Assembly (NCBI GenBank): GCA_016874655.1
Contig: VGTO01000017.1
Span: 1 to 32,021 of the forward strand
DNA: 32,021 nt
Direction of reading: 5' to 3'
Source: Bacillota bacterium
GTDB taxonomy: Bacteria; Bacillota; Dethiobacteria; DTU022
Made by a program: the position numbers and the translations under genes. Numbering within the stretch: position 1 is the first letter of the stretch; the number at the start of each line of letters is the position of its first letter. Below, one piece after another: positions 1-32,021 of the stretch. Below the pieces are notes generated by a model. It saw only the letters and a program-made list of their open reading frames with translations. It was not told the origin of the DNA and searched no databases.

Positions 1-21
1 AGTTAGCTTTAATCATTGTTG

Positions 22-85
22 ATAACCTCCGGTCTTATGATTTTTGTGCGTGTCCTAGCACACATTAATCATAACTGGAGGTTAT
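22..85 (+). repeat. Long imperfect inverted repeat, possible terminator
   Basis: ATAACCTCC at 22-30 pairs perfectly with GGAGGTTAT at 77-85. The inner parts also pair with small bulges (TTATGATT with AATCATAA, GTGCGTG with GCACAC), giving arms of nearly 28 nt around a short loop near 52-58. A T-rich stretch (TTATTTATTTTT) follows on the + strand, so it may terminate a gene lying left of the window. It could equally be a palindromic repeat unit. Which one cannot be decided without the left flank. Confidence 0.5.
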
Positions 86-280
86 TTATTTTTCAAAGAA
101 CGTTTTCACTCATTACAGGAATGCTTTGGTGTTCTATCGATTATACTATTTACAGATTTATATTGCAGGGCAGTCTTTCATACGAAATGCCACTGATTGA
201 TCAAAACACAGCGTCATAAATTCTACACTGTGCGGCTAAAACCTTTTTAATATTAAGGAATAAACAAACAAAGTAGGTTT

Positions 281-288
281 GTCGATAA
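281..288. repeat. Target-site duplication, left copy (GTCGATAA)
   Basis: GTCGATAA here is repeated in direct orientation at 1663-1670, just outside the right end of the IS element. With the preceding T both copies read TGTCGATAA, so the duplication is 8 or 9 bp. IS256-family elements usually duplicate 8-9 bp, so this fits and marks the element borders. Confidence 0.8.
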
Positions 289-1661
289 AGTTAAGCCCAT
301 ATAATTGTGTAAATTAGAGGAGCCACTTCTCCTCACCTTCGGTTAGAATGTAATTGCAGAAAAACAACCTAACTGGAGGGAGATTCGAAATGGCTCAGTA
401 CCAGATTACCGTAGATTCGCAAACTTTGCATCAACTATTTATGACTAAATCGAAAGACTCAGGAGTGTCAGCATTGCTGGAATCGGTATTAAACCAAATC
501 CTGGAGGCAGAAGCCACAGAGCAGCTAAAAGCGGAACCCTACGAGCGGACTGATGAACGTCAGGGTTATCGCAATGGTAGCTATCCCCATAAGTTGACCA
601 CCAGGGTGGGTACTTTGACCTTAAGGATTCCCCGCTTGCGCAATGGGAAGTTTTCGACGGAGATGTTTGCCCGCTACCAGAGAAGCGAGCAGGCCCTGGT
701 CTTAGCGATGATGGAGATGGTCATAAACGGGGTGTCAACCCGTAAAGTAACCCTCATCACAGAAGAACTCTGTGGCGCCCAGTTCTCCAAATCGACCGTC
801 TCCGAACTCTGTAAGAACTTAGACCCCTTAGTTGAATCCTGGAACCACCGGCCGTTGACAGAACACTACCCCTTCGTGGTAGTCGATGCCATGGTAACAA
901 AGGTCCGTGAAGAGGGCCGGGTGAGGATGAGAGGGCTGCTCTTAGCCTTTGGTGTGAACATTAAGGGTTACCGTGAGCTCCTGGGCTTCTGGGTCGGTGA
1001 CAGTGAATCTGAGGCCAGCTGGAGCGAGTTTTTCGCCGATCTGAAACGAAGAGGCTTAAGAGGGGTAGAGCTGATTGTCTCCGATCAGCATAGCGGCCTG
1101 GTCAAAGCAATCCGCACGCATTACCAGGGGGTAACCTGGCAGAGGTGCCAAACCCATTTCATGCGCAACATTTTAGATGCTACCCCTAAAACCCTTAAAG
1201 AAGAGCTCTATCCAAAGCTCAGGGCCATCCTTGATGCCCCAGATCTCCAAACAGCAAGGTTGTTGTTTTCAAAGACCGTTGAAACCTATCAGGACAAGAT
1301 ACCAAAAGCGATTAAAGTACTTGAAACCGGTTTTGATGATGCCACTGCTGTGCTGATCCTGCCTGAGAAATACCGTAAACGCCTGCGCACTTCTAATGCT
1401 ATGGAAAGGCTGATTGAGGAAGTGCGTCGCCGGGAAAGGGTGATCCGCATCTTTCCCAATCGTGAATCACTTACTCGGCTTCTCGGAGCGCTTCTAATCG
1501 AGTTTGACGAGAAGTGGGCCAGCGGCCGACGCTACTTCGATATGGCCGAATTTGAGTTGTGGCTGCAAGACCGGCCGGCTAATGCAAACAAAGTGACAAG
1601 GATCATGTGATATAAATGTTTCTAACCGAAAATATTTTTACACATAAAAAGGGACTTGATC
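289..1661 (+). mobile_element. Complete IS256-family insertion sequence
   Basis: The element is about 1373 bp, normal for IS256. It lies between direct repeats GTCGATAA (281-288 and 1663-1670). The ends form an imperfect inverted repeat of about 25 bp that matches best at its inner end (GTGTAAA at 307-313 against TTTACAC on the right). A perfect 11-bp subterminal inverted repeat, TTCGGTTAGAA at 338-348 and TTCTAACCGAA at 1620-1630, supports the borders. The single transposase gene is intact, so the copy may still be active. A small hairpin, GAGGAG-CCACTT-CTCCTC (317-334), precedes the gene. Confidence 0.85.
390..1610 (+). CDS. IS256-family transposase (Transposase_mut)
   Basis: This is a 406-aa DDE transposase that cuts and joins the ends of its own IS element. 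The start is the ATG at 390, preceded by GGAGGGAG with good spacing. An in-frame ATG at 354 has no such site. The N-terminal region (about 1-150) is the DNA-binding part, with the family signature of ERTDERQGYRNG followed by RIPRLRNG. Catalytic residues are D166 (VVVDAMV), D232 (IVSDQHSG) and E339 (SNAMERLIEE). The conserved CQTHFMRN motif lies between the second D and the E. Length is normal and I see no frameshift. It ends with TGA just inside the right terminal repeat and has no functional link to the glycan genes that follow. Confidence 0.95.
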   Translation: MAQYQITVDSQTLHQLFMTKSKDSGVSALLESVLNQILEAEATEQLKAEPYERTDERQGYRNGSYPHKLTTRVGTLTLRIPRLRNGKFSTEMFARYQRSEQALVLAMMEMVINGVSTRKVTLITEELCGAQFSKSTVSELCKNLDPLVESWNHRPLTEHYPFVVVDAMVTKVREEGRVRMRGLLLAFGVNIKGYRELLGFWVGDSESEASWSEFFADLKRRGLRGVELIVSDQHSGLVKAIRTHYQGVTWQRCQTHFMRNILDATPKTLKEELYPKLRAILDAPDLQTARLLFSKTVETYQDKIPKAIKVLETGFDDATAVLILPEKYRKRLRTSNAMERLIEEVRRRERVIRIFPNRESLTRLLGALLIEFDEKWASGRRYFDMAEFELWLQDRPANANKVTRIM

Positions 1662-1662
1662 T

Positions 1663-1670
1663 GTCGATAA
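1663..1670. repeat. Target-site duplication, right copy (GTCGATAA)
   Basis: This is the direct repeat of 281-288. The identity of the two copies suggests a fairly recent insertion, though eight bases are too few to date it. Confidence 0.8.
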
Positions 1671-1683
1671 TGAAAATAGAACG

Positions 1684-1711
1684 TTGTCTTTATGATGCAT
1701 TGTGCTATGAT
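1684..1711 (+). promoter_or_regulatory. Probable sigma-A promoter for the WecA-like gene
   Basis: TTGTCT at 1684-1689 and TATGAT at 1706-1711 are 16 bp apart, and a TG one base upstream of the -10 makes it an extended -10. It lies 14 bp past the IS duplication and about 50 nt before the start codon, so the IS has not separated this gene from its promoter. Confidence 0.55.
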
Positions 1712-1762
1712 TGTGTGTGAAGTTATCCGGGAAGAATTATTTCTTCAGGAAGGGGGATTTAG

Positions 1763-2815
1763 TTGGAACATACCTCAGCTTGGTATATCCTAATAATTAT
1801 CGTGCCATTTTGCACGGCTATTATTTTAACTCCTTTGATCACTAAGCTTGCTTTACGCTATGGAGTTCTCGATAAGCCAGCTTTTCATAAAACCCATGAT
1901 GAAGCAAAACCTCTTCTTGGCGGTGTTTCAATCTTTATTAGTTTTGCTATGATACTTCCATTTTTTCTTCCACTGGACAAGAAATTGATCTCGATGGTTG
2001 TGTCTACTTTAATATTGGTAATCACAGGTCTTTATGACGATCTTTACGATCTAAAACCCTTACTAAAACTAACTGCACAGGCAACTGCTGCTTCGATCGT
2101 TGTCCTTTGGAACGCAAACCTATTTCGTTTTTTTATTGAATATTTTTCTAATTATAACGTAAGTACTGCTATTGTTTACTTTTTAATTATCGGGTGGATT
2201 GTATTAATCATTAATGCTTTTAACTTGATTGATGGGATTGATGGATTGGCTGTGGGAACCGCTGCAATAATATTCCTGGCGATGGCTATTCTTTCAGCTT
2301 TTGATGGCGGGAGGATGAACATGCTGGGGGTTCAACTAATAGGTGCCGGAGCCTGTCTTGGTTTTCTTATTTATAATTATTATCCAGCAAGAGTGTACAT
2401 GGGAGATTCTGGTAGTATGCTCCTCGGGTTTGTCCTTGCTACCGTTCATCTGTATACAATAAAATATCCTTTTTCGGCTCAACTGGTTTTGGGCAGTATT
2501 TTTATATTTGCTTATCCTGCTCTTGATATTTCCTATGCTATTTACAGACGCATTTGCTACAGAAACTCTTTATTTACTGCTGATAAAGGTCATATCCATC
2601 ATGTGCTTCTCAGTTTTGGTTTTTCAGTTCCCAAAACAGTGTTAATAATATATGCTATAAATATTGTATTTGCATCGTTCGCAATATTACTGATGTACTT
2701 GAACATTCCCGTTCAATTTTTGTTCTTAATCGGAATAGTAACTGCTATATTAGTAATGATCCTTTTTAAATGGTTGATTATTGTCAGTAAAATAAATGGT
2801 ATCACTACTAAATAA
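1763..2815 (+). CDS. WecA/TagO-type undecaprenyl-phosphate sugar-1-phosphate transferase
   Basis: This 350-aa polytopic membrane enzyme transfers a UDP-sugar phosphate, usually GlcNAc-1-P, to undecaprenyl phosphate, the first membrane step in making teichoic acid, O-antigen-like or capsule glycans. The start is TTG at 1763, 5 nt after AGGAAGGGGG. Family motifs are all present: GLYDDLYDLKP (catalytic DD), NAFNLIDGIDGLAVG, YMGDSGSMLLG and the His motif DKGHIHH. Hydrophobic segments span nearly the whole protein (about 10-11 helices). This separates it from MraY, which lacks the exact IDGIDGL/GHIHH pattern. The PglK-like flippase follows after 57 nt, and glycosyltransferases lie opposite. The exact sugar cannot be read from sequence. 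Confidence 0.9.
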   Translation: MEHTSAWYILIIIVPFCTAIILTPLITKLALRYGVLDKPAFHKTHDEAKPLLGGVSIFISFAMILPFFLPLDKKLISMVVSTLILVITGLYDDLYDLKPLLKLTAQATAASIVVLWNANLFRFFIEYFSNYNVSTAIVYFLIIGWIVLIINAFNLIDGIDGLAVGTAAIIFLAMAILSAFDGGRMNMLGVQLIGAGACLGFLIYNYYPARVYMGDSGSMLLGFVLATVHLYTIKYPFSAQLVLGSIFIFAYPALDISYAIYRRICYRNSLFTADKGHIHHVLLSFGFSVPKTVLIIYAINIVFASFAILLMYLNIPVQFLFLIGIVTAILVMILFKWLIIVSKINGITTK

Positions 2816-2872
2816 AAAAGAGTCTGGTCCCTCTATTTATGCGACCAGTTAAAGCGAAGAAAGGTTAAGCAG

Positions 2873-4687
2873 ATGATCAGTCTGATCAATAAACTTTTTA
2901 AGATATTGACTGCCCGGGAAAAATTTCAGCTGGCAGCTTTATTGCTGGCGATGATAATAACTGCATTTACACAAACTCTCGGCATCGCCTCAGTATTTCC
3001 CTTTATCACCCTGATCATGCAACCCAATCTGATTTTCGAAAACCGTTGGTTATATTGGACTTACCAGACATTCAATTTCAGCAGCGCAGTCAGCTTTATC
3101 ATATTTGCCGGAATTACCATGTTTATTATCATTGTTGTTTCCAATATGATCTCAGCTTTCACCACCTGGCTAAACTTTCGATTTGTCTGGATGAACAACC
3201 ACCGCCTTTCAAGGCGATTGCTCGAAAAATACCTCTCCATGCCCTATCCCTATTTCTTGAATAAAAACAGCTCTGAACTGAGTAAGAATGTGCTTGCAGA
3301 CGTTTCCCAGCTAACAGGAAGCTTTATGATACCGCTGATGAACATCGCCAGCAGGGGCCTGGCAGCCATATTTATCTTTACAATGCTGCTGTGGATTAAC
3401 GCTCTTGCCTCAATCCTGACCATCCTTATTATTGGCGGTGCCTATGCGTTAATCTACTGGAGGGTTAACAAGAATCTTAAGCAACGGGGCGAACAAAGTC
3501 TGGCAGCTAACCTTTATCGTTTTAAAGTGGTGCTTGAGGCGTTTGGCGGGATTAAGGACATTAAAGTTCTGAATCGCGAAGATTACTTTCTTGATCAATA
3601 TACTCATCATTCTTACCGGTTTGCCAGACATAACTCCTGGAACGCGGTAATCAGCCAGTTGCCGCGCTTTGCCCTCGAAGCGATTGCTTTCGGGGGGGTG
3701 ATAATATTTGTGTTAGTTCTATTGATTCAACGAGGTGAAGCGACCCAGGTGATTCCGCTGGCAAGTGTATTTGCTTTTGCCGGATACAGGCTGATGTTCG
3801 CTATGCAGGAAATATTTTCTTGTTTTACCCAGATGCAGTTTAGCCGTGCCTTATTCGATCGTATTTATGCTGATTTTACGACTCCGGATCAAGAAGGCGC
3901 CCTAACGGTTGCTCAAATTCTAAAAGATCCTAACGGTATTGTCTTTAATCATGAGATTGTTTTAAATAATATTTCGTTTACCTATCAAAATACTGAGCAA
4001 CCTGTAGTAAGTGAGATTAACCTGGTTATTAAGAAGAACAGTTCCGTAGCCCTGGTTGGCGCAACCGGGGCAGGCAAAACTACACTGGTTGATATCATGA
4101 TCGGGCTGATGCTGCCGCAGCAGGGTACGATGCTGATTGATCAGCTGCCACTTACCAGCGAAAACGTACGTAGCTGGCAGCGAAAGATCGGTTATGTATC
4201 GCAACACATTTATCTTACCGATGATACCGTAACCCGCAATATTGCTTTCGGCATCCCGGATCAATCAATTGATCATGAAAAAGTAGTGCAGTCTGCCCGC
4301 TTGGCTAATATTGACAAATTTATTGAGAACGATTTGCCTGCTGGGTACAAGACGATTATCGGAGAACATGGGGTCCGGCTCTCCGGAGGGCAGCGTCAGC
4401 GGCTCGGTGTTGCCCGCGCTTTCTACCATGATCCGGAAGTACTGGTATTTGATGAAGCAACAAGCGCCCTTGATGGTGTTACTGAAGATGCTGTCCTTGC
4501 TTCTATTTTGAGCACCGCAAGCTCAAAAACGCTGATTATTATCGCTCATCGCCTGACGACAATTAAAAACTGTGATTGGGTGTACATGATGGATCAGGGC
4601 CGGATTATAGCTTCCGGCACCTATGACACCCTACTGGCTGACAACAAGATGTTCAGGGCCATGGCCAAAGTTGGCAAACTAAAATAA
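2873..4687 (+). CDS. PglK-like ABC flippase for lipid-linked oligosaccharide
   Basis: This 604-aa half-transporter has a transmembrane domain (about 1-330, six helices) fused to an ATPase domain (about 355-600). The N-terminus, with its LGIASVFPFITL segment, resembles Campylobacter PglK, which flips undecaprenyl-linked oligosaccharide outward. ATPase motifs are intact: Walker A GATGAGKT at 396-403, signature LSGGQ at 503-507, Walker B ending in D527-E528 and the switch His at 559. A homodimer in the inner membrane is expected. The gene sits 57 nt after the WecA-like gene and converges on a glycosyltransferase operon, so its cargo is probably the glycan those enzymes build. A general MsbA-type lipid or drug exporter is a weaker alternative. 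Confidence 0.88.
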   Translation: MISLINKLFKILTAREKFQLAALLLAMIITAFTQTLGIASVFPFITLIMQPNLIFENRWLYWTYQTFNFSSAVSFIIFAGITMFIIIVVSNMISAFTTWLNFRFVWMNNHRLSRRLLEKYLSMPYPYFLNKNSSELSKNVLADVSQLTGSFMIPLMNIASRGLAAIFIFTMLLWINALASILTILIIGGAYALIYWRVNKNLKQRGEQSLAANLYRFKVVLEAFGGIKDIKVLNREDYFLDQYTHHSYRFARHNSWNAVISQLPRFALEAIAFGGVIIFVLVLLIQRGEATQVIPLASVFAFAGYRLMFAMQEIFSCFTQMQFSRALFDRIYADFTTPDQEGALTVAQILKDPNGIVFNHEIVLNNISFTYQNTEQPVVSEINLVIKKNSSVALVGATGAGKTTLVDIMIGLMLPQQGTMLIDQLPLTSENVRSWQRKIGYVSQHIYLTDDTVTRNIAFGIPDQSIDHEKVVQSARLANIDKFIENDLPAGYKTIIGEHGVRLSGGQRQRLGVARAFYHDPEVLVFDEATSALDGVTEDAVLASILSTASSKTLIIIAHRLTTIKNCDWVYMMDQGRIIASGTYDTLLADNKMFRAMAKVGKLK

Positions 4688-4702
4688 TGCTGTTACTATT
4701 GG

Positions 4703-5917
4703 CTATATTTGTTCTACTATTCTTTGGAACAGGAATTTGCTTTTTTCTATGCTGTGCTCATTAAGAAAAAGTAGGTGTGATTTTTTTTTCAGGATTACTT
4801 TATCCTCAATTGACAAGCCGGTATAATGTTCCAGGGAGTCAATGAATTTGTTTGCACAATCGGCACGGTAACCACTTTCCCGATCTTTAATATTGTAACC
4901 GGTTAAGGCATGGCTGGTTCCGATTACCGGCAAACCGTAAGACAGTGCTTCGGCCACTTTAACCTTCATACCGGCACCGAAAAAAATCGGTGCCAGGTAG
5001 ATCGAGGCTTTTTTAAAATATGGTTTTATGTTTCGGGGAGAATCTATAAGAACGACATTTTTATGGCAGGATGCCAGTGACCGAATTTCCTTCCCCGGTT
5101 TGGAACCGGCAACTACCAGTCTATAATCTCTGCTGATACGATGATTGTCAGCCAGCAATTTTTGCCATACCTGCTTAATAAACCAGGCAGCGCCGTCGGC
5201 ATTTGGACCAAACCACAGTGACCCGGTAATTAAAAGGTAGGGATCATTCGCTTCATCTTCAATAAATTCAGCCGGGGAAAGCGCTAAAAGGCAAGGTTGC
5301 TCGAGCGCAACCGGAATAACTTCCACTCTTTTTTGATCAGGATTTGCGGGATAGAGTTCAGTTAACCTTTTCTTATCTTTATCAGTAAGACAGATAATGC
5401 AGTCCGCGCTGAACAGGCATCTGCTCTCCTGCCGGGTAATGAAATAGCGTTTGATTAATGAACGAAGGCTGTTCTGAAAGCTCTTTCTCTCTATTACCCG
5501 GTTTAAATAATAATCCTTTTCAACATTATGGACTCTGACAACTAGTTTCTTATTCTTTTTCTTTGCCTGCAGGGCTATAAAACCAGATCTTGAATACTCC
5601 AGGTAAACAAGATCATAAGCATCCCAGTTGAGATTAGCTGATTTGGCTAACCAACTCCTGTAGTAGCCGGTTGTAATCCCCTTGACCAGCGACTGTGCTA
5701 TCCCGGCACAGCTTTTATCGTGTTTAAGTATATAAACCCGGTTAAGTTTTTGTTTAAGAGCTTCATCGAATATTTCCGGGCCCAGGTAATCAAGCTCTGC
5801 AAAACCTGCCAGAGATAGGAGTGATTGCCTGACCACTAACCCACCGCCTGACAAGCCATTTGGGGGCTCAAGGGTTATGAATAAAATCTTAATAGTACTG
5901 GTTCCTCCTTGCCACAC
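4703..5917 (-). CDS. GT4-family glycosyltransferase
   Basis: This is a GT-B fold glycosyltransferase of about 400 aa, third gene of the - strand glycan operon. It should transfer a sugar from a nucleotide-sugar to a lipid-linked or growing glycan. The N-terminal domain starts with KILFITLEPPNG and a glycine-rich GLSGGGLV acceptor-side loop. The C-terminal domain has the donor-binding FGAGMKVKVAEALSYGLP pattern that carries the second conserved Glu. The start is unclear. GTG at 5917 lies 11 nt after the upstream stop with no binding site, while AAGGAGG sits inside the frame and would place initiation at an ATT codon (5893), giving 396 aa. It ends in TAG, 15 nt from the end of the flippase gene. 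Donor and acceptor are unknown. Confidence 0.85.
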   Translation of the reverse strand: MWQGGTSTIKILFITLEPPNGLSGGGLVVRQSLLSLAGFAELDYLGPEIFDEALKQKLNRVYILKHDKSCAGIAQSLVKGITTGYYRSWLAKSANLNWDAYDLVYLEYSRSGFIALQAKKKNKKLVVRVHNVEKDYYLNRVIERKSFQNSLRSLIKRYFITRQESRCLFSADCIICLTDKDKKRLTELYPANPDQKRVEVIPVALEQPCLLALSPAEFIEDEANDPYLLITGSLWFGPNADGAAWFIKQVWQKLLADNHRISRDYRLVVAGSKPGKEIRSLASCHKNVVLIDSPRNIKPYFKKASIYLAPIFFGAGMKVKVAEALSYGLPVIGTSHALTGYNIKDRESGYRADCANKFIDSLEHYTGLSIEDKVILKKKSHLLFLNEHSIEKSKFLFQRIVEQI

Positions 5918-5928
5918 AGATCAGAGAA

Positions 5929-7077
5929 TTAGAGCCGATAGGTTTTATCTACCAGGTCTTCCCCAATTTTTGCCCATGAATAATTACACCGGAGATGATC
6001 GTGAAGATTACCGCCCATCCGGGCAAGCTGATTCTTACTAATTCGTTCACTGATATATTTTAGTTTTTCTGCGTAATCTTCACTATTGTTATCGACCAGG
6101 AAACTGTTTTCGCCATCGACCAAATACTCTTCGATCGCCCCGGCTCTTGTAGAGAGGACGGGCTTCTTAAATTCTGCAGCAGTAAAAATAACTCCGCTCA
6201 TACTGGCATCTCTGTAAGGCAACAATACAAGCTGAGAATGATCCAGAAGATAATTTAGCAGATTGTCTTCAACGAAGTGATCGATATATAAAATATTGTT
6301 GCAAGCAATGATGTCAGATTCGATTTCTTTAAGCTCTTTGTAGCCGTTGCCTTTCTTACCCGCTATGATCAAGAGATGCTTCCGCATATCTTTGAAGTTA
6401 TCAAGCCAAATTTTTGCCAGGCGATCTACACCTTTATTGTAAAAAATATTGCCAAAGAATATGAAAATCATTTCCGGTTCTTTCAGTTTCGCATGGATAT
6501 CTTGACTGATCAGGTTTTTATCGAAGCTCAGGTTTTGTTCTGTAAATGGTCCATGCCGTTGAATGCTCACTTTGCCTTTACAATCTTTAAAAAGGTCGGA
6601 TAGTTCCTGCCTGATTATTTCGCCGTGAACCACTATTTTATCAACCTTGCTGTAGATCTTGCTTAGGTCATTGTAGTGTTTCGTTCCGCTTCGGTGAGGG
6701 AGTACATTATGCGCAGTGAAGATTACTTTGGGGCCAAGTTTCTTTATGTGAGTTAAAAAAAATATATCTGATTTATAATGCAGTAACCACTGAACATGCA
6801 CCAGATCATAACTGTTTTTTTTTAACTCTCTTAATAGAGCAATATAGGCCCCGTAGTACTCACAAATACGTACGAAATCCCGCATAAAGCTCTGTCTCAT
6901 CTTTTCTGATCTTTTGAAAAAAACCCGCTTTATGGGGTAGCTAAAATCATCTTCCTGCGGGAAATGATAATTTGTCCACAAAGTAAGATCACAGTATTTA
7001 GCGATACTCGTGCACAGACCATTGGTATAATGGTACATATTATAAGTGCCCCAGGGATCAACCATTATTACCTTCAT
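5929..7077 (-). CDS. GT4-family glycosyltransferase
   Basis: This is the second gene of the - strand glycan operon, about 382 aa. The N-terminus (MKVIMVDPWGTYNMYHYTNG) and DLVHVQW segment are the acceptor domain. FFGNIFYNKGVDRL begins the donor domain, and LLPYRDASMSGVIFTAAEFKKPVL carries the EX7E-like region near the C-terminus. It has no transmembrane segment and likely works at the inner face of the membrane. The ATG at 7077 starts the conserved strand. An in-frame GTG at 7086 is a possible alternative because AGGAA lies just before it. The gene starts 20 nt after the GT2 stop, so the two are probably co-transcribed. The sugar specificity is not known. Confidence 0.85.
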   Translation of the reverse strand: MKVIMVDPWGTYNMYHYTNGLCTSIAKYCDLTLWTNYHFPQEDDFSYPIKRVFFKRSEKMRQSFMRDFVRICEYYGAYIALLRELKKNSYDLVHVQWLLHYKSDIFFLTHIKKLGPKVIFTAHNVLPHRSGTKHYNDLSKIYSKVDKIVVHGEIIRQELSDLFKDCKGKVSIQRHGPFTEQNLSFDKNLISQDIHAKLKEPEMIFIFFGNIFYNKGVDRLAKIWLDNFKDMRKHLLIIAGKKGNGYKELKEIESDIIACNNILYIDHFVEDNLLNYLLDHSQLVLLPYRDASMSGVIFTAAEFKKPVLSTRAGAIEEYLVDGENSFLVDNNSEDYAEKLKYISERISKNQLARMGGNLHDHLRCNYSWAKIGEDLVDKTYRL

Positions 7078-7097
7078 GCCGGCCACCAGGTTCCTAT

Positions 7098-8126
7098 CTA
7101 AGAGGGATAGCTTTCGCTATCCTCTATTATTGCCTGCTTAGGGTTATATTTTAATCCCGCTATAGAGCCGAAACCATAAGCCAGGTGATTAAGCGGGTAA
7201 AGTAAGAAGATCAAAATTGCTTCTTTAAAACCATCCGCCAATTTAAAGGAGAAAATAACACTGAGCAGCAGGTAAGCGGCCAGCTCGGTCAGGAGTAACC
7301 ACTTGAAAAAGGGTACGAAAAAAGCCAAAATCGGAAGCAGGAGCAGCGATAACACGAAAATAAAAGGGATTAGGTGCCTTAGAGACATGGTGCCCAGAGA
7401 CATTTTAGCTGTTATGATATTCCACTTTCCTTTTTGATAACTCTGCTCTAAAATACCCGGGATGGTGCTTCTGCAATGATAAACTAATTTGATATCTGAA
7501 TCTAAATAAATCTTGCCCCCTTTTTTTCTGATCCGGTAATTCAATTCATAGTCCTGTCTCCTTGTTAACCGTTCGTCATAAAAACCATACTTGATGAAGG
7601 TGGATCGCTTAAATGCCCCGAAAGGGACTGTGTCCACGAAGCCGGAAGAGGCATTAATCCGAAAGCTTGCATTTCCTACCCCGAAAACCGAAGAGAGAAC
7701 CTTGGCATATGCTCTGCCAACAGTGCCGGAACCCCGGGTCATCAGCAACCCTCCGACATTATCAGCGCCGGTTCTTTTTAGGGTAGCAATACACTTTGAA
7801 ACATAATTATCAGGATATTCTGCGTGTCCGTCCAGCCGAATAATATAGTGGCCCGCGGCATTTCTGATGCCAATATTCATAGCATAGGGCACTGTTTTTT
7901 TCGAGTTTTCAAAGTACTTTATGGTAGATGGGTATTCTTTATTATACTTTTTAATAATCTCTTTTGTTTGATCATTGGAAAGGCCATCGATCAGCAGTGC
8001 TTCCATTTTTTCCAGCGGATAATCCTGCTTTAGGACAGACTGGATACACTTTTCAATGAACTTTGCTTCATTCCTGACTGGAATAACTAATGATACCTGA
8101 TCGAAAAGCTTGATTTTATCCGTCAT
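7098..8126 (-). CDS. GT2-family glycosyltransferase, ExoA-like
   Basis: This is the first gene of the - strand glycan operon, 342 aa from the ATG at 8126. The N-terminal GT-A domain has VSLVIPVRNEAKFI, the LIDGLSNDQT acidic loop and a metal-binding RLDGHAEYP (DXD-like) motif. TRRQDYELNYRIRKKG supplies the catalytic ED-type acid region. Two or more hydrophobic helices follow at the C-terminus (about residues 250-320), so the enzyme is membrane-anchored. The overall order matches succinoglycan ExoA-type transferases, which extend undecaprenyl-linked saccharides. AGGGTGG precedes the chosen ATG. A TTG at 8162 is possible but has no binding site and would lie about 20 nt from the predicted transcription start. 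It ends in TAG within a hairpin. Confidence 0.88.
   Translation of the reverse strand: MTDKIKLFDQVSLVIPVRNEAKFIEKCIQSVLKQDYPLEKMEALLIDGLSNDQTKEIIKKYNKEYPSTIKYFENSKKTVPYAMNIGIRNAAGHYIIRLDGHAEYPDNYVSKCIATLKRTGADNVGGLLMTRGSGTVGRAYAKVLSSVFGVGNASFRINASSGFVDTVPFGAFKRSTFIKYGFYDERLTRRQDYELNYRIRKKGGKIYLDSDIKLVYHCRSTIPGILEQSYQKGKWNIITAKMSLGTMSLRHLIPFIFVLSLLLLPILAFFVPFFKWLLLTELAAYLLLSVIFSFKLADGFKEAILIFLLYPLNHLAYGFGSIAGLKYNPKQAIIEDSESYPS
7101..7125 (-). other. Hairpin with GAAA tetraloop at gene junction
   Basis: On the - strand the last codons of the GT2 gene fold as AGAGGATAGC-GAAA-GCTATCCCTCT, a stem of about 10 bp with one bulge and a GNRA loop. No U-run follows, so it is not an intrinsic terminator. 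It may protect or mark a processing point between the two glycosyltransferase cistrons. Confidence 0.4.
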
Positions 8127-8165
8127 ACTTAGTATTTCCACCCTGGGATTATAAAATATCAAATA

Positions 8166-8181
8166 AGGCTCGTTCGAGCCT
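8166..8181 (-). other. Small palindrome in the GT operon leader
   Basis: AGGCTCGTTCGAGCCT forms a 6-7 bp stem. It would lie at the very 5' end of the glycosyltransferase transcript if the predicted -10 box at 8188-8193 is used. A 5'-terminal stem may stabilise the mRNA; a protein-binding site is an alternative. Confidence 0.35.
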
Positions 8182-8187
8182 GTCCGT

Positions 8188-8216
8188 ATTATATTTCAAA
8201 AATTACAATAAGTGAA
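8188..8216 (-). promoter_or_regulatory. Probable promoter of the glycosyltransferase operon
   Basis: Read on the - strand, TTCACT (8216-8211) and TATAAT (8193-8188) are 17 bp apart. The -10 is perfect and the -35 is weak. It drives away from the DUF5320 promoter, making this a divergent control region. Confidence 0.5.
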
Positions 8217-8259
8217 TCGCAAATATTTTTTAAAAACTGCGAGATTATCAAAAATGTTA

Positions 8260-8287
8260 TTGACATATGTCAGAATACCTGTATGAT
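8260..8287 (+). promoter_or_regulatory. Strong sigma-A promoter of the DUF5320-DUF134-NifX operon
   Basis: TTGACA at 8260-8265 and TATGAT at 8282-8287 are separated by 16 bp. The -35 is a perfect consensus. Its last four bases lie inside a palindrome (8262-8271) that recurs just downstream of the start site, so the promoter is probably repressed by a dimeric regulator. Confidence 0.75.
8262..8271. promoter_or_regulatory. Operator palindrome 1 (GACATATGTC)
   Basis: This perfect 10-bp palindrome, 12 bp if the flanking T and A are counted, overlaps the -35 box and spacer. A bound protein would block RNA polymerase. An identical copy lies at 8301-8310. Confidence 0.65.
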
Positions 8288-8300
8288 AGAAGTTGAAAGC

Positions 8301-8310
8301 GACATATGTC
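8301..8310. promoter_or_regulatory. Operator palindrome 2 (GACATATGTC)
   Basis: This second identical copy is 39 bp from the first, centre to centre, and lies about 10 bp after the expected transcription start. The pair brackets the -10 box. The DUF134 protein encoded in the same operon is a natural candidate for binding, but that is inference. Confidence 0.65.
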
Positions 8311-8339
8311 ATAAACATTCGAACGGGAGGTGTTTACTG

Positions 8340-8618
8340 ATGCCGGGACGTGATGGAACAGGTCCGATGGGTTACGGAACGATGACCGGCCGGGGAATGG
8401 GTGTATGCGTCGGAGCGCCGGGTTTCGGGTATGGAGCAGGTTTTGGCATGGGATTCGGCTGCCGCCGGGGATTGGGCCGCGGTTTCGGCCGGGGGTATGG
8501 CTGGAACTATAATCCCAACCTGGATAACCCCAGAAAAGACAAGGAATTTTTGGAAGAACAGAAGGAATTTTTAAAGAACCGTTTGGATTCAATCAATAAA
8601 CAGCTTGAAAATCTGTAG
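8340..8618 (+). CDS. DUF5320-type Gly-rich small protein
   Basis: This is a 92-aa protein starting at the ATG at 8340, 10 nt after GGGAGG. An earlier in-frame ATG at 8283 falls inside the -10 box and cannot be used. The first half is Gly-rich with Met, Arg and Tyr (MPGRDGTGPMGYGTMTGRG, then GFG repeats) and the last third is a charged helix, probably coiled-coil (KEFLEEQKEFLKNRL). That layout is typical of DUF5320 proteins found beside NifX-type and DUF134 genes in anaerobes. Its function is unknown; a role with iron-sulfur or metal cofactors is only suggested by the neighbours. It ends in TAG. Confidence 0.82.
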   Translation: MPGRDGTGPMGYGTMTGRGMGVCVGAPGFGYGAGFGMGFGCRRGLGRGFGRGYGWNYNPNLDNPRKDKEFLEEQKEFLKNRLDSINKQLENL

Positions 8619-8632
8619 AGAGTGGCAGAGAT

Positions 8633-8652
8633 AGCCTGACACGTGGCAGGCT
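8633..8652 (+). other. Intercistronic hairpin
   Basis: AGCCTG (8633-8638) pairs with CAGGCT (8647-8652), and flanking AGAG and CTCT bases can extend the stem. It lies between the DUF5320 and DUF134 genes with no U-run after it, so it may modulate stability or DUF134 translation and is unlikely to terminate transcription. Confidence 0.35.
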
Positions 8653-8681
8653 GTCTTCGCTCTTCAACGGGGTACTAAACT

Positions 8682-9038
8682 ATGCCAAGACCACTCAAGT
8701 GGAGAAAAGTATGCTGCCTGCCGGAAAGTAACCACTTTGGACCACTCGATAGACGGACCAGCGAAGATAATGCTGTTACAATGACCGTCGATGAGTATGA
8801 AACAATCCGGTTGATTGACCTGGAAGGCTTCAACCAGGAAGAGTGTGCTGCCCAGATGAATGTTGCGCGTACCACAGTGCAGGGCATCTACATTAATGCC
8901 AGGAAGAAACTGGCTGAATCGCTGATCAATGGTAAGGTGCTGTTTATCGAGGGTGGCGAGTACCGCTTATGTGAGGGCACCGGAAGTAATTGTTATAGCG
9001 GAGGCTGCCGCAGGCACCGCCATGGCAGCGGCAAATAA
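8682..9038 (+). CDS. DUF134 / UPF0251 helix-turn-helix protein
   Basis: This 118-aa predicted DNA-binding protein opens with the DUF134 hallmark [35 protein letters not shown] and [20 protein letters not shown] then form a sigma-70 region 4-like helix-turn-helix (about residues 38-80). The C-terminus is rich in Cys and His ([13 protein letters not shown] and HRH), which could bind a metal or iron-sulfur cluster. It is the only regulator in this operon, so it may be the protein that binds the two GACATATGTC palindromes at the promoter. That link is not shown by sequence alone. The start ATG has a weak GGGG site 9 nt upstream. Confidence 0.9.
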
Positions 9039-9049
9039 TGTGATCACGA

Positions 9050-9373
9050 TTGAGGTGTCTGGTCATATTCTATACAGACACTAAAGCAATTAATAATTAC
9101 TATGCCCAACTTGATCCTGAAGCGGTAAGGGCCATCAACAGTGGCAAAACAATTGTCGATCTTAATTGTTCTTCCGGTGCAGCCGTGAGAGAGGTTTATC
9201 GCCGCACCGATGAAATTGCATCGAGGCATAACCTGAAGGTTTTAGCCAAACTGCCGATCGATCCGCAGTTTTCAGAAGCCTGCGACAGGGGCCAGATCGA
9301 AGATTTTAATGGTAACTGGCTGGAATCCCTGGCCAGGGAAATAAAAAACAGAGGAGGAAGTGCTGATGCTTAA
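9050..9373 (+). CDS. Unknown protein, tail resembles Mrp/MinD-type ATPases
   Basis: This 107-aa frame sits between DUF134 and the NifX-type gene. I do not recognise its first half. The second half (DEIASRHNLKVLAKLPIDPQ then FSEACDRGQIEDF) resembles the C-terminal end of Mrp/NBP35-type ATPases, where an 'LxKLPIDPxxxxxCDxGxIE' segment is usual. No Walker A is present, so it could be a decayed or reduced relative of the Mrp-like gene often found in such clusters. The start is uncertain. TTG at 9050 has no binding site, while GAGGTG (9052-9057) points to a noncanonical ATA at 9065. It overlaps the next gene by 8 nt, implying translational coupling. Confidence 0.55.
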   Translation: MRCLVIFYTDTKAINNYYAQLDPEAVRAINSGKTIVDLNCSSGAAVREVYRRTDEIASRHNLKVLAKLPIDPQFSEACDRGQIEDFNGNWLESLAREIKNRGGSADA

Positions 9374-9728
9374 AATTGCCGTAGCCAGTGATAATGGAAT
9401 GGTTACCCAGCATTTTGGACATTGCCAGAGTTTCATGGTTTTTGATGCCGACAACGGACAGATTACTAAAAGTGAAGTTGTCGCCAGTCCGGGGCACAAG
9501 CCCGGTTTCCTGCCGAACTTCTTAAACGATCTGGGGGTAAACGTGATTATCTCCGGTGGTATGGGCAGTGGGGCGATCGACATCTTTAATGAGAAAGGAA
9601 TTGAAGTAATTATCGGGGCCAGCGGGGAAGCAAAAGGAGTAGCTGAAGCCTACCTTGCGGGTGAACTGGCTTCGACCGGATCAGTTTGCAAAGAACACCA
9701 GCAGCACGATTCATGTGGTGGCCACTAA
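9366..9728 (+). CDS. NifX/NifB-type iron-molybdenum cofactor-binding domain protein
   Basis: This 120-aa protein has the dinitrogenase iron-molybdenum cofactor fold (NifX/VnfX/NafY class): MLKIAVASDNGMVTQHFGHC, then a central VNVIISGGMGSGAIDIFNEK and a C-terminal region rich in Cys and His (CKEHQQHDSCGGH). Such proteins bind or ferry Fe-S-type metal clusters. With no nif genes nearby, a general Fe-S or metal role is more likely than nitrogen fixation. The start is the ATG at 9366, 8 nt after GGAGG. A GTG at 9360 is too close to that site. The stop is followed at once by a strong terminator, so this is the last gene of its operon. Confidence 0.88.
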   Translation: MLKIAVASDNGMVTQHFGHCQSFMVFDADNGQITKSEVVASPGHKPGFLPNFLNDLGVNVIISGGMGSGAIDIFNEKGIEVIIGASGEAKGVAEAYLAGELASTGSVCKEHQQHDSCGGH

Positions 9729-9758
9729 AGTTTTTTAAGGCGCAATTTTTTGAAGCAA

Positions 9759-9800
9759 GAAGCACGGGCGCAATAACAACCCGTGCTTCTTTTTATTTTT
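9759..9800 (+). terminator. Strong intrinsic terminator of the NifX operon
   Basis: GAAGCACGGG (9759-9768) pairs perfectly with CCCGTGCTTC (9780-9789), followed by TTTTTATTTTT. The stem is 10 bp with an 11-nt loop. It also separates the operon from the convergent DUF1667 gene. Confidence 0.93.
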
Positions 9801-9805
9801 GATAT

Positions 9806-10186
9806 TTAACCGAGGCTGCGGGTGGTTACCACGTCAATGCCGGTGTCGAGCAAATTTTCAATCACCACGGTGCCCATCTTAACCGGTGCGGACAGTTCCA
9901 CCTTATTGATCTCTTCCATCGCTTTGTAAATCAACTCTTTAGGCAGAGGTTTGTTTGTTTTTACCGGTAGCCGGGACAGCGGTGCATTGGTGATCACCAC
10001 GGTCGAGGTGAGAGTGCGGGTCGGGTTTGTGTACTCTTCATAAGCGTATTCCCGGCCTATTTTACATTGCTGGCCGCGGATCGTTAAGCCTTCCGGGCTG
10101 TCAGCCACACCGGATACGCTCATTTTGCAACCCAATGGGCAGAGGATGCAGATTAGCTCTTTTTCAGTTGTTTCGTTCTTAGTCAT
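9806..10186 (-). CDS. DUF1667 protein of the glycerol-3-phosphate dehydrogenase cluster
   Basis: This 126-aa protein starts at the ATG at 10186, 9 nt after AAGGAGG. It has an N-terminal Cys cluster, CILCPLGC, with a later Cys in GQQCKIG, likely a metal or Fe-S site. DUF1667 proteins normally follow a GlpA-like dehydrogenase and an FAD oxidoreductase, as they do here: the start lies 1 nt after the stop of the fused dehydrogenase. It probably serves as an electron-transfer or assembly partner of that complex; the precise role is not known to me. Track starts further upstream are not needed, since the binding site decides the ATG. Confidence 0.88.
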   Translation of the reverse strand: MTKNETTEKELICILCPLGCKMSVSGVADSPEGLTIRGQQCKIGREYAYEEYTNPTRTLTSTVVITNAPLSRLPVKTNKPLPKELIYKAMEEINKVELSAPVKMGTVVIENLLDTGIDVVTTRSLG

Positions 10187-10187
10187 G

Positions 10188-12971
10188 CTATACTTCCTCC
10201 TTCGCCACTTCAACAGATAAAGTTTCAAAATTCTGTTCAGGCAGGTCGCTCTTTTTCAGCTTGATAGAGACCATTTCGCCTGGTGTCAGAACCTTTTTCC
10301 TGACTTCTTTAATAACCTGCTGATCTGCTTTTACCACTAAAGAGCTTTTTTCATGGTTGCCGCGCACTCGCATGAAAAGCTCAAGGCTATCTTTAATCAA
10401 CTCTTTTCTGACCCAATGTGGAACGATGTAGCCAATACTTTTGAGCGGTTTAGTATGGAAGATCGAGCAGTTATCTGGCACGGCAGCTTCACCTTTAATC
10501 AGCGCCGCTGCTCCTTGCCCCGCTCTGTAGCTTTCGTCGGTCACCCAGTCGACCAGGTCGTGCACGTGAACAACATTGCCGCAGGCAAAGATCCCCGGAA
10601 CGGTGGTTTCCATCGCTTCATTTACCACCGGCCCGCCTGTCGCCCGATCAAGTTCGATACCCGCTTCTTTTGAAAGCTCGTTTTCAGGAATCAGGCCGCG
10701 TGAAAAGAGAATCGTATCGCATTCTATTTCACTGAATGTGCCTTCAATCGGTTGTTTGTTCTCATCTGTCCGGGCGATGGTTACACTTTCGACCCGGTTC
10801 TTGCCCTTGATGTCGACAATAGTATGACGGTAGAGCATGGGAATGCCGTAATCTTCAACGCACTGGACGTAGTTTCTGACCAGTCCATCAGAATAATCCT
10901 TTCGTTCGATCACGGCCATCACTTCGGCCCCTTCCAATACAATTCGCCGGGCCATGATCAGGCCGATATCGCCGGAGCCGAAAACGACAACTTTGCGGCC
11001 GACCATATATCCTTCAATGTTGACAAAACGCTGGGCTGTGCCCGCTGAAAAGATGCCGGCCGGACGCATGCCTGGAATATTAATTGCACCCCTGGTTCGC
11101 TCACGGCATCCCATACCGAGAATGATTGCCTTAGCCTGGATTGTCGTAAAACCATCAACTGTATTTACATAGGTAACCTTCTTATCAGAACTGATCGACA
11201 ACACCATGGTGTCCAGTTTACAGCGGATGCCCGCTTCTTTAAGCATGTCGATAAAGCGTTCAGCATATTCAGGGCCGGTCAGTTCTTCCCTGAACTGGTG
11301 CAGTCCAAACCCGTTATGGATGCACTGCTGTAAAATACCGCCCAGTTCATGGTCGCGTTCGATCACCAGGATATCTTCGATGCCGCTCTGCCTGGCCGCG
11401 ATAGCTGCAGCCATTCCGGCAGGACCACCGCCGACAACTACCAGGTCATAAAGGGCTTTGGCACCGGTCTCAAGGGTTAGACCGGAAGTCTGGGGCAGGC
11501 ATTTACCGATTGCTCCGCTTTGGCGCGGATCAATCTCCCTGTTTTTGGTGGTGCCGCTTAAAATAAATGAACCGGGGTTGTCTTTGTTGATCTCCGGCAA
11601 TTTTTTGTCCAGCTCGTTCGCTAAAATCTGCATTACCCGCGGTCCGCAGAAACCGCCCTGGCAGCGGCCTCCACCGGGGCGGGTTCGTTTCTTAATGCCG
11701 TCAACCGTCCGAGCCCCGACCGGACCGTGGATAGCCCTGACGATCTCACCTTCAGTAATGTTTTCGCAGCGGCAGATAATGCGTCCGTAGCGCGGATCCT
11801 CAGTAATCATCCTTACCCTTTCAGCTTCAGGCAGGGACATAAATGGCTTGTAACTTCTGGCCCTGGCAATGAAATGTTCTCTTAATCTGAAACCGCCTGC
11901 CTTATCGCTGATCAGACCGGTAACATAAGAGGCAATGGCCGGCGCAGCCACCAAACCCGGTGAATCGATTCCGGCCACATTGAAGAAGCCAGGTGCAGTG
12001 ATCGATTCTTCAACAATGAAATCGCCCTTTTCGGTTTTGGCTCTCAGTCCGCTGAAGGTTGTAATTACATCATGAAAGGGTAGTTTCTTCTTGATTTTTT
12101 GGGCCTGTTCTTCGACATATCGCAGACCGGATGCGGTGGTTGCCGTATTTTCAGGCGAGTCGATCGCTTCGGCATTGGGACCAATGATCAGGTTGCCGTG
12201 AGCAGTGGGGGAAACCAGAACCCCTTTCCCCAGAGCTGTAGGACAGGGGAAAAGCACGTGCCTGGCGTAAGACCCCGTTCCTTTATCCAGCAGAAAGTAT
12301 TCACCGCGACTTGGTTTGATTGTAAATTCGACCGGGTTAATCATTGCGCTGATCTTGTCGGCATGGAGGCCCGCGGCATTCACCACGAATCGAGCTTTAA
12401 TTATTTTATCGCCACAGTTAATCTGGTAACCGGTACTATTTTTACTGATAGCAGTGACAGCGCTATCCAGCAGTATTTCAGTGTCGTTTGCCGCAGCGCT
12501 TTCCGCCAGGGCGATCGCCAGCAGGTAGGGGTCGGTTATCCCGGCAGTGGGAGCATAAAGAGCGCCAATTGCATTTTCATTTAAACCAGGTTCAATATGA
12601 TTAAGGCGGTGGCGATCGATTATTTCCAGGCCCGGTATGCCGTTTTTAAGGCCCCTCTCCAGTAACTGCTGCAGGGTTGTCATCTCTTCAACGCAAAAAG
12701 CGATCACCAGCGAGCCGATCTGCTCAAATGGTACTTCGAGTTCTGTGCAGAGAGACGGGTACATTTTATTGCCCTCGGCATTAAATTTTGCTTTCAGGGT
12801 TCCCGGTTCCGGATCAAAGCCGGAATGAACGATCGCACTGTTGGCCTTGGTTGTGCCGTTGGCAACATCACTGTCTTTCTCGATCAGGATCAGGCTTAAA
12901 TTATACTTAGAGAGTTCGCGGGCTATGGCCGTGCCGATAATCCCGGCACCGATTACGGCAACATCGTACAT
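10188..12971 (-). CDS. Fused GlpA-type glycerol-3-phosphate dehydrogenase and FAD/NAD oxidoreductase
   Basis: This is a 927-aa two-enzyme polypeptide. Residues 1 to about 460 are a GlpA-like FAD dehydrogenase: dinucleotide motif VIGAGIIG (6-13), the PSRGEYFLLDKG region, then a BFD-like [2Fe-2S] domain with C400, C402, C437 and C442. From about 507 a second flavoprotein starts (VVVGGGPAGMAAAIAARQSG, first G at 514), with a second dinucleotide motif (VVFGSGDIGLIMARR) and the FSRGLIPENELSKE and FACGNVV segments typical of GlpB-like and pyridine-nucleotide-dependent oxidoreductases. In most clostridia and Thermotoga these are two adjacent genes. It should oxidise glycerol 3-phosphate and pass electrons through the Fe-S centre to the second flavin. 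AGGAGG lies 6 nt before the ATG. It ends in TAG. Confidence 0.9.
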   Translation of the reverse strand: MYDVAVIGAGIIGTAIARELSKYNLSLILIEKDSDVANGTTKANSAIVHSGFDPEPGTLKAKFNAEGNKMYPSLCTELEVPFEQIGSLVIAFCVEEMTTLQQLLERGLKNGIPGLEIIDRHRLNHIEPGLNENAIGALYAPTAGITDPYLLAIALAESAAANDTEILLDSAVTAISKNSTGYQINCGDKIIKARFVVNAAGLHADKISAMINPVEFTIKPSRGEYFLLDKGTGSYARHVLFPCPTALGKGVLVSPTAHGNLIIGPNAEAIDSPENTATTASGLRYVEEQAQKIKKKLPFHDVITTFSGLRAKTEKGDFIVEESITAPGFFNVAGIDSPGLVAAPAIASYVTGLISDKAGGFRLREHFIARARSYKPFMSLPEAERVRMITEDPRYGRIICRCENITEGEIVRAIHGPVGARTVDGIKKRTRPGGGRCQGGFCGPRVMQILANELDKKLPEINKDNPGSFILSGTTKNREIDPRQSGAIGKCLPQTSGLTLETGAKALYDLVVVGGGPAGMAAAIAARQSGIEDILVIERDHELGGILQQCIHNGFGLHQFREELTGPEYAERFIDMLKEAGIRCKLDTMVLSISSDKKVTYVNTVDGFTTIQAKAIILGMGCRERTRGAINIPGMRPAGIFSAGTAQRFVNIEGYMVGRKVVVFGSGDIGLIMARRIVLEGAEVMAVIERKDYSDGLVRNYVQCVEDYGIPMLYRHTIVDIKGKNRVESVTIARTDENKQPIEGTFSEIECDTILFSRGLIPENELSKEAGIELDRATGGPVVNEAMETTVPGIFACGNVVHVHDLVDWVTDESYRAGQGAAALIKGEAAVPDNCSIFHTKPLKSIGYIVPHWVRKELIKDSLELFMRVRGNHEKSSLVVKADQQVIKEVRKKVLTPGEMVSIKLKKSDLPEQNFETLSVEVAKEEV

Positions 12972-13025
12972 GATAAACCTCCTGCAGCGTGTAAATTATT
13001 TTTTAACAAAATATCGCCAGCTGGA

Positions 13026-14216
13026 TTATTTAATTTCGTTAATAAAGATTTCCAGGCGATTTAGGCCTTCCACGATTTTCTCCATCGAGGTGGCAAAAGA
13101 AAGTCTTACATAGTCAGGAGCGCCGAAACCGGTTCCCGGCACGACAGCTACCTTCTGGTTTTCGAGCAGGAGAGCGGCAAAATGATCGCTATTTTTAAGC
13201 TTATTATTCCGGTAAGATTTACCTAAAGCATCCGCGGTTGATACAAAAATATAAAAAGCGCCCTGTGGCTCAAGAGCTTTCAGATAAGGCAGACTGTTAA
13301 TTCGCTCGAAAATGTAGCGACGACGTTTTTCAAAGGCACGGCGCATCTCTGCTACACTGTCCTGTTGCCCTTTCAGTGCTGCTACAGTGGCCTTCTGGGC
13401 GATGGAATTCGGGTTTGAAGCGGTGTGGCTCTGGATATTAGCCATTACCGTGGCAATCTCGACAGAAGAAGCGGTGTAGCCTATACGCCATCCGGTCATC
13501 GCATAACTTTTCGACACACCATTTACGACAATGGTTAGATCCTTGATTTTTTCATTGAAAGCGGCAATACTAAAATGTTTTTCCTGGCCATAGATTAACT
13601 TTTCGTAAATTTCATCAGAAATGACAAAGATCTTATTTTCAATGCAAAAATCAGCGATCGCCGTTAGCTCCTCTTTACTGTAGACCTGGCCGGTAGGGTT
13701 TGACGGGCTATTTAAAATAAGGGCTTTACTTTTAGAAGAAAGCGATTTACGCAGATCATCCACAGTAGCTTTAAGATTATTGGTCAGTTCCGTTTCTACA
13801 GCTACCGGTATGCCGTCATTCAGGCGGACCATTTCGGGGTAACTGACCCAGTAGGGGGTAGGGATTAGCACTTCATCGCCGGGGTTGAGCAGGGCGGCCA
13901 AGACATTATTAATTGAGTGCTTCGCCCCGTTGCTGACAACAATCTGGGAAGGCTTATAGCTGAGTCCGTTGTCGGTCAGCAGTTTGCTGCAGATGGCTTC
14001 ACGCACTTCCAGTGTGCCCGCCGCCGGAGTATAGCGGGTGTGGCCTTCGTTAATCGCTCTGATCGCCTCATCGCGAATCAAAGCCGGGGTATCGAAATCT
14101 GGTTCACCTGCTCCAAATCCGATTACATCAATCCCCTGGCTCTGCATTTCCTTTGCTTTACTGTCGATGGCCATTGTCGGCGAAGGGCTGATAGCCAGCG
14201 CTTTTTTTGATAACAT
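13026..14216 (-). CDS. Class I aminotransferase, aspartate type
   Basis: This is a 396-aa PLP enzyme of the AspC/AatA (Iγ) group that moves the amino group of aspartate to 2-oxoglutarate. Motifs: GFGAGEPDFDTP near the N-terminus, NGAKHSINN (phosphate contact), NSPSNPTGQVY, SDEIYEKLIYG (Asp pairs with the PLP pyridine N), the PLP lysine K236 in NGVSKSYAMTGWR, and the C-terminal Arg in APDYVRLSFATS that holds the substrate carboxylate. I chose the ATG at 14216; GTG at 14222 is nearby in frame and GGGGGTGAG serves either. The fused dehydrogenase gene follows after 54 nt on the same strand. Other amino acids could also be substrates. Confidence 0.93.
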   Translation of the reverse strand: MLSKKALAISPSPTMAIDSKAKEMQSQGIDVIGFGAGEPDFDTPALIRDEAIRAINEGHTRYTPAAGTLEVREAICSKLLTDNGLSYKPSQIVVSNGAKHSINNVLAALLNPGDEVLIPTPYWVSYPEMVRLNDGIPVAVETELTNNLKATVDDLRKSLSSKSKALILNSPSNPTGQVYSKEELTAIADFCIENKIFVISDEIYEKLIYGQEKHFSIAAFNEKIKDLTIVVNGVSKSYAMTGWRIGYTASSVEIATVMANIQSHTASNPNSIAQKATVAALKGQQDSVAEMRRAFEKRRRYIFERINSLPYLKALEPQGAFYIFVSTADALGKSYRNNKLKNSDHFAALLLENQKVAVVPGTGFGAPDYVRLSFATSMEKIVEGLNRLEIFINEIK

Positions 14217-14353
14217 ATCCACTCACCCCCGGTTATATAATCTGAAAAACATTTTACCACAGAAATGCCTGAAGATCTCTATTTTTAAGGCTTTCTTAAG
14301 CAATTACCGATCGCATATGTTTGTTGAAACGACTTGGGATTCTTTTTTGTTTG

Positions 14354-15349
14354 CTATTCAATCATTGTATTAACATAAGCGGGAGGAACCCAGAGCAGGT
14401 CGTTGTCGAGTAGCTGCATCGGGTTAACCGGAGCCTGGCCGATATTAACTTCCCAGTGTAGGTGTGGTCCGTTGGCATAACCGGTCATGCCCACAGTACC
14501 GATCTGTTCACCGCGTTCAACTGTTTCCCCGGTTTTTATTAAGATCGTCTCCAGATGCATATAGGTGCTGGACAGTTTAAGGCCGTGGTCGATGATCACC
14601 GTGTTGCCGCCGGAAAGTAAAAACTCAGACAGTCTCACGATACCACTGCCGGCGGTCACGACCGGAACTCCTTCATCTGTCGCAATATCAATGCCGTTGT
14701 GACGGCGGGGCGGATTGTCGTTGATGTATCTGATTGTGGCATACTCGGAAGTGATTCTGCCAACAAGCGGCAGCATAAAACCTTGCAACCACAATGGTTG
14801 CGGCTCGGTGGTTTCACGGGCGAGGCGTACCTTTTCGCGGTCTGCGGCCAGGCGCTCAGCAGTCCAGCCAACAGTGGCACTGGGCGGCACCCTGAAGCGG
14901 GATACGTAGAAGTCTTTAGCGCCGATTGCCATTTCTTTGGATACCAAAACCAGGGGATCGCTGCTTAGCCCCTGGTCAGCTTTAACTGTCACTGTGTATG
15001 AGCCGGGTAGTGTATCGTAGCTGATCCCGATAACAGCGTAATAATTCTCACCGACCCGATAATGGTTGGAAATATTGCCCGAAAAGCTAAACTCGATCTG
15101 AACCGGATCCCTTACAATTAATGGGGCGACCTCAACAATCAGGAAATCACCGGGCGAAGGATTATCCGGATATAAAAAGATTTGAGGTTCTGTGGTGTGT
15201 TGAAAAGTATAGGGTTTAAGATACCGAACCTGCTGAGCCGTTTGAACTGACGGTTCAGATACGGCTAGATTGACCAGCAGGATAGCAAGGAACACCACCA
15301 CAACCGAAATAATCGGAAAAAGCAGGATCGCTTTGCCGGCTTTTCTCAT
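14354..15349 (-). CDS. M23 peptidase (LytM-like), membrane-anchored
   Basis: This 331-aa cell-wall peptidase has one N-terminal helix (about 7-30), a beta-rich middle region of about 140 residues that resembles a bacterial Ig-like sandwich, and a C-terminal M23 domain. Zinc ligands are H217 and D221 in HNGID and H298 in HLHWE, so it should be catalytically active. The target is peptidoglycan cross-links. A short IDHGLKLSSTYMHLE segment follows the pattern of active LytM enzymes, and the downstream H is present in that motif. No clear ribosome binding site precedes the ATG. The transaldolase gene lies 41 nt upstream on the same strand. It ends in TAG. Confidence 0.92.
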   Translation of the reverse strand: MRKAGKAILLFPIISVVVVFLAILLVNLAVSEPSVQTAQQVRYLKPYTFQHTTEPQIFLYPDNPSPGDFLIVEVAPLIVRDPVQIEFSFSGNISNHYRVGENYYAVIGISYDTLPGSYTVTVKADQGLSSDPLVLVSKEMAIGAKDFYVSRFRVPPSATVGWTAERLAADREKVRLARETTEPQPLWLQGFMLPLVGRITSEYATIRYINDNPPRRHNGIDIATDEGVPVVTAGSGIVRLSEFLLSGGNTVIIDHGLKLSSTYMHLETILIKTGETVERGEQIGTVGMTGYANGPHLHWEVNIGQAPVNPMQLLDNDLLWVPPAYVNTMIE

Positions 15350-15390
15350 TGCTTCACTATTCCGTCCTTACCTGGTAAAAAAGACCAGGT

Positions 15391-16047
15391 TTATTTTTTA
15401 CGTGCTGCCTCAGCCTTTTTCCAGTCGTTCAAAAAACTCTCAATGCCGGCATCGGTTAAAGGATGCTTGAACATCTGCTTTAAAACTGAATAAGGCATCG
15501 TGGCAATATGGGCACCGGCCAGGGCTACGGCGGTTACATGCTCGGGATGGCGGATACTGGCGGCGATTACTTCGGCTTTCAGTTTGTGCAGATGAAGAAC
15601 CTCAACAATATCCTGAACCAGATCGACTCCCCTGTGTCCAATATCATCAAGCCTGCCGATAAAGGGGCTGATAAATGCTGCTCCGGCTTTGGCCGCCAGT
15701 AAAGCTTGGTTGACGGTAAAGATCAGGGTTACATTTACCTTTATGCCTTCTTTCGCCAGCATTTTTACTGCCTGCATTCCTTCCGGGGTAATCGGTATTT
15801 TTACAACCACGTTTGGATGAACGGCAGCCAGCTTCCGTCCTTCGCTGACCATTCCCTCGTAATCGAGCGAAATAACCTCGGCGCTGACCGGACCGTCAAC
15901 CAGGTCACAGATTGAAGGCAGGATTTTTGCAAAATCTTCGTCTTCCCGGGCAGCGAGCGACGGGTTGGTTGTAACCCCGCAGATCACTCCCCATTTAACT
16001 GCTTCTCTGATTTCATCAACATTGGCGGTATCAAGATAAAGATTCAT
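15391..16047 (-). CDS. Small transaldolase (type 3, TalC/MipB family)
   Basis: This 218-aa Schiff-base aldolase of the fructose-6-phosphate aldolase/transaldolase family exchanges C3 units in the pentose phosphate pathway. The catalytic lysine is K83 in VVVKIPIT. Family motifs [38 protein letters not shown] and [12 protein letters not shown] are present. The residue in the SPF motif (F129) is Phe; true fructose-6-phosphate aldolases of the FsaA type carry Tyr there, so transaldolase activity is favoured. A TATAAT box (read on the - strand at 16089-16084) lies 37 nt before the ATG and GGGAGG precedes it closely. It is probably the first gene of a small operon with the M23 peptidase. Confidence 0.94.
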
Positions 16048-16083
16048 ATTTTAAGACCTCCCAGACTCAGTTTTAATAGTTAC

Positions 16084-16089
16084 ATTATA
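16084..16089 (-). promoter_or_regulatory. Probable -10 box of the transaldolase promoter
   Basis: Read on the - strand this is a perfect TATAAT, 37 nt before the start codon. No good -35 is visible 16-18 bp upstream, so the call rests on the -10 alone. Confidence 0.4.
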
Positions 16090-16144
16090 CCTGAAGATGC
16101 TTGATAATGCTTTTAAACTGATGTTGTTGCGCCCGCTATTTTTA

Positions 16145-16173
16145 TTGCCAGTAATTCGGGCGGCTGTTAGAAT
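16145..16173 (+). promoter_or_regulatory. Strong promoter of the acetyltransferase-MshA-like operon
   Basis: TTGCCA (16145-16150) and TAGAAT (16168-16173) are 17 bp apart, with an extended -10 TG one base before the hexamer. The transcript would start near 16180, ahead of the 26-codon frame and the acetyltransferase. Confidence 0.6.
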
Positions 16174-16197
16174 GAAGCAATAGGTAGGTGTTCTGTT

Positions 16198-16278
16198 TTG
16201 AAGGCGATAATTGATCTGGCCAAACAATACCAGGATAAAGGAAGTATTCACTTTTGCCCCAGTCATTTTACGAAATAA
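16198..16278 (+). CDS. Possible 26-aa leader-type small ORF
   Basis: A TTG (16198) follows AGGTAGGTG (16182-16190) with 7 nt spacing and opens a 26-codon frame ending at a TAA. The peptide begins with a helix-forming stretch (KAIIDLAKQYQDKG). It overlaps the acetyltransferase start by 25 nt in another frame, so it could couple its translation. It could also be chance or the remnant of an N-terminus. No family is recognised. Confidence 0.3.
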   Translation: MKAIIDLAKQYQDKGSIHFCPSHFTK

Positions 16279-17264
16279 GGGGAGAAAATTTTACTGCACT
16301 ATCGGAATACATGACCGATCGGCGCTTCAATCTCAAGTGGCCATCGGTTTTTGTCCTGCCCTTTTGGCTGCAAACCTGGTGGGAGCATTTCGGGGGAGAT
16401 TTTCAGCTTTCACTATTTTCAGTCTGGAAGGAGGGAGTCCTAATCGGTATTGCTCCCCTAAAATATCAAGATTCAACAGCATCAATGCTTGGCAGTCCTG
16501 ATGTCTGTGACTACCTTGATTATATAATTTTACCGGGAGAAGAAAAAAACTTTTTCCACACACTCTTGGCAGTGCTTGAAGAGAAGGGCATAATGAGACT
16601 GGAACTCTCCAGCCAGCGTCCTGAAGCGGCTATATTCGGCAGCTTTTTCTCTGAAAAACGCTTTAAAGACTGGAAGGGTTCCATTGAAAAGGAAAATGAA
16701 TCAGCGGAAATCTACCTGCCCGTCAGTTGGGAATCCTATCTTACTGCCTTGGATAAAAAGCAGCGCCACGAAGTGAGACGCAAGATCAGAAAACTCGAAA
16801 ACGAAACTCATAATTATAGTTACAAACTATTATCGGAAAAAGATGCAGTAATTGCCTTTACCTCTCAATTTCTGGCGTTATTTCTCCAGAACCCTGATAA
16901 AAAAGAGTTTATGACCAGCGAGATGAAAATATTTTTCCAGCAGCTGATCTTTGCCGCAAACGAAACAGGGCTGGTTCGATTTGGCCTGCTTGAGATCGAG
17001 GGCCGAGTTGTGGCTGCTGTGCTTTACTTCGATTATCAGGATCGAATTTATCTTTATAACAGTGGTTATGACAGTGAGTACAACTCACTGAGTGTCGGTT
17101 TGCTGGCAAAAATATTTTGCATCAGGGACAGTATTGAAAGAGGTAAGCAGGTTTTTGATTTTCTTAAAGGCCGGGAGATTTATAAAACCCGTCTTGGCGG
17201 TAAAACCGTGCCGATTTATAAGGTCACATTGGAAAAAGCAGCACCTCCGATAGAGGGGGTATAA
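16254..17264 (+). CDS. BioF2/CelD-type acetyltransferase (GNAT fold)
   Basis: This is a 336-aa protein of the cellulose biosynthesis CelD / FemAB-like GNAT superfamily (PF13480). An N-terminal segment with WPSVFVLPFWLQTWWEHFGG precedes a duplicated GNAT fold. The C-terminal half holds SWESYLTALDKKQRHEVRRK and RFGLLEIEGRVVAAVLYFDY, followed by YNSGYDSEYNSLSVGLLAKI, all typical of the family. It transfers an acyl or amino-acyl group to an amine, often on a sugar or envelope precursor. The start is TTG at 16254, preceded by AAAGGAAG and an in-frame stop at 16236; ATG at 16311 is a weaker choice. It is first in a + operon with the MshA-like and LmbE genes, so it may acylate an amino-sugar made by them. 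Confidence 0.82.
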   Translation: MPQSFYEIRGENFTALSEYMTDRRFNLKWPSVFVLPFWLQTWWEHFGGDFQLSLFSVWKEGVLIGIAPLKYQDSTASMLGSPDVCDYLDYIILPGEEKNFFHTLLAVLEEKGIMRLELSSQRPEAAIFGSFFSEKRFKDWKGSIEKENESAEIYLPVSWESYLTALDKKQRHEVRRKIRKLENETHNYSYKLLSEKDAVIAFTSQFLALFLQNPDKKEFMTSEMKIFFQQLIFAANETGLVRFGLLEIEGRVVAAVLYFDYQDRIYLYNSGYDSEYNSLSVGLLAKIFCIRDSIERGKQVFDFLKGREIYKTRLGGKTVPIYKVTLEKAAPPIEGV

Positions 17265-17413
17265 ATCTCCCCCTCACCCTGACCCACTCCCTCCAGGGTA
17301 GAGGGAATTGTAAAACTTTCTTTTTAATGGGGCACCCGACAAATTCCTTCCTCTCAATGAAGTGGCTCTAAACTCCCTCCCCCTTGAGGGGGGAGGGTCG
17401 GGGTGGGGGTGAA
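17265..17413. repeat. C/G-rich palindromic repeat element
   Basis: CTCCCCCTCACCCTGACCC on the left reappears inverted as GGGTCGGGGTGGGGGTGA on the right. Between them are two smaller hairpins: CCCTCcagggtaGAGGG and CCCTCCCCCTTGAGGGGGGAGGG (about 17374-17397). This is the pattern of a widespread dispersed repeat that I know from many bacterial genomes in non-coding gaps. It separates the acetyltransferase gene from the MshA-like gene. It has no coding capacity and may fold in RNA; no function is claimed. Confidence 0.75.
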
Positions 17414-17434
17414 TCTTAATCAAGGAGATATGGC

Positions 17435-18652
17435 TTGTATAATAAACTAAAAATAGCGATCTTAAGCATCCACAGTTCTCCGCTAGGTGTACTGGGAGCA
17501 AAAGACGCCGGGGGGATGAGCACCTACTTGCTCGGCCTGACGAAGGCTCTGGGTGCATCCGGTCATCTGGTAGATGTTTACACCAGGGTAGTAACAGGCA
17601 CAAACCACCGGGTAACTGAAGTTTCCACCAATGTTCGCCTTATTTCACTCAGCGATGGGCTTGGTCAACTTAACAAATACGAATTGGCAGATCAGGTGGA
17701 TCCCCTTGCCAAAATTATAGATGACTTTCGGCAACATCACGACCTGCACTATAATCTTCTCTTCAGCCACTATTGGATCTCCGGTTTGGTCGGCCATCAG
17801 CTAAAAGCTAAGTGGCAGATACCCCACCTGGTGATGTTTCACACCCTTGGGCGAGCTAAAAATGAACTCTGCCCTGGTGAAAAGGAACCTCAAGAACGTT
17901 TGGAAGCAGAAGAAAAACTGGCTGTAGGGGCCGATTTAGTGATTGTGGCTGCGCAATCCGAACGGGAAAGATTACTTAAATATTTTAGCCTTGATTCCAA
18001 TCGGGTTCAGGTCGTTCCAGCGGGTATCGATCGACAACTATTCAGGCCCCTGGACCGCTCTTATGCAAAGCAGAAAATTGGCTATAGAGCATCAAAGATA
18101 ATCCTTTCTGTCGGGCGGCTGGAACCGGTCAAAGGTTTTGACTTGTTGCTGGCTGCCGCAGCCCTCATCGATCCAGCACTTGAACTTAAGGTCGTTATTG
18201 TTGGCGGTGATGATCAGGGGAGGGATCTTGAAGAAGATCTTAAAAAGACAACCGACCGGCTTAAGCTTAACAACCGGGTTGTTTTTGCCGGCCAAGCAGC
18301 TTACGAGTGCCTGCCTTACTATTACAACGCAGCAGCGGTAACCATAATCCCATCTTATTACGAGAGTTTTGGCCTGGTTGCTCTCGAATCACTGGCCTGC
18401 AATACACCGCTAATTGCCGGCCCTGTCGGTGTGATCCCGGAACTGGCTGCGATCCCGGGTAGCGAGAGCCATGTGCATCTGCTTTCGGAACGTAAGCCTG
18501 CTCTTTGGGCGGCAGTGATAAAACAGGTGATTACCTCTCCGCCGCTTGTTGCAAATGCTGCTGCAGACCATTTATTGGATCACTACAGTTGGCCGGTAGC
18601 GGCAGAGCGCCTTGCTGAGATTAGCCACAGCATGAGCGTAAATAGGTTATAA
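17435..18652 (+). CDS. MshA-like GT4 glycosyltransferase
   Basis: This 405-aa GT-B enzyme closely resembles MshA, which moves GlcNAc from UDP-GlcNAc to inositol 1-phosphate. The N-terminus SIHSSPLGVLGAKDAGGMST lines up with the MshA 'HTSPLxxPGxxDAGGMNVY' start. The MshA Asn after GGM is Ser here. The donor domain has SVGRLEPVKGFDLL, a VGGDDQG loop and the EX7E pair E310/E318 in PSYYESFGLVALES. No membrane segment is seen. The TTG at 17435 follows AAGGAG by 7 nt. An LmbE deacetylase comes 36 nt later and an inositol-phosphate synthase lies 1.6 kb on, which strengthens the MshA reading. Sucrose-phosphate-synthase-like or other GlcNAc transferases remain possible. Confidence 0.85.
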   Translation: MYNKLKIAILSIHSSPLGVLGAKDAGGMSTYLLGLTKALGASGHLVDVYTRVVTGTNHRVTEVSTNVRLISLSDGLGQLNKYELADQVDPLAKIIDDFRQHHDLHYNLLFSHYWISGLVGHQLKAKWQIPHLVMFHTLGRAKNELCPGEKEPQERLEAEEKLAVGADLVIVAAQSERERLLKYFSLDSNRVQVVPAGIDRQLFRPLDRSYAKQKIGYRASKIILSVGRLEPVKGFDLLLAAAALIDPALELKVVIVGGDDQGRDLEEDLKKTTDRLKLNNRVVFAGQAAYECLPYYYNAAAVTIIPSYYESFGLVALESLACNTPLIAGPVGVIPELAAIPGSESHVHLLSERKPALWAAVIKQVITSPPLVANAAADHLLDHYSWPVAAERLAEISHSMSVNRL

Positions 18653-18688
18653 TAAAATTTAGTTTTTGTAGCAAAAGGAGCGAATAAG

Positions 18689-19387
18689 GTGAGTGGTAAG
18701 AAAGCCGACATAATGATTATTGCCCCCCACCCTGATGACTCCGAATTTGGCGTAGCCGGTTCGGTTGCCAAATGGGTTAAAGAGGGGAAAACGGTCGTAT
18801 ACGTAATCTGCACCGGAGGTGAAAAGGGTACCAGCGATCCGGCGGTAGATCCAAAAGAGTTGGCGAAAACGAGAATGAAAGAGCAGCAGGCTGCCGCCGA
18901 TCTGCTCGGGGTACAGGAAGTACTATTTCTTGGTTACGAGGATCAGACGCTTGAAGACACGCCTGAATTCCGCAAAGAAATAGTCCGCCAGATTCGGACC
19001 TATAAACCGGACATGCTGGTGACGGCAGACCCTTATCGCCGCTACATCTGGCACCGTGATCACCGGATAACCGGTCAGGTTGTCCTTGATGCAGCTTTTC
19101 CCTATGCCCGGGACCATCTTTCCTATCCAGACCTTTACGCGGAAGGTTTAATGCCGCATAAAGTTAAGGAAATTCTGTTTTGGGCCAGCGAAGATCCCAA
19201 TTATTACTCGGACGTTAGTGACACATTTGAGACAAAACTGGCTGCTCTGCGCTGCCATCAAAGCCAGGTGGGCGGTCATCATGCAGAGTCAATTGAGCAA
19301 TGGCTGCGCCAGCGGGCTAAAGATGCTGCTGTCGACCAGGATTTTGAACTGGCTGAAGCCTTTCACCTGGTTGAAATACTCTGGTAG
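18689..19387 (+). CDS. LmbE/PIG-L family deacetylase (MshB/BshB-like)
   Basis: This 232-aa zinc hydrolase of the LmbE-like family removes the N-acetyl group from a GlcNAc-containing glycoside. The metal site is H14 and D17 in APHPDDSEFG and H125 in WHRDH. The first Asp of HPDD (D16) is the usual general base. It has VTADPY before the second His, again family-typical. The start is GTG at 18689, 8 nt after AAAGGAG. It follows the MshA-like transferase by 36 nt in the same operon, the same order of steps (glycosylation then deacetylation) as in mycothiol or bacillithiol synthesis. Amino-sugar conjugate hydrolase is another role of this family. It ends in TAG. Confidence 0.88.
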   Translation: MSGKKADIMIIAPHPDDSEFGVAGSVAKWVKEGKTVVYVICTGGEKGTSDPAVDPKELAKTRMKEQQAAADLLGVQEVLFLGYEDQTLEDTPEFRKEIVRQIRTYKPDMLVTADPYRRYIWHRDHRITGQVVLDAAFPYARDHLSYPDLYAEGLMPHKVKEILFWASEDPNYYSDVSDTFETKLAALRCHQSQVGGHHAESIEQWLRQRAKDAAVDQDFELAEAFHLVEILW

Positions 19388-19411
19388 TTTATTGTGGCAT
19401 ACTCAGATTCT

Positions 19412-20059
19412 TTATGACCAGGTCACGTCACCGCAAAGCTGATCATCAGTCGCCTTGGCGCTGAAAGCATTGATCAGCTTTCTTTCTTTGCCCAAGGTGG
19501 TGGGTTCTCCATGGCCGGATAGAATCACTGAATCATCCGGTAGCGGTAAAATCTTCTCCTGAATGGTGCGATAGATGGTTTTGAAATCAGCAGGGGTGGC
19601 TGTCTTACCCGGTCCGCCGGGAAAAATAGTATCGCCTGCCAGCAGGTATGCCCCGATCAGCAGGCAGATACTGCCAGGTGTGTGGCCGGGAGTATGCATA
19701 ACTAAGATCTGCTGCTCCCCGCAGGTAAGCCGGTCGCCATCATTTAAGTTCAAGTCCGGTTTAAGGGGCAGCGAAAAGCTGTCTTCTTTGTGCACGGCCA
19801 GTGGGGCCTGAAGAGAATGTTTAATTTCTTCCAAAGCCATAATGTGGTCAACGTGGCCGTGGGTGATGATGATCATTTTAACTTTATAACCGCTCAATTG
19901 GGCCAGAATCAGGTCGGCATTACCAGGTGCATCAACTAAAATTGCTTCGCTCGACTGCTTGCAGCGCAGCAGATAAGCATTTGTGCCAAAAGGGTCGGTT
20001 TCGAGGCGATGGATTTCTAAGCCATTTACTCCTCCAATTTTAACCGGGTTTTTAATCAC
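19412..20059 (-). CDS. Metallo-beta-lactamase-fold hydrolase, glyoxalase II-like
   Basis: This is a 215-aa MBL-fold enzyme with all metal ligands: ITHGHVDH, TPGHTPGS, LAGDTIFPG and LSGHGE. The arrangement and size match glyoxalase II-like thioester hydrolases and persulfide dioxygenases. ETDPFGTNAYLLR near the start is the family's N-terminal strand. The likely start is GTG at 20059, 8 nt after GGAG; GTG at 20068 is too close to that site. It is convergent with the deacetylase and divergent from the inositol-phosphate synthase. If a low-molecular-weight thiol is made by the neighbours, this enzyme could act on its thioester conjugates, but that is inference. Confidence 0.9.
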   Translation of the reverse strand: MIKNPVKIGGVNGLEIHRLETDPFGTNAYLLRCKQSSEAILVDAPGNADLILAQLSGYKVKMIIITHGHVDHIMALEEIKHSLQAPLAVHKEDSFSLPLKPDLNLNDGDRLTCGEQQILVMHTPGHTPGSICLLIGAYLLAGDTIFPGGPGKTATPADFKTIYRTIQEKILPLPDDSVILSGHGEPTTLGKERKLINAFSAKATDDQLCGDVTWS

Positions 20060-20090
20060 AAAAACCACTCCAATCTGTCACTTTATGTCG

Positions 20091-20096
20091 ATTATA
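20091..20096 (-). promoter_or_regulatory. Probable -10 box of the MBL hydrolase gene
   Basis: Read on the - strand this is TATAAT, 31 nt before the GTG start. The -35 region is not convincing, so the call is tentative. Confidence 0.4.
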
Positions 20097-20150
20097 GCAC
20101 AGCATTTATAACGGAATTATTACCTGTTTCCCTAACCGCTGACAATCGGT

Positions 20151-20156
20151 TATAAT
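20151..20156 (+). promoter_or_regulatory. Probable -10 box of the inositol-phosphate synthase promoter
   Basis: TATAAT lies 55 nt before the ATG. The hexamer 17 bp upstream, TTCCCT, is a poor -35, so an activator may be needed. It is divergent from the MBL gene's -10 at 20091-20096. Confidence 0.45.
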
Positions 20157-20210
20157 GTTTTTTAGGTTTACTGCAGCAAATCTTGATGTGCAGGAAGAAG
20201 GAATCGTTAT

Positions 20211-21311
20211 ATGTCTACAATACGCATTGCAGTTATCGGTGTTGGCAACTGTGCCTCCGCCTTGATCCAGGGCATTCACTACTATCGCGAAATAGAAGAA
20301 AAGGATGCCATCGGCCTGATGCACTGGTCGATCGGCGGCTATCGCCCTTATGATATTGAAGTTTGTGCTGCTTTTGATGTAGATCAGCGCAAAGTGGGTC
20401 TAGATATAAACAAAGCGGTCTTTGCCCCGCCAAACTGTGCGAAGATTTTTTATCCCGATTTACCAGCCAGTGGAGTAAAGGTTCAGATGGGAAGGGTAAT
20501 GGATGGGGTTTCCGCACATATGCTAAATCACGATCCACAGTACAGCTTTCTCTTATCCCGTGAAAAGGAAGCGGATCAGGCGCAGATTGTCAAAACCCTG
20601 CGCGACTCAAAAACGGAAATTTTACTAAATTACCTGCCGGCCGGTTCTGAGGCGGCTACCCGTTTTTACGCGGAGTGTGCCCTTGCAGCAGGCGTTGCAT
20701 TCATCAATAATATTCCGGTTTTTATTGCCAGCGATCCGGCCTGGGCCGCCCGCTTTGCGGAGCAGAAAATACCGATCATCGGCGATGATATCAAATCGCA
20801 GCTGGGGGCCACCATTGTTCACCGTGCCCTGGCAGAGCTTTTCGGCAAGCGGGGAGTTAAACTGGATCGCTCATATCAGTTAAACACCGGTGGCAATACC
20901 GACTTTCTGAACATGACCAATCATGAGCGCCTGGCCACCAAAAAGATCTCCAAGACCGAAGCGGTGCAAGCTGCCGCCGGAAAGAGACTGGCCGACCGTG
21001 ATATTCACATCGGGCCCAGCGATTATGTACCCTGGCAGAAAGATAACAAAGTCTGCTTCTTGCGCATGGAAGGGCAAATATTTGGCAATGTGCCAATTAA
21101 CCTCGAGATGCGTTTAAGCGTTGAAGATTCGCCTAATTCAGCCGGCATCACGATTGATGCTATCCGTTGCTGCAAGCTGGCGCTGGATCGCGGCCTGGGC
21201 GGTGTTCTTGAAGGACCATCGGCTTTCTTCTCCAAGCACCCGCCGGTTCAGTACCCCGATCATCAGGCATACCAGATGACCGAAGATTTCATTGCGGGCA
21301 AGCCGCTGTAG
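20211..21311 (+). CDS. ino1: Inositol-3-phosphate synthase (actinobacterial type)
   Basis: This 366-aa NAD-dependent enzyme turns glucose 6-phosphate into 1L-myo-inositol 1-phosphate (3-phosphate by other numbering). The sequence tracks Mycobacterium Ino1 all along: IRIAVIGVGNCASALIQGI (NAD-binding G10-x-G12), CAAFDVDQRKVGLD, LLNYLPAGSEAATRFYAECA, PVFIASDPAWAARFAEQKIP, IIGDDIKSQLGATIVHR, NTGGNTDFLNM, KKISKTEAV, HIGPSDYVPW and DSPNSAGITIDAIR. Length matches the compact prokaryotic class. The ATG follows GAAGGA by 8 nt. It is the natural source of the acceptor for the MshA-like enzyme upstream. The gene ends in TAG. Inositol could instead feed phosphatidylinositol or a compatible solute. Confidence 0.93.
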   Translation: MSTIRIAVIGVGNCASALIQGIHYYREIEEKDAIGLMHWSIGGYRPYDIEVCAAFDVDQRKVGLDINKAVFAPPNCAKIFYPDLPASGVKVQMGRVMDGVSAHMLNHDPQYSFLLSREKEADQAQIVKTLRDSKTEILLNYLPAGSEAATRFYAECALAAGVAFINNIPVFIASDPAWAARFAEQKIPIIGDDIKSQLGATIVHRALAELFGKRGVKLDRSYQLNTGGNTDFLNMTNHERLATKKISKTEAVQAAAGKRLADRDIHIGPSDYVPWQKDNKVCFLRMEGQIFGNVPINLEMRLSVEDSPNSAGITIDAIRCCKLALDRGLGGVLEGPSAFFSKHPPVQYPDHQAYQMTEDFIAGKPL

Positions 21312-21411
21312 TTCAATCTGAGTGATCAGTGAGCGTTGCGTAAATACAGCTGCCAGCTGATTAGCAATAACTATAAAATCCTCAGTATTTGATGGGCAAT
21401 TGCCTTGAGCC

Positions 21412-23403
21412 TTAAAGCGAGCGGGCCAGGTCGAATCCTTCGCGGATGGCCTCGGTCAGTTTGCGTGGCTTAGCCGCATCGCCAATCACACGCAGCTCTT
21501 TCACTTTACCCTCAAGCTCATTTGCCAGGCTGTTATTAGCCTTTGCCCCGATCGCCAGTACCACCGTGTCGGCAGGCAACAGTATTTGTATCCCCTCTTT
21601 TTCGACCAGCACACCTTCATTTGTAACTTCTTTAACCAGGTGCTGATCAAGAACTCTAACCCCAAGTCGGTCCACACTTTTTAAAGTAACCCAGCGGGTG
21701 CTGATGCCGATATCGCGCCCGATCCCTTTTTCCATTTCAACCAGGGTTACCTCGCGGGTGCCGCGGTTGGCCAGCTCTTTAATTTTTTCCGGTGTTTCAG
21801 CATCGTTTTCCAGCAAAAACTTCACTGTCTCGGCCGAGATTGCGCCCATTTCTGCGATCGTAATTGCGGTTTCGCAGCCAACAGAGCCACCGCCAATCAC
21901 AACCACTTTTTCACCTGGTATTACAGTGCCATCAAGCACTTCAAGAGCAGTAGTAATGATCTTAGGATTGCTGACTGGGAAAGGCGCCTCAATCGGCAGG
22001 CTGCCACTGGCCAGCACGACCAGGTCGACTCCCGCCTGAACTATCTGATCAACATTGGCGTCATGGTTGAGTAAAACAGTGACTCCATAGCGGGCTAGCA
22101 TTTCTTCGTAGAACCCGAGGAGGGTTATAAAATCTTCTTTACCAGGGGGCATAGCAGCGTATCTTAAATTGCCTCCCAGCCAGCTGCTTCTTTCCCATAG
22201 GGTAACCTTATGCCCCCTGGACGCTGCGACGTAAGCTATTTCCAATCCGGCCGGGCCGCCACCAATTACCAGGATCTCTTTTGCAGTTTCAGCCGGCAAA
22301 ACGCTTACTTGATCTTCCCTTCCGGCGAGCGGATTAACGGTGCAGTGAACATCCTGCAGAGAGAAAACCATGTCGAGGCAGCCCTGGTTGCAGGCTATAC
22401 AGCGTCTGATAGCGTGAAAATCTCCCGCTGCAGCCTTTTTTGGCAGATCGGGATCAGCAAGCAGCGGTCTGCCCATGTTGACCAGATCGGCTAAGTGATG
22501 TTGCAGGATTGCTTCGGCAACCAAGGGATCGTTAATGCGATTGCTGGCCATGACCGGCACACCGACTGCTTTTTTAATCCCTCCGGCCAGGTAAGCATAG
22601 CCTCCGCGCGGCAGCTCGCCGGTTATCTGGGGCACACGTGATTCATGCCAGCCACCTGTCACATTAAAGCAATCAACTCCTGCTTCTTCCAGGAGGGCAG
22701 CAAAGGCGGCCGCCTCTTTATTGGTGTTACTGCCCGGCATAAAATCATTTCCGGAGAGGCGAACCATTATCGTAAAATCGGAGCCGGTTTTCACCCGGAT
22801 TTTTCTGATCACTTCAATGCCGAAGCGGGTGCGGTTCTCCCAGCTGCCACCGTACTGGTCCTCACGCTGGTTGGTGATGGGGGATAGAAATTGGCAAATC
22901 AGGTAACCGGCACTGGCGATTGCTTCAACAGCGTCAAATCCGGCTTCTTTCGCCCGCCTGGCTGCTTCACCAAAATTTTCGATCACCACCTCGATATCTT
23001 CGAGGGTCATTTCGCGCGGAGTCTCTTTCGTTAATCTTGAAGCAATAGCCGATGGAGCAGCCGGCTGCTGGCCGCTCATCATACTGTGAGTGTAACGCCC
23101 TGCCTGGTAAAGTTGGGCCGCGACAGCTGCGCCGGAGGACTTCACCCTCAAGGTAAACTCTGTTAAACCGGCAATGAATTTATCATCGTGTAAGCCGACC
23201 ATCATTGGCCCCGGACCAAGCAGGTCTATGGTGCAGCCGCCTAAAGTGATCAATGCGGCGCCTCCTGAGGCCCGCGCTTCATAGTAGCGGATTAAACGCT
23301 CATTAACCATACCGTCTGGAGTGTAGCAGAGGTGCATCGCCGGCATCGCGATCCGGTTTTTTAGTTTTAAACTTCCTACTGTTATCGGTTCAAATAGCTT
23401 CAT
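21412..23403 (-). CDS. FadH/OYE-type NADH:flavin oxidoreductase
   Basis: This 663-aa flavoenzyme belongs to the 2,4-dienoyl-CoA reductase group. Residues 1 to about 330 form an FMN-binding TIM barrel (SLKLKNRIAMPAMHLCY, AAQLYQAGRYTH, REDQYGGSWENRTRF). A [4Fe-4S] site follows with C335, C338, C342 and C354. The C-terminal half has FAD and NAD(P) dinucleotide motifs, VIGGGPAGLEIA and VIGGGSVGCET. It would reduce an enoate such as an unsaturated acyl-CoA or a related substrate. The start is the ATG at 23403, 8 nt after GAAGGAG; upstream in-frame codons lack a site. The acyl-CoA synthetase gene is divergent from it. I cannot decide between dienoyl-CoA and other enoates. Confidence 0.9.
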   Translation of the reverse strand: MKLFEPITVGSLKLKNRIAMPAMHLCYTPDGMVNERLIRYYEARASGGAALITLGGCTIDLLGPGPMMVGLHDDKFIAGLTEFTLRVKSSGAAVAAQLYQAGRYTHSMMSGQQPAAPSAIASRLTKETPREMTLEDIEVVIENFGEAARRAKEAGFDAVEAIASAGYLICQFLSPITNQREDQYGGSWENRTRFGIEVIRKIRVKTGSDFTIMVRLSGNDFMPGSNTNKEAAAFAALLEEAGVDCFNVTGGWHESRVPQITGELPRGGYAYLAGGIKKAVGVPVMASNRINDPLVAEAILQHHLADLVNMGRPLLADPDLPKKAAAGDFHAIRRCIACNQGCLDMVFSLQDVHCTVNPLAGREDQVSVLPAETAKEILVIGGGPAGLEIAYVAASRGHKVTLWERSSWLGGNLRYAAMPPGKEDFITLLGFYEEMLARYGVTVLLNHDANVDQIVQAGVDLVVLASGSLPIEAPFPVSNPKIITTALEVLDGTVIPGEKVVVIGGGSVGCETAITIAEMGAISAETVKFLLENDAETPEKIKELANRGTREVTLVEMEKGIGRDIGISTRWVTLKSVDRLGVRVLDQHLVKEVTNEGVLVEKEGIQILLPADTVVLAIGAKANNSLANELEGKVKELRVIGDAAKPRKLTEAIREGFDLARSL

Positions 23404-23537
23404 TGTGTTCGCTCCTTCATGATCTGGATTAATGCTCAATTCTAATTCTACGCAGCACCGGTAATTGCCTTTTTTATAATGATTAAGAGCAGGAAATAGT
23501 TTAATTGTCTTGAACTTTTTAGGGGGAGGCGATATCG

Positions 23538-25697
23538 TTGATAAACAATCCGCTGCAACTGCTGCTCAATCCTGGTTCAATCGCTACTGTTGGCGCCGGA
23601 AATAATCCTTTGAAAATGGGGGCGATCCAGGCTTTAAGCATCGTCAAAGATGGATTTCCTGGTAAATTTTTTCCTATTCATCCCACCGAAACGAAGGTAT
23701 TTGGTTATAAAGCTTACCCGTCAGCATTTGATCTGCCGGAGGCGCCCGACCTGGTGATGTTTGTTTTGCCAGCAACGCTGGTTGTCAAGATTATGGAAGA
23801 TTTCGGAAAGATCGGCACCCGGAGGGCCATTGTTATTACGGCCGGTTTTCGCGAGATTGGTAAAGAAGGAAAACTACTGGAAGAACAGCTAAAAGAAATT
23901 ACTTCCCGCTACGGGATCAGGTTTCTTGGGCCTAACTGCATGGGAATTATCAACAGCGAGCTACCATTAAACGTAACAGTTTGCCCTTTAAGCGGCAAAC
24001 CCGGCCTGCTTGGGATGGCTTCGCAAAGTGGCACTTATATAACCCAGACTTTGCCCTACCTGCAGCAAAAGGGGATACGCTTGGCCAAGGCGATCAGCGT
24101 TGGCAACGAAGCTGATCTTGAGCTGACCGACGCTCTTGAATACCTGGGCGCAGATCCACAGTGTAAGGCGATTGCCCTCTATATAGAGGGTTTGAAAAAT
24201 GCCGGTCGCTTTCTCGATGTGGCCAGGAAGGTGACTGCCCAAAAACCGGTAATAGCCCAGTATGTAGGTGGATCTGAGGCCGGGGCCAGGGCCGGGTCGA
24301 GTCATACCGGCGCCCTGGCCGGGCCGGACTACCTCTATGATGGCCTTTTTAAACAGGCCGGTATTCTGCGTGTCGATTCGGTGGAGGAACTTTACAATCA
24401 GGGGTGGATGCTGGCCAGCCAGCCGCCGCTTAAAGGTAACAGAATCGCTGTGTTAACCAACTCGGGCGGCCCCGGGACGGCAATTTCACATACCTGTAAT
24501 GCCGGGGGGTTAGATATCCCAACTTTCTCAAAAAAACTGCAGACGGAAATTCGTCAGTACCTGCCGCCGCATGGTGCTGCAGGAAACCCGGTGGACCTGA
24601 CTTTTCACATGGATGCTGAAGTAATCAGCACCATTTTGCCGGACCTGCTCTTCAAGAGCGGCGAAGTAGACGGTATGGTTGTGCATGGCCTGATGGGCAC
24701 CGGTTTTATGAAAGCAATTCATCCACATGTGCAGGAGCTTTTTGGCGGTATTAGCTCTGAAGATTTTATCAGCCAGTTTAAGCGCGATCTCACCGATTCT
24801 CTTGCAGTCTTTGACCGCTATGATTTGCCGGTGGCGCTTTCTTCATTTTTTGGCCGGGAAGACAATTTCACAGATGTTTACCGGGAGAAGGGCATTCCGG
24901 TCCTCGACGGACCGGAAAAGGCAGCCAGGTCAATGTTGGCTCTTTACCGTTACCGGCTGGTCAGGCAGCGGTCGCTATATCAGTTACCTGTTTTGCCCCC
25001 GGTTTCTGTGATCGCGTCACAACTGATCAAGGCGGCGCTTGCAGAAGGCCGCACAGTGCTTGACGAATTTGAATCAAAGCAGTTACTGGCGGCCTACGAT
25101 GTGACGACTGTTGAGGAAATTTTAACGCATTCGGAAGAAGAGGCCGTAAAGGCAGCAATTAAAATCGGTTATCCTCTGGCCCTAAAAGGTTGTTCTGCAG
25201 AATTTGCCCATAAAACGGGAAAGGGTTTAATCCATTTAAATGTCGGGAAAGAGGAAGAAGTGCGCGAGGCTTACCGTGCGGTGATGGAGGCCGCGGGGCA
25301 GGAGATACCGCTCTTGGTGTCGAAAATGATCACAGGCGAACGGGAACTGATGGCTGGTCTGGTGAGGCATTCTTCCTTCGGGCCTTGTGTGCTCTTCGGA
25401 CTCGGCGGCATTTTGGCGGAGGCTTTTAAAGACAGGACATTTCGACTGGCGCCACTCAATGAAGCGGAAGCGAAAGAGATGCTGCAGGATATCAGGGCTA
25501 GTGAGCTTCTTGGCCCTTACCGCGGAATGCCTGCAGTCGATCAAGATCAGTTGGCCACAGTCCTGCAGGCGGTTGGCAATCTGGCCATGCTTCATCCGGA
25601 GATTTTAGAAATTGATCTTAATCCGGTCATAATCAGCGGAGCAAATCCGGTCGTAGTTGATGCCCTGGTCATTATTGATAGCCCTGTAGGCAGGTGA
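23538..25697 (+). CDS. ADP-forming acyl-CoA synthetase, fused alpha and beta subunits
   Basis: This 719-aa enzyme interconverts acyl-CoA plus ADP and phosphate with acid plus ATP, giving substrate-level phosphorylation. The alpha part (1 to about 460) has a CoA-binding Rossmann region (GSIATVGAGNNPLKMGAIQA, GIRFLGPNCMGI) and the phospho-histidine H256 in SSHTGALAGPD. The beta part (about 490-719) is an ATP-grasp domain with GYPLALKGCSAEFAHKTGKG and GLGGILAEAFKDRTF, ending in EIDLNPVIISG. The fused order is alpha-beta. The start is TTG at 23538, 8 nt after GGGGGAGG. The MoaD/ThiS-like gene begins 6 nt after its stop. Acetate is the default substrate, but branched or aromatic acids are also used by this family. 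Confidence 0.93.
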   Translation: MINNPLQLLLNPGSIATVGAGNNPLKMGAIQALSIVKDGFPGKFFPIHPTETKVFGYKAYPSAFDLPEAPDLVMFVLPATLVVKIMEDFGKIGTRRAIVITAGFREIGKEGKLLEEQLKEITSRYGIRFLGPNCMGIINSELPLNVTVCPLSGKPGLLGMASQSGTYITQTLPYLQQKGIRLAKAISVGNEADLELTDALEYLGADPQCKAIALYIEGLKNAGRFLDVARKVTAQKPVIAQYVGGSEAGARAGSSHTGALAGPDYLYDGLFKQAGILRVDSVEELYNQGWMLASQPPLKGNRIAVLTNSGGPGTAISHTCNAGGLDIPTFSKKLQTEIRQYLPPHGAAGNPVDLTFHMDAEVISTILPDLLFKSGEVDGMVVHGLMGTGFMKAIHPHVQELFGGISSEDFISQFKRDLTDSLAVFDRYDLPVALSSFFGREDNFTDVYREKGIPVLDGPEKAARSMLALYRYRLVRQRSLYQLPVLPPVSVIASQLIKAALAEGRTVLDEFESKQLLAAYDVTTVEEILTHSEEEAVKAAIKIGYPLALKGCSAEFAHKTGKGLIHLNVGKEEEVREAYRAVMEAAGQEIPLLVSKMITGERELMAGLVRHSSFGPCVLFGLGGILAEAFKDRTFRLAPLNEAEAKEMLQDIRASELLGPYRGMPAVDQDQLATVLQAVGNLAMLHPEILEIDLNPVIISGANPVVVDALVIIDSPVGR

Positions 25698-25703
25698 TCT
25701 GGA

Positions 25704-25982
25704 TTGAAGAAGTTAGAGATTCTTGCGTTTGGTAAGCTACATTTTCTTTTTGCCGAGCGTAACTGGCCGATCCCGATGACCTATGAGTTGGAAAAGCCGG
25801 TCACGGCTGATCAGTTGCGCGAGATACTTGATATTCCGGTGGAAGATGTTGAGGTGGTTTTTATTAACCGGCTTTTAAAACCGCTTTCAACAATGCTTAA
25901 ACCCGGTGACCGGATCGCATTTGTGCCTCCCGGTGTTCCCAGCATTCACCGTTTTAACCTTGGTTTTTACGAAGTAAAATAG
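25704..25982 (+). CDS. MoaD/ThiS-like ubiquitin-fold protein lacking a C-terminal GG
   Basis: This 92-aa beta-grasp protein starts at TTG 25704, 6 nt after the acyl-CoA synthetase stop. The body matches MoaD/ThiS (MKKLEILAFGKLHFLFAERN, then VEVVFINRLLK and LKPGDRIAFVPPGVPS). Sulfur carriers end in Gly-Gly, which is thiocarboxylated. This one ends RFNLGFYEVK, so it cannot use that chemistry by itself. Relatives without GG occur near tungsten or molybdenum aldehyde oxidoreductase genes. Here a link to the acyl-CoA synthetase (shared operon) is the only context. Ends in TAG. Confidence 0.78.
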   Translation: MKKLEILAFGKLHFLFAERNWPIPMTYELEKPVTADQLREILDIPVEDVEVVFINRLLKPLSTMLKPGDRIAFVPPGVPSIHRFNLGFYEVK

Positions 25983-26018
25983 CAGAGAAATAAAAAGAGG
26001 CAAAAAGAGGAATAAATA

Positions 26019-26690
26019 ATGTGCGGACGCTTTGCCCTGGTAACCGAAAAACACATCCTGGAAATGCTATTTGAGCTTGATTATTCCTTAACATTTGAGC
26101 TGAAGCCACGTTACAACATAGCTCCAACCCAGCAGGTGCCTGTAATAAGGCTCTCAGCTGCAGAAGAAAAACGTGAGCTGGCTTTTTTAAAGTGGGGGCT
26201 GGTCCCTTTCTGGGCCAGGGATGCAGCTATCGGTAACCGTCTGATCAATGCCCGCGCCGAAACTGCCCATGAAAAGCCGGCCTTCCGCGATGCCTATAAA
26301 AAAAGGCGCCTGCTTGTTCCGGCCAGCGGTTTTTACGAATGGAAAAGCGAAACTGGCGGCAAACAACCTTACTTCATTACCGCTAAAAGTCAGGAACTAA
26401 TTTCCCTGGCCGGGCTCTGGGAAAGATGGGATCAGGGGCTTGAACAGCCACTTGAAACCTTTACCATTCTTACTACCGAACCGAACCCGCTAGTCGCCGA
26501 ACTGCATAACCGGATGCCGGTTATTATCCCGCCGCAATCCTTTGACGCCTGGCTCGATCCCCTGACCACAGAAGATCACCTGCAGGAATTCCTGAAGCCC
26601 TACCCTGAAGATCAGCTTACTTATTATCCCGTTTCACGCCTGGTAAATAAACCGTCAAACGATCTGCCAGAACTGATCAGGCCTCTTTAG
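26019..26690 (+). CDS. SRAP domain peptidase (HMCES/YedK family)
   Basis: This is a 223-aa SOS response-associated peptidase that shields abasic DNA by covalent linkage. Catalytic and binding residues are all there: C2 right after Met, N77 in NRLINARAE, E107 in ASGFYEW and H163 in ELHNRMP. Near the C-terminus, YPVSRLVNKPSNDLPELI is the family's typical tail. The start ATG follows AGAGG. It lies 36 nt after the MoaD-like gene and may be in the same transcript, though its DNA-repair role does not match the metabolic genes. It ends in TAG. Confidence 0.95.
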   Translation: MCGRFALVTEKHILEMLFELDYSLTFELKPRYNIAPTQQVPVIRLSAAEEKRELAFLKWGLVPFWARDAAIGNRLINARAETAHEKPAFRDAYKKRRLLVPASGFYEWKSETGGKQPYFITAKSQELISLAGLWERWDQGLEQPLETFTILTTEPNPLVAELHNRMPVIIPPQSFDAWLDPLTTEDHLQEFLKPYPEDQLTYYPVSRLVNKPSNDLPELIRPL

Positions 26691-26731
26691 AATCTGAAGG
26701 CAGCAGCCGTGTTTCAGAAACCTCCGTAAGA

Positions 26732-26760
26732 TTGAACTTTACCCCTGCTTCAATTATAAT
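26732..26760 (+). promoter_or_regulatory. Promoter of the mtbB-mtbC operon
   Basis: TTGAAC (26732-26737) and TATAAT (26755-26760) are exactly 17 bp apart. The transcript would start near 26767, leaving a leader of about 160 nt before the mtbB ATG. I see only weak stems in that leader (for example near 26834-26862), so a riboswitch is not called. Confidence 0.6.
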
Positions 26761-26925
26761 CAATAGTTGGAGCTGAATTAGTATGTACGTGACTACAGTA
26801 TTTAACACTACAGGCATTATCATTATGGTTCGGCGCCTGCACGATTCCTAATTGCCGGCGTATTTTTGGTGTACCCGGTAAGCAACTTTAGCGAATATCA
26901 GTAACTTAGGAAGGAGTGTACGAAA

Positions 26926-28329
26926 ATGAGTGAATTCTTTACCAGGATGGGAGACGGTTCGGGCGTCTACATGACAGCCGAAGAAATCCGTGAAGACATC
27001 CTGAAAGGTGTAAAAGATGCGGCAGATCGCGGCAAAATCCCGGAACTGACGCAGGAAGAGATGGACTATCTCTACAAGATAATTACCATGCCGGGCAATA
27101 TTGTCGGGGTGGAACGCGGGCGCGAGGTAGTTAGCACCTCCGATTCCGGTAGCTGTAAGATGACCTACCATGCCAATATTGCGATGGAGCGTTCAATGGC
27201 TGTACTGGTCAGCGAAAAAGTATTGGGCGCCGATTCGGTTGATATTGGCAACATGGATTACAGCTATAAGGCTGTGAAGCAGATCATCCACAACGAAACC
27301 CCGGTGATGGAGCTAGCTCAGCTCAATGCGGTAATGCCTGTTCTTTACGGCTCCATGCCCAACCTGGGCCTTTATACCAAGCCGGATGGCCCGGTGGAAA
27401 ACTGGTCCGAGCTGCTGCCGCTGGCCAAGATCGATGAAGCGCGGGCAGCCCAGGAAGAAGCGGTTGAGCATGCTGTGCGCGATATAGTCTTTGTGGCCGG
27501 CGAAATGTATGCAGCAGGAGCTGATGGCATTAACCTGGACACCTGTGGCGCTTCAGGCGACGCTGATTTCTTAGCCGGCTTGTTGGCCACTGAAAAGATA
27601 AAGGAAAAATACCCTGACTTAGGGGTTGAGTTTGGCGCCGCGGGGGAGTTTGTGCTCGGTATGCACGGCAAGATAGAATATGATGGTGCAAAAATTGCGG
27701 GCCTTTATCCGCACAAGCAGGTCAAGCTGGCCGAAAAAGCGGGCGCAAATATCTTTGGTGCAGTGGTTAACACTAACACCAATATGTCTTTTCCCTGGAA
27801 TATTGCCCGCACTGTTACCTTTGTCAAAGCCTGCACAGCAGCGGCTGAGATCCCGGTTCACGTTAATGTGGGCATGGGGGTAGGCGGCATTCCGATGAGT
27901 GAAATACCGCCGATTGATGTAGTTACCAGAGCCGATAAAGCGCTGATCGAGATTGGCAAAGCCGATGGTTTATAGATAGGCGTAGGCGATACTTTCAGCC
28001 TGGAAGTAGCTCACGCCGTATCTTCCTGCATGAGTGGAATTCGCACAGCCGGAGATCTGGTCCTGCGGATGCAACTCGCAAAAAGCATGAAGATCGACGC
28101 AGCCAAACAATATGTAGCCGATAAGCTTGGTGTCAAGCCAATCGATTTGAGTGATTCTGACCTGATGGCCGAAATCAGGGCCAAGTATGGCTTTGGTCGC
28201 TCGTTTGACCTTAACAAATCGCCCAAGGGCATTGAGGCCAAGTTTAATATTGCCCGCAAGATTGGTATTAAAATTAATTCAGTGGAGCTCTTCATGGCAA
28301 GAGCCGGACTGAATAAAGAAGGAGCATAA
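26926..28329 (+). CDS. mtbB: Dimethylamine:corrinoid methyltransferase MtbB with in-frame amber (pyrrolysine)
   Basis: The frame 26926-28329 encodes 467 aa when the TAG at 27973-27975 (codon 350) is read as pyrrolysine. It demethylates dimethylamine and passes the methyl group to the corrinoid protein MtbC. The N-terminal part (MSEFFTRMGDGSGVYMTAEE, then VDIGNMDYSYKAVK, GSMPNLGLYTKPDGPVEN, INLDTCGASGDAD, GLYPHKQVKLAEKAGANIF and HVNVGMGVGGIPM) and the part after TAG (IGVGDTF, MSGIRTAGDLVLRM, KIDAAKQYVADKLGV, NIARKIGIKINS) both match archaeal MtbB. The amber sits in DGL-TAG-IGVGD, where MtbB has DGI-Pyl-VGVGD. Total length equals that of archaeal MtbB as I recall. GGAAGGAG is 9 nt before ATG. 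The C-terminal frame has no start site of its own. Confidence 0.93.
27973..27975 (+). other. In-frame TAG read as pyrrolysine (codon 350 of mtbB)
   Basis: This amber triplet interrupts a conserved protein at the place where MtbB proteins carry pyrrolysine near the active site. The reading frame stays open for 117 more codons and keeps family similarity on both sides. Decoding needs tRNA-Pyl and PylS, which are not in this window. It could in principle be an ordinary nonsense mutation, but the exact position argues against that. Confidence 0.88.
27979..28017 (+). promoter_or_regulatory. Nested stem-loop just after the amber codon
   Basis: GGCGT (27979-27983) pairs with ACGCC (28013-28017), and inside it AGGC (27984-27987) pairs with GCCT (27998-28001) around a 10-nt loop. 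The first stem starts 3 nt after the TAG. It resembles in position the PYLIS element of archaeal mtmB. Whether bacterial genes need such an element is doubtful, so this is tentative. Confidence 0.35.
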
Positions 28330-28332
28330 AAG

Positions 28333-28977
28333 ATGAGTCTGGAATCAATTCTTGCAGCAGCAAAGCAAGCGATTATCGACATCGATGAAGATAAAGCGGT
28401 ATGTGTGGCTAAAGAGGCGCTTGAAGAAGGATTAAATCCGGTTCAGGTGCTGTCTGAAGGCTACAGTGCGGGGATCCGTGAAATAGGGGAACTTTTCAGC
28501 AGGGGCGAGGTATTCCTGCCGGAGATGATCCTTTCGGCTGAGGCAATGAAAGCGGCAACAGCAGTTCTGGAGAGTGCCATCACCGGCGCTGCCGCAGAAA
28601 AGATCGGCAAAATGATCTTTGCCACTGTTGAAGGCGATGTTCACGATATTGGTAAAAGTATCGCCATTGCTCTGATCCAGACCCAGGGAGTGGAAGTAAT
28701 CGACCTGGGTAGAGATGTGCCCGTCGATAAAATCATTGAAGCGGCAGAGGAGCACGGCGCCAAGGTAATCGGAACCAGCGCGCTCCTGACAACGACTATG
28801 CCCAACCAGGAGAAACTGGAAAAGGTCTTGCGCGAGCGTGGCCTGCGCGATAAGTATAAAACGATTGTCGGTGGCGCACCCTGCACCCAACGCTGGGCCG
28901 ACAAGATCGGTGCCGATGCTTACGCGGAAGATGCCGGCGAGGGCGTTACCAAGGTCCTCGAGCTAATGAAAAGCTAA
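28333..28977 (+). CDS. mtbC: Corrinoid protein of dimethylamine methyltransferase (MtbC-like)
   Basis: This 214-aa protein holds the cobalamin that accepts the methyl group from MtbB. The N-terminal helical cap (about 1-85) has the corrinoid-protein pattern GEVFLPEMILSAEAMKAA. The C-terminal Rossmann domain carries the cobalt ligand H104 in EGDVHDIGKSI, then GTSALLTTTM and IVGGAPCT, all typical of MttC/MtbC/MtaC. GAAGGAG, inside the end of mtbB, lies 8 nt before the ATG, only 3 nt after the mtbB stop, so translation is coupled. The corrinoid activase RamA and the second methyltransferase to tetrahydrofolate or CoM are not in the window and must lie elsewhere. Confidence 0.93.
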   Translation: MSLESILAAAKQAIIDIDEDKAVCVAKEALEEGLNPVQVLSEGYSAGIREIGELFSRGEVFLPEMILSAEAMKAATAVLESAITGAAAEKIGKMIFATVEGDVHDIGKSIAIALIQTQGVEVIDLGRDVPVDKIIEAAEEHGAKVIGTSALLTTTMPNQEKLEKVLRERGLRDKYKTIVGGAPCTQRWADKIGADAYAEDAGEGVTKVLELMKS

Positions 28978-29119
28978 GGTAATCTGATCCTGATATACAT
29001 ATTGCTAATGTGCTGTAACTGGTAAACGATGCTCACGATCGCTCGCTCCAGAATTCTAGCGGCTCATCAAGGCGCGTCACAGGAAGCCTCCTTAGGCGAC
29101 ACTTAGTCTTCGAAGTCGG

Positions 29120-29167
29120 CCCGGCCCTCAAAAGTTGAAGTTGTAATAAAATATTTTGAGGGCCGGG
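29120..29167 (+). terminator. Probable terminator after mtbBC
   Basis: CCCGGCCCTCAAAA (29120-29133) pairs perfectly with TTTTGAGGGCCGGG (29154-29167) around a 20-nt loop. Only a broken T stretch (TCCTGCTTTGCTTCTT) follows, so it is a strong stem with a weak tail. It lies 140 nt after the mtbC stop. Confidence 0.5.
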
Positions 29168-29339
29168 TCCTGCTTTGCTTCTTGATTCGCCGATAATTCT
29201 TAGTCGTTTGCTTTATGTTCGCTCTCGTTTTCAGTGACAGCTTTATTTCTGTTGGTTTTTCTGGCTATTAATACGGAGGCATTGAGATCGAGAGCGAATG
29301 CTTACTGTGACAGTAAAAAAAGTAACATGCAATTGACCC

Positions 29340-29366
29340 GGGGCTTGTGTGAAAAACACTAGCCCC
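29340..29366. terminator. Second hairpin, possible bidirectional terminator
   Basis: GGGGCT-T-GTGT pairs with ACAC-T-AGCCCC around GAAAA, with one T-T mismatch. It sits between the convergent mtbC and CvpA genes, 45 nt from the CvpA stop. The T-rich tail (GCTTTATATC) is weak. Confidence 0.4.
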
Positions 29367-29410
29367 GCTTTATATCTGTGTTAATTAAGAATTGAAAGAT
29401 GGATTAGAAG

Positions 29411-30271
29411 TTACTCAGTGCCGCAGACCGGGCAGGGGCCGGTAGGCCGGTGATAACTGTTGTTGGTCCAGATTCCACAATCAAAACGATAGCCCTGGTT
29501 GCCAAGAGCAACGGGGCATTTTTCATACATCGCATGGTAACCCTCGTATGTCTGACACCCGTCACTGGTTCTTCCACAAGACGTGCAGATGAACTTTGGT
29601 GACACCGAACCTTTATTGTTATCAACGATGCCCAAATACTCTACTTCACCCCCGCAGACAAAGCAAATTGCATTGTCAAGCGCTTTGAAGTCAATGCGGT
29701 GAAAATCAGCATCAGTACTAATTGAACTGAAATAAGTGCTAAGATCCTCGGTATATAATGTCAGCTGCGGCAGATCTAAATTAAGAGATCTGGTCACTGC
29801 ATCGTAAGCCAGGTAGACATTTTCAATAATCGGCTGTGCCATGTAAGACTCTTCTATTTGTTCGGGGAATGTATCAAATAGCGGAAAGGCAGTGAGCATG
29901 ATTAAAAGCGCTCCGACCAGGGCAATACCAACCAGTAAGCCGACGATACTTCCCAAAAACCGATCAGTGGTTTTCAGTGAACGGCTAAGGAGTGAGCAAG
30001 AAATGTAGGAGCCGAGGTAATAAATAAGAGCGGCAGAGATAACAAAAATGGCTAAAAAAGATAAAGAATCAGCCACGACCGTTGGCAGCCAGGTTCTGTC
30101 CGGCAACAGGTCGCTGAGCTGGACGTAGTAAATTTTTGCGGCCACCAGACCGCTGATTAGACCGGCAATGGAGAAGAAGCTTCTGATTAATCCGGTTCTG
30201 ATCCCCTTGATTACAGCGAACAGAAGGATTAATGCTATTAGAATATCAATCCAGTTAAATCCGTTAGGCAT
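29411..30271 (-). CDS. CvpA-domain membrane protein with zinc-ribbon C-terminus
   Basis: This is a 286-aa protein. Residues 1 to about 135 are a CvpA (colicin V production) membrane domain with four hydrophobic helices (NWIDILIALILLFAVIKGIR start, FLGSIVGLLVGIALVGALLI near the end). CvpA proteins are usually 160-200 aa. The remaining 150 residues include a soluble linker and then Cys pairs CFVCGG, CTSCGRTSDGC, a lone DCG, and CPVCGTE at the extreme end, consistent with two treble-clef or rubredoxin-like zinc sites. I know of no characterised protein with this fusion. It may sense metal or redox state at the membrane, but that is a guess. It is convergent with mtbC. Confidence 0.8.
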   Translation of the reverse strand: MPNGFNWIDILIALILLFAVIKGIRTGLIRSFFSIAGLISGLVAAKIYYVQLSDLLPDRTWLPTVVADSLSFLAIFVISAALIYYLGSYISCSLLSRSLKTTDRFLGSIVGLLVGIALVGALLIMLTAFPLFDTFPEQIEESYMAQPIIENVYLAYDAVTRSLNLDLPQLTLYTEDLSTYFSSISTDADFHRIDFKALDNAICFVCGGEVEYLGIVDNNKGSVSPKFICTSCGRTSDGCQTYEGYHAMYEKCPVALGNQGYRFDCGIWTNNSYHRPTGPCPVCGTE

Positions 30272-30506
30272 TATTCTGCTACCTGCTTCCCAATAAGATT
30301 TATTAATCTGATCGCCATTTGTTATTATAGCTCATTTTTTTCTGTTTTTCTGAAAAATTAACATTTACAAGCAGGAATAATTTTACTGACCGCGAAAATA
30401 AATTAATTGGATGAAAATGATCGGGAAGGAGGTTTTAAGGGTCCTCAGGTCGATTTTTGCTGTGACGCCCATAAAGGGTCAATAACAGTCAGGAGGTATG
30501 TTGTTT
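30272..30506 (+). other. Divergent intergenic region before nhaC
   Basis: This 235-bp gap contains no clear promoter. A 24-codon ATG frame (30411-30485) is visible with no binding site before it; an internal AAGGAGG lies in it. It might be a leader peptide of the antiporter gene but I do not call it as a gene. AGGAGG for the antiporter is at 30491-30496. Confidence 0.4.
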
Positions 30507-32021
30507 ATGGATTATGGTATTCTTTCTATTTTACCACCGGTTTTAGCTATTGTTTTAGCCATTGCTACCCGTCAGGTTATTGTATCGCTGTTTATTGCTG
30601 TTTGGCTGGGTGCATCGATCTTACATGCCAGCCCGATTGCAGGATTCTTCCGTTCAATTGATACCTACATGCTGAACAGCGCTGCCGATCCCTGGTATGG
30701 TGCGATTCTGATCTTTACCATGATTATTGCCGGTACTCTTGGCCTTGTCACTAAGGCCGGTGGTGCTCAGGCGATAGCCAACGCGCTGACTAAAAAGGCA
30801 AAAACTGCACGTGGGGGAATGCTGGCAGCCTTTCTGATGGGGATTATCATCTTCTTTGATGACTACTCCAGCTGTATCATTGCCGGTAACACCGCCCGCC
30901 CGATTACTGACGCAGTCAAAGTATCAAGAGAAAAACTCTCTTATATTGTCGACTCCACGGCGGCTCCGGTGGCAACCTTTGCCTTGATTTCAACCTGGAT
31001 CGGTTTTGAACTCGGTGTTATCGGTGAAGGCTTTGCTGCTATCGGACAGGAAAACGTTCCGGTTTATCTGATTTTCCTGCAAACCATTCCTTACCGTTTC
31101 TACAGCATCTTTGCTCTGGCCCTGGTTCTGATCCTCGCCATAACGATGAAGGACTACGGCCCGATGTACAATGCGGAAGTTCGCGCCCGCACTGAAGGCA
31201 AACTGCTGCGTGACGGTGCCGAGCCCCTTTCAGCCACAGATACTGCTGTGCTTCAGCCGGCTGAAGGCACCCCACTTCGCTGGTTTAACTTTGTTGTACC
31301 AATTATTGTCATTATCGCTGCCACCTTTATCGGTCTTTATGTTAATGGGGGCGGAAGCGAAGTCGGGTTAATGAACGCTTTCGGCAATGCCGATTCCAGC
31401 GTTGTTCTGCTCTGGGCTTCCAGTTTGGGCGCACTCGTCACCCTGGTGATGGTTCTTGTCCAGCGCCTTGTGCCGCTACAGCAGGCAATCGACACCCTGA
31501 TGGACGGCGCTAAGTCAGTATTCCCGGCCTTGCTCATCCTGGTCTTAGCCTGGTCTCTCAGCGCAATCTCCGGAGAACTCGGTGCAGCCGAATATCTGGT
31601 TGGCATCGTTGAACGCTCCGGAATTGCAGCATTCTTGCTGCCCCTGTTGATCTTTATCGTTTCCTGCCTGATGTCTTTTGCTATGGGTACTTCCTGGGGC
31701 ACCATGGGTATCGTTGTTCCGCTGGCTCTGCCGGTTGCCGCTGCCATCGGGGGCCCGGAAATCCTGATTCCCACCCTAGGTTCGGTTTTGACCGGTGCGA
31801 TCTTCGGTGACCACTGCTCACCGTTATCCGACACCACGATTCTTTCATCTACGGGTGCCGGTTCCGACCACATCGACCACGTCCGTACTCAGGTTCCTTA
31901 TGCCCTGACTACTGCCGTGGTAACCGCTGTAATCGGCTTCATCCCCGCCGGCCTCGGGGTGCATCCAGTTATTTCAATTATCCTCGGTTTAATTGCCTTG
32001 ATCGTTTTTGTCAAGCTGGTT
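30507..32021 (+). CDS. nhaC: NhaC-family Na+/H+ antiporter, 3' end cut by the window
   Basis: The frame stays open from ATG 30507 to the window end (505 codons, no stop). It encodes a polytopic membrane antiporter of the NhaC family that swaps sodium for protons. Recognisable parts are MDYGILSILPPVLAIVLAIA, TRQVIVSLFIAVWLGASIL, MGIIIFFDDYSSCIIAGNTA, PITDAVKVSREKLSYIVDST, MGTSWGTMGIVVPLALPVA and GAIFGDHCSPLSDTTILSS, all conserved in the family. About 12 helices are present. AGGAGG lies 10 nt before the ATG; an in-frame ATG at 30498 is too close to it. It fits a salt-tolerant or alkaliphilic host. Proton-solute antiport of another kind (malate-lactate) also occurs in this family. Confidence 0.92.
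   Translation, partial: MDYGILSILPPVLAIVLAIATRQVIVSLFIAVWLGASILHASPIAGFFRSIDTYMLNSAADPWYGAILIFTMIIAGTLGLVTKAGGAQAIANALTKKAKTARGGMLAAFLMGIIIFFDDYSSCIIAGNTARPITDAVKVSREKLSYIVDSTAAPVATFALISTWIGFELGVIGEGFAAIGQENVPVYLIFLQTIPYRFYSIFALALVLILAITMKDYGPMYNAEVRARTEGKLLRDGAEPLSATDTAVLQPAEGTPLRWFNFVVPIIVIIAATFIGLYVNGGGSEVGLMNAFGNADSSVVLLWASSLGALVTLVMVLVQRLVPLQQAIDTLMDGAKSVFPALLILVLAWSLSAISGELGAAEYLVGIVERSGIAAFLLPLLIFIVSCLMSFAMGTSWGTMGIVVPLALPVAAAIGGPEILIPTLGSVLTGAIFGDHCSPLSDTTILSSTGAGSDHIDHVRTQVPYALTTAVVTAVIGFIPAGLGVHPVISIILGLIALIVFVKLV

Follow-up and report, generated by a model that had tools for sequence, protein, structure and literature searches.

The mtbB and mtbC genes of the window very likely form a bacterial dimethylamine methyltransferase operon, in which the organism decodes the UAG at codon 350 of mtbB as pyrrolysine with its own pylBCD and split pylSc-pylSn genes (Table 1). 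The window, a stretch of 32,021 nucleotides, is contig C17 of a Bacillota draft genome of 2.13 Mb (152 contigs, 96.5% complete, 3.4% contaminated). The mtbB frame holds only one TAG ahead of the terminal TAA (28327-28329), and counting the TAG as a residue yields 467 amino acids, with residue 350 in the motif DGL-O-IGVGD. The standard code splits the gene into two open reading frames (26926-27975 and 28030-28329), which an earlier note on this DNA had proposed to be one 467-aa protein. Its coordinates proved exact, and the PF09505 profile matches the readthrough protein across the TAG (residues 3-457; 620 bits, E 2.5e-186), resuming at the residue directly after it. Searched singly, the two halves give collinear matches to the same profile (2-353, E 5.7e-141; 355-461, E 4e-38). 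The protein also scores 505.2 bits against TIGR02368 over residues 2-458, above the equivalog cut-off of 369.1. The note had further placed a DGL-TAG-IGVGD motif at the TAG, with similarity resuming in the same frame, and codon 350 is indeed the UAG site of the family. At the level of sequence, these comparisons confirm mtbB as a single gene with one putative sense TAG.

Table 1. Features of the mtbB-mtbC locus, in positions of the window
Feature	Position	Strand	Basis
Shine-Dalgarno sequence of mtbB, GGAAGGAG	26909..26916	+	read from the sequence, 9 nt before the ATG at 26926
mtbB, predicted dimethylamine:corrinoid methyltransferase, 467 aa, pyrrolysine as residue 350	26926..28329	+	profiles, alignment, predicted fold
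In-frame TAG, codon 350, probably decoded as pyrrolysine	27973..27975	+	TAG in 105/105 homologues; pyl genes in the genome
Covarying mRNA hairpin, nt 70-95 with the U of the UAG as nt 1	28042..28067	+	synonymous constraint and covariation; overlaps hairpin 2 of RF02509
Hairpin stems: outer 70-72/93-95, partial pairs 73-74/91-92, inner 75-80/85-90; AGAU tetraloop	28053-28056 (tetraloop)		
Shine-Dalgarno sequence of mtbC, AGAAGGAG, within the mtbB 3′ end	28317..28324	+	read from the sequence
mtbC-type methyltransferase cognate corrinoid protein, 214 aa, DVHDIG (DxHxxG cobalamin motif)	28333..28977	+	TIGR02370, PF02310, PF02607

An alignment with MtbB, which the earlier note had suggested as a check, bears this out: besides the two profiles, 105 aligned bacterial homologues all carry TAG at the family column, where no relative has a sense codon, and show no in-frame TAG in any other column. 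This set includes near-duplicates, and 75 sequences are left at <85% nucleotide identity; 18 MtbB proteins from the same order align over their full length. A scan of GTDB genomes recovered 174 encoded MtbB relatives, the best 80 of which are all bacterial, all carry the TAG, and come from Bacillota, 'Deltaproteobacteria'/Desulfobacterales, Chloroflexota, and Coriobacteriia. The earlier note had regarded MtbB as less common than MttB in bacteria; these counts indicate that it undersold the family. In the viral contigs and plasmids searched, mtbB was not found. Between the window gene and its same-genus copy, dN/dS is ~0.03 both upstream and downstream of the TAG, and downstream values against other relatives are 0.07-0.11, which indicates purifying selection on mtbB both before and after the TAG.

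This genome also uses TAG as an ordinary stop: apart from mtbB, TAG terminates 63 of 269 long ORFs (23%). Its share of ordinary stops is 16-21% in two Pyl-free relatives, and no TAG depletion, a possible sign of a changed code, was seen. As a readthrough control, we took the 64 TAG-ended ORFs of at least 200 aa in 432 kb of the genome, eight of which, mtbB included, can be extended by more than 60 codons. Inspected by eye, five of the other seven extendable ORFs meet an in-frame Met, apparently the start of the next gene, within 2-7 codons, and in the remaining two nothing gene-like continues. Besides the internal TAG, twelve of the 75 mtbB genes have a terminal one, including one gene of this genome; reading past the terminal TAG would mostly add just 1-16 codons. 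The codon before the UAG (leucine, window 27970-27972) is TTG or TTA in 63 of the 75 genes (z 8.3 for TTG). That the TAG of mtbB is a true stop, leaving a pseudogene or a gene split into two products, would suit the two standard-code ORFs and the frequent use of TAG as a terminator, but it is extremely improbable given the invariant TAG column, the lack of any other in-frame stop, the strong purifying selection downstream, the profile match that goes on at the next residue, and the presence of pyl genes.

A search for pyl genes had been named beforehand as the test that could refute a pyrrolysine reading of the TAG. The refutation failed, as such genes were found on contigs C117 and C53, and the reading is supported by pylB, pylC, pylD, pylSn, and the 3′ end of pylSc in the same genome. 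The gene order on contig C117 is pylSc (its final 60 codons), pylB, pylC, pylD, and pylSn. The pylB, pylC, and pylD products score 496, 419, and 238 bits, all above their NCBIfam equivalog cut-offs, and that of pylSn 121.9 bits against a cut-off of 51. A second, partial copy on C53 (the end of pylC, pylD, and pylSn) shares 91-92% nucleotide identity with the one on C117. The two copies lie at C117:1-4066 and C53:13796-15272, with pylD frames of 274 and 329 aa, respectively; the cluster end may be truly duplicated, or the bin may contain a second strain. Among the 71 genomes of the order, MtbB occurs in 17 and PylD in 20. All 17 MtbB genomes have pylD, and it is present in three of the 54 genomes without mtbB. 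In one relative, a short mtbB-like fragment with a TAG (G060:C106:4384-4587) adjoins pylT and pylD and looks like a remnant.

As sequenced, the organism's own pyl cassette is incomplete: the draft lacks pylT and most of pylSc. No pylT was found in this 96.5% complete assembly with a pattern built from the relatives' tRNA-Pyl, and pylSc is represented by its last 60 amino acids only, at the end of C117. Relatives have pylT beside pylSc, and in the same-genus genome G042, where pylSc is complete (L081), the order pylT-pylSc-pylB-pylC-pylD is intact, with a tRNA-Pyl bearing a CTA anticodon (ARAGORN). There, pylT adjoins pylSc on its upstream side, the stretch that in the window genome lies beyond the break of C117 within pylSc. 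The missing pylT would also fit readthrough of the UAG with a standard amino acid, carried by an ordinary suppressor tRNA. We consider this highly improbable, because the contig breaks just where pylT would be expected from the same-genus genome, and because no relative has a sense codon in place of the TAG; if a standard residue were enough, such replacements should occur.

The predicted fold is a fitting one for a corrinoid methyltransferase. An AlphaFold2 model of MtbB, with lysine in place of pyrrolysine, forms a TIM-barrel with a mean pLDDT of 77, residues 351-359 beside the pyrrolysine being of low confidence. Its best structural match is cobalamin-dependent methionine synthase (Z 16.9, rmsd 3.6, 251 aligned residues), and further matches include betaine-homocysteine methyltransferase and a methyltransferase of M. 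mazei. No solved structure related to MtbB by sequence was found. Foldseek searches with the model returned mostly generic TIM-barrels; MtmB and MttB structures were not in the lists, which is no evidence against them.

The corrinoid protein gene starts 3 nt past the mtbB TAA, and its Shine-Dalgarno sequence lies inside mtbB, implying translational coupling. Its product scores 227.7 bits against TIGR02370 (cut-off 215.3), also matches PF02310 and PF02607, and in the PDB resembles the trimethylamine corrinoid protein 7xcn (E 3e-57). Since it reaches 214.2 bits against the NF041607 MtbC equivalog, whose cut-off is 350, the name MtbC is taken from its position alone. The earlier description of mtbC as the next, translationally coupled gene thus stood for the arrangement and the predicted coupling, but the protein itself falls below the MtbC equivalog cut-off. 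Downstream of mtbC lies a perfect 14-bp inverted repeat (CCCGGCCCTCAAAA / TTTTGAGGGCCGGG, 29120-29133 and 29154-29167, with a 20-nt loop), a possible terminator or repeat element. Upstream of mtbB, a BaiCD/old-yellow-enzyme type flavin oxidoreductase gene, whose product scores below the equivalog cut-offs, diverges from an ADP-forming acyl-CoA synthetase-like gene (21412-23439 and 23538-25697). By eye, an ORF at 354-1610 resembles an IS256-type transposase.

The enzyme very probably strips methyl groups from dimethylamine, to judge from its sequence family. Once inserted at the UAG, pyrrolysine in the TIM-barrel of MtbB would hold and activate the substrate amine, and MtbB would hand the methyl group, presumably from dimethylamine, to the Co(I) of MtbC. 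The methyl groups may then enter the Wood-Ljungdahl pathway; the genome encodes members of the RamA-type activase and acetyl-CoA synthase families. The same genome encodes two further Pyl-mtbB genes, three in total, to whose products the window MtbB is 51% and 65% identical. It also has 20 MTTB-family matches, four of which carry one TAG at the family site (Pyl-mttB). The window mtbB stands alone with mtbC, and each of the other two adjoins a Pyl-mttB. At one of these loci (L096; C32:8117-11692), a Pyl-mttB, a Pyl-mtbB, and a corrinoid gene follow in a row; this mtbB has one Pyl TAG plus a terminal TAG (TAGGAGG), which overlaps the Shine-Dalgarno sequence of the next gene. The likely route would lead from trimethylamine through dimethylamine to monomethylamine. 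A search for mtmB in this genome found none, so monomethylamine may be left over. Growth of the organism on dimethylamine, as the earlier note envisaged, is what we infer.

The main substrate of the window enzyme could instead be another secondary amine, and the three paralogues could divide substrates among themselves. Three diverged Pyl-mtbB genes in one 2.1-Mb genome, with the window copy alone beside mtbC and the other two beside Pyl-mttB, would fit such a division. The TIGR02368 equivalog cut-off is passed, however, and M. barkeri likewise has three mtbB isozymes for dimethylamine (PMC2933860), which makes a different main substrate unlikely, and dimethylamine remains the preferred one.

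A second feature of these genes is a hairpin in the mRNA downstream of the UAG. The 14-mer GCCGGAGATCTGGT (28048-28061) is nearly fixed within the 100 nt after the TAG, in genes that are otherwise near saturation at synonymous sites, and occurs three times in this genome, once per mtbB. In a synonymous-site scan of 307 columns and 75 sequences (median pairwise nucleotide identity 59%), codons 375-378 (GCC GGA GAT CTG) reach z values of 8.9, 14.4, 6.9, and 10.8, where the 95th percentile is 4.8. The pairs 72-93 and 75-90 join third codon positions and rank first and second for excess Watson-Crick pairing among 98,346 third-position pairs, and the three highest-ranked of 93,546 nested third-position doublets in mtbB belong to the helix. 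The tree-aware covariation signal is weaker than this raw one. Across 37 phylogenetically independent sequence pairs, pairing is kept in 7 of 11 double differences at 75-90 and in 6 of 12 at 72-93, levels matched by 0.07% and 0.8% of control pairs, respectively; the controls average 14%. On independent contrasts, the helix ranks 8th of 76,832 doublets. In 74 distinct sequences, 83.5% of helix cells are paired, as opposed to 24-41% in slid registers, and 76 helix cells have changed on both sides, compared with 33 in shuffles, none of 500 shuffles reaching 76. The window RNA itself folds into the stem.

A covariance model of the hairpin has 35 matches in the 71 genomes, each of them on the coding strand of an mtbB gene. 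At six mtbB places the model has no match, and all six are fragments; wherever an mtbB extends over the region, UAG and hairpin occur together. The hairpin was not found in the Pyl-mttB genes of the same genomes, so it is no general requirement for pyrrolysine. Codon bias is raised at nt 70-83 after the TAG of these genes, which may form a weak, small stem there (TTGGC-AGGN-GCCAA; for example in L103, L104, L105, and L158). Its distance from the TAG is about equal to that of the mtbB hairpin, and in 37 sequences its covariation is no better than that of other positions.

The existence of the mtbB hairpin is already predicted by the Rfam model RF02509 (PYLIS_2, a putative pyrrolysine insertion sequence in mtbB), which scores 46.8 bits on window positions 27973-28072 against a gathering score of 36. 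Hairpin 2 of that model (model positions 73-92) lies in the same place and is paired and covarying in the 75 sequences. The bacterial element differs in its continuous inner stem, in which 78-87 pairs as C-G, its AGAU loop, and the extension of the stem to 70-72/93-95. Hairpin 1 of PYLIS_2 (model 7-38) is not supported in the bacterial genes, where several of its pairs form in 7-24% of sequences and almost none exceeds expectation. In the literature, the PYLIS of mtmB was found to be dispensable and to show little covariance, and nothing similar was at first seen in mtbB (PMC2933860); later PYLIS structures were offered as approximations (PMC3639795).

As to its role, the hairpin may favor the reading of UAG as pyrrolysine, or it may control the mtbB message otherwise. 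A context signal for UAG would make sense in a cell that also uses TAG as an ordinary stop. We tentatively suggest, from the sequence comparisons, that a selected cis-acting recoding hairpin in bacterial mtbB raises pyrrolysine insertion over termination, with UAG having two meanings by context, even where some mtbB genes end in UAG; this is a possibility that we would put somewhat below even. At about even stands the reading that the hairpin is unrelated to UAG decoding. It would then serve protein binding, RNA stability, or polarity and form mainly when ribosomes stop at the UAG, or reflect constraints on folding or the speed of translation. The hairpin lies ~70 nt from the UAG, outside the mRNA footprint of the ribosome, too far to touch a UAG-paused ribosome without a bridging factor or long-range folding. 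Its absence from Pyl-mttB points the same way, as does the finding that pyrrolysine insertion was lowered but persisted when the mtmB PYLIS was replaced (PMC2933860). On the other side stands the joint occurrence of UAG and hairpin in every mtbB that covers the region, which also makes 'has UAG' and 'is mtbB' inseparable in existing sequences.

The window MtbB shares with Methanosarcina MtbB (TIGR02368 / PF09505) its length, its family, a single UAG at the family site, and a corrinoid partner. It differs in its bacterial host, the split pylSc/pylSn, and the common use of UAG as an ordinary stop. Bacterial MtbB is not rare and has been reported before: mtbB genes with an in-frame TAG are known from 'Candidatus Formimonas warabiya' DCMF (PMC6778437) and from Deltaproteobacteria (PMC8318568), which, like the window genome, combine such genes with many MttB-family genes and pyl genes. 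Our set of relatives includes six DCMF mtbB loci (L104, L117, L123, L139, L156, L167). Compared with these organisms, the window genome is of about 2.1 Mb, belongs to an uncultured Bacillota lineage, and has three mtbB genes and 20 MTTB-family matches. The nearest named record is the MAG UBA993 (L097), with an MtbB 97% identical to that of the window.

A 2014 paper described mtbB as almost exclusive to Methanosarcinales (PMC3941956), a statement that is updated by Pyl-mtbB in genomes labelled Bacillota, Deltaproteobacteria, Chloroflexota, and Coriobacteriia. In these bacterial genomes, standard gene callers would split the gene. Since PYLIS was proposed, it has been asked whether pyrrolysine, like selenocysteine, depends on a context signal. 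Across the 75 divergent bacterial mtbB genes one hairpin covaries, which reduces the candidate to an element of 26 nt that could help to test how cells separate the two meanings of UAG.
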